Shown here: in pieces, positions 1-64,000 of the stretch | How the letters are laid out: the number at the start of each line of letters is the position of its first letter | Position numbering within the stretch: the stretch's first letter is position 1 | NCBI RefSeq assembly: GCF_013205025.1 | Contig: NZ_JABMLE010000005.1 | Location: forward strand, 62,001-126,000 | DNA length: 64,000 bases | Direction of reading: 5' to 3' | Origin: Rathayibacter sp. VKM Ac-2857 | GTDB taxonomy: Bacteria > Actinomycetota > Actinomycetes > Actinomycetales > Microbacteriaceae | Program-made: the position numbers and the translations under genes | The notes under the pieces: generated by a model | The model's database searches: none | What the model was told of the DNA's origin: nothing | What the model saw: the letters and a program-made list of their open reading frames with translations, nothing else

Positions 1-904
1 CGGCGGGCAGCTCCTCGGCTGTCGGGAGGAAGTCGCCGGTCTCCGAGAACCAGTCGGTGAGGAACAGCGCGTCCAGCGCCAGAGCGGAGGGCCCCTCGAG
101 CCGGATCATCAGGTCCTTCCAGTGCAGCCCGCGGCGGATGTTGTCCGGCTTGTTGTAGCTGTCGTCGACCATGTTCTGCGAGCCGGTGAAGGCGAGGCCT
201 CCGTCCACGACGACGATCTTCCGGTGGTTGCGCAGGTCGGGGCGGCGCCACGAGCCGCGGAATGGACGGAACGGCAGCATCTCCTGGAAGGGGACCCCGT
301 TCTCCTCGAGCCACCGCCGGGTGGCGGGTCCGAGCGGATTGCGGATCGTCGCCCAGTGGTCGTAGAGGACGCGGACGTCCACGCCGCGATTGTGCGCGGC
401 CAGGAGGGCGTCGAAGAAGGGCCCGGTGGTCTCGTCGCGCGCCAGGATGTAGAACTCCACGTGCACGAACCGCTTGGCCGCGCCGACGGCGTCGGCCATC
501 GCCCTGACGGAGGCGAGGTAGTCGGGGAGCAGTGTCACGTCGTTGCCCCCCAGCAACGGCATCGAGCCCAGACGGCGATTGAGGTGCACCACGGACGGCA
601 GCCAGCTGGGCGCCGGGTCGGTCGAGGAAGCAGTGTCGAGGGACGGGACGTCCTCGGTCACCTGGACGAAGAGGGCGTTGACGTCGCGCTGCTTGTCGCG
701 ACGATCCTGCGGGAGCCGGGTGCTGCCGAGCACCGCGTAGAGGATGCTGCCCGGGATCGGCGCGACGAAGATCGCCATCAGCCAGGCCATCGCCGAGCTC
801 GGGCGCGTGTTGCGGGGCACGGTGACGACGGCCGTCAGCCGGATCAGGACATCCACGACGAGGACGACGGCAGGAACGGTCTTGAGCAGCGCACGCCAGT
901 TCAT
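1..904 (-). CDS. cls: cardiolipin synthase / phospholipase D family protein (partial, 3' end outside window)
   Basis: The minus strand from ATG at 904 stays open to the window edge (301 codons). The N-terminus has two hydrophobic helices, as in the membrane-anchoring PLD nuclease N-terminal domain. About residues 150-190 form the first half of a PLDc fold. A clear HKD motif follows near residue 226 (HRKIVVVD, that is HxKxxxxD), then GSQN and the stretch HWKDLMIRLEGP, which is typical of bacterial cardiolipin synthases. The second HKD motif must lie beyond base 1. Family members condense two phosphatidylglycerols, or PG with another donor, into cardiolipin at the membrane. The gene starts 29 bases after the GH2 gene ends and has no strong ribosome site, so it may be read through from that gene. 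Confidence 0.85.
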   Translation of the reverse strand, partial: MNWRALLKTVPAVVLVVDVLIRLTAVVTVPRNTRPSSAMAWLMAIFVAPIPGSILYAVLGSTRLPQDRRDKQRDVNALFVQVTEDVPSLDTASSTDPAPSWLPSVVHLNRRLGSMPLLGGNDVTLLPDYLASVRAMADAVGAAKRFVHVEFYILARDETTGPFFDALLAAHNRGVDVRVLYDHWATIRNPLGPATRRWLEENGVPFQEMLPFRPFRGSWRRPDLRNHRKIVVVDGGLAFTGSQNMVDDSYNKPDNIRRGLHWKDLMIRLEGPSALALDALFLTDWFSETGDFLPTAEELPA

Positions 905-933
905 CGGACGAGTATGCCGGTCGGTCCAGCGCG

Positions 934-3402
934 TCAGGAGAAGACGAGCTCGGTCGAGACGCTGCCGTGGCGCCGAGAGGTCGCCGTCAGCGTGACGACA
1001 CCCGCCTGCCGGGTCGCGCGGAGGACCGCCAGCGCGCGACCGTAGTAGGTGCGGTGCCGATCGTCGGCGAAGGACTCCTCGGTCGCGGGCACTCCACTGC
1101 CGAAGCCGGCGAGCGTGGCGGGACCGTCGACCGCGAGGGTGACGAGATCGTCCGCGAGGGACTCGACCACGCCGTCGGCGTCGGCGATCTCGACGTTCAC
1201 GTAGGCCAGGTCGCCGCCGTCGGCGGAGAAGTCCGTGCGTTCGGGTCGCAGCACCAGGCGCAGCGGTCCGCGAGCGGATCGCAGTCGGCCCTCGAGGGGG
1301 CGCGCCCCGGCGCTCCGCCCCACCGCGACCAGCTCGCCCGGACGGTACGGGACCTGGAAGCGCGCGAGGAATCCGTGCGCCGCACCCGCCTTGCGCGTGC
1401 CGATCCTCCTCCCGTTCAGGAGCAGATCGACCTCCTCTGAGGAGGAGTAGACCTCGACGTGGGCCCGCTCGCCGTCCCGACCCCGCCACGACCAGCTGCT
1501 GATCGCGTCGCTCGCACGCCAGGCCGCCTTCGCCACGGGCTTCCCGGAGACGTCGAGCGGGCGGACCGCGATCTGCGGCCGCTGCTCCGTCCCCCACGCG
1601 GCCTGCGAGAGCAGGGCGCCGGCGCCGGGGATCCCGGTGATGTCGAGAGAGCCGGATCCGCTCGTGAGGTGCGGATACGCCTTCATCAGCCACGCGAGCC
1701 GTGTTCCGTAGGTCCAGTGGCCGATGCCGACCTCGCCGAGATAGTCCCAGCCGGCCCAGACGAAGTCGCCGATCACGTTCGGCAGGCTCTCGACGAGAGG
1801 CCAGACCGCCGCGATGTCGCCCGGCTTCTCCTCGGTCCCGAGCACGATGCGGGAGGGATGCGCCTCGGCGTCCTTGCGCCACCGGTTGGCACCGTAGTTG
1901 TATCCCGCGACGTCGAGGACGTCGAAGACACCCCTGGTCGCGCGATCGGCGAAGGGCGTCACGGCGACGGTCTTCATGATCGGGCCCGCGAACTGCATCG
2001 AGATGTTGAAGGCGGTGCTGCTCATCGGGGCCTGCGCGCTCTCGCCCTCCCGGGGCGGCGCGGCATCCTTCTTGCCGAGTGCGTTGAGCGTCAGGTTGAC
2101 ACCCGCGGTCACCGGCCGCGTCCCGTCCAGGGAGTGGACGAGGTCCCGCATCGAACGGGCGAGCTCGATGCCGGCGCGCGACATGGTCTCACTGTTCTCG
2201 TTGCTGATCGAGAGCATGATGACGCTCGCCCGGTTCCGGTCGCGAAGAGTCAGCGCCTCGAGGTCCGCCTGCCAGTCCTCCATGAACCGGCGCGAGTCGT
2301 CGAAGGGGGTCTTCGGATTCCACCAGACGTCGGTCGTCTCGTCGATAGCGTAGAGGCCGACCTCGTCGCAGGCGTCGATCATCGCGCGCGACAGAGGATT
2401 GTGCGCGCTGCGGATCGCGTTGAAGCCGTTCTCCTTCAGGAGCCCGGCTCGGCGGAGTTCGGCGGCGGGAAGCGCCACGGAGCCGATGACCCCGTTGTCG
2501 TGGTGCACGTTCGCTCCGCGCAGCAGGACGGGCTCGTCGTTGACCAGGAGCCCGCGTTGCGCATCGAGGGCGAAGATGCGCAGCCCGATCCGGTGCTCCT
2601 GCGCGTCGACGACCGCCTCGCCGACGCGCAGCACGACTCGGCAGACGTACAGATGCGGATCCTCCGCCGACCAGAGCCGCGAGTCGGGGATCGCGAGAGC
2701 GAGGCGGGACGAGGTGCCGTCGGTCGTGGCGTGCGCACGGGCGACCACGGCACCCGCGTCGGCGATCTCGACGTCGACGCGCACGCCGGCGCGATCGGCG
2801 TTCGCGAAGGCGACATCGATGTCGACGGTCGCCGTGTCGGCGATCCCGGTGGTGCGGATCCGCACTCCGTGCGGGCCGAGGGTGATCGGTCCGCGCACCT
2901 GCAGGGCGACCGCGCGGTGCAGGCCCGAACCGACGTACCAGCGACTGCTCGGCTGCTCGCTGGTGTCCGCCACGACCTCGATCTCGTTCTCCTCGCCGGG
3001 GCGCAGCACGTCGGTGACGTCGACCTCGAGCTCGCGGTAGGCGTTGGAGGAACCGCCGACGCGAACGCCGTTGACCGCGATGGTGGAGACGCGGGCGATC
3101 CCCTCGAAACGCAGGAGCACGCGCTCCTCCCGCTCGACACCGCTCAGAGTCCAGCGCTTGCGGTAGACGTACCGGCCTCCGGGGAAGTACGCCCCGTTGA
3201 AACCGCTCGGAGCGTCCGGGCGCCGGGTCTCCGAGATCATCGCGTCGTGAGGGACTTCCACGGCCATCGGCGCGGCCCCCGCCCGCTCCACGCTCCAGCC
3301 GCCGGTGAAGGGGTGCCAGGCGAACCGCCCGGTGCCGTTCTCGTCACGGGAGGTGAGGTCGTACTCGACGGCGGAGCGCACGTCACCGGACTCGGGGGTC
3401 AC
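934..3402 (-). CDS. glycoside hydrolase family 2 beta-galactosidase
   Basis: This 822-residue GH2 enzyme has a sugar-binding jelly-roll domain (about 1-170), an immunoglobulin-like domain, and a TIM barrel (about 270-560). C-terminal beta domains resemble the DUF4982 and Ig-like modules of actinobacterial beta-galactosidases. The acid/base glutamate is expected in SISNEN (about residue 402) and the nucleophile in VLGTEE (about 521). No signal peptide is seen, so it should act in the cytosol on imported galactosides. The GTG at 3402 is chosen because GGAGG lies eight bases upstream (3411-3415). The open frame continues upstream to 3519 but with unlikely sequence. Neighbouring rhamnosidase, acetylesterase and transporter genes suggest plant glycan side chains as substrate. 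The exact glycosidic specificity cannot be read from sequence. Confidence 0.85.
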   Translation of the reverse strand: MTPESGDVRSAVEYDLTSRDENGTGRFAWHPFTGGWSVERAGAAPMAVEVPHDAMISETRRPDAPSGFNGAYFPGGRYVYRKRWTLSGVEREERVLLRFEGIARVSTIAVNGVRVGGSSNAYRELEVDVTDVLRPGEENEIEVVADTSEQPSSRWYVGSGLHRAVALQVRGPITLGPHGVRIRTTGIADTATVDIDVAFANADRAGVRVDVEIADAGAVVARAHATTDGTSSRLALAIPDSRLWSAEDPHLYVCRVVLRVGEAVVDAQEHRIGLRIFALDAQRGLLVNDEPVLLRGANVHHDNGVIGSVALPAAELRRAGLLKENGFNAIRSAHNPLSRAMIDACDEVGLYAIDETTDVWWNPKTPFDDSRRFMEDWQADLEALTLRDRNRASVIMLSISNENSETMSRAGIELARSMRDLVHSLDGTRPVTAGVNLTLNALGKKDAAPPREGESAQAPMSSTAFNISMQFAGPIMKTVAVTPFADRATRGVFDVLDVAGYNYGANRWRKDAEAHPSRIVLGTEEKPGDIAAVWPLVESLPNVIGDFVWAGWDYLGEVGIGHWTYGTRLAWLMKAYPHLTSGSGSLDITGIPGAGALLSQAAWGTEQRPQIAVRPLDVSGKPVAKAAWRASDAISSWSWRGRDGERAHVEVYSSSEEVDLLLNGRRIGTRKAGAAHGFLARFQVPYRPGELVAVGRSAGARPLEGRLRSARGPLRLVLRPERTDFSADGGDLAYVNVEIADADGVVESLADDLVTLAVDGPATLAGFGSGVPATEESFADDRHRTYYGRALAVLRATRQAGVVTLTATSRRHGSVSTELVFS

Positions 3403-3539
3403 GCCGCCACCTCCGGATCGCGCTCGGCCGATCGCCCCGTGACCGGGACAGGCCGCCCCGTGCTCCTGCGGATCATGCGCAACTCCTTCGTCGTCGACAG
3501 CTCGGCGGTCTCCGGCCACGTGCGCGGAGACAGCTCTTC

Positions 3540-3568
3540 AGAATTTCAGAGCAGAGCTAATATTTCAA
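3540..3568 (-). promoter_or_regulatory. candidate promoter of the GH2 gene
   Basis: Read on the minus strand, TTGAAA (3563-3568) and AATTCT (3540-3545) are separated by exactly 17 bases in a locally AT-rich stretch. They lie about 140 bases before the GH2 start. This is a match to a housekeeping-sigma promoter by eye only. Confidence 0.35.
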
Positions 3569-3614
3569 GTGACTGCACGCCGTGCCGATTGATGAAACGC
3601 GGCGCTCCGACGCC

Positions 3615-4889
3615 TCAGGGTCGGAGCCCCTTGTCCGCCAGCCAGTTCTCCACGATCGTGTTGCGGATCTGCCCGCCCAACGAGTCGGGGTCCTGCCCGA
3701 AGCCGTGGTAGGCGAACGGGATCTCCGCCAGCGTCGCGTCGACGCCGGCCTGCAGCGCTCGGGCGATCAGGCCCCGATTGCCCTCCGCCGGAACGACGTC
3801 GTCGCGCTCGGGCTGGACGATCAGGGTCGGGGGCGTCTTTGCCGAGAGATAGGTCCAGGGCGAGACGACGACCAGCCGGTCGCGCATCGCCTCCGGTGCG
3901 CCGCCGAGGAAGTCGCGCACGAACTGCTGCGGGCTGCTCCCGAGCGGAACGGCGCCGTGGGCGTCCGCGTGGGAGAGGTCCCCGATCGGAGAGGCGGTCG
4001 CGACGGCGTCCGGCACCGGGACGGATCCGAGCGCGGGGCACGACGTGGTCGCGGAGTCGACGGCCGAGGACCATCCGAGCAGCAGCGCGAGATGACCGCC
4101 GGCGGAGTCGCCCAGCACAGCCAAGCGGCGGGGATCGGCTCCGGCCTCACTGGCGCGACGAGCGGTCCAGCTCAGGGCGCAGCCGACATCGGCGGGAGCG
4201 TCGTCCCAGGCGGGGTCCGAGGAGTCGCCCCGGCGATGGTCGACGGTCACGACGAACCAGCCCCTGCTCGCATACCAGCGAGCGGTCGCATCGGAGGACT
4301 CCGCCGACGCGCCCATCAGGTCTCCACCCGCGATCTGCATCAGCACCGGCGCATCGGCTGCGGCGGCGGGCTCGAAGACCCGAGCCTCCAGCGACCGACC
4401 CTCGACCGTGGCGTAGGCGGTGATCTCGTCCGGGCCGCGCGAGGGCGCCGCCCCCGCCACCGCACGGGCCAGATCCACCGAGCCGCCCGACGGCCCCGCC
4501 GATCCGACGAGAGCACCGGTGATCGCCGTCGAGAGGACCAGGGCGACAGCGACGATCGCGGTGGACAGTCCCGTGACCACGGGGCGATGGCCGGCGCACC
4601 AGATCGGTATGCAGAGGATCGCCGCGACGACGGAGACGAGGACCAGCTGCGGTCCGACGGATGCCCAGACGAGAGCCGCGGTCATCGTGACGACGTTCGT
4701 CCGGGGCGGGAGCCCGTTGCCCAGTGCGAGAACCGCGACGAGCGCGCCGAGCGCGAAGGCGACGATCGCCGCGGCTGTGCGCCATCCGAGGAGACGGCGC
4801 GAGCGCAGGAGTCGTCTCGAGCGGAGCCTCGTCACGGACGTCCGCGTCGACTCGGTCTCGGAGGCGCCCTGCAGCCCGCTCGCGTTCAT
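3615..4889 (-). CDS. membrane-anchored alpha/beta-hydrolase, paralog 1 of 3
   Basis: This 424-residue protein has a basic N-terminus, about three hydrophobic helices (residues 37-60, 75-97 and 105-130) and a C-terminal alpha/beta-hydrolase domain, probably outside the membrane. The nucleophile elbow is GDSAGG, and the acid and base are expected in QPERDD and YHGF. It is clearly homologous along its whole length to the hydrolases at 9205 and 14813, including the sequence around WDxAPADVxCALSW. Unlike them it has lost the oxyanion-hole HGGGW motif and reads IAGGDLMG there. Activity is therefore less certain. Substrate is unknown; esters of acetylated or acylated glycans would fit the neighbours. 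A perfect palindrome lies 49 bases upstream of the start. Confidence 0.8.
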   Translation of the reverse strand: MNASGLQGASETESTRTSVTRLRSRRLLRSRRLLGWRTAAAIVAFALGALVAVLALGNGLPPRTNVVTMTAALVWASVGPQLVLVSVVAAILCIPIWCAGHRPVVTGLSTAIVAVALVLSTAITGALVGSAGPSGGSVDLARAVAGAAPSRGPDEITAYATVEGRSLEARVFEPAAAADAPVLMQIAGGDLMGASAESSDATARWYASRGWFVVTVDHRRGDSSDPAWDDAPADVGCALSWTARRASEAGADPRRLAVLGDSAGGHLALLLGWSSAVDSATTSCPALGSVPVPDAVATASPIGDLSHADAHGAVPLGSSPQQFVRDFLGGAPEAMRDRLVVVSPWTYLSAKTPPTLIVQPERDDVVPAEGNRGLIARALQAGVDATLAEIPFAYHGFGQDPDSLGGQIRNTIVENWLADKGLRP

Positions 4890-4937
4890 GATGCCCTTCG
4901 GTCAAGGAGTGCCGCATCAGGATACTTATGAGACGAC

Positions 4938-4951
4938 GTCTAAATTTAGAC
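4938..4951. promoter_or_regulatory. operator-like palindrome before hydrolase paralog 1
   Basis: GTCTAAATTTAGAC is a perfect 14-base palindrome 49 bases upstream of the ATG at 4889. The same half-site, GTCTAAAT, makes an inverted repeat before paralog 2 (9153-9171), and GTCTAA recurs before paralog 3. This points to one shared regulator, which has not been identified. Confidence 0.55.
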
Positions 4952-5065
4952 TAACTCCACGATCTGGGCCGGGGCTGGGAGAGGCGCGCCTCGAGCCGGA
5001 CGCGCCGCCGCACACACCCCCGGCCCGCCCTCCGACTTCCGCGGTCGAAGAGCGGGCCGAGAGGG

Positions 5066-6346
5066 TCAGGTCCGCTGCAGCGGCCGCTCGGCCGCTTCGG
5101 TGTCGAACTCGTTGTGCTGGTCGCGCGTCTTGAACACGGCGTAGGCGGTCACGACCCCGATCGCGGCGAAGAGCGCGAGCAAAGCGTAGAGCAGGGAGGG
5201 TCCCCCCGCGCCGGCGATCGACGGAGTGAAGGCGGCGAGGATCGCGGCGAACAGCCGCGCGACCGCGATGATCGCGCCCTGCGCCGTCGTGCGGAGGAGT
5301 GTCGGGAACTGCTCCTGGGTCCAGATCTTCATGATCGCCTCGAACGCGAAGATGGAGCCGCCGAGGACCACGATCCCCGCGATGAACGAAGTGAGGAAGG
5401 AGTAGCCGAAGACGACGGGGATCAGCAGTCCGACGATCCAGAGGACGCCTCCCGCGGTGAAGTAGGTGAACCGCTTGGGCGAGTCCGCGATCTTCATGAA
5501 CCAGAGGATCCCGATCACCGCCAGCGGGAGGACGGGGAGACCGATCAGGGCGGCGGTCGCGATGTCGACGTCGGTGAAGTTGACCAGGAGATAGGTGCCG
5601 AACTGGCCGCCCGTGTTGGCGGCGAGGTTCGTGAAGGCGTAGAAGACGACCAGACCGAGGAACGGCGTCAGATAGGGCTGCCGGAGCAGCTCGCGCACTC
5701 CGGACCGAGCCGCGCGGACCGTGGAGACGCCGGCACGGCGCTCGTCTCGAGCAGCCCTCCAGCTGTCCGATTCGGGCACGCCCAGCCGCGCGACCATGAC
5801 GACGGTCGCCACCACGGCGATGTGGCCGAAGAGCATCTGGCCACCGAAACGACCCAGCCCGGCCGCCAGCACTCCGAGGCCGCCGGCGACGATGGATCCG
5901 ACCAGCCACAGCAGGTTGGAGAGACTGAGGATCTTCCCTCGGTTCGAGTCGTCCGCCGCCTCGGAGATCGTCGAGAGGGACACGGGGAGGTCGGCCCCGG
6001 TCGCGAGACCGAGGAGGATCGCACCGATGATCACCAGTGGGAAGGAATCGGCGAGCACGAGGACGACGGCTCCGACGATGATCGCGAGCATTGTGACCGT
6101 GAAGACGGGGCGGCGTCCGAAGCGGTCCCCGAGGCGTCCACCGGTGACCGCGCCCACTGCGATGCCGAGCGTCAGGGCGCCCGACGCGAGACCGATCTGC
6201 TCCGGAGTGATCCCGAGCGCCTGCTGGTAGATCACCATCGCGGTGCTGAAGCTCACGATGGCGGCGGCGTCGATGTACGAGGCCATCCCCGCGATCACAC
6301 CCACTCGCCAGGGACCCGGCGCGCGCCGACTCGTCTTCTCGTTCAT
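5066..6346 (-). CDS. MFS transporter, probable sugar or sugar-acid importer
   Basis: This 426-residue protein has about twelve membrane helices. The MFS signature between helices 2 and 3 reads GGRLGDRFGRRP. The ATG at 6346 has AGGAGA six bases upstream, which fixes the start. The family moves small solutes by proton symport or antiport. Lying between a GH78 rhamnosidase and the GH2 galactosidase on the same strand, it most likely imports the sugar or oligosaccharide released outside, but the substrate cannot be read. A very strong hairpin at 6430-6472 separates it from the rhamnosidase gene, so it is probably transcribed from its own promoter in the 83 bases between. Confidence 0.85.
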   Translation of the reverse strand: MNEKTSRRAPGPWRVGVIAGMASYIDAAAIVSFSTAMVIYQQALGITPEQIGLASGALTLGIAVGAVTGGRLGDRFGRRPVFTVTMLAIIVGAVVLVLADSFPLVIIGAILLGLATGADLPVSLSTISEAADDSNRGKILSLSNLLWLVGSIVAGGLGVLAAGLGRFGGQMLFGHIAVVATVVMVARLGVPESDSWRAARDERRAGVSTVRAARSGVRELLRQPYLTPFLGLVVFYAFTNLAANTGGQFGTYLLVNFTDVDIATAALIGLPVLPLAVIGILWFMKIADSPKRFTYFTAGGVLWIVGLLIPVVFGYSFLTSFIAGIVVLGGSIFAFEAIMKIWTQEQFPTLLRTTAQGAIIAVARLFAAILAAFTPSIAGAGGPSLLYALLALFAAIGVVTAYAVFKTRDQHNEFDTEAAERPLQRT

Positions 6347-6429
6347 GTCTTCTCCTTCGAAGCGACCGGGATCCCGGCGATGGTGGTGGGGTGGTTCAGG
6401 TGATGTGGGTGGTGTCGATCGGGACGAGG

Positions 6430-6472
6430 GAGTGCGGGTGCCGCAGGAGCCGCTCCTGCGGCACCCGCACTC
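6430..6472 (-). terminator. 20-base perfect stem-loop at the rhamnosidase stop codon
   Basis: Arms 6430-6449 and 6453-6472 are perfectly complementary over 20 bases, with a 3-base loop (ccg). On the minus strand the stem begins inside the TGA stop codon of the GH78 gene (6471-6473). No U-tract follows, which is usual for actinobacterial hairpin terminators. It should insulate the MFS gene from the rhamnosidase transcript. Confidence 0.8.
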
Positions 6473-8987
6473 AGCGGGACGCGTCGTTGCCGGCGTCGAG
6501 CGCGGCCTGGAGCGCGTCCTCCGCGCCGGGCAGGCCGGCGGGCAGGACCTTCAGCATGTCCGCGATCGAGAGGCCGTCGAACTGGGAGCCGGCCGCCGCG
6601 ACGGGGATGCCGGGGTAGTGGATCCGCATGACCTCGAGGATCGCGTCCCAGACCTGCGGGGCGTCCTTCCTGAGGCGTCCGAGAGGGGTGTCCGTGGTGA
6701 GCAGGGGGCGTCCGCCGTAGCCGGTCGGGTCCGAGTACCGCCACGAGTGCGATCCGGGACCGACCTCCTCGGTCAGGCCGTCGGGATGCAGCGGCAGCAC
6801 GACCGTCGCGCTGGTGCCCTGGGGAACCGTCAGCTCGACGGAGACCTCGCCGCCCTCCGCCCTCCATACGATCTCCGCCCGTCCGTGCGGAGTCTCGTGC
6901 GCCGTTCGCGCCCAGGTGAGCTCGCCCCCGGGCTGGGGTGCGACCCGGAAGCGCCGCCAGCCGGGCTCGGTCCGCTGGAGCCCCCCGACGACGCGGTGGA
7001 GCCAGTCCGCGACGGCGCCGAGGGCGTAGTGGTTGAGCGAGGTCATCCCGGTGGAATTGAGCGAGCCGTCGGGCAGGACCGCGTCCCAGCGCTCCCAGAT
7101 CGTGGTAGCTCCCATGGTGAGGGGGTAGAGGAACGACGGCGCCTCGGTCTGCTGCAGCAGTGCGTACGCCTCCTTCAGGTGACCCGTGAGGGTCAGCGCG
7201 TCGGTGAGCAGAGGGGTGCCGGCGAAGCCGGTCGAGATCCGGTAGCCGGCTTTGGCCACGATCGCGGCGAGCTGCTCACCGGCACGCCGCTTCTGCTCTC
7301 CGTCGAGGATCTCGAAGGTGATGGCGAGGGCATAGGCCGTGGCTGTCTCGTTCACCAGTCGCCCCGACTCCGCGACGTACTCGCGGCGGAACGCCGTCGT
7401 CACCCGCTCGTGGAGTGCGCGGAAGCGCTTCTCGTCCTCCACCTCGCCGAGCAGCCCCGCGGTGTCCGCCATCTCACGAGTCGTCTTGACCAGGTAGGCC
7501 GAGGCGACCAGGTACCGGTCGGTCTTGCCGTCGGACGGGTTGGTGGACGGCGCGTCGGGGTCGAGCCAGTCCCCGAACTGGAAGCCGGAGCTCCAGAGAC
7601 CGCCCTCGTCGAGCTGCCCCTCGACCTCGACGACGAAGCTCGTCATCGACTCGTAGCTCGAGCGCAGGATCTCCAGGTCGCCGTACTCCTGGAAGAGGAC
7701 CCAGGGCAGGCTCACCGCGACGTCGCTCCACAGCGCGGTCGCCGTCGAGGGAGCGGCCAGAACGGTCGGGACGATCCAGGGGACCGTCCCGGCCTGCTTC
7801 TGCTCGATCGCCAGGTCCTTCAACCACGATCCAAGAACGCCGCGGACGTCGTAGAGGTACGCGGCGGTGGGGGCGAAAGCGTTGATGTCGCCGGTCCAGC
7901 CCAGCCGCTCGTCGCGCTGGGGGCAATCGGTGGGGATGCCGACGAAGTTGCCCCGCATCGACCAGACCGTGTTCTGGTGGAGCTTGGTGACGAGAGGATC
8001 GGAGGTCTCGAACCAGCCTGTGCGCGCCATGTCGCTGTGGACGACGACCGCTCTCAGCGCGTCCTCGGTGAGCGTCCCGGGCCAGCCCTCGACCTGCACG
8101 TAGCGGAATCCGTGGAAGGTGAATTCGGGCTGCCACGACTCCTCCGCCCCGCCGCGCAGCGTGTAGCGGTCGGTGGCCTCCGCGAGCCGGAGCGTCTCGA
8201 ACTCGGGCTCCCCCTGAGGGGTGAGGAGCTCCACATGGCGGAGGGTGACTGTCCTGCCCGCCTCCCCGGTCACAGTGAGCCGAACCCATCCCGAGAGGAT
8301 CTGCCCGAAGTCGACGATGGTCGCGCCGGCGGGACTGGTCGTGATCGAGACGGGTGCGATCTCCTCGATGCGGCGGATGGGCGGAGGCACGTCCTCCTCG
8401 AGCGAGGCGAGGTCCCACTCGAACGACTGCGCGGGCGCCCACGCCGAATCGTCGAAACCGGGTGAGTCCCAGCCGTCGGTCTCGAGGCGGGCGTCGTAGT
8501 CCTCGCCCGCGTAGACGCCGTTGGCGCGGACCGCTCCGCTCCCCACGCGGAACGAGTCGTCGGAGCCGACGACCTCGATGCGGTCGGCGTAGGCCAGCTC
8601 GAGACGGACCCAGAGGGCGGGGCGGTCGGCCCAGATCGCGCGGTTCAGCTCCCACGTGAGGGGTCCCACCGCCCAGCCCTCACCGACGACGGCGCCGAGG
8701 GCGTTTGGCCCGGTGCGGACCGACCCGCTCACGTCGTAGCTGCTCACCAGGACGCGATTCGCGTACGACGTCCAGCCGGGTGCCAGCACCTCGTCGCCGA
8801 CACGAGCCCCGTTGAGCGAGGGCACGACGATCCCGAGGGCGGTGATCTTGAGCGTGGCGCTGAGCAGTCCGGGCTCGACCACGAACTCCTTGCGGAAGTA
8901 CACCGCGGGCGTGTCGGACGTGGACGGCTCACCCGCACTGATGAAGGCGGGGTGGTCGACCTGCGACGCCCTGGTCGTTTCCGTCAT
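6471..8987 (-). CDS. alpha-L-rhamnosidase, GH78
   Basis: This 838-residue enzyme releases terminal alpha-L-rhamnose from rhamnogalacturonan side chains, flavonoid glycosides or similar compounds. Domain order is N-terminal beta-sandwiches (about 1-290), a catalytic six-hairpin (alpha/alpha)6 barrel (about 300-700) and a C-terminal beta domain. The hallmark stretch PTDCPQRDERLGWTGD near residue 360 is diagnostic for GH78 and contains carboxylates of the active site. No secretion signal is present, so it is predicted to be cytosolic. The start at 8987 (MTETTRASQV) is preceded by AAGGAG about ten bases upstream. The frame is open further upstream to 9176 but crosses the divergent promoter. It is divergent from hydrolase paralog 2. 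Confidence 0.9.
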   Translation of the reverse strand: MTETTRASQVDHPAFISAGEPSTSDTPAVYFRKEFVVEPGLLSATLKITALGIVVPSLNGARVGDEVLAPGWTSYANRVLVSSYDVSGSVRTGPNALGAVVGEGWAVGPLTWELNRAIWADRPALWVRLELAYADRIEVVGSDDSFRVGSGAVRANGVYAGEDYDARLETDGWDSPGFDDSAWAPAQSFEWDLASLEEDVPPPIRRIEEIAPVSITTSPAGATIVDFGQILSGWVRLTVTGEAGRTVTLRHVELLTPQGEPEFETLRLAEATDRYTLRGGAEESWQPEFTFHGFRYVQVEGWPGTLTEDALRAVVVHSDMARTGWFETSDPLVTKLHQNTVWSMRGNFVGIPTDCPQRDERLGWTGDINAFAPTAAYLYDVRGVLGSWLKDLAIEQKQAGTVPWIVPTVLAAPSTATALWSDVAVSLPWVLFQEYGDLEILRSSYESMTSFVVEVEGQLDEGGLWSSGFQFGDWLDPDAPSTNPSDGKTDRYLVASAYLVKTTREMADTAGLLGEVEDEKRFRALHERVTTAFRREYVAESGRLVNETATAYALAITFEILDGEQKRRAGEQLAAIVAKAGYRISTGFAGTPLLTDALTLTGHLKEAYALLQQTEAPSFLYPLTMGATTIWERWDAVLPDGSLNSTGMTSLNHYALGAVADWLHRVVGGLQRTEPGWRRFRVAPQPGGELTWARTAHETPHGRAEIVWRAEGGEVSVELTVPQGTSATVVLPLHPDGLTEEVGPGSHSWRYSDPTGYGGRPLLTTDTPLGRLRKDAPQVWDAILEVMRIHYPGIPVAAAGSQFDGLSIADMLKVLPAGLPGAEDALQAALDAGNDASR

Positions 8988-9152
8988 GATCGCGGATCTC
9001 CTTGTCTGGATGGCGTGCCTCGCGGCACAGAGCAGAATCCGCTCGTGCGGCTCCGCTATCCCAATAGTCGGGATGCTATACGCATCATTGGAATAACTCC
9101 AACACTCAATCGTCATGCTGGAGAGTCGCCGAGAAGCGTGGAATACGTCCAG

Positions 9153-9171
9153 ATTTAGACCTAGTCTAAAT
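9153..9171. promoter_or_regulatory. operator-like inverted repeat before hydrolase paralog 2
   Basis: ATTTAGAC-CTA-GTCTAAAT has perfect 8-base arms around a 3-base centre. It lies 34 bases before the TTG start of the hydrolase at 9205, in the 217-base region shared with the divergent rhamnosidase gene. It uses the same half-site as the palindrome at 4938-4951. Confidence 0.55.
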
Positions 9172-9204
9172 TGCACCGCACCCCCTCATTTCCAGGAGAC
9201 CCTC

Positions 9205-10464
9205 TTGACCACGCACGAGCAGCCCGCTGCTTCTTCCTCTTCTCCGAGCTCCGGAACCGCTCCGACTCGCCGACCCGAACGACTCCGTCGCACTCGCACC
9301 GCGGCGGCCGTCGTCGCGGCGATCATCGGCGGAGTGATCACCTACCTGGCACTGGGCAACGTGATCCCTGGAGGAGGCTCCCTGCTCACCCTCGCCCCGG
9401 CGCACGTCTGGGCGCACTACGGGCCGCAGATCGTGCTGGCGAGCGTGGCGGCCGTCCTCCTCTGCATCCCGCTGTGGCGTGCCGGCCGCCGTCGGGTGCT
9501 GCGCAGCGTCGCCGTCGGACTCGCCGCTGTCGCCCTCATCGCCTCGACGACGATCACGGGCATGATCGTGCAGTCCGCCTACGCCGCGGGAGGATCGATC
9601 GACCTCGTTCGGGCCGTGACGATGTCGACCTCGACCGAGGGCCCCGACGACGTCACCAGCTACGTCACCGTCGACGGCGAGGCGCAGCAGGCGCGGATCT
9701 ACGAGCCGGACGGCGGCGCCGAGGGCGCCCCGGTGATGATGTTCATCCACGGAGGCGGGTGGTACATGGGAGCAGCCGCGGACGTCGACAGCATCGTCCG
9801 CTCCTACGCGACCCAGGGCTTCTACGTCATCAGCGTCGACTACCGGCTCGCGGACGCCGACACCGCGACGTGGGACACGGCCCCTGCCGACGTCGCCTGC
9901 GCGCTGAGCTGGACCGTCCAGCGCGCCGCCGCCGCCGGGGCCGACACCGAGAGGCTCACCGTGCTCGGGGACTCCGCCGGCGGGCACCTCTCGCTGCTGC
10001 TGGGATGGTCCGCCGCGGAAGGGGCGGCCGCGTCGTCCTGCGGCGCCCAGGCCGAGGTACCGGTGCCGGACGCCGTCATCGCCTCCTACCCCGTCGGAGA
10101 CCTGACCTACACCTACGAGAACGGCGCCGCACCCCTGGGCGTCGACCCGCGGGAGTTCACCCGGTTCTTCCTCGGCGGCGAGCCGACGGCGTTCCCCGAG
10201 CGCCTGCGCGCCGTGTCGCCCGCGACCTACCTCTCGGCCGACGTGCCCCCGACGCTCGTCCTCCAGCCGGAGCGCGACGACTTCATCCCCGCGGAGGGCA
10301 ACTACCGCCTCGTCGAGCAGGCGCAGCAGGCAGGAGCCGACGTGACGATCGCCCGGGTCCCCTTCGCGTGGCACGGTTTCGACGGCGACCCCGGATCGAT
10401 CGGCGGTCAGCTCAAGACGACCGTCGTCGTGAACTGGCTCGACGGCTACGGCCTGGCGCCGTGA
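9205..10464 (+). CDS. membrane-anchored alpha/beta-hydrolase, paralog 2 of 3
   Basis: This 419-residue protein has about three N-terminal membrane helices and a C-terminal alpha/beta-hydrolase of the hormone-sensitive-lipase/carboxylesterase type. The oxyanion motif is complete (FIHGGGWYMG), the nucleophile is in GDSAGG, the acid in QPERDD and the histidine in WHGF. The TTG at 9205 is chosen because GGAG sits six bases upstream (9195-9198) and similarity to paralog 3 begins there. It probably removes acyl or acetyl groups from exported or extracellular substrates, but no substrate is evident. A hairpin terminator follows at 10467-10491. Confidence 0.85.
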   Translation: MTTHEQPAASSSSPSSGTAPTRRPERLRRTRTAAAVVAAIIGGVITYLALGNVIPGGGSLLTLAPAHVWAHYGPQIVLASVAAVLLCIPLWRAGRRRVLRSVAVGLAAVALIASTTITGMIVQSAYAAGGSIDLVRAVTMSTSTEGPDDVTSYVTVDGEAQQARIYEPDGGAEGAPVMMFIHGGGWYMGAAADVDSIVRSYATQGFYVISVDYRLADADTATWDTAPADVACALSWTVQRAAAAGADTERLTVLGDSAGGHLSLLLGWSAAEGAAASSCGAQAEVPVPDAVIASYPVGDLTYTYENGAAPLGVDPREFTRFFLGGEPTAFPERLRAVSPATYLSADVPPTLVLQPERDDFIPAEGNYRLVEQAQQAGADVTIARVPFAWHGFDGDPGSIGGQLKTTVVVNWLDGYGLAP

Positions 10465-10466
10465 TC

Positions 10467-10491
10467 CGGGCGGGCGCGCTGCGCCCGCCCG
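10467..10491 (+). terminator. hairpin terminator of hydrolase paralog 2
   Basis: An 11-base perfect GC stem (10467-10477 with 10481-10491) and a 3-base loop begin three bases after the TGA stop. Confidence 0.75.
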
Positions 10492-10498
10492 ACGTCGA

Positions 10499-10551
10499 GA
10501 GCACCTGGCCCGCTCGGTTCGCGAGGAACCGCTCCAGCGGGCCGGGTGCTC
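10499..10551 (-). terminator. long hairpin between convergent hydrolase genes
   Basis: Outer arms at 10500-10514 and 10536-10550 pair with one mismatch, and an inner GGTTC/GAACC stem continues inside. On the minus strand it lies five bases after the stop of the acetyl-hydrolase gene. With the preceding hairpin it separates two convergent genes. Confidence 0.65.
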
Positions 10552-10555
10552 GTCG

Positions 10556-11428
10556 TCACTCCTCGGAGAACCACTCGCGGATCATCCGGGCACCCGCTCC
10601 GAATGCGGCGGACCGCGGAAAGCCGAGGAAACCGTGCATCGCCCGGAGCTCCTCCTCCCGGACGTCGACGCCGGCCTCGCGCAACTCGGCCGCGAAGAGC
10701 CGGCCGGACGCGTGCAGACGGTCGTTGTCGGCGTCGACGACCAGAGTCGGCGGCAGCCCGTGCAGATCGCTTCCGCCGGGGAAGGCGAGACCGGGCACGA
10801 GCAGCCGGTCGTCGCCGACGTAGTTCCGGTTCATGCGGAGGAGCATGCGCGGGTTGAAGGCCCATCGTGCGAGAGGGCCCCGCAGCCGGTCGTACACCTC
10901 GGATCCGGGGACGGGTCCGCTGTGGAACGTGCCGTACGCGAGCGCGAGCCGGCGCGGAACGGGACCGTCGTCGTCTCTCAGCAGGAGCGCAGCAGCGGCC
11001 ACCAGATTCGCGCCGGCGCTCGCTCCGGCCGCGTCGACCGGCGTCCCGGCGGCGGCAGTCGAGGCGATGATCACGTCTGCGACATCGTGCAGACCCGCGG
11101 GGAAGCGATCCGGACCCTCGCGCAGAGCGTGGTCGCGGAGGAGACTCACCCGGGGCGCGAGGCGGTAGTCGACCGTGCGGACCCACCGGCCCGCGGCGGC
11201 CCAGGCTCGCGCAGGCGCATCCGACTCCCCGTCGTCCAACCCGCCGGCGGAGAATCCGCCGCCGTGGACCCAGAGCAGGGGTCGATCGGTCGATCGTGTC
11301 TCCGGGAGGTAGTCGCGCACCGGTACGGCCCCGTTCCGACCGTCGACCACTGCCTGCCGAACGTCGTACGGGACACCGCCCCCCTGCGGCCCCGCCGACG
11401 CGCGGCGGGGCCGGAACCCGTTCGTCAT
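10556..11428 (-). CDS. alpha/beta-hydrolase, acetyl-hydrolase/esterase type
   Basis: This 290-residue cytosolic esterase has WVHGGGFSAGG as oxyanion motif (about residue 55), GASAGAN as nucleophile elbow and VVDADNDR as acid motif. The base histidine is in AMHGFLGF. This is the hormone-sensitive-lipase (bacterial family IV) layout. The ATG at 11428 overlaps the TGA of the preceding SGNH gene (ATGA), so the two are translationally coupled. The paired acetylesterase-type genes suggest removal of acetyl groups from imported oligosaccharides, which is inference. It is not a close paralog of the three membrane-anchored hydrolases. Confidence 0.85.
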   Translation of the reverse strand: MTNGFRPRRASAGPQGGGVPYDVRQAVVDGRNGAVPVRDYLPETRSTDRPLLWVHGGGFSAGGLDDGESDAPARAWAAAGRWVRTVDYRLAPRVSLLRDHALREGPDRFPAGLHDVADVIIASTAAAGTPVDAAGASAGANLVAAAALLLRDDDGPVPRRLALAYGTFHSGPVPGSEVYDRLRGPLARWAFNPRMLLRMNRNYVGDDRLLVPGLAFPGGSDLHGLPPTLVVDADNDRLHASGRLFAAELREAGVDVREEELRAMHGFLGFPRSAAFGAGARMIREWFSEE

Positions 11429-12057
11429 GCCGTAGGCCCCGGGAGCAGCGGCCGGAGGACGTCGCCCCAGGCCGCGTAGCCGTCGGGAGACAGATGGAGG
11501 TTGTCCGTGGTGAACTCCTTGCGCAGCGCGCCGTCGGCGTCCGCGAGCGCGGGCCAAGCGTCGACGTAGGTGCATCCGGTCCGTTCGGCGAGGACCCGGT
11601 ACTGCGCATTGAGCGCTCGCAGGCGAGGACCGTAGAGCGTGGTGCGGGGCAGGACCCCGTTCACCAGGACGAGCGCGTCCGGAGCCGTGGCGCGGACGCG
11701 CTCGACGATGGTCCCGACCCGCGAGACGATCCCACGCGGATCCTTCGTGCGCCGACTCGTGTGCAGGTCGTTCGTGCCGATCAGGAGCGAGACGACCGCG
11801 GGGTCGACCACCGCCTCGTCCAGCCGATCCAGCACGTCCACGCTGGTGTCCCAGCCGATCCCCCGGTTCACGACCGGAAGCCCAGGGAAGAGCTCCCCGA
11901 GCGGGGCGACCTCGGTGATGCTGTCACCGAGGAACACGACCGCGCGAGGAGGGACCGTCTCCGTCAGGAAGGACTCGCGCCTCTCGCGGCGCCTCTTCGT
12001 CGCGGTCCCGCGCAGGAGCGGGACCACGAGCTCGAAGATCCGGTCGCTGCTCAGCAT
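11425..12057 (-). CDS. SGNH/GDSL hydrolase, probable acetylesterase
   Basis: This 210-residue protein shows all four SGNH blocks: VVFLGDSITE (Ser), NRGIGWDTS (Gly), LLIGTNDLH (Asn) and the DNLHLS Asp/His pair near residue 186. Relatives are platelet-activating-factor acetylhydrolase-like or rhamnogalacturonan-acetylesterase-like deacetylases. No signal peptide is seen. It heads a two-gene operon with the esterase at 10556 and is divergent from the sialate-esterase-type gene at 12314. The ATG at 12057 is the natural start; a short upstream extension has no support. Confidence 0.85.
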   Translation of the reverse strand: MLSSDRIFELVVPLLRGTATKRRRERRESFLTETVPPRAVVFLGDSITEVAPLGELFPGLPVVNRGIGWDTSVDVLDRLDEAVVDPAVVSLLIGTNDLHTSRRTKDPRGIVSRVGTIVERVRATAPDALVLVNGVLPRTTLYGPRLRALNAQYRVLAERTGCTYVDAWPALADADGALRKEFTTDNLHLSPDGYAAWGDVLRPLLPGPTA

Positions 12058-12313
12058 GTCGCACTCCGCGACCGGTGCGCCGAGAGCCGGACGCGGAGGA
12101 TCCGCGATCCGGGTGAGGCGGTCGTGATCGTCGATGCCATGTGCAACTCCTCTGGTGCGAGGGCGGATCGCTCGAGTGCGGAGCCGCCGGACCGGCCCGT
12201 GCCGACCGATCGAAGAATTTCATCTTCTCGCATATCATGCCGATAATCGAAAAAACTACCGACTCGTCCGTCTCCTCGAAGCGGCCGAGACGGACAGCCG
12301 CAAAGGAGAGACC

Positions 12314-13894
12314 GTGGACGACGCAGTCCTGCAGAAGACCGCGCTCGCGGCCGGACTGCCGTTCGGGGACCGCATGGTGCTCCAGCGGCAGAAGGAGATC
12401 GCGATCTGGGGCACCGGGCGACCGGGCAGCACGGTGGAGATCCGGCTGGCAGAGGACGAGGCGGTGCGCGCGACCGTCTCCTCGGACGGGACGTGGTCGG
12501 CGTCGTTGCAGCCCCACGAGGCGGACCGCGGTCTCCGCCTCGTCCTCGCCGATGAGCGCACGCGGATCGAGTTCACCGACGTGGCGATCGGGGAGGTGTG
12601 GATCGCGGGGGGCCAGTCGAACATGGAGTACTTCCTCGCGTTCGACGGCGATCGGCGCGAGATACTGGCTGGCACTCCCGATCCCGACATCCGCTTCTTC
12701 GACTCCCCTCGGACCTCGTACGAGGGCCAGTTGGAGGAGAAGGACTACTCGCGCTTCGGGACCTGGCGCACCAGCACGCTGGAGGACCTCCCCTACTTCT
12801 CCGCCGTCGGCTACTACTTCGCCGCCGACCTCCACGCGTCCCTCGGAGTGCCGGTCGGGATCGTCGGATGCAACTGGGGAGGCACGCCGGCGAGCGCCTG
12901 GACGAGCGTGGAGCGTCTCGAGGCCGGTGAGGGGCGGGTCTGGCTCGACGAGCACCGCGCCCAGCTCGAGGGCGTCGACCTCGAGATCGTCTCGGCGGCG
13001 TACCGCGCCGATCCCCTGAACGACACGACCGATCCGCTCAAGCCGTCGCTGCTGACCCTGCTCCTCTCCCCCGGCTTCCCCCGTCCGGTGCAGAAGGCGC
13101 TGGTCGCCCTGGGCGGCCGACGACTGAAGTACCCGGTCGTCGGCCCCCTCCACCCGTTCCGTCCCGCGGGTCTTCACGAGGTCATGCTGAAGCGGGTGGC
13201 CCCGTACACGACGCGCGGAGTGATCTGGTATCAGGGTGAGTCGGATGCGACCCATCCCGAGATCTACGCCGACGTGTTCGGCGCCCTGATCCGGTCCTGG
13301 CGGGACCTCTGGCGCGAGGACATCCCGTTCCTCTTCGTCCAGCTCGCTCCTTTCGGCGAGTGGCTGGTGTCGACCGGCGAGGCCTACCCCGAGCTGCGCC
13401 GCCAGCAGCAGGTTGTCGCCGACACGGTACCCGGCACCTGGATGGCGAGCTCCTCCGACTCGGGTCTGCAGTGGGACGTCCACCCCAAGCGGAAGAGGCC
13501 GATCGGCGCGCGCCTCGCGCTCCTGGCCCGTCGGCACCTGTACGGGCAGAGCATCCAGGGCGACCCTCCCCGATTCGTGTCGGCGGAGCGCACCAGGGAG
13601 GGCGTCGATGTGCGATTCGCCGACGCAGATGGGCTGCGGCTCCGGCAGGGAGAGGTCCCTCTCGACGTCCGCTCGCCCTCCGGCCGCAGGATCGCCGTCA
13701 GTGGTCTGCGCGTCGAGGGCGACCGTCTCGTCGTCATCGGTTCGTTCCCGCCGCGATCCGTCGTCAGCTTCGCATGGACGGGCTTCTACAACGTCCCCCT
13801 GGTGAACGGAGCGGGCATTCCCGCGACACCGTTCCGATTCGAGCTGCCGCCGATGAGCCGCGTAGCGTCCGGTCCCGGCGCGGCCGAGAGCTGA
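12314..13894 (+). CDS. sialate O-acetylesterase family protein (SGNH type)
   Basis: This 526-residue protein belongs to the SASA family of carbohydrate O-acetylesterases. Its nucleophile block is IAGGQSNMEY, a second block is WYQGESDA, and the acid-base pair is expected in LQWDVHP. The N-terminal region is a beta domain as in the family. The GTG at 12314 has GGAGA five bases before it (12305-12309), which decides the start; upstream open sequence to 12134 has no protein-like character. Family members deacetylate sialic acids, but many soil and plant-associated homologs act on acetylated xylan or pectin sugars, and the rhamnosidase and galactosidase neighbours favour the latter. Confidence 0.85.
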   Translation: MDDAVLQKTALAAGLPFGDRMVLQRQKEIAIWGTGRPGSTVEIRLAEDEAVRATVSSDGTWSASLQPHEADRGLRLVLADERTRIEFTDVAIGEVWIAGGQSNMEYFLAFDGDRREILAGTPDPDIRFFDSPRTSYEGQLEEKDYSRFGTWRTSTLEDLPYFSAVGYYFAADLHASLGVPVGIVGCNWGGTPASAWTSVERLEAGEGRVWLDEHRAQLEGVDLEIVSAAYRADPLNDTTDPLKPSLLTLLLSPGFPRPVQKALVALGGRRLKYPVVGPLHPFRPAGLHEVMLKRVAPYTTRGVIWYQGESDATHPEIYADVFGALIRSWRDLWREDIPFLFVQLAPFGEWLVSTGEAYPELRRQQQVVADTVPGTWMASSSDSGLQWDVHPKRKRPIGARLALLARRHLYGQSIQGDPPRFVSAERTREGVDVRFADADGLRLRQGEVPLDVRSPSGRRIAVSGLRVEGDRLVVIGSFPPRSVVSFAWTGFYNVPLVNGAGIPATPFRFELPPMSRVASGPGAAES

Positions 13895-13913
13895 TGGGCC
13901 GCGGCCGTCGGGG

Positions 13914-13925
13914 GCCTGATCAGGC
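13914..13925. terminator. short palindrome between convergent genes
   Basis: GCCTGATCAGGC is a perfect 12-base palindrome. It sits between the convergent esterase (stop 13894) and the tetR gene (stop 13920) and overlaps the latter's stop. It could be a weak bidirectional terminator or an operator. Confidence 0.3.
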
Positions 13926-14579
13926 TGCTGATCGGTCGGGGCGGCCGTACCCGGAGCGGGCACCCTCCACGACCCGGTCGAGCATGTCGGACCAGACGGC
14001 GCGCGACTTCCGGGTCAGCTCCCCGTCGCAGCCCAGGAGCCAGTGCCCGGATGCGACGATGACGCCGTTCATGAGGGCTCCGACGAGGAGCTCGACCTCC
14101 AGGCGATTCCAGGCCGGGTACCGCAGAGCGACATGATCGGCGATGTGCGCCGACGTCCGGTCGATCACTTGGCGGAGGAGGACTTCGTGCTTGGATGACG
14201 CCTGATCGTTCCATCCCAGCACGGCGCCCACCGAGACGATCACGTCCGGGAGATCCGCGGCACCGAGCAGCCGCGCCACTTCATCGAAGACGGCCTCCCT
14301 CGATCCGTCCGTCGCCGGTTCGGCGGTGGTCGCCGCGTCGAACGTGGCGAGGATCCGGTCGAATCGCTCCACGCTCGCTGTGACGAGGACGTCCGAGACC
14401 GACGGGAAGTAGTTGAAGACCGTTGCGCGCGATACGTCGGCGCGCTCCGCGAGCTCCTCGACGGTGAACTTCGGGCCGTTCCGCTCGACGACGAGGGCGG
14501 ACGCCGCATCGAGGATCGAGCGCCGCGATCGCTCCTTCAGCATCGAGCGTCGGCCTTGAGCGGGGGCAGCGGAAACCAT
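13920..14579 (-). CDS. TetR/AcrR-family transcriptional regulator
   Basis: This 219-residue regulator has an N-terminal helix-turn-helix (about residues 15-60; the recognition region includes ADVSRATVFNYFPSVSDVL) and a helical ligand-binding domain with no recognised family. The ATG at 14579 is chosen because the HTH follows at the usual distance and a -10-like TATACT lies just upstream; the frame continues beyond but without sense. It is divergent from hydrolase paralog 3 and is the only regulator in the catabolic region, so it is a candidate regulator of the three hydrolases. Its own promoter carries a different inverted repeat from the GTCTAA sites. Confidence 0.85.
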   Translation of the reverse strand: MVSAAPAQGRRSMLKERSRRSILDAASALVVERNGPKFTVEELAERADVSRATVFNYFPSVSDVLVTASVERFDRILATFDAATTAEPATDGSREAVFDEVARLLGAADLPDVIVSVGAVLGWNDQASSKHEVLLRQVIDRTSAHIADHVALRYPAWNRLEVELLVGALMNGVIVASGHWLLGCDGELTRKSRAVWSDMLDRVVEGARSGYGRPDRSAA

Positions 14580-14595
14580 GAGTCCGATCCTAACC

Positions 14596-14626
14596 AGTAT
14601 AACGATGGACCTGATCCAACTTTGGA
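14596..14626 (-). promoter_or_regulatory. tetR promoter with possible autoregulatory operator
   Basis: On the minus strand TATACT (14596-14601) is a good -10 hexamer. TCCAA-CT-TTGGA (14615-14626), a 5-base inverted repeat, lies about 13 bases upstream of it, where the -35 would be. A repressor bound there would block transcription. Confidence 0.4.
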
Positions 14627-14746
14627 CCTCCCGAGCGAGCCCTCGGGAGCCCTGCGGGATCGGAGCGACGGGCTCGGCTGTCGCGGTGGTCATCGAGGCG
14701 CCGTCGCGGCACACTCACACCCTCTGCACAGCGCGCGCTGGATACC

Positions 14747-14780
14747 GTCGAATTATCGACTTCGTCTAACCTAGGACGAA
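14747..14780. promoter_or_regulatory. inverted repeats before hydrolase paralog 3
   Basis: Two repeats are adjacent: GTCGA-ATTA-TCGAC (14747-14760), and TTCGTC with GACGAA around TAACCTAG (14761-14780). The second contains GTCTAA, the core shared with the sites before paralogs 1 and 2. It ends 32 bases before the ATG at 14813. Confidence 0.4.
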
Positions 14781-14812
14781 TCCGCGGTCGGATCCCGAAG
14801 GACGTCACGCAC

Positions 14813-16045
14813 ATGCCACAGCATCCAGCCGCTTCTCCGCCCCGCAGAACGCGGTTCCCCCGATCGCGCACGGCGGCCGCTGTGATCGCGGCCGCCCTGG
14901 GCGTGCTCGTCGTCCTCCTCGCCGCGGCGAATCTCTTCCCGGCATCGTCGAACATCCTCACCCTGGCCGGCACGTACGTCTGGGCGAGCTCGGCCCCGCA
15001 CCTGGTGATCCTCAGCCTCGTGGCCGTGCTGCTGACCATTCCGCTGTGGCGGGCGGGACGCCGTCCCGTGCTCCGCGGCATCGCCTCCGGGGCGGCAGCA
15101 GTCGCCCTGATCGCGTCGACCGTCATCACCGGCTCGCTGGTCACTGCAGCCACCTCGAACGGCGGGTCCGTGAACCTCGTGCAGGCCCTCACCCTGGCGA
15201 CGCCGACCGAGCCGGCGACGGAGATCACCAGCTACAGCACGGTCGACGGCGCACCTCTCGAGGCACGTGTCTACGAGCCCGAGGGCGGCGCGGAGGGCGC
15301 TCCCGTGATGATGTACATCCACGGCGGCGGCTGGGCGACGGGCTCAGCGGAGGAGTCCGAGCAGACAGCCCAGCACTGGGCCGCGGAGGGCTGGTACGTC
15401 GTGAGCGTCGACTATCGCCTCTCCGGCGCAGAGCGGCCGACCTGGGACGAGGCGCCCGCCGATCTGGCCTGCGCCCTCACGTGGACCGATCGCCACTCGG
15501 CCGAGGCGGGCGCCGACTCCGAGCGGCTGACCGTCCTGGGCGACTCCGCAGGCGGGCACCTCGCCCTGCTCCTCGGCTGGTCCTCCGGCGCCGGTGCCGC
15601 AGCCTCCACCTGCGCCGATCAGGGCGTCGTCCCCGTCCCCGACGCCGTCGTCGCCGCCTACCCCGCCAGCGACGTCCAGTACATCTACGACTACGGCGTG
15701 GCACCCGTTCCCGGTATCGACCCCCAGCAGTTCACTCGGCTCTTCCTCGGCGGCGAGCCGGCCGACTTCCCGGACCGCCTGAATGCGATCGAACCCCTGA
15801 CGTACCTCGGCGACGCCACCCCGCCGACCCTCGTCCTGCAGCCCGACCGGGACGACTTCATCCCCGCCGAGAACAACTACCGCGCGATGGAGAAGGCCTC
15901 CCGGGCCGGCGTCGATGCGACGATCGTCCCCGTTCCGTTCGCGTGGCACGCCTTCGACGCCCCCCAGGGTGGACTCGGCGGCCAGGTGAAGAACACCGTC
16001 ACCAGGACTTGGCTGGACGAGCGAGGCCTGGCACCTGAGCGATGA
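14813..16045 (+). CDS. membrane-anchored alpha/beta-hydrolase, paralog 3 of 3
   Basis: This 410-residue protein has a basic N-terminus, about three membrane helices within residues 18-115 and a C-terminal carboxylesterase domain. Oxyanion motif YIHGGGWATG, nucleophile GDSAGG, acid QPDRDD and base WHAF are intact. Similarity to the proteins at 9205 and 3615 is continuous, including the helices. The ATG at 14813 has AAGGA about eight bases upstream. It is transcribed divergently from tetR. Function is presumed ester hydrolysis at the cell surface, substrate unknown. Confidence 0.85.
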   Translation: MPQHPAASPPRRTRFPRSRTAAAVIAAALGVLVVLLAAANLFPASSNILTLAGTYVWASSAPHLVILSLVAVLLTIPLWRAGRRPVLRGIASGAAAVALIASTVITGSLVTAATSNGGSVNLVQALTLATPTEPATEITSYSTVDGAPLEARVYEPEGGAEGAPVMMYIHGGGWATGSAEESEQTAQHWAAEGWYVVSVDYRLSGAERPTWDEAPADLACALTWTDRHSAEAGADSERLTVLGDSAGGHLALLLGWSSGAGAAASTCADQGVVPVPDAVVAAYPASDVQYIYDYGVAPVPGIDPQQFTRLFLGGEPADFPDRLNAIEPLTYLGDATPPTLVLQPDRDDFIPAENNYRAMEKASRAGVDATIVPVPFAWHAFDAPQGGLGGQVKNTVTRTWLDERGLAPER

Positions 16046-16412
16046 GCCACCGCCTCCGGCCCTGCTTATCCGAATGCGGTCGCGGTGCGGGGCCCGCAGC
16101 CGTCGCGATGACGGGCGCGAGCACCTCGAGGATGCGTCCGAACTGAACAGGATCGAGATCGTGTTCATCCTCCGGCCGCTCCGCGGTCGGGCCGACGGCC
16201 CGACCGGAGGGACGAGCACCGGCGCGCCGTCGATCCCCCCCCCCCCCGACGCTGCGTCCCTCCACACCTCGCCTCGGAGGCTCTTCCACCAGGTGCGCTG
16301 TCCTGACTCTCCTCGACCCGAGTGCGACTCCTGTGAGAGGGCCGTGAGGCGGGCGGATCGGCCTCGCTCCGGACGCGCGATCCTCACCGACCGGGACGAG
16401 AGTGGCCCCGAC
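16046..16412. other. intergenic region with a 13-base C tract, no gene seen
   Basis: This stretch separates the convergent paralog 3 and SDR genes. It contains 13 consecutive C at 16235-16247. Open frames on both strands lack a start with ribosome site and recognisable protein. A minus-strand stretch near 16100-16160 could be the tail of a decayed gene, but I cannot name it. Confidence 0.4.
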
Positions 16413-17231
16413 CTACAGGAGCCGGTTCAGGACCTTCATGTAGCTCCCCGGGAGAACGCGGACGATCAGGTCGGGGATCCTCGCGGAGGACCCGATCAGC
16501 ACTCGCGGCTTCCTGCGCTCGATGCCGTCGAGGATGGACGTCGCGGCCGAGGCCGGCGTGATGGTGAGCACGCGGCTCATGGCATCGACCTTCTTCGCGG
16601 CGTCGGCGGCGGACAGCCCGGCGCCGGCGCGGGCGTTCGTCGCGATCGCCGTCCTGATCCCGCCGGGATGGATGGAGGTCACTCCCATGCCGGTGCCCTC
16701 GGACTCCGCCCTCAGCGCTTCCGTGAAGCCGCGCACAGCGAACTTGCTCGACACGTAGGCCGCCTGGCCGGCGGGAGCGAACAGGCCGAAGACGCTGGAC
16801 ACGTTCGCGAGATGCGAGCCACGATTGCGGCGGAGCACGGGCAGGAGATGGTGGGTGAGCGTCACCGTCGCGTGGAAGTTGATGTCGAACAGCCAGGTGA
16901 AGTCCTGCAGACTGACCTGATCGAAGTTCCCGCCCAGTGCGACGCCCGCGCAGTTGACGAGCAGCGTGGTGTCGGGATGATCGGCCGCGAGCTGTGCTGC
17001 GACCGCATCGGTGGCATCACGATCGGCGAGATCGGCGATGACCGTGCTCACCGAGATGCCGGGGTGCTTGGCGCGGAGGTCCCCGGCGACCCGCGCGAGA
17101 CCGACGGCATCCCGGTCGAGCAGGACGACGCTGCTTCCCCGGGCTCCGAGCTCGCGCACCAGCGCCTCTCCGATGCCGCTCGCCGCGCCCGTGACGACAG
17201 CGGTTCCGCCGGCGAATCGGTAGGTGTTCAT
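16413..17231 (-). CDS. short-chain dehydrogenase/reductase (SDR)
   Basis: This 272-residue classical SDR has the cofactor motif TGAASGIG (residues 14-21), NCAG near 93, and catalytic S-Y-K with YVSSK near 160. ADLADR at the end of beta-3 is also typical. Its ATG overlaps the stop of the upstream monooxygenase fusion (ATGA at 17228-17231), so the two proteins are made together. SDRs oxidise alcohols or reduce ketones. Here it would plausibly supply a ketone to, or process an alcohol from, the Baeyer-Villiger/esterase protein. In the mymA operon of mycobacteria an SDR likewise accompanies a monooxygenase and a lipase. Substrate unknown. Confidence 0.85.
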   Translation of the reverse strand: MNTYRFAGGTAVVTGAASGIGEALVRELGARGSSVVLLDRDAVGLARVAGDLRAKHPGISVSTVIADLADRDATDAVAAQLAADHPDTTLLVNCAGVALGGNFDQVSLQDFTWLFDINFHATVTLTHHLLPVLRRNRGSHLANVSSVFGLFAPAGQAAYVSSKFAVRGFTEALRAESEGTGMGVTSIHPGGIRTAIATNARAGAGLSAADAAKKVDAMSRVLTITPASAATSILDGIERRKPRVLIGSSARIPDLIVRVLPGSYMKVLNRLL

Positions 17232-19651
17232 GCAGGTGCTCCTTCGGATCGTGATGTGCTGACGTCGGCACCGGACCGCGCGAGGAACGCCGCGACGAGA
17301 GCGGCGAACTCGTCTGGACGCTCGATCTGGGGCATGTGCCCGGTATCGGCGAACACGTGCGACTGGGCATCGGGCAGAGCCGCCACCGCCGCTCTGAGCT
17401 GATGCGAGGGGAGCACACGGTCACGGTCGCCCCAGAGGATCAACAGCGGGATGTCCAGCTCGGCCAGCTCGCGCAGCAGCCGCTCGCGCCACTCGGGGCG
17501 CACGCCGCGGAACGTTCCGAGGTCGTGCACGATGTCCAGCGTGGTCCTCGCATGGTCAGGGCGCTGAGCGAGAGCGAAGGCCCGGGCGATGCGCTCCTGC
17601 GTGGCGAGGGATCTGTCGTGGAAGAGCGACTGCACCGTTCGAGCGGATCTGCTGATGGCGGGCCGCATCAGGCGCGTTCCGATCGGCTTGACGGCCAGCA
17701 GCCGCAGGACCACGGTCACCTCGGTGCCGAATCCCGCACTGTTGGCGAGGACGATCGCCGACACTCGATCCGGATGCGCCACGGCGACGATCATCCCCAC
17801 GGCGCCACCGAGCGAATTGCCGAGGATCCCGACCGGCCCGACCACGCCGAGAGCATCGAGGAAGCCGGGCAGCACGCCTGCCAGCATCTGCAGAGTCAAC
17901 GGTGCCGCCGGCCGCTGCGAGTACGCGAAGCCGGGCAGGTCGAGGCTGACCACCCGGTGCGAGGCCGAGAGCCGATCGTGCTGCTCGCTCCAGTCCTCGA
18001 GACTCTGGCCGATGCCGTGGAGGAGAAGGAGCGGAGGGCCGGTACCGGTGTCCCGGTACCGCAGACGGAGGCCGCCGACGGTCAGGTAGCCGCTTCCCGG
18101 CAGAGCGAGCTCCGGGCCGTCGGACCCCGCGACGCCGCTCCGGATCGGATCGCCTCGATGGCTGAAATGCACATCGTCCGTGATCCTCCCCCGTCGGAGC
18201 TGGAGGAAATCGCGCAGATAATTCTGACGGAGTCGCCACGGTGAGCGCTGCCCCTGCCTGGGCAGCTGGGCCGAGCCGCGCAGGATGTATCCCGCCTGGA
18301 GGTCGATGAGCGGGACGAGCGGTCCTTCGCGGACGGATACGGGAGCCTGCGGTGTGACGATGTTGTATCCGCGTCGATCCATCCTGCGTAGGACTCTGGC
18401 GACGTAGCGCGCCACCAGGTCGGCTTTGAGGGTCCAGGACGCGTTCGTGTACCCGATCGTGAGCGCGAAGTTGGGAACGCCGGTCAGCATCATCCCCTTG
18501 TACGAGATCGTGTCGGGAACATCGACGGATCGGCCGTCCACCGTGAGTCGGATGCCGCCCATCACGAGCAGGTTGAGCCCGGTCGCAGTCACGATGATGT
18601 CGGCGTCGAGAGATCCCCCCGATGCCAGCTCGATTCCACCGTCGGTCACCCGCTCGATGCGGTCGGTCACGATGTCGGCGGCGCCCCTGCTGATCGCGGC
18701 GTAGAGGTCGCCGTCGGGGATCGCGCAGAGGCGCTGATCCCAGGGCTGGTAGCTCGGAGCGAGGTGGGTGTCGACGGCGAAGTCGGCAGGCAGCGCCGCC
18801 ACGGCGGCCTTGCGCAGAAGTGATTTCATCACCTCGGGACGACGCCGACTCAGCTGGTACGTGAACATCGAGTACGCGATGTTCTTCACCCGGATGAGGT
18901 CGTAGGCGAGCTGGGCCGGCAGCCGTCCGCGGAGCCGGTCGGCGAGCGCATCGCGCGAGGGCACGGCGCCGATGTAGGTCGGCGATCGCTGAAGCATCGT
19001 GACGTGCGCAGCAGAGGCGGCCATCGACGGCACGAGTGTCACCGCGGTCGCGCCGCTTCCGATCACGACCACCCGCTTGCCGGCGTAGTCGAGGTCGGCG
19101 GGCCAGTGCTGCGGATGCACCACCGTGCCCGCGAAGTCCTCGATGCCCGGGAGCTGCGGAGTGAAACCTTCGTCGTACCGGTAGTAGCCCGAGCACACGA
19201 ACAGGAAGGAGCAGGTGAAGGTCACAGTGGTGGCCGGATCGAGGCCTTCCGCGCCCGACCCCGTCGGATACTCGTGATGGTCGGTGTGCACGGCGGTGAC
19301 GGTCCAGGCGGCCTCCGCTGTCGACCACTCGGCAGCGATCACTCGGTGGTTCGTGCGGATTCGGTCGGAGAGTCCTTCAGCCTCCACCGTGTCGAGCACG
19401 TACCGACGGATGGACTCGCCGTCGGCGATCGCCTTCCCGTCGGTCCATGGTCGGAACGAGTATCCGAGGGTGTACATGTCCGAATCGGAGCGGATGCCGG
19501 GATAGCGGAAGAGATCCCAGGTTCCCCCGACTTCGGATCGCGATTCGAGGATCAGAAGATTCTTCCCCGGGAGATCTCGCCGGAGGTGGCTGGCGGCTCC
19601 GATTCCACTGAGTCCGCCGCCGACGATCAACACATCGATGTGTTCTGACAT
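17228..19651 (-). CDS. Baeyer-Villiger monooxygenase fused to an alpha/beta-hydrolase
   Basis: This 807-residue two-domain protein starts with a type I flavin monooxygenase (about 1-500). The FAD-binding GGGLSG is at 11-16, the exact Baeyer-Villiger fingerprint FxGxxxHxxxWP is at 173-184 (FAGTVVHPQHWP), and the NADPH-binding GSGATA is near 200. A hydrolase domain (about 525-800) follows with LLLLHGIGQS near 542, nucleophile GNSLGG near 612, acid in WGDRDR near 742 and base in DTGHMPQ near 771. Chemistry expected: ketone plus O2 and NADPH to ester, then ester hydrolysis to alcohol and acid, in one chain. The start MSEHIDVLIV at 19651 is the usual one for the family. It is coupled to the SDR gene downstream. 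Confidence 0.9.
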   Translation of the reverse strand: MSEHIDVLIVGGGLSGIGAASHLRRDLPGKNLLILESRSEVGGTWDLFRYPGIRSDSDMYTLGYSFRPWTDGKAIADGESIRRYVLDTVEAEGLSDRIRTNHRVIAAEWSTAEAAWTVTAVHTDHHEYPTGSGAEGLDPATTVTFTCSFLFVCSGYYRYDEGFTPQLPGIEDFAGTVVHPQHWPADLDYAGKRVVVIGSGATAVTLVPSMAASAAHVTMLQRSPTYIGAVPSRDALADRLRGRLPAQLAYDLIRVKNIAYSMFTYQLSRRRPEVMKSLLRKAAVAALPADFAVDTHLAPSYQPWDQRLCAIPDGDLYAAISRGAADIVTDRIERVTDGGIELASGGSLDADIIVTATGLNLLVMGGIRLTVDGRSVDVPDTISYKGMMLTGVPNFALTIGYTNASWTLKADLVARYVARVLRRMDRRGYNIVTPQAPVSVREGPLVPLIDLQAGYILRGSAQLPRQGQRSPWRLRQNYLRDFLQLRRGRITDDVHFSHRGDPIRSGVAGSDGPELALPGSGYLTVGGLRLRYRDTGTGPPLLLLHGIGQSLEDWSEQHDRLSASHRVVSLDLPGFAYSQRPAAPLTLQMLAGVLPGFLDALGVVGPVGILGNSLGGAVGMIVAVAHPDRVSAIVLANSAGFGTEVTVVLRLLAVKPIGTRLMRPAISRSARTVQSLFHDRSLATQERIARAFALAQRPDHARTTLDIVHDLGTFRGVRPEWRERLLRELAELDIPLLILWGDRDRVLPSHQLRAAVAALPDAQSHVFADTGHMPQIERPDEFAALVAAFLARSGADVSTSRSEGAPA

Positions 19652-19870
19652 GTCCTGCACCTTAGACCAGATGCCGATGCCCAAGACGGCATGTCGACCT
19701 TGCAGTGACGCCCTCCGACCCGGAACAGGGGCCGACGCCGCGGTCGTCGCTTCGGGGCCCGCCGTTGTCACGGGGGGGGGGGGGGGCTCCTCGAGCACGA
19801 GTTAGGGCATCGACGCCGCGAGCGCGGCCGGTGAAGGGCGGAGCGTCGCCCCGGTCCGTCGCTGATCCAT
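19652..19870. other. intergenic region with a 15-base G tract
   Basis: Between the monooxygenase start and the last gene of the conjugation operon (both on the minus strand) lies a run of 15 G at 19772-19786. This is also the left edge of the conjugation block. No convincing gene, terminator or att-like repeat was seen. Confidence 0.5.
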
Positions 19871-20320
19871 TCAAGCGAGCGCGTCTGATTGTTTGTCAGG
19901 CGGGAAGTAGCCCTCAGGCGGGGCCGTGTAGGGCAACGGGTCACCCGGCTTGCTCTCGTCCTCCGAGCCGGCGAATGGCCCGTCCGGGGAGAGCAGCACG
20001 GCCATCTGGCGATCGCAGTGGGTCAGCCACCAGTCACTCATCGCAGCAGGGTCCTGACGCGCTTTCTCCCACGCCCGCCACAGCGACTCGATGCGACTAA
20101 TCGCCTCTTCGCTCTTCCACCACGAGGCGCGCCACCGGTAGTTGCCGCGTCCGGGTCGCGTGATCGCGCGGCGGTACTTGTACCGGAGCTGCTTGCGCAT
20201 GAACTCGTCCGCAGAGCCGAAGAACAGCTCCGGCGTCGGATCCTCCGACGCTTCTTCGTCCGGCTCCGACGTCTCGTCCGCGTCGACGTCGGGCTCGGCG
20301 TCGAAGTCGTATACGCTCAT
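19871..20320 (-). CDS. DUF4913-like hypothetical protein of conjugative elements
   Basis: This 149-residue protein has a very acidic N-terminus (residues 1-30) followed by a basic, Trp-rich core (YRRAITRP, YRWRASWWKSEEAISRIESLWRAWE, WWLTHCDRQM). The core resembles DUF4913 proteins found beside TraG/VirD4 genes in actinobacterial conjugative elements. No enzyme motif is seen. It is the last gene of the minus-strand tra operon, starting two bases after the coupling-protein stop, and may be an accessory of that ATPase. The family assignment is from recognition, not a search. Confidence 0.7.
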   Translation of the reverse strand: MSVYDFDAEPDVDADETSEPDEEASEDPTPELFFGSADEFMRKQLRYKYRRAITRPGRGNYRWRASWWKSEEAISRIESLWRAWEKARQDPAAMSDWWLTHCDRQMAVLLSPDGPFAGSEDESKPGDPLPYTAPPEGYFPPDKQSDALA

Positions 20321-20322
20321 CG

Positions 20323-22059
20323 CTACGCCGCCGTCCGGCCGGGCTCGTGCGCGGCGATCGACGCCTTGATCGCGTCGACGCTAGCCTTCGTGCCGCTGTA
20401 CCAGGGCACGGTGCGCAGCAGCGCTGCGCGGTTGCCGGAGGAGAACATGACCGCACGCCCGCGGGGCATGTCGGCGAGCTCCTGCACTTCGAGGATCTTC
20501 TCTCGCTTCAACGCGGTGTTGGTGGAGCGCACGCCCTTGTTCATGCTGACGGAGGTCGTCTCGCGGTCGTACGTGCCGATCAGGTCCGACATCTCGCCCA
20601 GGAACGCCGGTTCGGAGACGCCGCCCGCGTAGACCTTCACGTTGGAGGCGGACCAGAGTTTGCGCATCCCGTCCTGCCCGAACACGGCGATGCCTTGGCT
20701 ATAGGACTGGAACACGCTCATGATCGGGATACCCCTCGAGCCGAAGTGGCTGTAGAGGTCGGGGAGGTCGGTCCACCGGCACACGTTCGCGGCCTCGTCC
20801 AGAAGCCCCAGCAGCGGCGTCTGCAGTCGGCCACCGGGCGAGTTCGCGGCCAGCTCCTCCGCCGCCTCGATCGTGGCCGCGGTGAGCGCCGTCACGAGCG
20901 GGCCGGCGGTGCCGGCGCCCTCCTTGGAGAGGCTGTAGAGGGTGCCGGTGCCCTTCACGAACTCGTGCGGGTCGAACTGCGGCCGCGGCGTCACCGGAGA
21001 CGGGTCGGGGTTCACCCACCGTTCGATGCCGGAGTTGTTCAGGCAGGCGGCCATCCGCTCGGCGGAGGAGTAGATGCCGTCGCGCTGCTTCTCGGTGGCC
21101 TGCTGCACGGCGCTGACGCTCTCCGCGATCCGGCGGTAGCCGGCCCGCTCCAGATACTCGACCGGCTGCGTGCGGGAGACGTTGGTCAGCCACTCGTACA
21201 CGTCGGTGACGGGACGGTTCCCGACCGCGGCCGCGAGCAGGAACGCGGCGAGCAGGTTCTGCCCCTTGCCATCGAAGTACGCATCCGTCTTCGCGCCCGG
21301 GGCCGTGGTGCCGGAGGCGAAGTGCTGCGCCATCTTGGCCGCCTTGGTGTCGTCGGTGACGTAGGAGAGCGGGTTCCACCACCAGGGGGGCTCCTCCGAC
21401 GCGACGCGCTGCGGATCGAACACCCACACCGGCCCCACGGCTGCGCGCGGGTCACGGGTCGCGTCCAGCACGTCGCGCTTGTTCGACGTCGTGACCACCG
21501 CGCCCGGAGCGGCAGTGATCGCGGGGATGACGAGCGACGTCGACTTCCCGACGCGCGGACCGGCAATCAGGATCATCATGTCCTCGAACGAGGCGTAGAC
21601 GGTGCGCGCGCCCATCAGCATCTTCCCGATCGGAACGCCGGGGTTCCCGATGACGCCGAGGCGCTGCGACTTCTTCAACGCCGCCTTCTCCTGCATCGAC
21701 GCGAGATCCCGGGTCGGTGCCATGTAGCGGGCGGCGTGGTCGACGTTCGTGCGACCCTTCGCGCCCATGGCGCGCATCCACAGCACCCACACCCCGATCA
21801 AGACGAGGACGCCACCGAAGACCGCGGCGATCATCGTTCCCGATGCAGGCCACGAGTAAACGCCCTTCCGCAGGCCCTCGATCATCGAGAACGGATCCGC
21901 TGTGATCCCGGCGTTCACGCCGTCCATGTCAGAGCCGATCTTCATCGACACCGCGAAGCCGATGATCGCGATGATCGCCGCGACCGCCGACACGAGAATC
22001 AGCGTCTCGTTGCCGGCTTTCCCGGGCTCGCGTCGGCGGTTGTTCATCGTCGCGGTCAT
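20323..22059 (-). CDS. type IV coupling protein, TraG/VirD4-like ATPase
   Basis: This 578-residue protein has two N-terminal membrane helices (about 18-40 and 75-95) and a cytosolic FtsK/TraG-type ATPase. Walker A is AGPRVGKST (near 168) and Walker B is LLGLLDEAANV. The start at 22059 has AAGGAG nicely spaced. Coupling proteins deliver the relaxase-DNA complex to the type IV secretion channel at the inner membrane. It lies downstream of the VirB4-like and SCO6880-like genes on the same strand. No relaxase gene is found in the window, so its usual partner must be encoded elsewhere or be of an unrecognised type. Confidence 0.9.
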   Translation of the reverse strand: MTATMNNRRREPGKAGNETLILVSAVAAIIAIIGFAVSMKIGSDMDGVNAGITADPFSMIEGLRKGVYSWPASGTMIAAVFGGVLVLIGVWVLWMRAMGAKGRTNVDHAARYMAPTRDLASMQEKAALKKSQRLGVIGNPGVPIGKMLMGARTVYASFEDMMILIAGPRVGKSTSLVIPAITAAPGAVVTTSNKRDVLDATRDPRAAVGPVWVFDPQRVASEEPPWWWNPLSYVTDDTKAAKMAQHFASGTTAPGAKTDAYFDGKGQNLLAAFLLAAAVGNRPVTDVYEWLTNVSRTQPVEYLERAGYRRIAESVSAVQQATEKQRDGIYSSAERMAACLNNSGIERWVNPDPSPVTPRPQFDPHEFVKGTGTLYSLSKEGAGTAGPLVTALTAATIEAAEELAANSPGGRLQTPLLGLLDEAANVCRWTDLPDLYSHFGSRGIPIMSVFQSYSQGIAVFGQDGMRKLWSASNVKVYAGGVSEPAFLGEMSDLIGTYDRETTSVSMNKGVRSTNTALKREKILEVQELADMPRGRAVMFSSGNRAALLRTVPWYSGTKASVDAIKASIAAHEPGRTAA

Positions 22060-22158
22060 GCTGCAGCTCCTTCAAACAGTGCGGTCACGGTGAGGGTCGG
22101 CGGCGAAGAGCTCACGCGCTGCACCGTCGAAGCAGGTCGGCGCGGCTGCGGGTGGCTG

Positions 22159-22437
22159 TCACGACGTCGCCATCTCGAGCAGCGGAACGGGTGAAGGCAG
22201 GAATCGTCGCGGCTCGCACCGCTCGTAGATCGGGCCGTCGTAGCGCTGCGTCGCGTCGGCTGCCGCGGCCTCGCAGCTCGAGCCCCAGGTGAGGACGGCC
22301 TGGCCGTTGTCTACGTACTCGACCGGAAGGTCCGTCATGTGGTGCGAGTGCGGGAGCGTCGACGTCATCGAGCAGCCCCAGAGGTATCCGTCGTAGACGA
22401 CCGTCGACGTGCAGCTCATACGATCACCCGGTCTCAC
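22159..22437 (-). CDS. small hypothetical protein in tra operon
   Basis: Up to 92 residues, beginning with GTG at 22437, which overlaps the stop of the previous small gene (GTGA). An internal ATG at 22419 (MSCTSTVVYDG) is an alternative start with no better ribosome site. The protein has four or five cysteines and no clear membrane segment. No family is recognised. Coupled position inside the conjugation operon argues that it is real. Confidence 0.55.
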   Translation of the reverse strand: MRPGDRMSCTSTVVYDGYLWGCSMTSTLPHSHHMTDLPVEYVDNGQAVLTWGSSCEAAAADATQRYDGPIYERCEPRRFLPSPVPLLEMATS

Positions 22438-22610
22438 TGGTCCCAGGCGACGAAGCCCGCCATCAGGGCGATCCCGGTCCAGCAGCCCGTGAGCAGGAAC
22501 CGATCGCGTTCCGCCGCCCCCTGACGGTGGGCGGCGATCACGCTGATGATCGCGGCACCGGCCGCGCCGGCCGCGACGCCGGTCGCGCCGAGGGCGACGA
22601 GGACGCTCAC
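22434..22610 (-). CDS. 58-residue membrane protein in tra operon
   Basis: Starts with GTG at 22610, overlapping the TGA of the VirB4-like gene (GTGA), with GGAG upstream. It ends in TGA at 22434-22436, itself overlapping the GTG of the next gene. The product has two hydrophobic segments, VSVLVALGATGVAAG through SVIAA and TGCWTGIALMAGFVA, separated by a charged loop with HRQGAAERDR. Such small double-pass proteins occur in type IV secretion operons, but no family is recognised. Confidence 0.65.
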   Translation of the reverse strand: MSVLVALGATGVAAGAAGAAIISVIAAHRQGAAERDRFLLTGCWTGIALMAGFVAWDQ

Positions 22611-24568
22611 GGCAGGATCTCCACCACGACCGGATCGGTCGCCTGGGGCTCGTTCGCGCGTCCGGCTCGGGAGGTGGTGTGCCAGAGCTTGTTGGTGTCG
22701 TTGACGTCGAGCTCGGCGGCGGTGAGCTGCACCCGGATCGGGATGCCGGGCCGGCCGCCCACCTTGATCAGGAACCGTCCGCGCCCGGGAGGCTCGGACT
22801 CGTGTCCCGAGACGGGGTCCCAGGCGGGCGGGTCCTGCCAGCTGGTGAGCATCGACTGTTCCGCGTTCGATAGCGGCACCGCGGAGGTCAGCAGCGGCAT
22901 CTCAGCGCCCGGGAGGCCGCCGCAGATAACCATGCCGGAGCGTTCCACGAAGCCCTTGGCCTTCATCTGGTCCTCCTGCGAGGCCAGGGCGAGGAGGTCG
23001 GACATGGTGTGGCTGATCATCGCGAGGCCCACGCCGCGGGCGCGGTTGAGGCGGGTGAGCGCGTCGACGCGATCGACCATGCCTTTGCCTGCGCGCAGCG
23101 CCCGCCACAGCTCATCGAGGATCACGAAGTAGTGCCGGCGGGGCTCCAGCCCGGCTTCCGCGAGGGCGGAGGCGACGTTGACGGTCCCGAACCCGGCGGA
23201 CCAGCAGGCGAGAAGGATGCTCGCCTGCAGATCACCTTCGGAGTCATCGATCGAGGACACGTCGTAGACCACGGGGCGGTCTCGCCGCATCGGGGTGGTG
23301 GTCTGGCGGGAGAAGATCTCTCCCAGCCGGCCGCCGGTGGTGAGGCCGATGAGGGAGGCTTCCAGGTTCTCGGTGATCGCCTTGTAGCGGGTGAGGTCGC
23401 CGCGGTCGAGGGCGACTTGACGGATCTCGTCGGGTGCGGCCTGGATGACGGCGAGGAGGTCCGCGAGGACGGGGATGCCCTCGTGCGTCTCGTCCAGGTA
23501 TTTCAGCGCCCGGTCGATGATCGTCTCCTCCCGGTCACTCGGCGGCTCGGAGCGCAGGATCGTCAGCAGCGCGGCGATCATCGTGTGCCGGCGGCCGTGA
23601 GCATCAGCGAGCACTTGAGATGCGAGGCGCTGGGACTTCACGGCGTGCTTGCGCTCCTCCGTCGAGTTCTCGCCGTGATCGTCGAGCTCGACGGCCCGCT
23701 CGAGAGCCGCGTCCGCGTCGGCGCGCAGACGCGCTGCGGCGGTGGTCGCCTCGCCGGGGTCGAGGATGTTGAGGTAGCCGCGACCGCGGCCCAGGGTGAT
23801 GACCTGCCCGTCCATCGCCCGGATCAGGTCCACGTAGTCGGGCTTCAAGTCCCCGAGGACCAGCGGGAGGGTGCCGTATCCGGCGAGCCCTGTCGCCATG
23901 CGCCGGGTGAGGGAGGACTTGCCCAGGCCCGGCTTGCCGAGGACGAACATCGACGGGTTGGAGATGAGCTGCGCCCGCTGGAACCAGCTGATCGGGTCGC
24001 ACAGCACCGACGCGCCCGTGGCGAGGTTCTTCCCCAGCGGCACGCCGATCATCGGTGTGCCAGTGCCGACCGAGAACGGGTACAGCCCGCACACCTGCAC
24101 GGTCGTCGCGCGGAATTCATCGGCGGGCTGGATCGAGACGGCCTGCCCGCCGCCGCGGCCCAGCCATCCCGTCGGCGTCGGCCGCATCGGGCGCTTGGGG
24201 GCCGGCTCCTTCTCGATCTTCTGCTTGCCGCCCTGGTGCGGGATCGCCGGCTTCTTCCGGGACCGCTTGGAGGGCTTATCGCGGGCGAGCGGCGAGGCCG
24301 CGGCCCGCGCTAGGGCGGCGTCCTCTTGCGCCTTCCGGGTCCGGCGGGGTACCGCGCGGCTGTCCGTCGTCGCCGCTTCCGCAGCGTCCGTCGACGGCGC
24401 ACCGACCGCTCCCGTGGGGACGGCCGTGTCGAGCACGTCGACGTCGCCGGTGTCCTCGATCCGGTCGACGTCGGCGGCGCCGGTAGGCAGCTCGTCGCCC
24501 TCGGCGGCGATCGCGTTGACGGGTTCGATGTCGCGGTGGCGGGAGAAGAGCTTGGTAGCGATGCTCAC
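22607..24568 (-). CDS. VirB4-like conjugation ATPase
   Basis: This 653-residue protein has a low-complexity N-terminus (1-150) and a P-loop ATPase: Walker A GKPGLGKSS and Walker B YFVILDELWRAL, with QxxR-like and VISHT-type motifs after it. This is the energising ATPase of type IV secretion in Gram-positive elements, acting at the cytosolic face of the membrane. The GTG at 24568 is set by AGGAGG seven bases upstream. A hairpin at 24631-24662 separates it from the SCO6880-like gene upstream. Confidence 0.85.
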   Translation of the reverse strand: MSIATKLFSRHRDIEPVNAIAAEGDELPTGAADVDRIEDTGDVDVLDTAVPTGAVGAPSTDAAEAATTDSRAVPRRTRKAQEDAALARAAASPLARDKPSKRSRKKPAIPHQGGKQKIEKEPAPKRPMRPTPTGWLGRGGGQAVSIQPADEFRATTVQVCGLYPFSVGTGTPMIGVPLGKNLATGASVLCDPISWFQRAQLISNPSMFVLGKPGLGKSSLTRRMATGLAGYGTLPLVLGDLKPDYVDLIRAMDGQVITLGRGRGYLNILDPGEATTAAARLRADADAALERAVELDDHGENSTEERKHAVKSQRLASQVLADAHGRRHTMIAALLTILRSEPPSDREETIIDRALKYLDETHEGIPVLADLLAVIQAAPDEIRQVALDRGDLTRYKAITENLEASLIGLTTGGRLGEIFSRQTTTPMRRDRPVVYDVSSIDDSEGDLQASILLACWSAGFGTVNVASALAEAGLEPRRHYFVILDELWRALRAGKGMVDRVDALTRLNRARGVGLAMISHTMSDLLALASQEDQMKAKGFVERSGMVICGGLPGAEMPLLTSAVPLSNAEQSMLTSWQDPPAWDPVSGHESEPPGRGRFLIKVGGRPGIPIRVQLTAAELDVNDTNKLWHTTSRAGRANEPQATDPVVVEILP

Positions 24569-24630
24569 TGGGGGCCTCCTAGAAGGGGCGAAACGACGGC
24601 GAGGACGGGCGAGGGCTGAGGGTTAAGCCG

Positions 24631-24662
24631 GGACGGCACCGGACGTGTGTCCAGTGCCGTCC
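24631..24662 (-). terminator. stem-loop between SCO6880-like and VirB4-like genes
   Basis: GGACGGCAC and GTGCCGTCC (24631-24639 and 24654-24662) pair, then GGAC/GTCC pairs inside after a one-base bulge on each side, with loop gtgt. On the minus strand it follows the SCO6880-like stop by 18 bases. It may attenuate transcription within the operon. Confidence 0.6.
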
Positions 24663-24680
24663 TGGTGGTGGCGGTGTCCG

Positions 24681-26198
24681 TCACAGGGCTTCCCGGACCT
24701 CGTTGGGGATGCGCAGATGGCGCGGCAGGACCAGCCCGAGCGGGAGCGCGGCGGCGAAGGCGGAGTCCTGCGACCCGAACGCCGGCCGCATCCGCAGCCG
24801 AGCCGCGGACGTCAACGAGTCGATCGCGGCCCGCGCTTCGGGCTCCTGGGTGCGGTCCATCGTTGTGGCGGTGACGATCAGGCCGAAGTTCATAAGCCCG
24901 GCGCCGGAGGCTTCCTCCGCCGCCGTCGCCTGCGCCGAACGGGTCGAGAGCGTCGAGCGAGCGGTCGGCTTGGTGGACGCCGAGCTGTTGAACTGCGCAG
25001 CGTTGAGGTCCGCTTCCACCAGTGCGGCAGCTCGTGCCGGGTCGATCGGGCGGTAGAGCAGGGTGACGCGTTTGCGGGCGACGTCCCGGTGCGGTGCGAG
25101 CAGACGAGCGAGGATGCCCGCCTGCACCACCCCGCGCGGCGGAGCGGTCATCGTCCACGACGTCGACACGGCCCCGTCGTGCCGGTACGAGTCCCAGTGC
25201 GCTTCGGCCGCGGCGGGGCCGACGTCGGTCCAGGACAGGTCGGCCGTCTCGCCCGCTGCGCGGGCCTGGTCGATCAGGACTGCCGCGTCAGGGTCGTAGG
25301 CGGTGCGGATGACCTCGCACAGCTCTTGCGCGTTGAGGGGCCGTGCAGCGCCGGCGCCGGTCGCTGCGAGGGAGGACGTCAGGCCGGGGATGCGGGCGGA
25401 GAGGTCGGAGGCGACTTCCTTCGCGTTGCGGCGCTTCCCGCCGATGCGGGCCGTCGCCGTGAACGTCAGAGCGATGTAGGCGCGGATGGTCGCGGATCCG
25501 ACCGGGTATGTCTCTACGACCTCTTGGAGCATTGCTCGAGCGAAGAGCGGGGCGTCCGGGTCCATCGATCCCTCGACCTCACCGCGCAGGCGGGTGCCGG
25601 TGTCGGGGGCTGTCTCGACGGTGACGGAGGCCGCCTCGATGCCGGGCTCGTCTCCGAGGTTGGCGAGCCAGATGCCGTACTCCGCGACCTGGTTGTTGAT
25701 CTGCTCCTGATCCACCAGCGCGGCGCCGTCCGGCTCCGTCGCCAGGACGACCGTGAAGTGCCGAGTGGTCGGGGTGCTGATCAGGGCGAAACGTCGGCCG
25801 TGGGAGTCCTCATGCTCGGTGAGCTGGGACGCCGCGGCCAAGCCAGGCAGCTGGAAGGTGCCCCACTTGGCACGTCCGGTCGGGCCGGAGCGGTAGATGT
25901 TCGCCCCTTTGCTCTTGGTGCGCCACCAGTTCACGCGGACCACCGTCCTTCCCAGGGCCGACTGCCCGTGCTTGTCCTTGACCGAGACGGTCAGGAGGAT
26001 GCCGCCGAAGATCCCGGCGACGATGAGAGCCGGCCCGAGGCCGGAGAACATGGACGCGATGATCGAGGCGACGATGCCCACGAACATCACGAGGGTGGCG
26101 AGCTGCCCGAGCCCGCCGAGGCCGGCGGTCTGGGGCTTTCGCCAGTTGCCGTAGGTGCGTGCCTTGACCGGATCGGTCGCGGTAGCGGTGCTGGTCAT
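24681..26198 (-). CDS. SCO6880-family conjugation protein
   Basis: This 505-residue protein begins with two membrane helices (about 29-75; TLVMFVGIVASIIASMF and PALIVAGIFGGILLTVSV), continuing as a long soluble region without Walker motifs. This layout and the N-terminal RTYGNWRKP are those of SCO6880-family proteins. They combine a PrgI/VirB3-like membrane part with a VirB4-like N-terminal domain and stand before the VirB4 ATPase in actinobacterial conjugative elements. It is likely part of the inner-membrane complex together with the VirB4-like protein. Confidence 0.8.
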   Translation of the reverse strand: MTSTATATDPVKARTYGNWRKPQTAGLGGLGQLATLVMFVGIVASIIASMFSGLGPALIVAGIFGGILLTVSVKDKHGQSALGRTVVRVNWWRTKSKGANIYRSGPTGRAKWGTFQLPGLAAASQLTEHEDSHGRRFALISTPTTRHFTVVLATEPDGAALVDQEQINNQVAEYGIWLANLGDEPGIEAASVTVETAPDTGTRLRGEVEGSMDPDAPLFARAMLQEVVETYPVGSATIRAYIALTFTATARIGGKRRNAKEVASDLSARIPGLTSSLAATGAGAARPLNAQELCEVIRTAYDPDAAVLIDQARAAGETADLSWTDVGPAAAEAHWDSYRHDGAVSTSWTMTAPPRGVVQAGILARLLAPHRDVARKRVTLLYRPIDPARAAALVEADLNAAQFNSSASTKPTARSTLSTRSAQATAAEEASGAGLMNFGLIVTATTMDRTQEPEARAAIDSLTSAARLRMRPAFGSQDSAFAAALPLGLVLPRHLRIPNEVREAL

Positions 26199-26201
26199 GA
26201 G

Positions 26202-27809
26202 TTAGCTCTCGTTCTCGTTGCTGCCGGTGGCCTCTTCGGTGCCGGCCTTCACGGCCTGCGCGGCGTGCTTGGCGCCCTCCGCGGCCTTCGTCGCGACCGC
26301 GATCCCGGCGCCGATCGGACCGGCGGCCGCCGTCGCTCCGCCCGTTGCGGCCCCGGCGCCCGCGCCACTGGACGCTGCTCCGGCGCCCGCACTCGCCCCA
26401 CCGGTCGCGGCTCCGCCGCCCGAGGCCGCTGCCGAACCGGGCGGATTGGCGCCCGGCGTCGAGGACGCCGGGCGCCCGGGAGAGCTGCTGCTGCCGGTCG
26501 GCCCATCGGTCGACGAGCTGCCGCCTCCACCGCCTCCACCGCCGTTGTTCCCGCCTCCGCCGTTGTTGCTGGCGCGGATCGCACCGGTCGCGACGTCGCC
26601 CGCTGCCGAAATGGCCGCGGCGCCGACGAGCAGGCCCGCCGCGCCTCCGCCGCCGACTGAGGAGACGGCCGGGACGAGGAAGCGCATGAGAGCGGGCAGG
26701 GCCACGAGAGCGATGAGCATCAGAGCGAGGCCGGTCATGATCTGGAAGAGCCCGGTGCCGTCCGACTTGAAAAGGTCGGTGCCGGTCATCCGGAACGCGA
26801 TTGCGTAGACGATCGCCGCGGCGGGTTTGTAGAGGATGAACGCGATGATCCAGGCCAGCGCCTTCTTGAACCACTGCCGACCGATCTCGGTGTTCGTGAA
26901 GGACGCGGCGATCGGGAAGATGCCGGCGAGGACGACGAGCATCGCTCCGCGGAAGACCATCAGCGCGATCTGCACATAGGTCATCAGCACGGCGAGGATG
27001 CCGAGGAGGAAGAGCCCGATCAGGCCGATGGGCTGGGTGAGGGTCAGGCCGATCATCGCGGAGACGTTCGTGCCGAAGCAGTTGCTCTCACCGTTGGTGA
27101 TTTCGCAGTCCGTAGAGTTGTTGAGGATCCAGATCGAGAAGGCGTCGCCCGCCTGCGTGGCAAGACGGATGACGACGAGTCCCGCTCCGGCGACGGCGAT
27201 CAGCGTCAGGACGGTGCCCATCAGCTCCTTCAACGGGGTCGCGCGCTGCGTCCACGCCATCCGGCCCGCCGCGACGAGGACGGAGAGGACCGCCAAGCCG
27301 CCGGTGTACCACTCGAGCTGGCCCTGGACCCAGCCGACGACCGAGGAGGACTCGTTCAGGTGCAGCGCCAGGGGCAGGAACCCGGTCACGAGCGCGGACG
27401 CGGAGGAGAGCAGCAGCACTGCGAAGACGATGACGCCGATGCGGCCGACGTGGGCTTCCCCGTCGCCGTGCCGGCGACGGGAGGCCATCATGACTCCGGC
27501 GAAGATCAGGGACATGATCGCGATGCCCGCGGAAACCCACGTCACGTAGCCGAGGATCGTCTCGAACGCTTCAGGGACCGGAGGGGTGCCGCCGCCGTTC
27601 ACTCCGCCGCCACGGTCAACGACTGTCACCGGGGAAGGGACGTTCACCCAGAGGGTGCCCAGGGAGGCGATTGCCTTGCCGTAGCCCTCGAAGATGTTGT
27701 TGACGAACTGCTGCAGCGCATCGTTCGTCGCCTGGGAGACGACGACGCCGGCCTGGCAGCCGAAGTCGAAGATGCCGCACGGCTCATCGGAAGGCGGGGT
27801 CACGGTCAC
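26202..27809 (-). CDS. VirB6/TrbL-like conjugation membrane protein
   Basis: This 535-residue protein has a probable extracellular N-terminus, about eight membrane helices between residues 85 and 405, and a Gly/Ala/Ser-rich tail (about 410-535) rich in G and S repeats. A lysine-poor, polytopic protein with such a tail is typical of VirB6/TrbL homologs in Gram-positive systems, which form part of the DNA channel. The GTG at 27809 overlaps the stop of the upstream gene (GTGA). A second in-frame GTG two codons on is possible. Confidence 0.75.
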   Translation of the reverse strand: MTVTPPSDEPCGIFDFGCQAGVVVSQATNDALQQFVNNIFEGYGKAIASLGTLWVNVPSPVTVVDRGGGVNGGGTPPVPEAFETILGYVTWVSAGIAIMSLIFAGVMMASRRRHGDGEAHVGRIGVIVFAVLLLSSASALVTGFLPLALHLNESSSVVGWVQGQLEWYTGGLAVLSVLVAAGRMAWTQRATPLKELMGTVLTLIAVAGAGLVVIRLATQAGDAFSIWILNNSTDCEITNGESNCFGTNVSAMIGLTLTQPIGLIGLFLLGILAVLMTYVQIALMVFRGAMLVVLAGIFPIAASFTNTEIGRQWFKKALAWIIAFILYKPAAAIVYAIAFRMTGTDLFKSDGTGLFQIMTGLALMLIALVALPALMRFLVPAVSSVGGGGAAGLLVGAAAISAAGDVATGAIRASNNGGGGNNGGGGGGGGSSSTDGPTGSSSSPGRPASSTPGANPPGSAAASGGGAATGGASAGAGAASSGAGAGAATGGATAAAGPIGAGIAVATKAAEGAKHAAQAVKAGTEEATGSNENES

Positions 27810-28537
27810 TGGACACCGGCCCAGCTGATGTAGCCGCCGAGACTCTGCAGGGCGACCGGTCGGTAGGAGGGCTTGCCGTCGTCGGTGAGAACGACTTTCC
27901 AGTCACCGTCGCTCCACTGGAGCTCCTGCGCACCGCTGGACAGCGTCCCGTTGTTGAGGGTGAACGCCGTGTCGATCGTCGCCCGGTCGCTCGTGTACGA
28001 CAGCACCTTGAAGCCGGCGATCTGTGCGCTGACACCGTTGTTCGAGCTGCCGTACGTCGTCGCCAGGGCGGCGTCCCGGCCGGGGCCGGGAACGACGAGC
28101 TGCTCGAGGATGGGCGTGCTGAGGCTCGCGTTGGTCCCCATTGCCCACAGGTTCGCGGTGGCGAACAGGGCGCCTTCGACAGTGTGGGCGTAGCAGCTGC
28201 GCACTCCGTCATCTCCGATGACGCCGGGTCCGACGTCCGAGCGCTCCGGGGCGGCCATCGTCCCGACGATCGTCCACTCCGTCTCGGGCGCCGCCGAGAG
28301 CGTGCCGGACTCTTCGTCTCCGGCGAGTCCGCAGGCGCTCGCTTCCTCCGCGTCCGCGTCGGCGGTCGCGGCCGCTACCGGGGTCGACGGCGTGGCGGAG
28401 GGAGCGGTGCCCCCTCCGCCACGGCCCAGGGAAGTGACGGCAACGAGAATCCCCGCGAGGACCAGGACCACCACGAGAACGGCTCCGAAGATGAAGCCCT
28501 TGCGGGTGAATGGGTTACGAGGTTCCACGTTGCTCAT
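27806..28537 (-). CDS. membrane-anchored hypothetical conjugation protein (VirB8-like position)
   Basis: This 243-residue protein has a short basic cytosolic start, one membrane helix (about 17-36), a Thr/Ser/Pro/Ala linker and a C-terminal extracellular domain of about 160 residues. The start at 28537 has AAAGGGA upstream. Topology and size match VirB8/TcpC-type scaffold proteins with an NTF2-like domain. The C-terminal pattern (QIAGFKVLSYTSDRATIDTAF, LQWSDGDWKVVL) fits an NTF2-like fold, which is inference. It is coupled to the TrbL-like gene. Confidence 0.65.
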   Translation of the reverse strand: MSNVEPRNPFTRKGFIFGAVLVVVLVLAGILVAVTSLGRGGGGTAPSATPSTPVAAATADADAEEASACGLAGDEESGTLSAAPETEWTIVGTMAAPERSDVGPGVIGDDGVRSCYAHTVEGALFATANLWAMGTNASLSTPILEQLVVPGPGRDAALATTYGSSNNGVSAQIAGFKVLSYTSDRATIDTAFTLNNGTLSSGAQELQWSDGDWKVVLTDDGKPSYRPVALQSLGGYISWAGVQ

Positions 28538-28587
28538 GGGATTCCCTTTCGTCGGTGGAGCAGTGTCCGCTGGCTTGGAGACGGACG

Positions 28588-28896
28588 CTACGCGCCCATC
28601 AAGAAGCCGACGACCGTGAACGCGGCGGAGATGATGATCACGCCGATGAGCAGGCGGCCGAGCCAGCCGCCGATCTCTCCGCCTTCGCCGCGCCGGGCGG
28701 AGACGGTCATGGTGACGCCGAGGATGATCAGGCCGACGACGGCGACGCCGAGGCCGACCCACTTGGCCCAGCCCATGACGGTGGTGAAGGCCTCGAATCC
28801 GGGGGGCATGCCGCCGGGACCCGGATCGGGCACGACGGCGCCGAGCGCGCCCGTGGTAATGAGGATGTCGGTTGTTGCTGCGAGCAGTGCAGACAT
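28588..28896 (-). CDS. small VirB2/TrbC-like membrane protein
   Basis: This 102-residue protein has a Gly/Pro-rich extracellular stretch (about 20-35) and two strong membrane helices (about 43-66 and 79-100) joined by a short loop with ARRGEGGE. Its size and two-helix hairpin fit VirB2 pilin-like or TrbC proteins. Position between the VirB8-like and peptidoglycan hydrolase genes supports a role in the secretion channel. Confidence 0.65.
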   Translation of the reverse strand: MSALLAATTDILITTGALGAVVPDPGPGGMPPGFEAFTTVMGWAKWVGLGVAVVGLIILGVTMTVSARRGEGGEIGGWLGRLLIGVIIISAAFTVVGFLMGA

Positions 28897-28967
28897 GAGG
28901 TGCTCCGTTTCGTAGTGGGTGGTGCGGGGGTGATCGGCGCCGCGGGCGCGGCGTCGAAAGGGTCGGG

Positions 28968-30137
28968 TTATCCGGTGGTGAGGGGGCCGTCGGCGTAGGC
29001 GACGTCGAAGTGCAGGTGGTTCGGGGTGTCACCGAACTGGGTGATGTGCTGATACGTGGTCGAGCGGCACTGGATCTGGCCGGCGCGAGAGCCCTGAGGC
29101 ACCTGGGGGTCCAGGACCGTCAGCAGTTGCTGTGCGTTCGCGTCGCAGCCCGTGGTGGGCGTGCCGTCGAAGGAGAAGAAGTCGGCCGCGTTTCCGCCGC
29201 CGTTCATCCAGTGAGAGGAGCCGGTGCCGGCGCCCAGGAGCGAGCCGGTGCACTGGCGGTTGAGGTCGGAGACGCCGACCTTCCGGAACGTGTTCAGAGC
29301 GATCGTGATCACCTGGAGGATCCGCACGTCGATGACGCAGTTCTCCTTCGCGGTGCCCGCGGCCGTGTCGCGGATCTGTTGCGCGTACCTGTCCTCGAGC
29401 AGGCGCAGGCGCCCCTCCTCCATCGCCGTGACGAGTGCGGCTGCGAGGGCCTGCGCGTCGCCGGAGACGGCGACGCATACACCGATCGGCGCAGGAGTCG
29501 CAGGTGCGGTGCTGGCCGGCGTCGACGGAGCGCCTACCGGTGCAATGGTCGTGGGCGCGCTCGTGCTGCTGCCGAGGCCGTTGAGGTAGGTCATGATCGC
29601 CACGGCGTCGGCGCGGTACTTCGTGTAGTGGTTCGGGTCGGCGTTGCGCTGGACCTTGTTGATCGCGATGGAGGGTTCCATCGCCTGCCAGCCCTCGACG
29701 GTCACGAGGCGGTCGTAGAAGAAGCCGGCCGAGGTCGTCGGGTCCATGCGCTGCTCGATGGTGCCCCAGCTCGACTGCTGCTGGAACAGGCCGATCGAGT
29801 CAGCGACCGACCCGTCCGGGTTGATCGTGCCGTCTCCGTAGCTGATGTTCACCAGGGAGGACTCCCCGATCGCGGTCTGCACGCCCAGCGTCTGCCCGTC
29901 CACGCCGATCCCCTTCGCGGCTCCCGCGTTCACGATCAGTGCTGCGTTCCTGAGCTGGTCGTGCCCGTAGGCGCCGACCTTCGCATCTGCCGGGAGAGCG
30001 GAGACGTTGACCGGTCCCCCGCCTGGCAGGCATGCCGCGGCAGCGGAGCCGCCGAAGAACAGCACCCACAACAGCATTGCGATCGAGATGACGGGCACCA
30101 TGACCGCCGCCAGCACCCCCAGTCCCCCCTTCTGCAT
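28968..30137 (-). CDS. peptidoglycan hydrolase of the conjugation system (transglycosylase plus M15-like domain)
   Basis: This 389-residue protein starts with MQKGGLGVL at 30137 and one membrane helix. Next is a lysozyme/transglycosylase-like domain (about 60-180) with IGESSL as the catalytic-Glu region and SIGLFQQQSSWG. A Thr/Ala/Pro linker follows. The C-terminal domain (about 270-389) contains SSHWMNGGGNAADFF and NHLHFDV. That SxH...G.AAD with HxH pattern recalls LAS-type (M15-like) peptidases. Such VirB1-like enzymes open the cell wall for the secretion channel. The second domain is assigned by motif only. Confidence 0.75.
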   Translation of the reverse strand: MQKGGLGVLAAVMVPVISIAMLLWVLFFGGSAAAACLPGGGPVNVSALPADAKVGAYGHDQLRNAALIVNAGAAKGIGVDGQTLGVQTAIGESSLVNISYGDGTINPDGSVADSIGLFQQQSSWGTIEQRMDPTTSAGFFYDRLVTVEGWQAMEPSIAINKVQRNADPNHYTKYRADAVAIMTYLNGLGSSTSAPTTIAPVGAPSTPASTAPATPAPIGVCVAVSGDAQALAAALVTAMEEGRLRLLEDRYAQQIRDTAAGTAKENCVIDVRILQVITIALNTFRKVGVSDLNRQCTGSLLGAGTGSSHWMNGGGNAADFFSFDGTPTTGCDANAQQLLTVLDPQVPQGSRAGQIQCRSTTYQHITQFGDTPNHLHFDVAYADGPLTTG

Positions 30138-30141
30138 CCCG

Positions 30142-30675
30142 TTACTCCGAGGCCAGAAGGGTGATCTGCTCCACGGCCCAGCGAGTGCTCTCCGCGGGGC
30201 GGTGGACGTACACGGAGTACTCCCCCGCGTCGGTAGGGACGAGGATGCGCACCGTGAACGCGCCATCACCGTCGCGCACTCGCGCTTTGCCTGTGACGCT
30301 CGTGCACGGCACGTTCGCGGGGTCGACCGTCTCGTAGGCGATGCCCGCCTGCTGCGAGAGCACCGGATACAGCTCATTGATCCAGGACTCGTAGTCGAGC
30401 GACGGACGGCAGAAGGCGGCAACCGCATTCGTGGCTACCGCAACGGTGTCGCTCACTACATCTGGTTCTGGAGTCGGCTCAGTGTCACCAGGACCAGGTC
30501 GGCTGGGCGCGAGTTCGGCTGCTGAGGGCGCAGCGGTCGGGACAGGCGTTGTCGTCGTCGGCGACTCGCTCTCGTGCGGTGCGTCGTCCGACTGGGTGGA
30601 GGTGCAGCCTCCGATGAGGAGCGTGGCGCAGAGAGCAAGCAGCACGGGCGAGTACCGAAACGAAGATGCGAGCAC
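30142..30675 (-). CDS. putative lipoprotein in tra operon
   Basis: Up to 177 residues with a hydrophobic signal and lipobox LLIGGC near residue 24, then a Ser/Thr/Pro-rich linker and an extracellular domain with cysteines near 88 and 123. The GTG at 30675 has no ribosome site and lies only two bases from a possible -10, so translation may instead begin at the GTG at 30645. First gene of the minus-strand tra operon, immediately behind the operator region at 30686-30730. No family recognised; probably part of the cell-surface mating apparatus. Confidence 0.65.
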   Translation of the reverse strand: MLASSFRYSPVLLALCATLLIGGCTSTQSDDAPHESESPTTTTPVPTAAPSAAELAPSRPGPGDTEPTPEPDVVSDTVAVATNAVAAFCRPSLDYESWINELYPVLSQQAGIAYETVDPANVPCTSVTGKARVRDGDGAFTVRILVPTDAGEYSVYVHRPAESTRWAVEQITLLASE

Positions 30676-30685
30676 GTGTATAAAA

Positions 30686-30730
30686 CTACCGATTTCGGTA
30701 GCTAATGCAACCTGAGTAGGTTACCGAAAT
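30686..30730. promoter_or_regulatory. operator pair in the divergent tra/xre promoter region
   Basis: CTACCGATTTCGGTAG (30686-30701) is a near-perfect palindrome just upstream of TATACA, the -10 candidate of the tra operon (30677-30682 on the minus strand). A second, imperfect copy, TTACCGAAATAGG, lies at about 30720-30732 on the xre side. Two sites between divergent promoters are the usual arrangement for an autoregulated XRE repressor, here probably the product of the gene at 30762. Confidence 0.6.
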
Positions 30731-30744
30731 AGGCTCATATCGTC

Positions 30745-30762
30745 TTTGGTACATTCCATGCG
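30745..30762 (+). promoter_or_regulatory. extended -10 promoter giving a leaderless xre transcript
   Basis: TGG-TACATT (hexamer 30750-30755) ends seven bases before the GTG start, so transcription would begin at or next to the start codon. The gene start at 34153 has the same TTTGGTACA element at exactly the same distance. Confidence 0.45.
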
Positions 30763-31466
30763 TGGCTAGACGACCAGCGCCGGGACCGACGGACTTCTCG
30801 CGACGCGTGGTCCGCGCGGTTGAGACGCTCCGCGATCGTGCGCGGCTGACCAACACCGAGCTCATCCGCGCTGCGGGCATCTCGGCGAACTACTTCTACA
30901 TCCGCCTCCGCGGCGAAGCGCCGTTCACCACCAACGACATTGAGAAGCTCGCAGGAGCCTTCGGAGTCGAGCCGTACGAGGTGCTGCAGCTTGCCTCTTC
31001 CCCGACAACGGAGGATGGCGGAGGAGAGCTCACTGCTGAGCGCATCGACGGCAGGGAGTTCGCTCGGAGACTGAAGTTCCTCGCCGAAGGGCCGACGAGC
31101 GCCGATGCTCCGGTCTTCACCCTCGATGCCCTCGTTCAGTCGCTCCATGGCCGTGACATCAGCTTCGACCCGGAGGAGTGGGACGAGCTACTCGGACAGG
31201 AGGGCTTCACTCGGCTGCCGGTTGATCTGCTCGTCGGTCTCAGCGAGTTCTTCGGTGTCAGCTACGAGTACCTAGCCGCGAGGCGTGAAGACGAAGCCAG
31301 CGAGCTCATCGAAGCCGAGATCGGCTTCCACCGGGCGCTGCTCGCGACCGGTGCAACCTCCATCAGCGCTCGAGCGCTGGGTGGTATGAACGCCAAGCAG
31401 CTCGCCGCCGTCACCAAGGCGATTCTCTCGATCGAGCGGACTCCGAAGGAGGGCACCACCCCATGA
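30762..31466 (+). CDS. XRE-family repressor (ImmR-like)
   Basis: This 234-residue protein has a helix-turn-helix in residues 15-70 (LTNTELIRAAGISANYFYIR, then NDIEKLAGAFGVEPYEVL) and a C-terminal region with a second, partial helix-turn-helix-like segment (DLLVGLSEFFGVSYEYL). The start is GTG at 30762, probably leaderless. It is coupled by an ATGA overlap to the HEXXH protease gene, as in the ImmR/ImmA pair of ICEBs1-type elements, where the protease cleaves the repressor to induce transfer. It is therefore the likely master repressor of the divergent tra operon. Confidence 0.8.
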   Translation: MARRPAPGPTDFSRRVVRAVETLRDRARLTNTELIRAAGISANYFYIRLRGEAPFTTNDIEKLAGAFGVEPYEVLQLASSPTTEDGGGELTAERIDGREFARRLKFLAEGPTSADAPVFTLDALVQSLHGRDISFDPEEWDELLGQEGFTRLPVDLLVGLSEFFGVSYEYLAARREDEASELIEAEIGFHRALLATGATSISARALGGMNAKQLAAVTKAILSIERTPKEGTTP

Positions 31467-31993
31467 GCGCCACCCAGAGCAACGACGCCCTGTGGTTCGA
31501 GCACGCCGACGTCGAGGCGCGCACAGCGCTCGCATTCGAGCAGCACCGATTTCAGGACGACCAAACCCTGGATGCCCTTGTCGAGCACGTCGCCGACCTG
31601 CACGGCAAGCCGATCCACGTCGACGCCATCGACGACACCGACTGGGAGACGCTCACAGCTCTCTGGGTCGACTTTCCCCACGAGGCCCAGATCCTCTATC
31701 GCTCGACCGATACGCGGCTCTACCAGATGCACTGCATCCTGCACGAGCTCGCTCACATCGTCCTTCGCCACCCCGGCTGCAACGTCCTGGGAGACGATTC
31801 CTCCCTCGCGTCGTACCGGGGAACGGACGGACTCGTGCGCGGCCGCCTCCTGGAAACCGGCAGCTCGGAGGGCATCGAGAACGCCGACGGCGACCGGCGC
31901 ATCCTCGAAGGAGAAGCAGAGCACCTCGCACACCTTCTCTCGCGCTCGCTCCTGCGTCCTCGCTTCCGGGAGGACGAGGAGGTCTTCGGGTAG
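31463..31993 (+). CDS. ImmA/IrrE-type zinc metallopeptidase
   Basis: This 176-residue protein has HELAHI (HExxH, near residue 91) and a downstream GEAEHLAHLL helix that can supply the third zinc ligand. This pattern is the COG2856/ImmA-IrrE type. The expected role is cleavage of the partner XRE repressor on a cellular or quorum signal. It overlaps the repressor gene at ATGA and is followed directly by the membrane protein gene (TAG then ATG). Confidence 0.8.
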   Translation: MSATQSNDALWFEHADVEARTALAFEQHRFQDDQTLDALVEHVADLHGKPIHVDAIDDTDWETLTALWVDFPHEAQILYRSTDTRLYQMHCILHELAHIVLRHPGCNVLGDDSSLASYRGTDGLVRGRLLETGSSEGIENADGDRRILEGEAEHLAHLLSRSLLRPRFREDEEVFG

Positions 31994-32938
31994 ATGCAGG
32001 CTCTGGCACTGATCGCTCTGGTGATTCTCGCCGTCGTCTTCGTCGCCCGGATCCCCGCCGCTGTTTCCCAGCCCTCAAGCCGGCTGTCCTGGCTCGCCAG
32101 TGGAGTCGGCTCTCTCGCGCTACTCACCCGAGTCCACCCCGGGCTGGATCGGTTCCTCGGTGGTGAGAACTACATCAACCTCGCCCAGAATCTCCTTGCG
32201 ACCACGGCCTTCTGGCTGGTCATGCGCGCCGCCCTCCTTCAGTCCCGCAGCACCCCGCGGTTCTGGACCAGGAAGCTCATCCTCGTCGCCATGCTCGTGT
32301 CCTTCGCGGTGCCGTTCCTGTTCATTACCGACAAGGAACCCACCTCGAAGACCTTCATCACCGAGCACATCACTCAGAGCAGCACCTGGCTCTACGCCAG
32401 CATCTACATGACGGCGATCCTGGCCATCTCGACGATGCTCTTGCTGGGTCTCCGCCGCAGACAGGCGCGCTCCTACGGCTTCTTCGTCGCCGGCAGTAGT
32501 CTCGTCATACTCGCGTGCATCGACGAGATCGCCGCGTTGGCCCTCGACCACTTTGAGGTCACCGATCTGGGCTTCCGCATCCTCCTACGAAACGCGTTCG
32601 ACTTCCTGTTCTACTGCGGCGTCATCCTCATCGTCACCGGAATCGCCTCCTTCACTCTGCAGAAGGCCATGCGAGAGGCGCGACTCGGCCGACATGCGCG
32701 GCGACTGCGCCGGCTCGCCACCCGGCTCGCAATGATGCCGCCCACGAATGGGTCACGCGGCACTCGAGACGAATCTGCGATCGCTGTCGTGTACGACCTC
32801 GTGATCGCCCTGCGCGACTTCGAGAACGCCCATCGCGGCCGCCTGACCGCCGCGGACGCTCGCCACGTGGCAGAGGCCGAGGCCATCGTGCTGGAACAGC
32901 TCCCCTCCCCCGCGATCACGAAAGCCTGGACCCGATGA
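31994..32938 (+). CDS. polytopic membrane protein (MAB_1171c-like)
   Basis: This 314-residue protein has about seven hydrophobic helices in residues 1-225 and a basic cytosolic tail (about 226-314). It resembles MAB_1171c-type putative transporters, which in actinobacteria are often encoded beside an XRE regulator and an ImmA-like protease. No transport motif is visible, so it might equally be a sensor. The ATG follows the protease stop with no gap, and its own stop overlaps the hydrolase start (ATGA). Confidence 0.7.
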   Translation: MQALALIALVILAVVFVARIPAAVSQPSSRLSWLASGVGSLALLTRVHPGLDRFLGGENYINLAQNLLATTAFWLVMRAALLQSRSTPRFWTRKLILVAMLVSFAVPFLFITDKEPTSKTFITEHITQSSTWLYASIYMTAILAISTMLLLGLRRRQARSYGFFVAGSSLVILACIDEIAALALDHFEVTDLGFRILLRNAFDFLFYCGVILIVTGIASFTLQKAMREARLGRHARRLRRLATRLAMMPPTNGSRGTRDESAIAVVYDLVIALRDFENAHRGRLTAADARHVAEAEAIVLEQLPSPAITKAWTR

Positions 32939-34098
32939 GCGCACGACGTTTCAGCGCGAGAACTGCCCTAGGAGCGGTCGGAACCGCGATAGGGGCGCTC
33001 TCTCTGCTGGCAGGCGTCGGTGTCGTCCTAGGGCGGCGAGTCGTGATGCCCGGGCGCAAGAGGACCGTGCAGGTCCTCTCGGCGACCCCGGACAGCCTCA
33101 CCCTCCACGCGACTCCCGAGACCCTTCACGACGGCGAGTACGGCTTCTGGTTCGACTCCGATCGGGGCCATGCACTCGTTGGCCGGATCCTTCATCACGA
33201 CGCGATCGAGCGGACCGTTCGCCGCGAGGTGCTTCGAGTCACCGGCGGCGATCTCTCCACCGCTCACGAAGGCCGGTGGACCGGGCACGTCTTCGCGCGT
33301 CCTGAGGACATCGACTCGCGCGTGCGCGAGATCCACGTCGACTCGCCATTAGGCCCATGTCCGGCGTGGCTCTTCCCGTCAACCGGCGGCGAGGGCGAAA
33401 CAACCTGGGCGATCCACGTGCACGGCATCCGCACCACCCGCATCACCGCGCTGCGTTCAGTCCCGGCAGCACGCAAGCTCGGCTACACGTCGCTCGTTCC
33501 TTCGTTCCGAGGTGACGGAGATGGGCCACCAACGAAGAACGGGGCGTCGACTCTCGGCCAAACCGAATGGGATGACGTCGATGCTGCGATCAGCTACGCC
33601 GTGGAGCACGGAGCGCACAGCATCGTTCTGTTCGGCTGGTCCCTCGGTGGCGGCATCGCTCTTCAGCTCACAGAGCGGTCTCAACACCGCGATCTCATCG
33701 CAGCCCTCGTTCTCATCGCACCCGCCACCGACTGGCGGCAGGTCATTCGGGCTGGAGCGCGCCGAGCTCATCTGCCATCGGTCGTGGGTGCGCTTGGGAC
33801 GTTCGCTCTCTCCACTCGCCCCCTCAGTACCCTCGCAGGACTCCCCAAGCCCATCGACTTCGATGCCTTGGACTGGACCCGAGGACCGAGACTCACCGTT
33901 CCGACCCTCCTCATTCACTCAGACGGAGATCGGGAGGTACCTGCCTCGCTGTCACGGACCTTCGTGAGCGTGAACGCTGAGCGCAGCGAGCTAGCCCTGC
34001 TCCCGTCGGCTGCGCATGCCTGGGAGTACAACGTTGCACCACACGAGTTCGACGCCTCGATCTGCGAGTGGGTCGGACGGCGGCACGCGCCGAGCTGA
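32935..34098 (+). CDS. alpha/beta-hydrolase with N-terminal membrane helix
   Basis: This 387-residue protein has one N-terminal membrane segment (about 9-36), a variable region and a C-terminal alpha/beta-hydrolase. The nucleophile elbow is GWSLGGG near 239, the acid is in HSDGDREV near 325, and the base is in SAAHAWEYN. The active site probably faces the cytosol or membrane; substrate unknown. Fourth gene of a fully coupled operon (XRE, protease, polytopic membrane protein, hydrolase), so the four products probably form one signalling or effector unit. Confidence 0.75.
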   Translation: MSARRFSARTALGAVGTAIGALSLLAGVGVVLGRRVVMPGRKRTVQVLSATPDSLTLHATPETLHDGEYGFWFDSDRGHALVGRILHHDAIERTVRREVLRVTGGDLSTAHEGRWTGHVFARPEDIDSRVREIHVDSPLGPCPAWLFPSTGGEGETTWAIHVHGIRTTRITALRSVPAARKLGYTSLVPSFRGDGDGPPTKNGASTLGQTEWDDVDAAISYAVEHGAHSIVLFGWSLGGGIALQLTERSQHRDLIAALVLIAPATDWRQVIRAGARRAHLPSVVGALGTFALSTRPLSTLAGLPKPIDFDALDWTRGPRLTVPTLLIHSDGDREVPASLSRTFVSVNAERSELALLPSAAHAWEYNVAPHEFDASICEWVGRRHAPS

Positions 34099-34136
34099 CA
34101 GCGTGTACCCAAGTCGGTAACACTGCCGAACCTTAT

Positions 34137-34153
34137 TTGGTACAGTTCCGGCA
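34137..34153 (+). promoter_or_regulatory. extended -10 promoter before the first paralog gene
   Basis: TTTGG followed by TACAGT (hexamer 34141-34146) ends seven bases before the ATG at 34153. This matches the element and spacing at 30750-30762. GTCGGTAAC and GCCGAAC just upstream resemble the ACCGA half-site of the tra/xre operators, so the same repressor may act here. Confidence 0.4.
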
Positions 34154-34557
34154 TGGCTGTTGGACGAAGACCGTACCGGCCGCGGGTTGGAGGCCTTCAC
34201 GGCCTTAGTCGATCCGTCGCGACCACGTCACTGCAGCAATCGTCCTTAATCCCGGGATTGATCCCGCCAGCGCGCGGCGTGGCGCACGCAATGCCGGGGT
34301 TAAGTCACCACTCTGGACGCATGGCTCCGATCAAGCAGAAGCGACGCGCGCGCAACGGCGCCGTCACCGTGCCCGTCGAGGTTCAGATGCCGCCCGTGCT
34401 GAAGGACGACATCGACGGCGCCGCGAAGGCCTCGGGCGTCTCGCGCTCGTTGTACTTCGAACTCTTGCTTCAGCAGCTCCGCGACTCCACCGGGCACCTG
34501 CCCGTGCTGGCACCGACGTTCGACATCGACCAGGAGGCGCACATCTCCGCCGCTTAA
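34153..34557 (+). CDS. small DNA-binding-like protein, tandem paralog A
   Basis: Open from ATG 34153 (134 residues, possibly leaderless), but the conserved part begins at ATG 34321 and is 78 residues long. That core aligns without gaps with the 78-residue core of the next gene. Shared features are a basic N-terminus, SGVS near 39-42, an LxxY helix and a PLVA/PVLA segment ending in AA. The shape (beta strand, then two helices) suggests a ribbon-helix-helix-like protein, perhaps for copy control or transfer. Which start is used cannot be settled from sequence. Confidence 0.6.
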   Translation: MAVGRRPYRPRVGGLHGLSRSVATTSLQQSSLIPGLIPPARGVAHAMPGLSHHSGRMAPIKQKRRARNGAVTVPVEVQMPPVLKDDIDGAAKASGVSRSLYFELLLQQLRDSTGHLPVLAPTFDIDQEAHISAA

Positions 34558-34564
34558 TAGAAAG

Positions 34565-34590
34565 CGGCCCGCCGCTGACGCGGCGGGCCG
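34565..34590 (+). terminator. hairpin after paralog A
   Basis: An 11-base perfect GC stem (34565-34575 with 34580-34590) with a 4-base loop starts eight bases after the stop. It stands at the head of the structured leader of the next gene. Confidence 0.7.
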
Positions 34591-34679
34591 ATCTAAGTTA
34601 CGTAGTTCGAACCCTCACAGTTTGCCGACCTAGAGGTTCGTCCCATCTAAAGTCACCAGCCCTCACGGGAGGCTTCTCC
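34591..34679 (+). promoter_or_regulatory. structured leader, copy B
   Basis: After the hairpin comes a second stem (CGAACC 34608-34613 with GGTTCG 34635-34640). Its loop carries TGCCGACC. Then AGTCACCA (34651-34658) and the ribosome site GGGAGG (34667-34672) lead to the ATG at 34680. The same order of elements, with different stem sequence, recurs before the replication gene (35141-35225). Confidence 0.5.
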
Positions 34680-35111
34680 ATGTCTGGCATCATACCCACG
34701 CCTTCGCAGCGAACTACGACGAGCTTCACTCGTCGGCGTGTCGCGACGCGATCGGCGGACGCTGCTCGAGCAATCGTCAGGTCGCCGCTCGTCGCTACTG
34801 CGCTCGACGGGACGTTCGTAGACACGCCGAGCGACATCCCCAAAATGCATGCATTCGCTCAGAAGACTGCTCATATGAGCGCAATCAAGGGTCGTGCAAA
34901 GCGAGCAGACAATGCTCCCACCGTGCTGCTTCAGGCACGCGTCACTCCGGACGTCCGTGAGGAAGTGAAGGCGGCCGCGGCGGCCAGCGGCGTCTCCTTG
35001 GCCTACTACCTCGATACCTTCCTGCGCGAGCTCGTTCAGACGAACGGTGCGCTCCCCCTCGTCGCTGCACCGCGACCTCAAGCAGAGGAGCTGCCGATCC
35101 CAGCCGCTTAA
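34680..35111 (+). CDS. small DNA-binding-like protein, tandem paralog B
   Basis: 143 residues from the ATG at 34680, which has GGGAGG seven bases upstream. The last 78 residues (from ATG 34875) are a gapless paralog of the preceding gene's core: basic start, beta-strand-like VLLQARV, then TPDVREEVKAAAAASGVSLA and YYLDTFLRELV. The N-terminal 65 residues are unlike the paralog's. Ribbon-helix-helix-like by shape; no named family is recognised. It stands directly before the replication initiator, suggesting a role in replication control. Confidence 0.6.
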   Translation: MSGIIPTPSQRTTTSFTRRRVATRSADAARAIVRSPLVATALDGTFVDTPSDIPKMHAFAQKTAHMSAIKGRAKRADNAPTVLLQARVTPDVREEVKAAAAASGVSLAYYLDTFLRELVQTNGALPLVAAPRPQAEELPIPAA

Positions 35112-35117
35112 ACGAAG

Positions 35118-35139
35118 GAGGCCCGCCGAAGCGGGCCTC
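35118..35139 (+). terminator. hairpin after paralog B
   Basis: A 9-base perfect stem (35118-35126 with 35131-35139) and a CGAA tetraloop start six bases after the stop codon, at the head of leader copy C. Confidence 0.65.
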
Positions 35140-35140
35140 A

Positions 35141-35225
35141 CCAAGTTTCGTAGCTCAGAACCCACTGCCGACCAAAGCCCGGGTTCAGAGCTAATCAAGT
35201 CACCACCCTCACGGGAGGCTTCTCT
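35141..35225 (+). promoter_or_regulatory. structured leader, copy C, before the replication gene
   Basis: AGCTC-A-GAACCC (35152-35163) pairs with GGGTTC-A-GAGCT (35181-35192). The loop holds TGCCGACC, and AGTCACCA and GGGAGG (35213-35218) follow before the ATG at 35226. Compared with copy B the stem bases differ but pairing is kept, and the loop and the AGTCACCA-GGGAGG segment are conserved. This suggests a cis-acting RNA that controls translation. Confidence 0.5.
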
Positions 35226-37211
35226 ATGCCCGAAAGATTACACGACGGGCTGAGACATTCAAGGATGAATCTCTCAGCGAGCCGTCACGGCTCGTTGACG
35301 CTCGGCGCCGACGCATGGTCACTGACCCGTCGGTTGAGCCCGCGCGACACCGTCCGAACGATGCGTCGCGACGCCTACGGGCGCCTGGACGAGAACGCGT
35401 ACCCCACAGCGTTCCTGGTCTCCGCCGTTGCCCCGAGTACCCCCTGGGCGATCTACCTCGCGGACTCCGCCAGCGTCTTCCGACTGCTCTGCTTCGACTT
35501 CGACGGCAAGGACTCACACGGTGTCGACCCCGACCTGATGGAACAGGCCGTCGATGACTGCGACGCACTCTCGGCTGTCTTCGATGAGCATCAGGTTCCA
35601 CACGTCGTGTGCGAGTCCTCCGGCACCGGGGGTCGCCACCTGTGGGTCGCCGTCCGTGGCGGTGCTGCCGCAGCCGATGTCGACCGGTTGGCGACCGCCG
35701 CGAAGGCGAACTTCCGCACGCTGGATCACGGCATGCTGCACAACCCGCGCACGGGTGCTGCCCGCCCTCCCCTGTCTCCTCACCGCGACGGCAGCCTGTC
35801 GACGCTGCTGCGAGGCCGCGTCGAGGATCTGCTGGAGCCGGTCGTACTGCCGGCTTCGCTGCTCGCGGTTGCGGCCGTCCTCGAAGCGACGCCTTCGGGG
35901 CGCCGCTACTTCGCGCCGACTCAGGACGCGGTCGTCCTGCAGCACCGCACTCACCGTGCGCTGAGCGCTGCGGGTGCGGCCCATATGGCTACCGCCGGTG
36001 GTGGCGCAAACCCGTCGTGGACCGCGTTCATGTGCCTGCTCTCGGCCGCGCACGCCGGCTGGACACTGACCGACGTCCAGCACGCCGCCCAGACCGCGCC
36101 CGGTATGGAGCACTACCGCACGAAGAACACCGGTCGAGGTGGCCGCCGCCCTCGAGCGCGTGACGAGGCCGCCGCGCGACTTAGTCGTCAGTGGGAAAAG
36201 GCGCTCGAGTTCGCGTCCCTGCATGCCGTGCTGCCTTCCCAGCGGGAGCCCCGCGATCTGACTGAGCTCGAGGGCATCGTCGCGGCCGTCGGCGACCTCC
36301 TCGAGCGGTTCCGAGTGAACCCGGGCCGATGGGGTCGTACCGAGCGCGCCACCTCCGAGCGGACAATCCTCACCGCCCTCGCATACCTGACCTTGCACAC
36401 CGGCAAGCGCACCGTCGCCGCGTCCGTTCGCGATCTCGCACTGCTCTCCGGCCTCGGCCGCACTACCGCCGCCAGCGCACTACGGACGCTCCGCGAGGAC
36501 GGCTACGTCCAGCTCACCGCCCGGGCCGACGGCAGCAACGCGAGCGAATGGCGCTTGACTGGCACACTTTCCACAGGTTCCAACACAGTCCGGACACAAC
36601 CACTCAATAACCCCCGCCCCCCGGGCCAGCTCTTCTCCGAGCGAGCTGTCATCCTCGACCGGCTCGAGAACGAACTCACCGACGCTCGCCACGATCTCTT
36701 CACCCGCCCGGGCCTCGGACACCTCGCTGGGAAGATCTACGCGCTGCTGCGCCGTGAAGCCTCCGTGACCGTTGACAGCACTGCCCGGATGCTCGGAGTG
36801 ACCGTCCGAACCGCCGCCACGAACTTGTCCCGGCTTCGCGGCCATCGCCTCATCGTCAAGCACTCCGACGGATGGAGACGATCCCTCCGCGACCTACGCG
36901 CCACTGCAGCACAAACTCTTGGCGTCAACGGGCTGCTCGAGGACCGCGCCCACCGCTACAGCATCGAACGTGAAGTCTGGGCCTGGTGGCAAGCCGAACT
37001 CGCCCACCGCTCCTCCACGCCAAGAGAACGCCCCCGACGCCCGCATATCACCAGTCGCCCCCTCTTCGACGACTCCTCCGCCGGAGAACGCGTCTGGCCG
37101 CTCTACCCCCGAGACGCCGCCGGCCGCGGCGACCACCGAGAAGCCCTCCACTGGGGGCGCACAGGCATGCTCGCCCCAGGCTCCCTTTGGTGGTCCTCCA
37201 CCGCCGCATAG
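35226..37211 (+). CDS. replication initiator with primase-polymerase (AEP) domain
   Basis: This 661-residue protein has an archaeo-eukaryotic primase-like domain in residues 40-250: LLCFDFDGKD (metal-binding DxD) near 87-96 and SSGTGGRHLWV with the catalytic-type histidine near 130-140. Two winged-helix segments follow (about 395-440 and 500-560), for DNA binding. Such fusions initiate replication of actinobacterial plasmids and integrative elements. The ATG at 35226 has GGGAGG upstream in a structured leader. The long gene-poor region downstream is a natural place for the origin. Assignment is by motif and architecture. Confidence 0.7.
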   Translation: MPERLHDGLRHSRMNLSASRHGSLTLGADAWSLTRRLSPRDTVRTMRRDAYGRLDENAYPTAFLVSAVAPSTPWAIYLADSASVFRLLCFDFDGKDSHGVDPDLMEQAVDDCDALSAVFDEHQVPHVVCESSGTGGRHLWVAVRGGAAAADVDRLATAAKANFRTLDHGMLHNPRTGAARPPLSPHRDGSLSTLLRGRVEDLLEPVVLPASLLAVAAVLEATPSGRRYFAPTQDAVVLQHRTHRALSAAGAAHMATAGGGANPSWTAFMCLLSAAHAGWTLTDVQHAAQTAPGMEHYRTKNTGRGGRRPRARDEAAARLSRQWEKALEFASLHAVLPSQREPRDLTELEGIVAAVGDLLERFRVNPGRWGRTERATSERTILTALAYLTLHTGKRTVAASVRDLALLSGLGRTTAASALRTLREDGYVQLTARADGSNASEWRLTGTLSTGSNTVRTQPLNNPRPPGQLFSERAVILDRLENELTDARHDLFTRPGLGHLAGKIYALLRREASVTVDSTARMLGVTVRTAATNLSRLRGHRLIVKHSDGWRRSLRDLRATAAQTLGVNGLLEDRAHRYSIEREVWAWWQAELAHRSSTPRERPRRPHITSRPLFDDSSAGERVWPLYPRDAAGRGDHREALHWGRTGMLAPGSLWWSSTAA

Positions 37212-38282
37212 CCCTCGTCTGTTATCGACGCGGTGGACCACTTCCCCATCGTCGTAGTCGTCGTCGCCGAGTACGCCCTCGTCGCCGGGTTCTCTCCTCC
37301 GGCGCGAGGCCACTTTGAGGGCCCCCTGGATCTTGACGACCACCGGATCCACGATTAGACCTCCACGTTTACCGTCCGCGTCTCTTTGGAGGGCATTATG
37401 TGGGCCAGCCGCAGCGACGTCGATTAGCTCTTGGTCGACCGACCCCTCTCCCCCAAGCATGGCAACGTCTTCGTCTCGGTCCGTGACGGCAAACTTTCGT
37501 CAAGTTCCTCGAGCTCTCCGTCGTCGGCGTCATCTTGCGCGCTGAGGACTCGAGTACCCTCCGACCTTCGTCCGGGAGCTCGGCGACCTTCAGCTCTGGG
37601 GTGTATTCGCCGTTTGCATGTGGCGGCCTCCCCGCGCGCTCTGAGCGATGCAGTGGCCTTCTCGAAGTGCAGTCTTTCTAAGGGAGCTGCGGCGGTGGTC
37701 CGACTCGAAGCTTGTCGGTTGACTCGTCGTCGTCTTGAACAACGACGGTTGCGTGGTCGCTCGCTGGACCAGCTCCTCTCCGTATTCGCGCAGCGCGCCG
37801 CCCGCCGCCTCTACGCGCAGGGTCCGGTGACGAAGACGATGCGCGTGTTCGGTCGACGTCGCCGTTCGCGGACGCGCTGCACTAGTCCTCGTGCAGACCC
37901 GCCCGCTTCCCGTTCCCACGGATTGACCGGCGGCGATCGTGAAGGTCCCGATCGGTACCTTCTGGGTGTGGTTGCGACGGTGCACGGTATTGTCGCGCCG
38001 GTGTCGTTCTGGCAGGCCTCTTCCCCGAAAGGATCCACGTTTATACCGACATCTTCGATGCCACCTTCGGCACCCGACACCGCCAGATCACCAATCACGC
38101 CGCTGTTAAACGACTCGGCCGCTCGGAGATGGCACCAGGACGTGCCAGCTCTGAAGGACCTGTCTGGGCCAAGGAACAAGACGCACTCTCCCCCCACTGC
38201 GACCCGTTGAGCCGAACTGACGACGGCGTACGCGGTGGGTCGTGTTCGGTCGACGAGGGACCTCTAGTCGTAGCTTGTCGTT
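37212..38282. other. gene-poor region after the replication gene, candidate origin
   Basis: No open frame here has a ribosome site or a recognisable protein. Composition is irregular, with pyrimidine-rich and GTCGT-rich stretches. A plus-strand segment at about 38020-38130 (reading FPERIHVYTDIFDATFG) has good codon usage and may be a gene fragment. Position between rep and par makes this region a candidate replication origin, but I see no clear iterons inside it. Confidence 0.35.
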
Positions 38283-38629
38283 TAAATAAATCCGGACGTA
38301 AAGGCGGACGTCTATCTGGCTGGCAATATAATTACGTCCAGACGTAATTATGTTTGCCTGACGCCGGTCGTGTCCTCCAGCAAGCCACGTTGGCGCGCTG
38401 TCCGCTTGCAGCGGCCTTCTATGCTTCCGTGAGCGCATCCGCGGCCATACCCCGCTTTATTTACGTCCTGATGTAAATAATTATTGGTGAGCTTGAAGAG
38501 CTGTCGACCCCCGCACACGAGATGCGGCAGTACCCGTCGACCCAAATAATTACGTCATGACGTAAATACGCTCGTATTGTCTGCGTGCCGGCGTGCCGAT
38601 TAAGGTTTAATTACGTCATGACGTAATGA
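38283..38629. repeat. array of palindromic repeats, candidate partition centromere/operator
   Basis: The unit is TAATTACGTC-NN-GACGTAATTA. The best copy, 38329-38350, is a perfect palindrome with 10-base arms. Others are 38457-38480 (two mismatches), 38547-38568 and 38607-38629 (both with perfect TTACGTCATGACGTAA cores), and a half-degenerate one at 38283-38304. The last copy lies about 50 bases before parA. A further copy is at 39752-39773. Sites of this kind before a parA gene with a ribbon-helix-helix partner serve as both operator and centromere. Confidence 0.75.
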
Positions 38630-38681
38630 CAGCTAGATGGTATGATGGACGGGCAGACAGATGGACAGAGTTGAGGGCGCG

Positions 38682-39458
38682 ATGGCGATCATTACGGCGG
38701 TCGGAAACCGCAAGGGCGGTGTTGGTAAGACCGCGGAGGTGCTGGGCCTGGCAACTGGGCTGATGCTGATGCGCCGAAAGGTGCTCGTCATTGATCTTGA
38801 TCCGCAAGCCGACGCGTCAACTGCGCTCGAGGCTGACGGCGAGCTCGACGTGTTTGACGTCCTCTATGGGGGAGTGCCGGGTTCGATCGGCGAGGCGGTC
38901 ACGAAGTCCTCCTGGAGCGGGATCGACGTCGTCAGGAGTTCAGAAGCGCTCTTTCGGATGGAGACCGAATCGCTGATGGGTGCTGAGGTCCGCTTGAAGA
39001 CCGTCATGTGGGAGGCTCCGGAGCTTGCGCAGTACGACCATGTTCTGATCGATCTCCCGCCCGCACTTGGGCGCTTGACGGTCAATGGACTACTGGCCGC
39101 TACGCAGGTCCTCGTGGTCACGGAGCCGACGTCATTCGCTGTTCGAGGAGTGGGGGAGTTCCTCGACACGGTGCGTCAGGTCACCGCGACTCCGCACCTC
39201 AATCCCGGCCTGAAGACTGCCGGGATCGTCGTCAATAAGACGTCGAGCCCGCTGACGAGCGAGCACTCGTTCCAGATCGGCGAGCTCCGAGAGGCGTACG
39301 GCGATCTCATCGTCGAGCCATACCTACCGACCTGGACCGCAATGCAGGACTCGGTCAGTGCACGCGTGCCGTTGACCAAGCTGAGCGGTCGTCGACCCGC
39401 GATCCTGACCGAGCGCTTCGTTTCGCATGCTCGCCATCTTGAAGGAGTCTCCAAGTGA
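38682..39458 (+). CDS. parA: ParA-family partition ATPase
   Basis: This 258-residue protein opens with MAIITAVGNRKGGVGKTAE, the deviant Walker A (KGGVGKT) of ParA/MinD ATPases, followed by VLVIDLDPQADAS and VLIDLPPALG. The ATG at 38682 is preferred because GAGG lies five bases upstream; ATG 38661 in the same frame is possible and adds seven residues. ParA moves plasmid copies apart with a centromere-bound partner. The partner is the ribbon-helix-helix protein of the next gene, coupled by GTGA, and the sites are the palindromes upstream. Confidence 0.85.
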   Translation: MAIITAVGNRKGGVGKTAEVLGLATGLMLMRRKVLVIDLDPQADASTALEADGELDVFDVLYGGVPGSIGEAVTKSSWSGIDVVRSSEALFRMETESLMGAEVRLKTVMWEAPELAQYDHVLIDLPPALGRLTVNGLLAATQVLVVTEPTSFAVRGVGEFLDTVRQVTATPHLNPGLKTAGIVVNKTSSPLTSEHSFQIGELREAYGDLIVEPYLPTWTAMQDSVSARVPLTKLSGRRPAILTERFVSHARHLEGVSK

Positions 39459-39754
39459 GTATTCAACGCAAGTCCTCGGTTACGAAGGCGCCGGCTGCCA
39501 CCGTGCTTGAGACCTTGTCTTCTGCACGTCCTGCCGTTGCGGACGTGTCGGCGCCGGCGATCACCGTTGACGCGGAGCAGGCGCCGGAACGCCGGCCTGG
39601 ACCGGGCCGTCCTCGATCTAAGAGGCGGATGGAGCCGTTCTCGTCCAAGATCGAGATCAGCTTGCGTGATCGTCTCGACGACTACGTTCAGCAGAACGGC
39701 ATGACAGTGGTCGACTTCCTGGACGAAGCGATCCGAGCTCGTCTCGACAGTTAA
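39455..39754 (+). CDS. ribbon-helix-helix partition partner (ParG-like)
   Basis: This 99-residue protein has a flexible, Ala/Pro-rich N-terminus (1-45), a basic GRPRSKRR segment that can touch the minor groove, and a C-terminal ribbon-helix-helix (about 58-99; SSKIEISLRDRLDDYVQQN and TVVDFLDEAIRARL). The layout matches ParG-type centromere-binding proteins: mobile tail to stimulate ParA, RHH fold to bind palindromes. The GTG at 39455 overlaps the parA stop and has AAGGAG upstream. A copy of the palindrome overlaps its own stop codon. Confidence 0.75.
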   Translation: MSIQRKSSVTKAPAATVLETLSSARPAVADVSAPAITVDAEQAPERRPGPGRPRSKRRMEPFSSKIEISLRDRLDDYVQQNGMTVVDFLDEAIRARLDS

Positions 39755-39773
39755 ATACGTCTAGACATAAATA
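39752..39773. repeat. additional partition-type palindrome
   Basis: TAAATACGTC-TA-GACATAAATA is the same unit as the array at 38283-38629, here overlapping the TAA stop of the ribbon-helix-helix gene. It closes the par locus. Confidence 0.65.
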
Positions 39774-39903
39774 ATTTAACGCGCAGGAATAGTCCGCGCA
39801 GCGGCGCAAACCTTCAGGTGTCGTACCGTTGAGCTATTCGTTGACCGAACCGGGTGTGTGGCAAGCGGCGCCTGCTACGCACCGAGGCGAAAGGGGAGTG
39901 CTC

Positions 39904-40476
39904 GTGGATGACCAGTCTGCCGACGCCGTGGGATCCACCGTCACTCCAATGGTCGGTATCGCGTGGGCCGCGCTGGAGGTCTTCGGCGAGCAGGGTGTGA
40001 AGCGCGCGTCGCTACGGGAAGTTGCTCAGCGAGCCGGTGTCTCGTATGAGGCCCTGACTGGCCTCTTTCCGGACGAGCGTGCGTTGCTCTTATTCGCGCT
40101 GAAGCTCTTCGAGGCGGACTCCGAGGAAGTGGCGCTCAAGGCCTCGCGTTCGGATGGGTCCCTTGCAGACGTCATCGCTGCGGTTCTAGTCCACCAACAG
40201 CGGACGCCCGATCGATTGCGCGCGTGGCTCGCGATCAGCATCGCCGCCACGCAGAAGGACCATCCTGCTCGTGGGTTTTTCGCTGATCGCGCCGAGTTTG
40301 CAACCGGAGGAGTCAGTGGCGCCCGTGCAGACGGCGATGCCGAGCGAGCGCTCCTCTATCTCGTCGTCGTCGACGGTCTGCAGTTACAGTGGCTGGCCAA
40401 TCCTGGTCTCGACGTCGAGTCGGCGTTGCGGCTGTTCTTGAGTTCTTCTCTGTACACGAGGCCGACAGAAGCGTGA
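39904..40476 (+). CDS. TetR/AcrR-family regulator
   Basis: This 190-residue protein has an N-terminal helix-turn-helix (about 15-55: LEVFGEQGVKRASLREVAQR, then AGVSYEALTGLFPDERALL) and a helical C-terminal domain. The GTG at 39904 is chosen because GGGGA lies six bases upstream; the frame is open back to 39829. It is the last gene before a 600-base gene-poor stretch. Targets are unknown; no obvious operator was seen in its own upstream region except the nearby par palindrome. Confidence 0.75.
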   Translation: MDDQSADAVGSTVTPMVGIAWAALEVFGEQGVKRASLREVAQRAGVSYEALTGLFPDERALLLFALKLFEADSEEVALKASRSDGSLADVIAAVLVHQQRTPDRLRAWLAISIAATQKDHPARGFFADRAEFATGGVSGARADGDAERALLYLVVVDGLQLQWLANPGLDVESALRLFLSSSLYTRPTEA

Positions 40477-41142
40477 TCGTCCCGGACGCTCGGTTGTGTC
40501 GTCACGGAGCGTCACGTCACGTGCAGCGGAGTGCCCGAGATGCTCGTTGACGACGCCAAGACTCGAATGAGCGGCCAGCGCCAGATCGACCTCGGCTCAC
40601 GGCAACGCCTGGTCCTCGCTGTACTGCGCTTCACGCGCTGAGCCCTCCGCACTTGCGCCGCGGTCCGCGTGGCTGTGCGGAGGACTTCGCGATCGCGACG
40701 ATTGCGAACACAACGCTGGCATCGGTCAAAATTGCCTCAATCCGTTGCGCCACGGCGTCTTCGGTTACAGTCCCGACCGCTCTGCGCGGCCTACAGGTCT
40801 TCGAGTCCCGTCGGCGAGGCCGCCGATAGCCGTGACTGACGCGATACCACGCAACCTAGCGGTTGGGCGGCAGCGGCGATCGACATGTTCGACCGGTTCC
40901 GCCACCTCGCCGTTCGAACTCGATCGACGAGAAGAGGCAATCGTTGGAGGCGTAGCCGGCCCTTCGTGGTACTCACCGTCTCACTTTGCTTTGACCTCTC
41001 CCGCTGTAGGTGCCCTCTTCGAAGCTGGGCGGGGTCGTTTCATGCTGCCCAAGTATAAATAGCGATAATTGTGGTTACCGCTACTAGAGTCGAAGCAGCA
41101 TCAGGAGGCTTTCGGGGTGCGTTCGAGGGGGAGGAGGCGGCC
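40477..41142. other. gene-poor region
   Basis: No complete gene is supported. A 33-codon piece at 40541-40642 reads RQIDLGSRQRLVLAVL, which recalls the start of SARP/BTAD regulators, and then stops. An ORF at 40745-41062 has no ribosome site. A TTCGAGTCCC near 40800 resembles a tRNA T-loop but lacks the flanking stem. Confidence 0.4.
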
Positions 41143-41478
41143 GTGACGCTCGAGAATCAGCTCGAGGGCCCCTTCGAGGGCCTGCTCGCGGCACCACTGG
41201 ATCTGGACGCGATCGCCCTCGAAGTCCACGAGGTCCGCACCGCCGAATGGTTCGACGCCGAGCAGACCCCCTCCTGGCGCGTCCTGCTGCGAGCGACCGC
41301 CCTGCTGCGCACCCCCGTCCCGCAACTGATCGAGCGCATCCGCCAGCTCGAGCAGATCGCCGACGGCCGCCTCCCGCACCTCGACCGCGGACGCTGCCCG
41401 GACGGCACCGCCGACACGGACACCCGGGACGGCGCCTGCCGCGCCTGCCAAATCCTCGGCGCACCCCGGAGCACCTGA
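41143..41478 (+). CDS. hypothetical protein heading the integrase operon
   Basis: 111 residues from GTG at 41143, which has GGAGG five bases upstream. The middle (about 20-75) is helical, with VLLRATALLRTPVPQLIERIRQLEQI. The C-terminus has three cysteines in the pattern C-x(n)-CRACQ, possibly a metal site. No family is recognised. Its stop overlaps the integrase start (TGATG), so it is likely an accessory of the recombination module. Confidence 0.65.
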   Translation: MTLENQLEGPFEGLLAAPLDLDAIALEVHEVRTAEWFDAEQTPSWRVLLRATALLRTPVPQLIERIRQLEQIADGRLPHLDRGRCPDGTADTDTRDGACRACQILGAPRST

Positions 41479-42578
41479 TGGACGAGCTCGAGGACGTGCG
41501 CGGGGGAGTGGCGGCGGCGCCCGTCGTCGGTGCGCTCTCGCCGGCAGTCCTGCAGCTGGGCGAGGCGTCGATCGCTGCGAACACCCGGCGCGCCTATCAG
41601 GCGGACCTGCGCAGCTTCGTTGCCTGGTGCGCCGCCTCCGGGCGGCCTCATCTGCCGGCCTCGCCGGAGACGGTCGCGGAGTACCTCGCCGACCGCGCGG
41701 GCCTTATCACCACCGCGGGGGAGTGGCGGTACGCGCCATCGACCCTCGCGCGCGCTCTGGCCGCCATCAACGCCGCCCACGCCGAACGCAACCTCCCCCT
41801 GCCCGGGCACGCCTCCCTCGTCACCCGCACCCTGCAGGGCATCCGCCGCGACCGCCAGCGCCCCACCCGGCAAGCGGACCCGCTGCTACTCAGCGACGTC
41901 CAAGCGGTCCTCGACCGCATCGACGTCACCCACTGGCCCGACGGAACCGCCGGCATCCGCGACCGGCTGCTGATCCTGCTCGGCTGGGCCGGAGCCTTCC
42001 GCCGCAGCGAACTCACCGACCTCCGGCTCGACGACATCACCCGCCACCGCGACGACGGCCTGCACCTGCGCATCCGACGCTCCAAAACCGACCAGACCGG
42101 GAAAGGCCTCATGAAAGCCATCCCCTACGGGCGGGAACCGCTCACTTGCGCTGCGTGCGCATGGATGCGCTGGCTACGCCTGCTCGCCGCCACCGAACAG
42201 GGACGCAGCGCCGTCATGCGAGTGCTGTTCACCGACGACCCCGCCGTGCACGTCTGCCGGAGCGACATGCCGGCGGTGGAGGGGGCGGCGCCGCTGCTGC
42301 GGCGGATGCACAAGAGCGGCCTGCCCACCGAGAACCCCCTCAGCGCCCAATCGGTGAACCTCATCGTCAAACGCCGCGTCACCGCCGTCGGCCTTGACCC
42401 CGCCCGCTACAGCGCCCACTCCCTCCGCGCCGGATTCGTCACCGAGGCGCTGCGCCACGGCGCGACCACCCACGCGGTCATGCGCCAGACCGGACACCGC
42501 TCACCCGCGACCGTCGAGATCTACGCCCGCGAACGCGACCCCCTCACCGGCAACGCCGTCACCACCCTCGGACTATGA
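41478..42578 (+). CDS. tyrosine recombinase / integrase
   Basis: This 366-residue protein has an N-terminal SAM-like core-binding domain (about 25-125) and a C-terminal catalytic domain. Catalytic residues are visible: Arg in AFRRSEL, HSLR (His-x-x-Arg) near 325, the second His in TGHRS and Tyr in TVEIYARE near 352. It should insert or excise the element at an att site. The start at 41478 overlaps the upstream stop. It is followed by a degenerate copy of the same fold. Confidence 0.85.
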   Translation: MDELEDVRGGVAAAPVVGALSPAVLQLGEASIAANTRRAYQADLRSFVAWCAASGRPHLPASPETVAEYLADRAGLITTAGEWRYAPSTLARALAAINAAHAERNLPLPGHASLVTRTLQGIRRDRQRPTRQADPLLLSDVQAVLDRIDVTHWPDGTAGIRDRLLILLGWAGAFRRSELTDLRLDDITRHRDDGLHLRIRRSKTDQTGKGLMKAIPYGREPLTCAACAWMRWLRLLAATEQGRSAVMRVLFTDDPAVHVCRSDMPAVEGAAPLLRRMHKSGLPTENPLSAQSVNLIVKRRVTAVGLDPARYSAHSLRAGFVTEALRHGATTHAVMRQTGHRSPATVEIYARERDPLTGNAVTTLGL

Positions 42579-43471
42579 CCCCCGCAAACATCCTCGAGCA
42601 GCTGCCTGTCTCCAGCCGCGCCGCCTGGCAGCTGTACACCGACTGGTGCGCCTCGACCGACGTTCCGACGATGCCGGCGGCGACGCCGCAGCTGCAGGCG
42701 TTCCTGCGCGACGTGCCCGCCGCGTTCAGCACCTCCGTCGCCCGCGTCCGAGCGATCCGGGCCGCGCACACCATCACCGGCACACCCTTCCCCGACGCCC
42801 CCACCCCGACCTCTCCTGCACTCCGGGTCGGCACCGAATGGGCGAGCGTCGAGGCGGCGCTGCTGGCTCTGCCACTGACCCGTTACCCGGCCGGCCTCGT
42901 CGGACGCCGCGACGCGCTCGTCCTCCTGCTCCTGGACCACCTCCACCTCACCCGGGCCGGCCTGCGCGCCATCCGCATCACCGACGTCGACCCGACCCAA
43001 TGGCGGATCGCCGACACACTCTTGCCAAGGACGGACTCGGCGATCCCCTGTCCGCGCTGCATCCTCAGCCGATGGCTGCGCGTCCTCGGACCCGCCGCCC
43101 TCGGCTTCCGCACGAGCGTGCGCGAACTCCTGGACCCGGCCGGCTTCACCGACCGGCACGACTGCACCGGCCCGCTCGAGGACACCTGGACGGTCGCACC
43201 GAACCTGCTGCCCGCCATCGACCGTCACGGCTGGCTCACGAACACCACCATCAGCACCCGCACCATCTCCGCCCTCACCGCACACCGTCAAGACCCCACG
43301 CTCCTCCCCGCCCACCACCGACCCCGCCCGGTCGCACCGAGTCTCCGGCCACCCCTCACCCTGCAGGGCCTCGCCGACGCCTACGACGACCTCGACGAAC
43401 GCCTCACCGCGCTCCTCCTGCGCACCGACAATCTCCTCACCACCACCCCCACCAGCACCGACTCGGCATGA
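42575..43471 (+). CDS. degenerate integrase-like protein
   Basis: This 298-residue protein is coupled to the integrase by an ATGA overlap. Residues 10-80 look like a core-binding domain. RRDALVLLLLDHLHLTRAG LRAIRITDVD near 110-140 parallels RDRLLILLGWAGAFRRSEL TDLRLDDI of the integrase. The HxxR box and nucleophilic tyrosine are absent, and a CPRC pair appears instead. It therefore looks like a catalytically dead relative acting as accessory subunit or DNA-architecture protein. No named family is recognised. Confidence 0.65.
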   Translation: MTPANILEQLPVSSRAAWQLYTDWCASTDVPTMPAATPQLQAFLRDVPAAFSTSVARVRAIRAAHTITGTPFPDAPTPTSPALRVGTEWASVEAALLALPLTRYPAGLVGRRDALVLLLLDHLHLTRAGLRAIRITDVDPTQWRIADTLLPRTDSAIPCPRCILSRWLRVLGPAALGFRTSVRELLDPAGFTDRHDCTGPLEDTWTVAPNLLPAIDRHGWLTNTTISTRTISALTAHRQDPTLLPAHHRPRPVAPSLRPPLTLQGLADAYDDLDERLTALLLRTDNLLTTTPTSTDSA

Positions 43472-43902
43472 CAGCCATGACCGATAAGCACCCCGACAAC
43501 CTGCTCACCCCGCGGGCCACCCCGTGCGCATCCTGCCCCTACCGCCGTGGTGTGCCTTCCGGCATTTGGGACGACACCGAATACACGAAACTGCCCCGCT
43601 ACGACGCCGAAGTCCCTGAGCAGCCCACGGCCGTGTTCCTCTGCCACCTCGACGACGGCTGCGTCTGCGCCGGCTGGCTCGGCCACGCCGACGCCGCAGG
43701 ACTGCTCGCCGTGCGCCTGGGCGTGATCCGCGGCCGCCTCGACCCCGCCTGCCTCACCTACAGCACCGACGTGCCCCTGTTCCTCACCGGTGAAGCCGCC
43801 GCCACACACGGCCGCCACGACATCCCACGCCCCACTCCACGAGCGGCCGCCGCGATCCAGAAACTCCACCGCATCCGAGGCCTCAGCAACCGGGATCTCT
43901 GA
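43468..43902 (+). CDS. DUF6283-like cysteine-rich protein
   Basis: 144 residues starting at an ATGA overlap with the preceding gene. The signature PCASCPYRRGVPSGIWDD and the later FLCHLDDGCVCAGWLGH match the small DUF6283 family of actinobacteria and their phages, with four or five cysteines likely to bind metal. Function is unknown. Fourth and last gene of the integrase operon. Confidence 0.7.
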   Translation: MTAMTDKHPDNLLTPRATPCASCPYRRGVPSGIWDDTEYTKLPRYDAEVPEQPTAVFLCHLDDGCVCAGWLGHADAAGLLAVRLGVIRGRLDPACLTYSTDVPLFLTGEAAATHGRHDIPRPTPRAAAAIQKLHRIRGLSNRDL

Positions 43903-44267
43903 GTGCCTTCAGCTCCTCACGAATCGGTCCGGACTTCCGGACGACGTGCTGAAGCGACCAGAGCTATGCGGACACCATGTGCTGACGCCGAGAGCGCCAC
44001 CGTCGCACAGGCACGTGTCGGCACGAATCAGCGTTACAGCCGAGCGTCAATGCGATGCACGTGGAATGGAAACCCAACGTGAGAGCTTCCGATGCAGGTG
44101 ACAACGCCTTGATGGGTGACTCGACCTTCGCAACAGGGACCTTGTTGAGACCGGGTGGCCGGTCGGTCAAGTGCAGAGCGTGGACTGCGTGCAAGGTTTT
44201 CTCTTGCTCGGTCTGATAGGACTAGGGATGGAAAACCTTTCCGTACCTGATTTGGAGTAGTAGTCGT
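43903..44267. promoter_or_regulatory. intergenic region with inverted repeat before lsr2
   Basis: No gene is seen. AAGGTTTTC (44193-44201) and GAAAACCTT (44231-44239) form a perfect 9-base inverted repeat around 29 bases, ending 28 bases before the lsr2 start. This is a good place for autoregulation or for a 5' hairpin. Confidence 0.45.
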
Positions 44268-44600
44268 ATGGCTCAGAAGATGACGCTCGTTGATGACCTC
44301 GATGGTTCCCCGATCGAGGACGGCCGCGGCGGCACCGTCCGGTTCTCCATCGACGGCGCGAACTACGAGATCGACCTGTCGGAGAAGAACGCTGCCACGC
44401 TGACCGAGGCGCTGGAGAAGTACGTGTCCGCGGGACGTCGCCTGCGTGCCGGGAGCAGCTCCATTCCGGCGGCGGTCAAGAAGAGCGACCCGCAGCGGCT
44501 GAAGGCGATCCGGGAGTGGGCGGGCAAGAACGGGTACGAGGTTTCCAGCCGCGGCCGCGTCTCCTCCGAAATCGTCGAAGCGTACGACGCCGCGAACTGA
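44268..44600 (+). CDS. lsr2: Lsr2-family nucleoid-associated xenogeneic silencer
   Basis: This 110-residue protein has an N-terminal dimerisation domain (MAQKMTLVDDLDGSPIEDG, TVRFSIDGANYEIDLSEKNA) and a C-terminal DNA-binding domain with the AT-hook-like SRGRVSSEI. Full length for the family. GGAG stands upstream of the ATG. Lsr2 oligomerises on AT-rich DNA and silences foreign genes. Encoded on a mobile element it may mute the element's own AT-rich cargo or interfere with the host copy. A hairpin terminator follows. Confidence 0.9.
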   Translation: MAQKMTLVDDLDGSPIEDGRGGTVRFSIDGANYEIDLSEKNAATLTEALEKYVSAGRRLRAGSSSIPAAVKKSDPQRLKAIREWAGKNGYEVSSRGRVSSEIVEAYDAAN

Positions 44601-44612
44601 CCTCAGCAGCCG

Positions 44613-44639
44613 GTCCAGCTCCCCACGCGTGAGCTGGAC
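44613..44639 (+). terminator. lsr2 terminator hairpin
   Basis: A 9-base perfect stem (44613-44621 with 44631-44639), loop of nine bases, 12 bases after the lsr2 stop. Confidence 0.65.
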
Positions 44640-45364
44640 TGCGCTGACATCTTCACAGGGTCACCCACGCACGCCAGCTCACCCCGCGTCGTCCGTCCGA
44701 GAGCAGTGCCGCACATCAACGACTTCGATTTCTGACGAACGAATCCCTCCGGGAGGTGAGGCGGAGGACACTCTCTGGCTGATCTGAGGGTCGAGTCCGT
44801 CGGTGTCGTAGGACTGCTCTCGCGCGGCCTGAAGTACCGGTGTTTGGTCGCACGCGCCCGGTCGTCGTCGGGCTGTTCGGGATCCTGCGCATGCCGCAGG
44901 CGTTGATCGCCGCACCTGGAGCGTGAGCGAAGAGCATCGGTAGCACCGGTCAGCTACTCGCGCGGACGGTGCGCATCATCCGCCGCGTCGCCGGAATCGT
45001 GGACGCCTCGAGGCTTCGGTTGTCTCGGTGAGCGGTATGGGCTGGCTCGTGTGGAGCTGCCGCCTCACATTCCGGGGTTCCCCGGCCTCAGGGGTGCGAG
45101 CTGCACTCACGCAGCGGCGGCCGAAGAACGACTGCGGGGAGCCGCTCATCGGGCTGATCATCAGTTCACACCTCACGGCTTGGGGCGGCGCGGGGGAGCC
45201 GAGGGAGCTCGAGCGCTCCCGCGAAGATGGATGCTCCTTTACTCTGTGCCGATTCGCGAGGAGGAAGCGGGCGGTAGCGTTCTAGCGCGGACCCGGTGTG
45301 CGATGGACGCCAGCGTGCAGCCGCTCGGCCGTTCAGACGCCGCCTGCTCTGTCAGGATGGCGTC
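44640..45364. other. gene-poor region between lsr2 and the DUF3800 gene
   Basis: Several open frames exist on both strands, but none has a ribosome site plus recognisable sequence. Nothing like a tRNA or insertion sequence was recognised. It may contain decayed genes. Confidence 0.4.
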
Positions 45365-46063
45365 GTGCTAACGGCCTACCTCGATGAGTCTTATACCGAC
45401 GAGCGGTATTACGTCGCCGCTTTCCTCATTGATGAGGCGGACAATCCAGCGCTGGACGCCGCGCGAGCACGGATGAGCATTTTCCTCAAAGGCTTTGGAG
45501 TCGAACCGTCCACCGAACTGCACGCCCACTCCCTGATGACTGGTCGTGATGGGTTTGAACCTGTCGCCCGGCAAGTGCGGGCACGGATTCGCATCTATCA
45601 GCAGTGGATGAACGAACTCGCCGCGCTTCCCGCTCGCGTGATCGTCCGAGGAGTCGACGTCACCCGCTTGAACGCTCGCTACAAGTACCCGGACCCACCT
45701 CACCAGGTCGCGTTGCAGCACACACTCGAAGCAATCGATAGATGCGCCCGACAGCACGGCAAGCAGGTCCGCATCGTCGCCGACATCGTCCCCGGGCAAG
45801 TCGCGCACGCCGCGGACATGATCCGTTATCAACGTTCCGGTACCCCGGGATATCAGAGCAGCATGCTCGCAGCCGTTGTGCCGCCGCTGGTCTTCGAAGA
45901 CTCCGCCCGCTTCCCCGGCCTGCAAGCCGCGGACGCGATCGCCTACATCTATCGGCGCTTCGATGCCCACGTCGAATCGAACAGCCAGGTCGCATCCGCC
46001 GTCCAACGGCTATGGACGACCCTCGACGGGCTCGTTTTCGAAGTCTGGCGTTGGGACCCGTAG
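45365..46063 (+). CDS. DUF3800 domain protein
   Basis: This 232-residue protein starts with VLTAYLDESYTDERYYVAAF; the DES near the first strand and a late acidic pair (FPGLQAADAIAYIYRR) are typical of DUF3800, thought to have an RNase H-like fold. GTG at 45365 with GGAT upstream is the chosen start. Many relatives sit in mobile and defence-rich regions, and function is not established. It stands alone and ends in a strong terminator. Confidence 0.75.
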   Translation: MLTAYLDESYTDERYYVAAFLIDEADNPALDAARARMSIFLKGFGVEPSTELHAHSLMTGRDGFEPVARQVRARIRIYQQWMNELAALPARVIVRGVDVTRLNARYKYPDPPHQVALQHTLEAIDRCARQHGKQVRIVADIVPGQVAHAADMIRYQRSGTPGYQSSMLAAVVPPLVFEDSARFPGLQAADAIAYIYRRFDAHVESNSQVASAVQRLWTTLDGLVFEVWRWDP

Positions 46064-46078
46064 AGGCCGCCAGATGCA

Positions 46079-46107
46079 CGAAAACCTCGCGCGAGGCGAG
46101 GTTTTCG
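46079..46107 (+). terminator. strong hairpin after the DUF3800 gene
   Basis: A 12-base perfect stem (46079-46090 with 46096-46107), loop gcgag, 16 bases after the stop. The arm ends in a TTTTC stretch. Confidence 0.75.
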
Positions 46108-46189
46108 GCGGACAACGTTCCGGTAACCGGCCCGTCGTAACACCAGAGTACCGCGTCCCCACCCGCTCACCAACGGATCCTCCCAGTGG

Positions 46190-46415
46190 CAGCCTCGATC
46201 CGAGGAGCCCACGCAGGCTGTTCCACCGAGCGCCGGCAACGGTCGGTAGCCGGGGCCGTCGGTGGTGGTCGTCATGCTGGATCCTGTCGGGCGGTCAAGG
46301 GGGGCGATCACACGCAACAGCGCAATCGCGGTGAACGCGCTCGATCGCACCGCGTCGCGGGCGGCCCTGACCTGCCCGATGAGGAGCATCTCCGCGTTCA
46401 GCGCACCCGGCGATC
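46190..46415 (-). pseudogene. decayed copy of the 5' end and leader of the gene at 53182
   Basis: On the minus strand, 46190-46275 keeps the start MTTTTD and then the DNA equivalent of the signal peptide of the gene at 53601 (cgctcggtgg, then gcgtgggct), but with frameshifts. 46276-46415 keeps its upstream region (tcctgtcgggcgg, then tgatgaggagca and gcgcacccggcg). By eye identity is roughly three quarters. It is a truncated duplicate, in the same orientation as the intact copy 7.3 kb away. Confidence 0.65.
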
Positions 46416-46532
46416 TTCCGAACCCATCGTTGCCTCCTCCACGAGGAAGGTCGCTGACTGGGATGCGCGCGGCTGCTGAAGGTTCTGGTTCTTGTTTGAG
46501 GTGTGGCCGTGGTTGGCGGCGGCGGACAGCGT

Positions 46533-47048
46533 TCAGTCGGCGCCGTCGGTAGCGGGCACCTTGTCGGTGCTCGAGGTCGAGTCCATCCACACGGCTTGCG
46601 CCCCGGAGTCACCGATTCGCACGACGTCGATGGTGGCTCCGACGGAGATGGCGATCGCGGCGACGGCGAGCACGATCCCGACGAGGGGGCGGCGGGTGGC
46701 GGGTCGGTCCTCGGCTCGTCGCGTGCGGCGGAACCAGAGCCACTGCACCAGGGTGACCAGGAACAGGCCGGCGGCCCAGGGGAGCAGGTGGTCGCCGAGT
46801 TCGGTGTGCTGCTCGAGGATCGCGGACGGCTCCGTCTGGCGTTCGAGGGCTTCGCCGGCCTGCGTAGTGAGCGGGATGGCGATCAGCGCGGCGAGGGCGA
46901 TGATCGGGGTGAGGATCCCGGACTTGCGGCGGGCGGCGGGCCAGACGCTGCCGAGGATGAGCGTGAGCGCGGCGAGGGGGAGCAGGACCACGACGGCGTG
47001 CACGAGGAGCGGGTGAAGGGGGAGGCCGTTGATCTGCCAGTCGTTCAT
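46533..47048 (-). CDS. DUF2231 membrane protein
   Basis: This 171-residue protein has four membrane helices and begins with the family-type INGLPLHPLLVHAVVVLLP, with conserved His in HPLLVH. DUF2231 proteins are small redox-associated membrane proteins of unsettled function, possibly haem-binding through their histidines (also EQHTELGDHLLPW here). It lies on the same strand as the flavin transfer and ferric-reductase genes and may be part of the same electron-transfer unit. Confidence 0.75.
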   Translation of the reverse strand: MNDWQINGLPLHPLLVHAVVVLLPLAALTLILGSVWPAARRKSGILTPIIALAALIAIPLTTQAGEALERQTEPSAILEQHTELGDHLLPWAAGLFLVTLVQWLWFRRTRRAEDRPATRRPLVGIVLAVAAIAISVGATIDVVRIGDSGAQAVWMDSTSSTDKVPATDGAD

Positions 47049-47228
47049 CGGGGGCGCCTTCGGTCGAGGGGGGCTGTCCTCGTGACGCTAACGCGCCCGG
47101 TCCGGCATGCGGCGCCGGTCGAGGCGATTGTGTGAGCCCTCGAACGATCGCTCGCCCCTCCTCGGAGCCGACTCCCCGCTTCACCGCCGAGACACGATGC
47201 GCCGACCGGGCAGAGTCGGCCCCTGCGA

Positions 47229-47948
47229 TCAAGCGGCGGGGGCGATTAGGCGGCGGAGGCGGTCGGTGACGAGAAGCGCGCCGGTGGCGTCGACGGTGAG
47301 GACGTCGATGTCGAAGCGGTCGGTGACGGTGCCGAGGATCGTGGCGCCGCCGGCGAGGATCGCGGTCGCGAGGACGTCGGCGGTGACGATGTCCTCGGCG
47401 ATCACGGACACCTGCACGAAGGGGACGCCGCCAGGCTCGGACGGTCGGCGCCAGACGTGCTCGCCGCGTTCGGCGGTCCCGGAGGTGGCGATCGCGCGGC
47501 GTCCGTCGCCGAGCGGGACGACACAGAGCAGCGCCTGCCGGTCGCCGGGGTCCACGATCCCGACCGTCGAGCTGCCGGAGGGTGAGGTGAGGACGTCGCC
47601 TCCGACGTCGAGCATCCATTCGCCGTCGCCGAGCAGCCGGGCCGCGTTCGCCATGGTGGTCGCCTTGACGGTTCCGGCGAGGTCGATGAACCCGTCGGGC
47701 CGGTGCGGGGTGAAGGCGCCATCTGTCGCGGTGCGCCAGTGCAGTGATTCGGTGTAGGCGGTCCGCATCTGCTCGGACGAGGCGGTCAGCGCGAGCTCGC
47801 CGCGGGCGATCCGGGACGCCTCCGACTCCGGCCGGTACAGGCTGAAGCGGGCGTCGGCGTCGGCGAAGACGGCCTCGATGTCGCCGACCGGGGCGTCGTC
47901 GGCGGCGCGCAGGCTGACGACGGTGCCCATCGTCGTGAACGTGTGCAC
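47229..47948 (-). CDS. apbE: FAD:protein FMN transferase
   Basis: This 239-residue ApbE-like enzyme begins HTFTTMGTVVSLR and contains GFIDLAGTVKATTMANAARLL, MLDVGGDVLTS, AIATSGTAERG and a late TADVLATAILAGG, which are the magnesium and FAD-binding blocks of the family. It attaches FMN covalently to a Thr/Ser in DxxxGA[T/S]-type sites. No lipobox or signal peptide is present. The flavin acceptor is the adjacent FMN-binding protein (47951). The GTG start follows that gene's stop by two bases. Confidence 0.85.
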   Translation of the reverse strand: MHTFTTMGTVVSLRAADDAPVGDIEAVFADADARFSLYRPESEASRIARGELALTASSEQMRTAYTESLHWRTATDGAFTPHRPDGFIDLAGTVKATTMANAARLLGDGEWMLDVGGDVLTSPSGSSTVGIVDPGDRQALLCVVPLGDGRRAIATSGTAERGEHVWRRPSEPGGVPFVQVSVIAEDIVTADVLATAILAGGATILGTVTDRFDIDVLTVDATGALLVTDRLRRLIAPAA

Positions 47949-47950
47949 GG

Positions 47951-48499
47951 TCAGATTCCGGCCTGGTCGATCGCCGATTGCAGGGAGGTGAGGTAGCCGT
48001 CGCTGGTGTAGGTCGCTCCGCTGACCGCCTGCACCTGCGCGGACTGGGCGGCGAGGACTTCTTGACGCAGGATCGGCGCGGCCCGATTGGAGATCGACAC
48101 GGACCGGCCGTCCTTGTCCGTCAGGTGTACGGCGGTGACGTCGGTGATCTGCCCGCCGGTGACGGTGATGGCGACCTGCACCGCGCCGAAGCGGGTCGAC
48201 ACGGACGAGCCGGTCCAGGTGCCGTCGGTCGAGGCGGACGGGCTGGCGGTGGCCGTCGAGCTCGCGCCGGCCGAGGGGTCGGCGGTGGCGCCGGCGGAGG
48301 GCGCTGCGGGCGTCGTCGAGGCGGGGGTGCCGGCCGGGGTCGGCGTGGTCGCCGCGGGGGCCGTTGGGTCCGTGGCCGTGGTGGCGCTCGTCCCGGTGGC
48401 GAGCGGTGATCCGGTGGCGCCGGCGGATCCCAGCTGCCAGCCGCCGACGAGGACGGCGAGGGAGGCGAGGACGCTGGCGACTGCTGCTCGTGTTCTCAC
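47951..48499 (-). CDS. exported FMN-binding domain protein
   Basis: This 182-residue protein has an N-terminal signal/anchor helix (about 7-27), a Thr/Ala/Pro-rich linker (28-95) and an FMN-binding domain (about 96-182) ending in VQAVSGATYTSDGYLTSLQ. SGATYTS is the flavinylation site for ApbE. The protein carries electrons outside the membrane, from the ferric-reductase-like partner. GTG at 48499 overlaps the reductase stop (GTGA). Confidence 0.85.
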   Translation of the reverse strand: MRTRAAVASVLASLAVLVGGWQLGSAGATGSPLATGTSATTATDPTAPAATTPTPAGTPASTTPAAPSAGATADPSAGASSTATASPSASTDGTWTGSSVSTRFGAVQVAITVTGGQITDVTAVHLTDKDGRSVSISNRAAPILRQEVLAAQSAQVQAVSGATYTSDGYLTSLQSAIDQAGI

Positions 48500-49602
48500 C
48501 AGTCGAACCTCTCCACGTGGATCTGCCGGTCGGGCAGGCCCGCCGCTCGCGCGTCGCGGACGACGAGGTCGGCCCAGGCGGTGGGACCGCAGACGAACAG
48601 GTCGGATTCGAGCAGGCCGGGCAGCGCGGAGGTGATCGTCACACCGCGGGCGACGGACTCGGCGGACATCCACGTCGCGAGCCCCGCAGGTCGCCGGCCG
48701 ATCATCCCGAACAGGGCGCCGCGGCTGCTGCGGACCAGGGTCTGCGTCTCGTCCCAGAGGTAGGTCTGGGACTCGTCGGTGGCGCGCAGCAGGACGGTCG
48801 CCTCTCCGGGGCGCAGGCCGCCGTGCTCGAGGAGCGCTCGGGCGGGGGTGATGCCGATGCCGGCGGCGATGATCGCGAGGCGCGGGGCAGTGCGGGCGAC
48901 GTCGGTGAAGATCCCGTAGGGGCCCTCGATCGAGACCGCGGTCCCGGGGCGCAGTCGGGCGAGGCGGTCGGTCCCGGCTCCGAGTGCGCGGACGGTGATC
49001 CGCGCGCGGGTGTCGGTCGGGACGGCGGAGAAGGAGATCGGGTGCGCGTGCCACCAGGTGCCGCGGCTCCAGAACCGCCAGATCGCGTACTGCCCGCCGA
49101 TCACGCCGAGGCGTGAGAGGTCGCGGCCGGAGAGGTGGATCGAGAAGACGCCAGGGGCGATCGTCTCGACGGCCTCGACCCGGATCCGGTGCCGCAACGT
49201 GGCGAGGACCGGCACCGCGAACCGGAACCAGGCGATCGCTCCGAACGCCAGGACGTAGAGGGCGATCCAGTAGACCCGCTGCGGGGTGCTCTCGGCGAGG
49301 ACTTGGCCGGCGGAGAGCTGGTGGGGGACGGCGACGAGGACGGCCGCGTAGCTGAGCAGGTGGATCGCGTGCCACGCCTCGTACGCGAAGCGGCGGCGCA
49401 CGGCGACGAGGGAGGTGACGACGACGAGCACCAGCAGGGTGCTGCCGAGCAGCGCCAGGAGCATGTCGGCGCCGGAGTACAGGGCGAGCGTCTCGTTCCA
49501 CAGCGTCAGCCCGTCGGTGAGGGCGTAGACGACGGTGAGCAGGGCACCATGCCCGAGGATCAGGTACAGGGCGGGCTTGCCGAGGCGGCGGTGCAGCGCC
49601 AT
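48496..49602 (-). CDS. ferric-reductase-like transmembrane protein, C-terminal part of a split gene
   Basis: This 368-residue part begins ALHRRLGKPALYLILGHGALL with four or five membrane helices carrying haem-ligand histidines (HAIHLLSY, VPHQL). It continues as an FAD/NAD(P)-binding ferredoxin-reductase domain (HPISFSAV, AAGIGITPARALLEHG, FVCGP). It moves electrons from NAD(P)H across the membrane to the FMN protein. The reading frame is continuous with the upstream 104-codon ORF except for one TAG at 49612-49614. The ATG at 49602 lies four codons after that stop in the same frame, so restart is possible. Full frame 49926-48496 would be a normal-size family member. Confidence 0.8.
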   Translation of the reverse strand: MALHRRLGKPALYLILGHGALLTVVYALTDGLTLWNETLALYSGADMLLALLGSTLLVLVVVTSLVAVRRRFAYEAWHAIHLLSYAAVLVAVPHQLSAGQVLAESTPQRVYWIALYVLAFGAIAWFRFAVPVLATLRHRIRVEAVETIAPGVFSIHLSGRDLSRLGVIGGQYAIWRFWSRGTWWHAHPISFSAVPTDTRARITVRALGAGTDRLARLRPGTAVSIEGPYGIFTDVARTAPRLAIIAAGIGITPARALLEHGGLRPGEATVLLRATDESQTYLWDETQTLVRSSRGALFGMIGRRPAGLATWMSAESVARGVTITSALPGLLESDLFVCGPTAWADLVVRDARAAGLPDRQIHVERFDW

Positions 49603-49611
49603 CGCGGCGTC

Positions 49612-49926
49612 CTAGCCGAAGGCGCGATCGATCCAGGGGATCCGGGCGGCGAGGACGAGCATGACCAGGATCAGGTCGGTGCCGACGAGACCGGCGACGA
49701 TCCCCGCGGCCGAGAGAGCTCCGCCGAGATCGGTGACCTGCGCGGGTCCGCCGGCTGCGAGGTAGAGCGCGATGGCGAGGGCGACCGAGACCCAGCTGGC
49801 GGTGACGAGAGCGTCCGCGGACCGCAGGCGCCGGCGCAGGGATCGCCCGCGGTCGGCCTGCGACCGACGCAGCGTGGTCGGCGCGTGGGGTGGGGGTGCG
49901 CTGGTCGGTCGGATCATGGTGCTCAC
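49612..49926 (-). CDS. ferric-reductase-like protein, N-terminal part before an in-frame amber stop
   Basis: 104 residues with a basic Pro-rich start and two or three membrane helices. The end AGLVGTDLILVMLVLAARIP WIDRAFG is the normal N-terminal portion of this reductase family, which usually continues through a polar residue into the ALHRRLG helix. Here a TAG (49612-49614) stands in that place. It is either a recent nonsense mutation (for example CAG to TAG), a sequencing error, or a site of readthrough or restart. Part of one gene with the entry at 48496. Confidence 0.7.
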   Translation of the reverse strand: MSTMIRPTSAPPPHAPTTLRRSQADRGRSLRRRLRSADALVTASWVSVALAIALYLAAGGPAQVTDLGGALSAAGIVAGLVGTDLILVMLVLAARIPWIDRAFG

Positions 49927-50073
49927 GGCGGCGCCCTCCGGTCGGTGTCGAGTGCGCCGACCCGGGGTTCCCGGGGGCGCGCTCTCACCGTCGCGGGGGA
50001 GTCTTGGTGCCGGCTATGAGTGGTGCGTGCCGATTCCGCGCCAGGGTCCGATTCGTGTTCGAGGTCTCACATG

Positions 50074-51435
50074 TCACCGCTCGGGCAGCACGACCGTCAC
50101 CGCCACCCCGGCGGAGCGGCGGTTCTCGAGGGTGACCGATCCGTCGGCGGTGTCGACGAGAGCTGCGACGAGGGCGAGCCCGAGCCCGCTGCCGCCGTCG
50201 CGGCTGGCGCGCGCCTCGTCGGGCCGGGAGAAGCGCTCGAACGCGTGCGGCACGAACTCCTCCGGCATGCCGTGCCCGGTGTCCTCCACGCGCAGCTCGA
50301 GGGCGGAGTCGTGCTGCTGCAGGAGGAGGGTGATGCGTCCCGCAGGTGGCGTCGCGGCGATCGCGTTCGCGCCGAGATTGTCGAGGACCCGCGAGAACGC
50401 GCTCACCGAGAGCGGGTAGCGCGCGTCGGCCCGCTCGATCGCCGTGTCGAGCTCGATGTCGGGGCCGGCGCCGCCCGTGATCGTCCTCAGCCGGTCGACG
50501 GAGTCCATCAACTCCGTCTCCAGCTCGCTCGCCGTCGCGCGCGCCGCGACGGGCGGGGCGGCGTCCAGGCGAGAGAGCTCGAGGAGGTTCGTCGCCAGCC
50601 GGGACAGGCGAGCGAGGGAACCCTCGGCAGCGCGGATCTCCGTCTCGAGGGCGTCCGCGTCGCCGAAGTGCCGGTGCGCGAGTTCGAGCTGCGTGATGAC
50701 GACGGCCAGCGGCGTGCGGATCTCGTGGCTGGCCGCGGACACCATCTGCCGCTCCCGATCCGCTGTCTCCCGCATCCGGGCGATGAAGGCGTTCAACGTC
50801 TCCGCCAGATCCGACAGCTCATCAACCGCCGGACCGACGGGGAGCTCGCCGCCGTCACGATCGCCGAGCGACGCGGCGGTACGTCGCATCCGCTCGACCG
50901 GACGAAGAGCAGCACCGGTGAGCAGCCACGCCGCGAGAGCGGACAAGACCACGAGGGCCGCGGCGCTGACGAGCAGCGTCCGGTCCAGGGCCGCGACGGT
51001 GAGGTCGCTGCCGGCGCCGCTGCGCGCCGCCCACAGCTCCCACGTGCCCGCACTGGTGTCCAGGATCCGCGAGACGACCGTGAACCGCACGTCCTCGTCG
51101 GTGACGACCGTCGAAGTGCCGTCGCTGCCGTTGCTGCGTTCGAGGACCTCGTGGACGTCGTGCGGCATCGTGTCGACGGGCACCGCCCCGCCGGGAGCGC
51201 GCGTGAAGATCAGGATCCCCTCGGCCGGCGGGTCGGGGGTCTCGGTCGGGTCCGATCGCAGATCGGCGAGGTACGGGGCGAGGTCGCCCTCGGCGAGGGT
51301 CACCTCGGAGGCGGCGACGATGCTGCGGAACTGCCCATGCAGAACCGCCGTGATCGCGCCGACTCCCACCAGGGCGACGAGGAGGCTGCCGAGGGTGATC
51401 CGTGCGCGGATGGAGAGGGTGCGCAGCAGCTTCAT
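50074..51435 (-). CDS. sensor histidine kinase
   Basis: This 453-residue kinase has two membrane helices (about 13-32 and 155-175) flanking an extracellular sensor region and then a HAMP-like segment. The phosphoacceptor box is ASHEIRTPLAVV (near 230), and the ATPase shows NLGANAIAATPP, DTGHGMP and GGSGLGLALV. The ATG at 51435 overlaps the response-regulator stop. It may sense iron, redox or envelope state, given the downstream redox operon, but the ligand is not known. Confidence 0.9.
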   Translation of the reverse strand: MKLLRTLSIRARITLGSLLVALVGVGAITAVLHGQFRSIVAASEVTLAEGDLAPYLADLRSDPTETPDPPAEGILIFTRAPGGAVPVDTMPHDVHEVLERSNGSDGTSTVVTDEDVRFTVVSRILDTSAGTWELWAARSGAGSDLTVAALDRTLLVSAAALVVLSALAAWLLTGAALRPVERMRRTAASLGDRDGGELPVGPAVDELSDLAETLNAFIARMRETADRERQMVSAASHEIRTPLAVVITQLELAHRHFGDADALETEIRAAEGSLARLSRLATNLLELSRLDAAPPVAARATASELETELMDSVDRLRTITGGAGPDIELDTAIERADARYPLSVSAFSRVLDNLGANAIAATPPAGRITLLLQQHDSALELRVEDTGHGMPEEFVPHAFERFSRPDEARASRDGGSGLGLALVAALVDTADGSVTLENRRSAGVAVTVVLPER

Positions 51436-52109
51436 GTGACGCGCTCCAGGCGGTAGCCAGCGCCTCGGATGGTCACGATCCGCAAGTCGACCTCGGCGAG
51501 GTCGAGCTTCTTGCGGAGGTAGCTGACGTATTGGTCGACGATGGTCGGCTCGAAGGTGTCCGGCGATCCCCATACCTCGGAGAGGATCTGCGTCCGGGTG
51601 AGCACCTCGTTCAAGCGCGTCGCGAAGAAGCGCAGCAGCGTGAACTCCTTCACGCTCAGCGCGAACGGCCGGTCGCGAACCGTCGCGCGGACCGAGAGGG
51701 CGTCCAGTCGCAGCTCGCCGATCTGCACGATCGGCTGCGGGCCGCTGGCGCGGCGGCGGATCTGGGCGCGGATGCGTGCGCTCAGTTCGCCGAAGTGGAA
51801 CGGCTTGGTGACGTAGTCGTCGGCTCCGGAGTCCAGGCCGAAGATCCGATCCTCGACAGCGTCCCGCGCCGTGATCAGCACGACCGGGACGGTGCTGCCG
51901 GACTCCCGCATCCGCCGGCAGACCTCGAACCCGGTCATCCCCGGCAGCATCACGTCGACGACGGCGACGTCGACGTCTCCCGCGGTGAAGACGATCAGCG
52001 CGTCCACGCCGTTCTCGACGAGCTGCACGTCGTAGCCGTCCTCCCGCAGTCCCCGCTCGATGAGGGCACCCATCTGCGGGTCGTCCTCGACGACGAGGAT
52101 CCGGGACAT
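51432..52109 (-). CDS. OmpR/PhoB-family response regulator
   Basis: This 225-residue regulator has a receiver domain (acidic EDD near 8-10, phosphoaccepting Asp in VVDVMLPG near 52, KPF near 102) and a C-terminal winged helix (ALSVKEFTLLRFF, YVSYLRKKLD, GAGYRLE). Full length for the family. It is sandwiched between the VIT gene and its kinase, with overlapping starts and stops on both sides (TGATG and ATGA), so the three form one operon. Confidence 0.9.
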   Translation of the reverse strand: MSRILVVEDDPQMGALIERGLREDGYDVQLVENGVDALIVFTAGDVDVAVVDVMLPGMTGFEVCRRMRESGSTVPVVLITARDAVEDRIFGLDSGADDYVTKPFHFGELSARIRAQIRRRASGPQPIVQIGELRLDALSVRATVRDRPFALSVKEFTLLRFFATRLNEVLTRTQILSEVWGSPDTFEPTIVDQYVSYLRKKLDLAEVDLRIVTIRGAGYRLERVT

Positions 52110-52852
52110 CAGACCGCGCCGGACGTACCGAGCAGCGACCCGATCAGGAACGTGGCAGCGAGGGCCAGAGCGCCGCCGACGACGATGCGGATCACCGGGC
52201 GTAGCGCCGGGCTGCCGCCGACCCGGGCACTGATGAATCCCGTGGCCGCGAGGGCGATCAGCACCACGACGAAGGTCACCGGAACCCTCAGCTCCGGCGG
52301 CGGGAGCAGGATCGCCAGCAGCGGCAGAACGGCTCCGAGGAGGAATGACAGCGCGGAGGCGCCGGCGGCGGCGAACGGACTGGCGACCGCTTCCTCGTTC
52401 AAGCCGAGTTCCGCTTCCAGATGCGCGGTCAGGGCGTCGTTGTCGGTCAGCTCGTGGGCGACCTGGCGGGCGGTCTCCGCGGTCAAGCCCCGCGCCTCGT
52501 ACAGAGAGGCCAGTTCCTCGAGCTCCCCGGCGGGATCCTCGGCCAACTCGACCCGCTCCTTCGCGATCAGAGCGCGCTGGCTGTCGCTCTGGCTGCTCAC
52601 CGACACGTACTCGCCCAGCGCCATCGAGATTGCACCACCGACGACTCCCGCGACACCCGCCGTCAGGATCGGCGCCGTCGCGGTCGTCGCGCCGGCGACA
52701 CCCACGACGAGCGCGGCGACCGAGACGATGCCGTCGTTCGCGCCCAGGACGCCGGCTCGCAACCAGTTCAGCCGCCCCGAAATAGCACCGTCGTGCGGTT
52801 CCGCGCGAGGGGACGATGGCGGAGGAGTTGACGGGGTCGACATGAGGGCCAT
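52109..52852 (-). CDS. VIT/CCC1-family iron or manganese transporter
   Basis: This 247-residue membrane protein has RAGVLGANDGIVSVAALVVGVAGA and VVGGAISMALGEYVSVSSQSD, hallmarks of the VIT1/CCC1 family, and a cytosolic helical metal-binding domain (about 95-145) before three more helices. Such proteins export or sequester Fe2+ or Mn2+. Start at 52852 (MALMS) or three codons later. First gene of the operon with the two-component system. Confidence 0.85.
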   Translation of the reverse strand: MALMSTPSTPPPSSPRAEPHDGAISGRLNWLRAGVLGANDGIVSVAALVVGVAGATTATAPILTAGVAGVVGGAISMALGEYVSVSSQSDSQRALIAKERVELAEDPAGELEELASLYEARGLTAETARQVAHELTDNDALTAHLEAELGLNEEAVASPFAAAGASALSFLLGAVLPLLAILLPPPELRVPVTFVVVLIALAATGFISARVGGSPALRPVIRIVVGGALALAATFLIGSLLGTSGAV

Positions 52853-53181
52853 GCAAGCACCGCCCCGACGGCAGCGCCAGCCAGGAGAGCCTGCCCAATC
52901 CCGTCCCGGCCGCACGTGCTGGGTGGAGGCGCAGAGGAAGCGGCAGAGGCCGCCACGCCCGCGTTTCTCTCGATTCAGACGTGCCCATCGACGTGGCGGA
53001 CGGTGGAGGTCCAGTCAGACCCGCGCTGACCTTTCATTGGGTCGGCCGCTGGCTGCTCCGAGCCGGAGTTATGGCGGAGGTAATTCCCCGCCGAGGTCGC
53101 GAGCAGTACCTGCAGATTCGACGGTTCCGCCGTTCTACCGACTGGCCGATGCTGCAGGACACAGCAGTCCACCCGATCAGC
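52853..53181. other. intergenic region before the VIT operon
   Basis: No gene is seen. It contains the presumed promoter of the VIT/two-component operon and the 3' side of the gene ending at 53182; no clear hairpin or palindrome was found. Confidence 0.4.
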
Positions 53182-53601
53182 TCAGCTAAACGGTAGGGGC
53201 TGCTCTTGGCTGATCAGGAGCGGGTAGCCGGGGAGGAGAGTGGTGACGCGCAGGGCGGAGTAGTCCGCGGAGAGGCTGCTGGGGATGTTGCTGGAGAAGG
53301 TTCCGTCGGCGCGGGTGCTCGGGCGGAAGAGGGGGACCCAGGAAGTGCTGCCGCGCGGCTTGCCCTCGAGGGCGAACTGGGTCTGCACGGGCGAGCCGTC
53401 CGCTGCGCGGATTTCCACGAAGATGACGCCGGTCGTACCTGATCCGTTGAAGATGACGTAGAGATCCGGTGCCGCAGGGGCGGAGGCGACGGCAGCGGGA
53501 GCGGCGACGGCAGCGACCACGATCGGAGCAGCCCACGCGGCCTGCACCACCGAGCGGCGGCGGACCGCGGGAGAGTCGACGCGGTCGGTGGTGGTCGTCA
53601 T
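53182..53601 (-). CDS. exported hypothetical protein with Tat-like signal
   Basis: 139 residues. The N-terminus has RRRSVVQAAWAAPIVVAAVA, a twin-arginine-like motif and hydrophobic stretch ending near ASA (about residue 38). The mature part looks beta-rich (LYVIFNGSGTTGVIFVEIRA, TSWVPLFRP) with no cysteines. AGGA precedes the ATG at 53601. No family is recognised. A decayed copy of its start and leader is at 46190-46415. Confidence 0.7.
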   Translation of the reverse strand: MTTTTDRVDSPAVRRRSVVQAAWAAPIVVAAVAAPAAVASAPAAPDLYVIFNGSGTTGVIFVEIRAADGSPVQTQFALEGKPRGSTSWVPLFRPSTRADGTFSSNIPSSLSADYSALRVTTLLPGYPLLISQEQPLPFS

Positions 53602-53750
53602 GCTGAGTCCTGTCGGGCGGGGAAGAGGGCAGATCGCAGACCCCCGCTCATTCGCGGTGGCCGCGCAATCGCGCCGCGACATTTTTAGTGTGCCGCAGGC
53701 TGTTCGGGTCTGCCTGATGAGGAGCACCCCCCGTTAAGCGCACCCGGCGG
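53530..53750. repeat. intact copy of the diverged direct repeat
   Basis: Covers the first codons and leader of the gene at 53182. It matches 46190-46415 in the same orientation: tcctgtcgggcgg, tgatgaggagca and gcgcacccggcg are shared blocks. The two copies bracket the 7-kb flavin/iron island. Confidence 0.6.
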
Positions 53751-53842
53751 TGGCGGGCACATTCTCGAGGAATGTCTAGCGCGCACCTCCTCCACGGTGA
53801 CAAACGTTGGAACGGCGTGAAGGTGTCGAGGGTGCGGAACAA

Positions 53843-54088
53843 CTACGCCTGGGGGATGTCGGCGATCTGAGCGAGCAGGTCGCGACGTGTCTCAGCGGAG
53901 GCTCTAGTCATCGGCTCATCGACACGTAGCGCTTCGACGACACTGACGAACGCTCGAGCTTGAGCGCGCGCTTCGGGACGCCGGAGTAGGAACCGCTGGT
54001 AGTCGGCTTCCTCCTGCTCAGTGAGGATGCCAAGTGCCGAGCCAGCCGCCGCAAGAGCCGGAACAAGGAGCTGTGGACTCTCCAGCAT
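53843..54088 (-). CDS. small hypothetical protein
   Basis: 81 residues from ATG 54088 with AGGAG seven bases upstream. Mostly helical and charged: LTEQEEADYQRFLLRRPEAR then ARAFVSVVEALR. The first half resembles the N-terminal segment of anti-sigma factors (a short EEADYQRFL-type helix), and a decayed ECF sigma gene lies upstream on the same strand. This is only a suggestion. Confidence 0.55.
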   Translation of the reverse strand: MLESPQLLVPALAAAGSALGILTEQEEADYQRFLLRRPEARAQARAFVSVVEALRVDEPMTRASAETRRDLLAQIADIPQA

Positions 54089-54221
54089 CGGCTCGCTCCT
54101 CTCCGAGGAGGCATCGGGGCACCCTCGCGATCACCGTACCGAACGAGATCAGAGCGTGGCAGTGAACGGACAGTTCCCTTGAGCTGGCGAACGTCGGCAC
54201 CGGCGCGGACGCACCAGAGCG

Positions 54222-54596
54222 CGATGGCAGGAGAACACCGGTGAGTACCGCGCTGGGAAGCGGACGGCGCATTTTGTCGAGACGAAGTTTGAGCTAGGCG
54301 AGCACGTGCTCGCATCCCTCCACGAGGGCGACGGCGTGACTCTCGTCGGCTACGAGCGCACCGTCAGCGGGGGTGAGGGCGAGAACCACCGCACCGGCCG
54401 CACTCTTGAGGCCAACGCGATCGGTCGGAACCACACTCGCGCTACCGCCGTCGTCACGACGACTTTCCTGCGTCCGCCTCGCCGCGATCGCTGCGGAGTG
54501 ACCGAGGCTGCCGCAGAAACAAGCCCTCAGAAGGCGATCTACTCGCGATTCGCGGTCGCTTCGATCCAGTCCGTCACGTCGTCCTCGAAGGTCTGA
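54222..54596 (+). pseudogene. single-stranded DNA-binding protein fragment
   Basis: The frame from 54222 reads RWQENTGEYRAGKRTAHFVE then KFELGEHVLASLHEGDGVTL, and later ANAIGR. This is the central OB-fold part of actinobacterial SSB-like proteins (strands 2-5). The N-terminal strand is missing: a stop stands at 54180 in frame and no start codon precedes 54306. It is a truncated or frameshifted ssb-like gene, possibly a plasmid relic. Confidence 0.6.
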
Positions 54597-54775
54597 GGAA
54601 CATCCGGTGCTTCAGCACTCGCGGAGGGACCGCCCGCAGCCTCCACCTCTCGAGCGATGGTGTCAGGGACGACGTCGCCGTTGTTCTCGATCAACCACGT
54701 CTGGCTCTCGGGTGTGAGTTTCGACCACCACTGCTCATGCGTCATCGACGAAGTATGCGCCTGCCGCTCGGACAC
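54539..54775 (-). CDS. small acidic hypothetical protein
   Basis: 78 residues from GTG 54775, with GGAGG five bases upstream, which settles the start over ATG 54745. The sequence THEQWWSKLTPESQTWLIEN followed by an acidic, disordered C-terminus is reminiscent of small actinobacterial regulators of unknown role. It overlaps the 3' end of the ssb-like fragment on the opposite strand. Confidence 0.6.
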   Translation of the reverse strand: MSERQAHTSSMTHEQWWSKLTPESQTWLIENNGDVVPDTIAREVEAAGGPSASAEAPDVPQTFEDDVTDWIEATANRE

Positions 54776-54844
54776 CGCGTCCTCCGCAGCGGCCGAAGGT
54801 CCTCTCTCGGTGCGTCCTGACGACCTCGCGCCGCTCGGAGCGGG

Positions 54845-55440
54845 TCAGCGCCTGTGGGCGAGCTCGCTCGCCATCAGCAGCCGTGCGCGAGAGAGCAGAC
54901 CCCGCACAGCAGTCGGGGTGATGTCGAGGTCCAGAGCGATCTCGTCGTAGCTGAGCTCGTGCAGCTGCCGCAGCTCCCAGCAGCGACGTTGCAGGGCCGG
55001 CATCCGCTCGAGCACCCGCCGGGCGTCTGCGGCAAGAGCTGCGCACCGGCCGGCGGCCTCCGGGTCGTCCTTTTCCAGCGCCGGCAGTTGCTCGTCCAGT
55101 TCGCTCCGGCGAGCGGATGCCGGTGCGCGGAGGTGGTCGATGCTGCGCCGGCGGGTCGTGGTCGCCAGCCATCCGGCGATGGTCTCCCCGTCGATGACGC
55201 TGTCCAGATGCGTCCACGCGGCGAGGAAGAAACGTCGCGGCCGTTCTTGGCCGCCGACCCCCGGATCGCCTTCAACCGCTCCGGGTAGCTTTCCGCGGTC
55301 GGGCGACCGCGAGGTAGTGTTCCCGCCCGTCGTCTGCGGCGGCTGGCGGAGACATACTGATCGAACAGGGTGCGCAGCTCGGAGTCGTTCTCGGCCGACA
55401 GATCGCTTGGCTGTCTTCCATGCCCGCATCTGCACGATGT
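54845..55440 (-). pseudogene. ECF sigma factor, apparently frameshifted in its N-terminal half
   Basis: The 3' part (to about 55245) encodes good sigma sequence: FLAAWTHLD, TRRRSIDHLR as region 2.4, and ERMPALQRRCWELRQLHELS, then YDEIALDLDI as region 4. In the part upstream the natural start, DLSAENDSELRTLFDQYVSA, lies in another frame at about 55350-55410, and no single frame joins the two. Either the gene is broken or it begins internally. Its anti-sigma partner is not clear. Confidence 0.6.
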
Positions 55441-55487
55441 CGGTGTCCACCGGTACCGTCAGTAGCGTCGCCAACCGAAGGAGCCGC

Positions 55488-58103
55488 GTGCCAGAGACGA
55501 CGTCCACCCCCGTCGGTGCAAATTGGATTCGCGCTGCCCTGCAGGTGAACCCGTACGCGTACCAGGGGCGTAACGCTCCATCAGGTTTCTTTGAAGACGA
55601 GGCCGCCTACAATGAGGCGCTGCTGAACGAGTGTGAATCCTTGGGTATCGCTCTCATTGCCGTCACGGACCACTGGAGCGTCGACTCGGCCGCCGGTTTG
55701 ATCGTCGCCGCAAAGGAAAAAGGCATCACTGCCCTTCCCGGATTTGAGGCGAACTCATCTGAAGGTGTTCACATTCTTGTGATCTTTGACGCCGGTACGG
55801 ACTTTTCGTCAATCAATGCCTCGATTGGACGATGCGGGGTCAGACCGAACTGCAGCAACGGAACGACGGGCGAGCCATACTCGATCATCCTTCAGCGAAT
55901 GACGGAGGACGACGCCTTGGTCATCCCGGCGCACGCCAACGTGCAGCCAGCAGGCTTGCTCACCACGCGCGCCGGCCAGCCCCTCGCCACGATGATTCAG
56001 GCTCCTGATCTACACGCCATTGGTATCACGCCAACGGTCGCCGAGACGCGCGACCAAGCCGCCGTCGTCGGCGGCACGGGAATTTTCGCTCGCCCTCATC
56101 CCCTTGCCGTGATTCATGCAGATGACGTGATGGGACCTCGTCAGTTGCGCACAGACGGAGCAAGCTCCTGGTTCAAGGTCAGCGCACCCACCCTGCGCAG
56201 CCTGAAGCTTGCAGTTCGCACGCCAGCAACCCGCATTTCTGTCACGAATCCGAGAATCGAGCCGCGCACGACGATCAAGAGCGTGTCGTGGGTTGGCGGG
56301 TACCTCGGCGGGGTCACCGTACCCGTCTCCGACGACCTCACCGCATTGATCGGAGGTCGCGGTGCTGGTAAGTCGACCATCATCGAGAGCATCCGCTACG
56401 CGCTTGCGCTGGAGGCTCTTACTCCGCAAGTAAAGGCCGACCACAAAAATATCGTCTCGTCTGTTCTGCGCGGAGGGACGATCATCCGCGTCGAGATCGA
56501 AGCGGTGAACCCAGTTTCACAGCGCTTTACAATCGAACGAGAGGTCCCTCATCCTCCTGTCGTGCTTGACGCCGCTGGATCCCGGACCAACCTGACGCCC
56601 AGTGAAGTTCTTGGGCCTGTCGAGATCTTCGGACAACACGAGCTGGCTGAGCTGGCCGGCAGCACCGAACGCGTCGCCGAACTGGTCCGCCGTTTCGACG
56701 GTGAACTCGACGACGACGCTAATCTGCAAAGCACGCTTCGACAGCTTCGGACGAACCGCGAGGACCTGATCCGAGTCGAAGAGGCTCTCGATGACCTCGA
56801 CGGGGAGCTCGCTCGCATCCCTGGGCTAACCGAACAAGTCGGGCACTGGGAAGCAACCGATGTCCCCGCCAAGCTCGCAGGGCAACAACGCCTCGGACGC
56901 GATGACGCCATCTTCGAGGAGGGCGCCAGCCGAACAAGCGCCGTTACTGACGAGTGGACGCGGTTTGTGCAGGCTCATGCACTTCGCAACCTAATCGTGC
57001 CGCTCGCCGACATAGACGGCGCGCCCCAACAGCAACACCTGGTTCGAGTCGTAGATGCTCTCACTCGACTGCAGTCACGTACGACCGAGATCTCTAGCTT
57101 GATGAGCGAAGCGCTGGCCGAGGCACGCGAAGACATCGGGGCCGCTCGCGCCGATTGGCAAGCTGCCACAGCGGATGAAGCTTCGTCCTATGGGGAGGTG
57201 GTGCGAGAGCTTCACGAGCGAAAGCTGGACCCTGACCGATTCGTCGCGATCCAGCAGGAACTGGACAGGCTGCAAGCGGTGGAGCCCCGCAGAGCTAGTC
57301 GGAGAAAGGATCTTACGAGCCTCCTGGCTCGGCGCGAAGCTCTTCTTGACGAACTCCGAGCACACGAGACGCGGCGCACCGAACACCTCCACGCCGCCAT
57401 CGGAGCGGCCAACAGAGCGACTGGCGGAGTCGTCGTCGCGCGCCCCATTACGGCCTCGGATCGCACCCATATTCTTGACGTAATCAAACCGTACATCGCC
57501 ACTCAACGCACCCAGATCACAGCGGCGATTGCAACTGATAATTTTTCTCCCCGTAGCCTCGCAGCAGCCATTCGGGAAGGCTCCGACGCCCTGAATGCGA
57601 TGGGAATCCGAGGGGCCCAGGCAACTGCGCTTCTCACCGCCGGCGAGCGACTAGCCCGCGAACTCGATGAGTTGCGCATCGAATTGGCGGTGGAGGTTCT
57701 GCTCCAAGTCGACGGCACAGGTCTTCGCTCGATGGATCAGCTGTCCAAGGGTCAGCGAGCCACCGCCCTGCTGCTGCTGCTGCTCGCGGCGTCAAATGCC
57801 CCCCTCATTATCGATCAGCCAGAGGACGACCTCGACAACAACTTTGTCTACCGGGGAGTGGTCACTAAGCTTCGTCAACTCAAGGGGCGACGGCAGATCA
57901 TCGCCAGTACCCACAACGCTAACGTTCCCGTGCTCGGTGACGCTGAACTGATCGTTGCTATGCAAAGCGATGGTACGCACGGCAGGCCGTCTCCGCGTGG
58001 CATTGGCTCGCTTGATGACGCGGCGATCCGAGTTCTCGCCGAGAACATCCTCGAGGGCGGACCGGCTGCATTCAACGCCCGTCAGCACCTCTACGGCTTC
58101 TGA
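55488..58103 (+). CDS. TrlF-like PHP-domain ATPase
   Basis: This 871-residue protein starts with GTG at 55488 (AAGGAG four bases upstream). Residues 15-230 form a PHP-type metal phosphoesterase: AVTDHWSVDSA near 59 and IPAHANVQ near 150. An SMC/RecF-like ATPase follows: Walker A GGRGAGKST near 290, a coiled-coil and linker region (about 400-650), signature LSKGQR near 752, Walker B PLIIDQPEDDLD near 773 and STHNAN switch near 810. This is the architecture of TrlF-family proteins, often found in defence islands. The likely role is a DNA- or RNA-triggered nuclease/phosphatase; substrate unproven. Confidence 0.8.
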   Translation: MPETTSTPVGANWIRAALQVNPYAYQGRNAPSGFFEDEAAYNEALLNECESLGIALIAVTDHWSVDSAAGLIVAAKEKGITALPGFEANSSEGVHILVIFDAGTDFSSINASIGRCGVRPNCSNGTTGEPYSIILQRMTEDDALVIPAHANVQPAGLLTTRAGQPLATMIQAPDLHAIGITPTVAETRDQAAVVGGTGIFARPHPLAVIHADDVMGPRQLRTDGASSWFKVSAPTLRSLKLAVRTPATRISVTNPRIEPRTTIKSVSWVGGYLGGVTVPVSDDLTALIGGRGAGKSTIIESIRYALALEALTPQVKADHKNIVSSVLRGGTIIRVEIEAVNPVSQRFTIEREVPHPPVVLDAAGSRTNLTPSEVLGPVEIFGQHELAELAGSTERVAELVRRFDGELDDDANLQSTLRQLRTNREDLIRVEEALDDLDGELARIPGLTEQVGHWEATDVPAKLAGQQRLGRDDAIFEEGASRTSAVTDEWTRFVQAHALRNLIVPLADIDGAPQQQHLVRVVDALTRLQSRTTEISSLMSEALAEAREDIGAARADWQAATADEASSYGEVVRELHERKLDPDRFVAIQQELDRLQAVEPRRASRRKDLTSLLARREALLDELRAHETRRTEHLHAAIGAANRATGGVVVARPITASDRTHILDVIKPYIATQRTQITAAIATDNFSPRSLAAAIREGSDALNAMGIRGAQATALLTAGERLARELDELRIELAVEVLLQVDGTGLRSMDQLSKGQRATALLLLLLAASNAPLIIDQPEDDLDNNFVYRGVVTKLRQLKGRRQIIASTHNANVPVLGDAELIVAMQSDGTHGRPSPRGIGSLDDAAIRVLAENILEGGPAAFNARQHLYGF

Positions 58104-58343
58104 GGCTCCGGAGCGGATCGGTCGTACCTAGGTTGCCGCCGCGCGGACGTGTCTTTTCCCGACCTGAAGGAGCCGTTGCTCCGAGCGGATACACCGCTCC
58201 ACCCCAGTTCCTGAAGAGCAGCCGGGTGCTGAGCAGGAGACCCACCGGCGGGAGTCCAGCGGCTGCTTCATTGATCGATAGAATACCGACTTACAAGGCA
58301 CTAGGACTTTGCGGTGCAACGATATGGGAAACGGAACTACGCA

Positions 58344-59528
58344 ATGTCGACAACTGGTAACCAGTCAACTAATCTGAACGCGGCGAAGGCGGCTAAGAAG
58401 GACGAATTTTATACTCAATGGGCCGACATTGAGCGCGAGATGAACGCTTACCTCGAATACGACCCTGACGTATTTCGCGGAAAGACAGTACTCTTGCCAT
58501 GCGATGACCCCGAGTGGAGCAACTTCACAAAGTTTTTTGCTCTGCACTTTACTGATTATGGCATCAAGAAGCTTATATCAACGTCGTTTGCCCCGGATAG
58601 CAACCCGTCGTTATTCAGTTACGAGCCCACACTTTTTGAGCTGAACAACCCGCAGTTCGACCAAACCAAAACGCACGCTAACGGAAAAAAGTTCATTTTG
58701 GAGCGCAGGGATGTCAACGCGGATGGCGCGGTAAACATCGACGACCTGCAATGGAATTACCTCGAAGGTGACGGAGATTTCCGAAGCGCAGAAATAACGG
58801 CTTTGCGCGACGAAGCCGACATTGTAATCACGAATCCTCCATTCTCGCTGTTTCGCGAGTTCGTAGACTGGCTCACAAAAGGCGGCGTGAAGTTCTCAAT
58901 TATTGGCAACCAAAACGCTGTGGCTTACAAAGAGGTTTTTCAGCAAATCAGGACGAACAAAGTGTGGCTAGGAAAAGGGTTTAAGGGCAACGTCGCCCAT
59001 TTCGCAAGTCCATATGAAGATATTGCGACGTCCGGAGACAAAGAGGAGGGGATGATTCGCGTGTCTGGAGTAATGTGGTTTACAAACCTGGAGCACGGGC
59101 GCAGACATGAGCCTCTTCAGCTCATGACAATGGCCGACAATCTGAAGTTCAATAAAAAGCTTCTTTCCACGCTCGACGGCGGGACGCAATATCAGCGGTA
59201 CGACAATTTTGATGCAATTGAAGTCCCATTTACCGACGCGATACCCTCGGACTATTCAGGTGTTATGGGAGTTCCTATCACATGGCTTGCTAAGTACAAC
59301 CCCGATCAGTTCGAGATCTTAGGAACCGACGAATCTGACGTTGTCCCCACAAAGACGTATCGTGCCAAGGGTAAAGTAGTCGATGGTCTCCCCGTAAAGT
59401 CCAATACGGGATCTGGTGGAGCCTATATCAGAACTGAGTCATACGGATCGGGTACCTTTTTCGATGTCGGCTACCCAGTGAAGAGAATGTATAAAAGAAT
59501 CTTCATCAGTCATCGAGGGGAACTCTAA
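58344..59528 (+). CDS. EcoRI-family adenine-specific DNA methyltransferase
   Basis: This 394-residue protein shows [16 protein letters not shown] near 20, the SAM-binding-type [12 protein letters not shown] near 50-60, and catalytic [11 protein letters not shown] near 161-170 (NPPF). These are the marks of EcoRI-type N6-adenine methyltransferases. The ATG at 58344 (MSTTGNQ) is preferred to the GTG at 58314; the ribosome site is weak. It is much AT-richer than the surroundings. It overlaps the DUF262-HNH gene (TAATG). No EcoRI-like restriction enzyme is present. Confidence 0.85.
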
Positions 59529-60694
59529 TGAAGACTGAACTCAGACATTACACGGTTGGGGAAGTCGTTGAGGGTTTCGTGTATAACGAACTCGAAGGAA
59601 AGGGGCTCTTCGGTCTGGACGGGAGGCTAGTAATTCAGCCAGAGTACCAGCGGAACTACATTTATAACGACGGCAAGCGGGATGTTGCAGTAATAGAGTC
59701 TATGCTGAAGGGCTACCCGCTTGGGCTAATATATTTCAACGTCAATGGCGAAACGTTCGAAGTGCTGGACGGGCAGCAGCGCATCACGACTATTGGCCGC
59801 TTCGTGACGGGCAAGTTTGCAATAAAATTACACAACAAGGAACAGACCTTTTCGTCGCTGGCGGCGGATTTGCAGAATATGATCCTCGCCACAAGACTTG
59901 ACATCTACAGCTGTGACGGCAGTGAAGCCGAAATTAAGCAATGGTTCGAGACTATCAATATAGCTGGCGTGCCTCTGAATAAGCAGGAGTTACTCAACGC
60001 CATCTACTCAGGTAGCTTTATAACAAAAGCTAAAGCTGAGTTCAGTAACTCAAATAGCGCTAAGTTGGTCAAGTGGCAGTCCTTTATCTCAGGTGACCCT
60101 AAGCGACAGGAGGTACTGGCCGAGGCGCTGAATTGGGTTGCGTCGTCATCAGGTATCTCCGTCGATTCCTACCTAGCTCAGCATCGTCATGATGATAATA
60201 TCACTGAGCTAAAGGCATACTTCACTTCCGTCATTGATTGGGTTAGTGGAGTATTTACGCGCTCCCCTGATAAGGAGATGCGCGGGCTAGAGTGGGGGCG
60301 GTTGTACGAAAAGTGGCATTCGAAATCGTATAGCGCGGCCGCCATTGATGCAAAGGTTCAAGAACTGCGCGACGATCCCTACGTGTCGTTGAAGAGGAAT
60401 ATCTACGAATTCGTTCTCGGGGGAGAAAAGGCAACTCAGCTTCTCGCGCTCCGACTTTTCGACGAGAAGACTAAGTCGCTTGCTTACAAGTCGCAAACGA
60501 ACGAGGCCAAAGCCAAAGCTGCCTCGAACTGCCCGTACTGCGCTCTAAGCAACAACGCCAACAAAACACGCCTTTGGAAGATCACTGAGATGGATGCGGA
60601 TCACGTCACGGCTTGGTCCAAGGGCGGTAAGACCGACTTGGCTAACTGCGAGATGCTGTGCGTGCCGCACAATCGCTCGAAGGGCAATAGGTAG
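59528..60694 (+). CDS. DUF262 and HNH domain protein (GmrSD-like nuclease)
   Basis: This 388-residue protein has a ParB/sulfiredoxin-like DUF262 domain (about 10-230) with IQPEYQRNY at 36-44 and LDGQQR at 80-85, and a C-terminal HNH nuclease (335-388). That nuclease has [24 protein letters not shown] and PHNRSKGN, giving two Cys pairs and the DH...N...H catalytic set. It is coupled to the methyltransferase gene and shares its AT-rich composition. The nuclease most likely attacks DNA lacking or carrying the partner's mark. Confidence 0.85.
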
Positions 60695-61162
60695 GCGCAC
60701 TGCTCCAAGGCGCCTAGCACCATCGCCGGCAAGGTGAAAGATCTCTGGCGCGACTTACTGTAGGCGGGCCATGACATCGGAGGCATTCGGTCTTCTGAGT
60801 TGCGGCAAGCGGTACGTAGCTGCGTAAAGCGGTACGGCTTCGTTTTGGCTCTCATTCCTGAAGATGCATGGCGTATTGGTGGTTGGCGCGTAGCTTCCGT
60901 TGCTCTGGGCTGGCGCGAGGCTGCCGGTCTCGAAACTGTGGCGCGCTACCGCGCGGGGCGACGGCTGTTGGCACTTGTTGCAGGTCGGTCGCCATTTGCT
61001 GGCTGCCTCGCAAAACATTAGTTTTTCGAGACAGACCGGCGAGAGCCGATTCGAGTTCGACTGCCGCCGTCACGTCGAAGGTCTCTCTGTCTCGATAACG
61101 TGTCTCGTCGGACTTTGTCTCAGGAGGGTGCCCGGAGGGGCTTCCCGAGTCAGAATGTGCTC
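60695..61162. other. gene-poor junction
   Basis: Base composition returns from AT-rich to GC-rich here. No complete gene is supported; short frames have no ribosome sites. It may be the edge of the inserted defence genes. Confidence 0.45.
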
Positions 61163-61774
61163 GTGAGGCTTCTCGGTTATACGCGTGTGAGTACGTCGAG
61201 TCAGGACGCGCAGTTGCAGCTCGACGCGCTCGTCGCGGCCGGCGTGCAAAAGCGCGACGTGTTCGCGGATGTGACGTCTGGCAGTAAGACCGCGATCGAG
61301 CGGCGCGGGATGGAAAAGCTGCTCGAGTACGCCGAGGAAGGGGACACCGTCGTCGTCTGGCGAGTAGACCGCCTCGGCCGGTCACTGATCGACGTCCTCA
61401 ACACGGTGAACCTGTTGCGTGAGCGAGGGGTGCAGGTCCGGTCGATCTCAGACGGCATCGACCCGTCGACGTCGACGGGCCGGCTGATGCTGAACATGCT
61501 TGCCACGCTCGCGGAGTACGAGCGGGAGCTCATCGTCGAGCGAGTCAACGCCGGCATCGCCGCCGCACGTGCGCGTGGAACCCGCTTCGGCCGGCCCCTG
61601 TCAGATCCTGCGGTGGTCGCAGACAAGCTCGCGATTGCTGCGGACGCGCGATCGCGTGGGCGCACTGCTGAGGATGCTGCTCGTCTCGTCGGGTGGAGTC
61701 GTCCGTCGCTCTATCGCCATCAGGCGGACGCCGCTCGCCGCGCAGCTGCGGGAGAGCAGGCAGCCTCCCAGTAG
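61163..61774 (+). CDS. serine recombinase (resolvase/invertase family)
   Basis: This 203-residue protein has a resolvase catalytic domain: LLGYTRVSTSSQD with the nucleophilic Ser near residue 10, VWRVDRLGRS near 66 and ATLAEYERELIVERV near 115. A helix-turn-helix follows (RTAEDAARLVGWSRPSLYRH). GTG 61163 or 61157 is the likely start; no strong ribosome site is visible. Such enzymes resolve transposition cointegrates or invert DNA. It stands at the border of the defence island, next to gene fragments. Confidence 0.8.
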   Translation: MRLLGYTRVSTSSQDAQLQLDALVAAGVQKRDVFADVTSGSKTAIERRGMEKLLEYAEEGDTVVVWRVDRLGRSLIDVLNTVNLLRERGVQVRSISDGIDPSTSTGRLMLNMLATLAEYERELIVERVNAGIAAARARGTRFGRPLSDPAVVADKLAIAADARSRGRTAEDAARLVGWSRPSLYRHQADAARRAAAGEQAASQ

Positions 61775-61810
61775 GGGACCGCAGCGGCCACCTCCGCGCA
61801 GAATGTGCCG

Positions 61811-62290
61811 GTGACGCAAGTAGAACTACTCAATGCGTGCCCGTGCGATGACGCGCAGATGGAGGCGCTGTTCAGCTCGGGGTGGCCAGCGTTACATCTC
61901 TGCCGACCGCCTCGCGGAGGAGCATCTGCCGCAGGTCCGCGAAAGGTTCGGCCGGTTTGAGCTCGTGGTCCTCGATGAGGACGTGCCGGTCGCGGCGGGC
62001 TGGGCGGTACCGATTCGGCGAGACTGGATGCGGGAGGGTCTGCCCTCCGGGTACGGCGACTCGCTCCGTGGGGCGCTCGAGGAGAAGGACGAGGCGGCGA
62101 CCCTCGTCGTCTGCGCCGCGCAGGTGCACCCGGACCGCATCGGCGCCGGGACGCTGCTCGGACGCGCGAGGGGCCGAGACGCTGCTGCTCCCCGACGACG
62201 TCGCCACCCTCGGCGATCCGTCGGACGAGATCATTACAGCCCGGTCGAAGTTGCCGCCCGTGCACTCTGGAATCCCAGCGACGTCATCGA
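61811..62290 (+). pseudogene. frameshifted GNAT-like acetyltransferase relic
   Basis: The frame from GTG 61811 reads TQVELLNACPCDDAQMEALF and SSGWPAL. The sequence then continues in another frame as ISADRLAEEHLPQVRERF, LVVLDEDVPVAAGWAVPIR and TLVVCAAQVHPDRIGAGTLL. It shifts once more to AETLLLPDDVATLGDP. Each piece looks like a consecutive part of one acetyltransferase-like family, so at least two frameshifts have broken the gene. Confidence 0.65.
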
Positions 62291-62294
62291 CTAG

Positions 62295-62555
62295 CGCCTC
62301 GACCCCGTCTCCATCTCGAGCCAGGCCGTCGACGGTGGCGTCGCGGTGATCGCCGCCGCTCACTCATACGCGCGCGACGTCACTCTGCTGGTGGACCTGG
62401 TCGACCTGGAGACGACGGTCGACACGGCGCTGGTGACCCTCCTCGCCGGCGGGTCCGTCACCTTCCGCGTGACTGCTGCGGGCGGTGCCGATCCGGCGGC
62501 GTTCTCAGCCGCCGTCCGACACGCGAACGGGCTGCTCGCCGTCCGGCGCGGCTGA
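62295..62555 (+). pseudogene. 3' remnant of a GH2 beta-mannosidase-like gene
   Basis: The frame 62295-62555 reads DPVSISSQAVDGGVAVIAAA, then HSYARDVTLLVDLVDLETTV and VTLLAGGSVTFRVT. This resembles the last immunoglobulin-like domain of bacterial beta-mannosidases. A TAG closes the frame upstream at 62292, and there is no room for the catalytic part. It is therefore a truncated tail left by rearrangement. Confidence 0.55.
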
Positions 62556-62563
62556 CGCGCCAC

Positions 62564-63922
62564 TCATGCGTCAACGGCGGCCGTGTCGCTTTGCGCCGCC
62601 GAGTTCCGCGATGCTCGGCTGCCGGTCTCCGGCAGGGTGAAGTAGACGATCAGGCAGAGTGCGACGACGACGATCATGTAGACGGCGACGAGCATCGGCT
62701 GGCCGGCGCCGACGAAGGCGGCTGCGATGAGGGGCGCGGTTCCGCCGAAGACCGCGATGACGAGTTGGTGGGCGAAGCCGATGCCGGAGACGCGGACGGC
62801 GGCGGGGAAGAGCTCGGCCTGGATGGTGGGGTAGACCGACTGCCAGATCCCGAGGACGACCCAGCCGGAGGCGGCGACTGCGGTGTAGACCCAGAATCCG
62901 GGCCGTTGCATGATCAGAAGGAGCGGGTAGAAGAGGACGATCATCCCGATCGCTCCCACGATGGGGAAGATCTTCCGCCGGCCGAGGCGGTCGGAGAGGT
63001 AGCCGCAGATCGGGACGATGATCACGAGGAGCGCGAGGCCGATCACGCTGCCCGCCAGGGTCTGCGAGAGATCGCGTCCCGTGGTGAGGTTGGCGAAGGT
63101 CGGCAGGAAGGTCGCCCACGTGTAATACGCGACGGCCGGCGCCGACAGTGCGGCGGCCTGGAGGAGCGCCTTGGGGTGGTTGCGGAGGAGGTCGCGCAGC
63201 CGTCCGGGAGCGGATTCCTGCTCCTCGAGCTGGGCGGCTTCGAACTCTGGAGTCTCGTCGGAGCGTGCGCGCATGATGAGGCCGATGATGCCGAAGATCC
63301 CGCCGATGACGAACGGGATGCGCCAGCCGTAGGCCGCGAGATCGGCGGTGGAGAACGACGACGTGACGAGCGCGGCGGCCGCGGTGGCGCAGAGGGTGGC
63401 CAGGCCGCTCGCCATGTTGGTGAACGAGCCGAAGAGGCCCTTCCTGTCGGCGGGAGCGTGCTCGACCATGAAGGCGATGGCGCTCTGCCCCTCGCTGCCC
63501 GCGGAGATTCCCTGGATCACTCGGGCGATGACGAACAGGATCGGAGCTGCGTAGCCGATGGACTCGAAGGTGGGGGTGAGGCCGATGATCAGCGCGCCCA
63601 GGGCCATGCCGGAGACGGCGAAGGTGAGGATTCGGCGCCGTCCGTACTTGTCGGCGAGGGGCGAGATGATGATGCCGCTCAGAGGCCGGACGACGAAGCC
63701 GATCGCGTAGGTCAGCAGGGCCGCCATCAGGGAGGCGAAGGCGGAGTCGCTGGGGAAGATCTGGCTGGAGAACACCGCTGCGAGCAGGCCGTAGATGTAC
63801 CAGTCGTACCACTCGACGAAGTGGCCGACGGTGCCGGCGAGCAGGTTGGCGTTGCGGCGCTTCGTTGAGACGGAGCCGGTCGTCGGCGTCGGCGTCGGTG
63901 GAGTCGGATGTGAGGTCGTCAT
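62564..63922 (-). CDS. MFS transporter, metabolite:H+ symporter (MHS) type
   Basis: This 452-residue protein has twelve membrane helices after a Thr/Pro-rich N-terminus. VGHFVEWYDWYIYGLLAAVF and the signatures SPLADKYGRRR and SDRLGRRK place it in the MHS family (KgtP, ShiA and ProP relatives), which bring in organic acids, shikimate or osmolytes with protons. AGGAGA precedes the ATG at 63922. It is convergent with the broken beta-mannosidase tail. Substrate not determined. Confidence 0.85.
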   Translation of the reverse strand: MTTSHPTPPTPTPTTGSVSTKRRNANLLAGTVGHFVEWYDWYIYGLLAAVFSSQIFPSDSAFASLMAALLTYAIGFVVRPLSGIIISPLADKYGRRRILTFAVSGMALGALIIGLTPTFESIGYAAPILFVIARVIQGISAGSEGQSAIAFMVEHAPADRKGLFGSFTNMASGLATLCATAAAALVTSSFSTADLAAYGWRIPFVIGGIFGIIGLIMRARSDETPEFEAAQLEEQESAPGRLRDLLRNHPKALLQAAALSAPAVAYYTWATFLPTFANLTTGRDLSQTLAGSVIGLALLVIIVPICGYLSDRLGRRKIFPIVGAIGMIVLFYPLLLIMQRPGFWVYTAVAASGWVVLGIWQSVYPTIQAELFPAAVRVSGIGFAHQLVIAVFGGTAPLIAAAFVGAGQPMLVAVYMIVVVALCLIVYFTLPETGSRASRNSAAQSDTAAVDA

Positions 63923-64000
63923 TGAGCTCTCCTGAGGGTCGGGAGGTCGGCAGGAAGGGACGCCGACGAACGGCCTGCGGCCGAGTGCGGAGTCACCGGG
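63923..64000. promoter_or_regulatory. upstream region of the MHS transporter
   Basis: Only 78 bases remain before the window ends. They hold the ribosome site of the transporter; nothing else is visible. Confidence 0.35.

What the first reader, a model, noticed from the sequence alone, without database searches (positions are those of the whole stretch)
55488..60694. Candidate defence island: TrlF-like PHP-ATPase, EcoRI-type methyltransferase, DUF262-HNH nuclease
The methyltransferase and DUF262-HNH genes overlap and are distinctly AT-rich in a GC-rich region. No classical restriction enzyme is present, so the DUF262-HNH protein is the natural restriction partner of an EcoRI-type adenine mark. 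Directly upstream is a PHP-domain/SMC-like ATPase of a type seen in defence islands. A three-part system, or two adjacent ones, of this composition is not one I can name.
Basis: partly seen in the sequence, partly recalled or inferred. Interest (0 to 1): 0.78.

Follow-up and report, generated by a model that had tools for sequence, protein, structure and literature searches.

The report
Restriction system with swappable DNA-reading parts
Two overlapping bacterial genes, a DNA-marking enzyme and a DNA cutter, form a widespread defence pair in which the marker's DNA-reading segments are swapped like cartridges while the cutter stays the same, so the marker probably tells the cutter where to cut.

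Summary
TrlF (55488-58103) is an independent neighbour. The EcoRI-type methyltransferase (MT, 58344-59528) and the DUF262-HNH nuclease (RE, 59528-60694) are a near-obligate pair: an MT was found with RE in 76 of 80 genome and 73 of 79 viral loci, and the 10 misses lie at contig ends; 38 of 38 loci in a Bacteroidaceae sample. PADLOC files RE as a Type II enzyme, yet it does not look orthodox. Among 178 distinct pairs, two MT segments (v2, v3) fall into 27 and 56 groups at 50% identity, in 117 combinations; of 17 locus pairs with REs at least 95% identical, only 3 share both groups. No RE column follows the groups. In 8 EcoRI-linked MTs, v2 is at least as conserved as the core. Nine loci hold spare v3 cassettes inverted; 7 of 9 also hold a tyrosine recombinase, against 2 of 168 others. 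Best reading: a restriction-modification system whose MT supplies, and can switch, the specificity of a constant nuclease. No experiment or structure model supports it yet.

The parts
58344..59528 (+). EcoRI-type N6-adenine DNA methyltransferase (MT); GTG 58314 is an alternative start
   Evidence: PF13651 381.6 bits; catalytic NPPF invariant in 146 of 146 homologues
58710..58748 (+). EF-hand/dockerin-like loop in an insertion of the MT (residues 123-135)
   Evidence: Pattern found in 122 of 178 nuclease-linked MTs and 0 of 8 EcoRI-linked MTs; role unknown, candidate docking element (inference)
58833..58844 (+). MT catalytic motif NPPF (residues 164-167)
   Evidence: Invariant in 146 of 146
58974..59075 (+). 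v2, first exchangeable segment of the MT (residues 211-244), putative target-recognition cassette
   Evidence: 27 groups among 178 pairs; this group is shared with ten other loci, Bacteroidales and viral ones among them; more conserved than the core in EcoRI-linked controls
59325..59525 (+). v3, second exchangeable segment of the MT (residues 328-394, C terminus), putative target-recognition cassette
   Evidence: 56 groups among 177 pairs; this group is shared with an Arthrobacter plasmid, Mycolicibacterium and two viral contigs
59528..60694 (+). DUF262-HNH nuclease (RE), 388 aa
   Evidence: PF03235 + PF01844; PADLOC REase_II PDLC03418 281.6 bits over residues 12-387
59768..59782 (+). DGQQR motif of the DUF262 domain (RE residues 81-85)
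   Evidence: Invariant in 146 of 146; proposed NTP-binding role from PMC4619093 (passages)
60530..60688 (+). HNH nuclease domain with CxxC...C residues (RE residues 335-387)
   Evidence: C335, C338, D358, H359, C378 invariant in 146 of 146; N382 in 145
55488..58103 (+). TrlF-family PHP/SMC-like ATPase: a neighbour, not part of the pair
   Evidence: NF045780 427 bits; near the pair elsewhere in 1 of 80 and 1 of 79 loci only, as weak C-terminal hits

Best explanation
MT and RE form one restriction-modification system in which the methyltransferase carries the sequence specificity for both activities. MT reads DNA with two exchangeable segments (v2 and v3), methylates its own sites, and directs or licenses a constant DUF262-HNH nuclease, which uses NTP binding in its DUF262 domain to control HNH cleavage of DNA whose sites are unmethylated. 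Exchange of v2 or v3 (by recombination between lineages, by an invertible cassette array with its own recombinase, or by repeat-length slippage) re-targets marking and cutting together, so the cell never faces a cutter that its marker does not match. SHOWN by sequence comparison: the pairing, the exchange of v2 and v3, the constancy of RE, the spare cassettes. INFERRED: that v2 and v3 contact the target, that RE takes its specificity from MT, that the two proteins form a complex, NTP control of cleavage, and that the arrays really invert in cells. The window copy has no spare cassette in the 14 kb around it and is probably fixed in its present state.
For: (1) Pairing: an MT in the locus in 76 of 80 genome loci and 73 of 79 viral loci; the 10 misses have 0-425 bases of contig upstream; 38 of 38 in a Bacteroidaceae sample; RE starts between 25 bases before and 20 bases after the MT stop in 144 of 178. 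(2) Cassettes: L021/L022 REs 99.7% identical, MT core 96%, v2 25%, v3 27%; L096/L097 REs 99.7%, core 94%, v2 29%, v3 15%; DNA identity of the gene pairs falls from mostly 83-100% to lows of 27-50% at v2 and v3 and returns in RE. (3) 178 distinct pairs: 27 v2 groups, 56 v3 groups, 117 combinations among 177; RE at least 95% identical: 3 of 17 locus pairs share both groups; RE 85-95%: 14 of 79. (4) Pairwise identity of the MT core tracks the three RE regions (r 0.81, 0.69, 0.78), v2 and v3 do not (r 0.10-0.12); no RE column follows the groups above a label-shuffle null. (5) Control: in 8 EcoRI-linked MTs of the same Pfam family (six plasmid and two viral loci) v2 identity averages 0.79 against core 0.71, and the v3 body is conserved. 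(6) Switching: extra cassettes in 17 of 177 loci, inverted in 9; what is resident v3 in L096 and in L259 lies silent and inverted in L029 (94% and 83%); a recombinase like that of L029 (PF00589) in 7 of 9 such loci against 2 of 168. (7) Tandem repeats (unit of two or more bases) at the v3 junction: 6 in 37.4 kb against 11 in 1914 kb elsewhere. (8) MT interrupted or mostly missing with RE intact, not at a contig end and without N runs, in L026, L114, L148, L151 and L261.
Against: That v2 and v3 are target-recognition segments rests on position, the EcoRI control and cassette behaviour. Groups were made by single linkage at 50% identity: some chain, and some singletons may be diverged members of one type. 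In the EcoRI control v3 averages only 0.57 because tails differ. Locus pairs with close REs share groups more often than those with distant ones, as descent predicts, and the mean RE identity is slightly higher for pairs sharing a group than in the shuffles (0.004 against -0.002, sd 0.003, for v2; 0.011 against 0.003, sd 0.005, for v3). Of the 7 inverted-cassette loci with recombinase, four (L029, L096, L097, L259) are close copies of one locus, so independent cases are fewer. Nine E. faecium plasmids have 100% identical RE DNA; the three whose MT I looked at carry one MT protein, and two A. kunkeei plasmids are identical in both proteins: no switching there. In the Pediococcus/A. kunkeei comparison v3 and RE change together (RE 76%). 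Interrupted MTs may be assembly errors, and loci were selected by a good RE match. The repeat window in (7) was chosen after seeing examples; a wider count showed little (0.050 against 0.043 per kb). One MT without RE exists (G327).
Confidence: 0.68

Rival explanations
1. Orthodox Type II system: RE reads its own fixed sequence and MT merely protects it; the MT segments vary for other reasons (for example escape from phage inhibitors) without changing the motif.
For: Two separate adjacent genes; PADLOC files RE as REase_II; the PF13651 family contains the MT of EcoRI plasmids. Some plasmid populations show one fixed pair, and in one comparison v3 and RE change together.
Against: Near-identical REs sit with different v2 and v3; in EcoRI pairs the same segments are conserved; no RE column follows the groups; spare inverted cassettes with a recombinase; intact RE next to interrupted MT in five loci.
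Confidence: 0.15
2. Mark-sensing logic as in SspE: RE reads no sequence at all but senses N6-methyladenine (any context) through its DUF262 domain, which sets NTP hydrolysis and HNH activity; MT only writes the mark and its motif may drift freely.
For: DUF262 proteins SspE and GmrSD respond to DNA modification (PMC10952713 and PMC4619093, passages); this would also explain free exchange of v2/v3 with a constant RE.
Against: N6-methyladenine is common in bacteria, so a context-free sensor would misread self and foreign DNA (general knowledge, not tested here).
Confidence: 0.12
3. Three-part defence system of TrlF, MT and RE.
For: The three genes lie on one strand in one stretch of lower G+C.
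Against: TrlF-like hits near the pair in 1 of 80 and 1 of 79 loci, both weak and C-terminal; TrlF without the pair nearby in G004 and G814.
Confidence: 0.02

Closest known systems
EcoRI R-M system (orthodox Type II)
   Same: Same methyltransferase family PF13651; some nuclease-linked MTs carry an EcoRI-like v2 or v3 cassette.
   Different: EcoRI's nuclease gene precedes the MT gene in the five annotated loci seen, and v2/v3 of its MT are conserved; here the nuclease is DUF262-HNH and the segments are swapped.
Type III (Mod-Res) and Type I (HsdS) systems
   Same: Works like them: specificity lies in MT or S and can change by moving recognition domains, by inversion or by repeats while the nuclease stays constant (PMC3983042 and PMC7394358, passages).
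   Different: The conserved module is two small genes, neither of them a helicase-type Res/HsdR nor an HsdS; the nuclease is DUF262-HNH. Wider neighbourhoods were not scanned for Res, HsdR or HsdS.
GmrSD / BrxU / SspE (DUF262-DUF1524 nucleases)
   Same: DUF262 domain with invariant DGQQR plus a His-Me finger type nuclease (PMC4619093, passages).
   Different: PF01844 HNH instead of DUF1524; constant partner methyltransferase; only weak sequence similarity to the solved DUF262 protein 7p9k (E 0.031).
PADLOC REase_II model PDLC03418
   Same: Near full-length match of RE, 281.6 bits over residues 12-387; so the RE has been filed before as a predicted Type II restriction enzyme.
   Different: The filing says nothing of the partner's exchangeable segments; the features found here argue against orthodox Type II.

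Membership tests
Orthodox Type II R-M | Separate methyltransferase and endonuclease genes side by side | tested here: met
Orthodox Type II R-M | Endonuclease recognises the target by itself, so the MT's recognition part must stay matched to it | tested here: not met
   Comparative test only, no assay: 14 of 17 locus pairs with REs at least 95% identical differ in v2, v3 or both; EcoRI-linked control conserved
Orthodox Type II R-M | No nucleotide cofactor needed for cleavage | not testable with these tools
   Invariant DGQQR suggests NTP binding
Type III R-M | Specificity in the methyltransferase, shared by the nuclease | tested here: inconclusive
   Supported by cassette exchange with constant RE, not shown biochemically
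Type III R-M | Res subunit with helicase and PD-(D/E)XK domains | tested here: not met
   RE matches DUF262 and HNH models only
Type I R-M | The conserved module contains a separate HsdS with two recognition domains, and HsdR | tested here: not met
   The pair holds neither; its two variable segments lie inside MT. Other neighbours were not scanned for them
GmrSD-family Type IV | DUF262 domain with DGQQR | tested here: met
GmrSD-family Type IV | DUF1524 nuclease domain | tested here: not met
   HNH PF01844 found; DUF1524 not among the Pfam matches up to E 0.1
GmrSD-family Type IV | Cleavage depends on modified DNA | not testable with these tools
   No assay
BREX | PglX with PglZ, BrxC and other core genes | not tested
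   No specific search was made
TrlF family (neighbour) | NCBIfam NF045780 above its cut-off | tested here: met
   427 bits against 350

The most novel reading that the evidence does not exclude
A distinct restriction-modification architecture: a single EcoRI-family methyltransferase with two independently exchangeable, in some loci switchable, recognition cassettes acts as the specificity subunit for a constant NTP-controlled DUF262-HNH nuclease, so that any cassette pair gives a matched marker and cutter. It combines Type I-like two-cassette grammar and switching with only two small genes, and is spread over many phyla and phages under the label 'Type II'.
Probability: 0.55. Interest if true: 0.87.

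Novelty: new variant of a known kind. Interest (0 to 1): 0.76.

Why it matters
Orthodox Type II systems are defined by a cutter that reads DNA on its own, which freezes their specificity. A two-gene system that re-targets marker and cutter together by swapping two short cassettes (v2 21-46 residues; v3 30-80 residues in 170 of 178) would show how a family filed as Type II changes specificity freely, would mean that such annotated 'Type II restriction enzymes' are misfiled, and would make a cassette code testable by long-read methylomes: the v2 and v3 groups give predictions (for example an EcoRI-like v2 in 12 loci). RE was found in 41 of 301 genomes sampled from the family of Phocaeicola massiliensis, so switchable methylation from it could matter in gut bacteria. 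It would also be a compact scaffold for nuclease targeting.

Tried and rejected
TrlF as third component: rejected. Empty insertion site of the window locus in 15 genomes of the genus (own genome included): the flank searches gave scattered partial matches and no clean empty site; repeats around the island gave no convincing attachment site. Promoter/terminator scan of 57900-61300: 0 promoter-like sites and 1 weak terminator-like site inside MT, uninformative here. MT-RE gene fusions: 0 of 178. Simple repeats over the whole MT-RE interval: little difference from elsewhere; only the junction window is enriched (post hoc). Solved structures: no useful relative for MT; weak ones for RE (4h9d HNH E 0.0024, 7p9k DUF262 E 0.031). 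My note that L112 carries both EcoRI-type cassettes was wrong: the printed sequences show its v3 is only chained into that cluster; no locus of the 146 has both. Likewise L161's v2 is only chained into the EcoRI-like group, leaving 12 of 13. Literature: ten searches of the held library listed no paper on this pair or on cassette exchange in PF13651; most subscription papers, bioRxiv preprints and REBASE pages were out of reach.
Full report
WHAT IS THERE. The window holds, on the + strand, a TrlF-family ATPase gene (55488-58103), an EcoRI-type adenine methyltransferase gene (MT, 58344-59528) and a DUF262-HNH nuclease gene (RE, 59528-60694), which begins on the last base of the MT stop codon. 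Family matches: TrlF NF045780 427 bits over a cut-off of 350; PF13651 381.6 bits for MT; PF03235 78 and PF01844 30.4 bits for RE. PADLOC matches RE over residues 12-387 with its REase_II model PDLC03418, 281.6 bits. G+C is about 0.49 over the pair, 0.60-0.62 over TrlF and mostly 0.64-0.75 around. A serine recombinase gene follows (61100-61774, PF00239).

TWO SYSTEMS, NOT ONE. These are close members of the RE subfamily (58-72% identical in genomes, 35-64% in viral contigs); other DUF262 proteins, such as the 27%-identical ones that make up most of the 664 plasmid records, were not examined for partners. An MT-like gene was found in 76 of 80 and 73 of 79 loci; in one of these, L114, only the last 100 or so MT residues remain. 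In all ten misses the contig ends 0-425 bases upstream of RE. TrlF-like hits occurred in 1 of 80 and 1 of 79, both only in the C-terminal ATPase part. The same-genus genome G004 has TrlF at 76% DNA identity and no MT or RE in the 19 kb fetched around it. In a sample of 199 family genomes 2 had a strong TrlF match, the window's own and G814; G814 shows no MT or RE in the 1.5-kb flanks. TrlF is therefore a neighbour.

HOW TIGHT AND HOW WIDE IS THE PAIR. In 301 genomes sampled from the family of Phocaeicola massiliensis (G410; Bacteroidaceae, name recalled), 41 have RE at E 1e-100 or better, 42 matches in all. I fetched 38 of the 42 loci (left out: the L029 locus already held, one further match, and two partial ones); all 38 have an MT upstream on the same strand, in L261 in two frames and in L285 cut by the contig start. 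Among 396 Actinomycetota genomes 11 have PF13651; RE is adjacent in 8 (one at only 26% identity); of the other three, one MT lies at a contig end, one is in fragments with no RE in the 1.5-kb flanks, and one (G327) is an MT without RE on its 10.4-kb contig. The pair also occurs on plasmids and in a phage: Arthrobacter, Apilactobacillus, Sulfitobacter, Enterococcus, Pseudarthrobacter, Pediococcus, Flavobacterium phage laban6-1. Of 178 distinct pairs, RE begins between 25 bases before and 20 bases after the MT stop in 144, in two RE comes first, and none is fused.

CONSERVED MOTIFS. In 146 pairs the motif DGQQR, the HNH residues D358 and H359, the cysteines C335, C338 and C378 and the MT motif NPPF are invariant; N382 is kept in 145. 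The roles of DGQQR and of the D-H-N residues are taken from the GmrSD literature (PMC4619093, passages; PMC10952713, passages).

THE SURPRISE: CASSETTES IN MT, CONSTANT RE. RE has no hypervariable stretch; MT has variable stretches at residues about 81-130, 201-240 and beyond 320. The last two, v2 (window residues 211-244) and v3 (328-394), behave as cassettes. L021 and L022 have REs 99.7% identical and MT cores 96% identical but v2 25% and v3 27%; L096 and L097 have 99.7%, 94%, 29% and 15%; L029 and L096 share v2 but not v3. DNA alignments of six locus pairs show identity falling at v2 or v3, in the five pairs that differ there, to lows of 20-50% and returning in RE; in the closest pairs the flanking parts are mostly 83-100% identical, and L022/L035, which share both groups, show no such drop. 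Clustering at 50% identity gave 27 v2 groups and 56 v3 groups in 178 distinct pairs (146 + 38, six identical ones dropped), with 117 combinations among the 177 pairs that have both. Of 17 locus pairs with RE at least 95% identical, 6 share the v2 group, 9 the v3 group and 3 both; of 79 pairs at 85-95%, 27, 32 and 14. Pairwise identities of the MT core correlate with those of the three RE regions (r 0.81, 0.69, 0.78), those of v2 and v3 hardly (0.10-0.12; 146 pairs). In 141 distinct pairs no single RE column follows v2 or v3 group above a null made by shuffling labels within RE clusters (largest effect 0.11 against a 95% limit of 0.16 for v2; 0.17 against 0.19 for v3); the mean over columns is slightly above the null (0.004 against -0.002, sd 0.003; 0.011 against 0.003, sd 0.005), as shared descent would give. 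The window's v2 group is shared with ten other loci, among them L021 (Bacteroidales), and its v3 group with an Arthrobacter plasmid, Mycolicibacterium and two viral contigs.

THE CONTROL. The same MT family also partners the EcoRI nuclease. Nineteen plasmid records and two viral loci matched it. I used eight pairs (E. coli L186, K. michiganensis L193, K. pneumoniae L197, Leuconostoc L188, Staphylococcus rostri L194, Rhodococcus L195, viral L191 and L192). Two further EcoRI-type plasmids were fetched and left out: L196, scanned without a PF13651-like hit, and L198, whose gene is annotated as another kind of methylase and was not scanned; the remaining records, mostly near copies, were not fetched. 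In the eight, mean identity is 0.79 for v2 against 0.71 for the MT core and 0.71 for the nuclease; v3 averages 0.57 because C-terminal tails differ, while its body (FRKGxDxKDLSINGK.PYFRILIKNK) is conserved. So where the nuclease is known to read the site itself, v2 and v3 stay fixed; where the partner is DUF262-HNH they are shuffled. This is the main reason to read v2 and v3 as target-recognition segments and to doubt that RE reads a site of its own. EcoRI-like v2 cassettes occur in 12 of the 146 nuclease-linked MTs (13 clustered; L161 only chained in) and EcoRI-like v3 in three, L065, L067 and L075; none has both.

SWITCHING MACHINERY. Outside the resident MT gene, 17 of 177 loci carry extra v2- or v3-like cassettes; in 9 a spare v3 cassette is inverted. 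In L029 two inverted spares match the resident v3 of L096 (94%) and of L259 (83%), while its own resident v3 is of a third group; these three loci have REs 98-99% identical. The segment FEILG just before v3 is encoded by a core, TTTGAAATCTTAGG, that recurs at spare cassettes in L096, L259 and L055; that pattern found only the resident copy in L029, L097 and L260 and none in L133, but a shorter pattern found inverted copies in L029, L096, L097, L259, L055 and L260 and the inverted-repeat search found them in L029, L096 and L097. A recombinase like that of L029 (PF00589) lies in 7 of the 9 inverted-cassette loci and in 2 of 168 others; four of the seven are close copies of one locus. Two loci (L120, L124) have a second MT gene with other cassettes. 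Tandem repeats with units of two or more bases lie at the v3 junction in 6 loci (L017, L043, L086, L094, L123, L137): 6 in 37.4 kb against 11 in 1914 kb elsewhere, p about 5e-7, but the window was chosen after seeing examples, and a broader count gave 0.050 against 0.043 per kb. The window locus itself showed no spare cassette in 14 kb.

HOW IT MOST LIKELY WORKS. In an orthodox Type II system a change of the MT's reading part leaves unprotected sites that the unchanged nuclease would cut. Here such changes are frequent and in some loci apparently built in, so the nuclease must take its specificity from MT or have none. The most economical model is an MT-guided nuclease: MT binds its target through v2 and v3; if the adenine is methylated nothing happens; if not, RE together with MT, gated by NTP in its DUF262 domain, cuts with its HNH domain. 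Among 188 loci that hold both genes RE is complete in 188, while MT is incomplete in 15; most of these lie at contig ends, but in L026, L114, L148, L151 and L261 MT is interrupted or mostly missing away from contig ends and without N runs (L017 changes frame at its repeat, and L095 lacks a match to the first 35 positions). That fits a nuclease that is harmless without MT, but assembly errors and the choice of loci by RE weaken it. A mark-sensing model like SspE is the main alternative within the same frame. An MT insertion with an EF-hand-like loop is found by a pattern in 122 of 178 nuclease-linked MTs and 0 of 8 EcoRI-linked ones (the pattern was tuned on the first set) and is a candidate docking site for RE.

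RESULTS THAT DO NOT HELP. Nine E. faecium plasmids have 100% identical RE DNA, and the three whose MT I looked at carry the same MT protein; two A. kunkeei plasmids are identical in MT and RE; a Pediococcus plasmid shares the A. kunkeei MT almost exactly through v2, then has another v3 and an RE only 76% identical, so there v3 and RE changed together. The structure jobs never completed.

WHAT IS KNOWN. Movement of recognition domains is described for Type I HsdS and Type III Mod (PMC3983042 and PMC7394358, passages) and within Type I specificity genes of H. pylori (PMC3077401, search listing only). Reviews seen in passages (PMC12707154; PMC10952713; PMC4081073) describe DUF262-DUF1524 nucleases and HNH Type II enzymes; the passages shown do not mention a DUF262-HNH nuclease partnered with an EcoRI-type MT. 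A survey of invertible loci (PMC5903667, term search and passages) does not hold the words EcoRI, DUF262 or methylase in its main text. Ten searches of the held library listed no description of this pair. PADLOC already files RE as a Type II enzyme, so the single gene is not new; the pair's cassette behaviour and what it implies appear undescribed in what I could search.

VERDICT. I rate it a new variant of restriction-modification with MT-borne, exchangeable specificity, at 0.68 confidence for the mechanism in outline.

Noticed in passing
window 58710-58748 and homologues: MTs linked to DUF262-HNH carry an insertion with an EF-hand/dockerin-like loop (pattern in 122 of 178), not found in 8 EcoRI-linked MTs.
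   Followed up: partly
L029 7127-7978; L059: Between MT and RE, L029 carries a Bro-N (BRO family) gene and L059 another gene of about 350 codons.
   Followed up: no
L120, L124: Two MT genes in tandem with different v2/v3 upstream of one RE.
   Followed up: no
G327:C50 (L297): MT without RE, with open frames of similar sequence on either side of it.
   Followed up: partly
L195 5206 onward (Rhodococcus pyridinivorans plasmid): An EcoRI system is followed by another DUF262 protein gene.
   Followed up: no
window 61100-61774: Serine recombinase (PF00239) just downstream of the pair; possible mobility gene of the island.
   Followed up: no
L298 8184-11087 (G004): The relative's TrlF lies in a stretch whose first open frame looks like a conjugation ATPase; judged by eye from open frames only.
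   Followed up: no
L300 (A. kunkeei A1805 plasmid 2): The MT-RE stretch is annotated as several short open frames, unlike the two sister plasmids; possibly sequencing errors.
   Followed up: no
G000:C2:812286-812471: A second DUF262-like stretch in the window's genome, 45% identical to residues 33-93 of RE.
   Followed up: no
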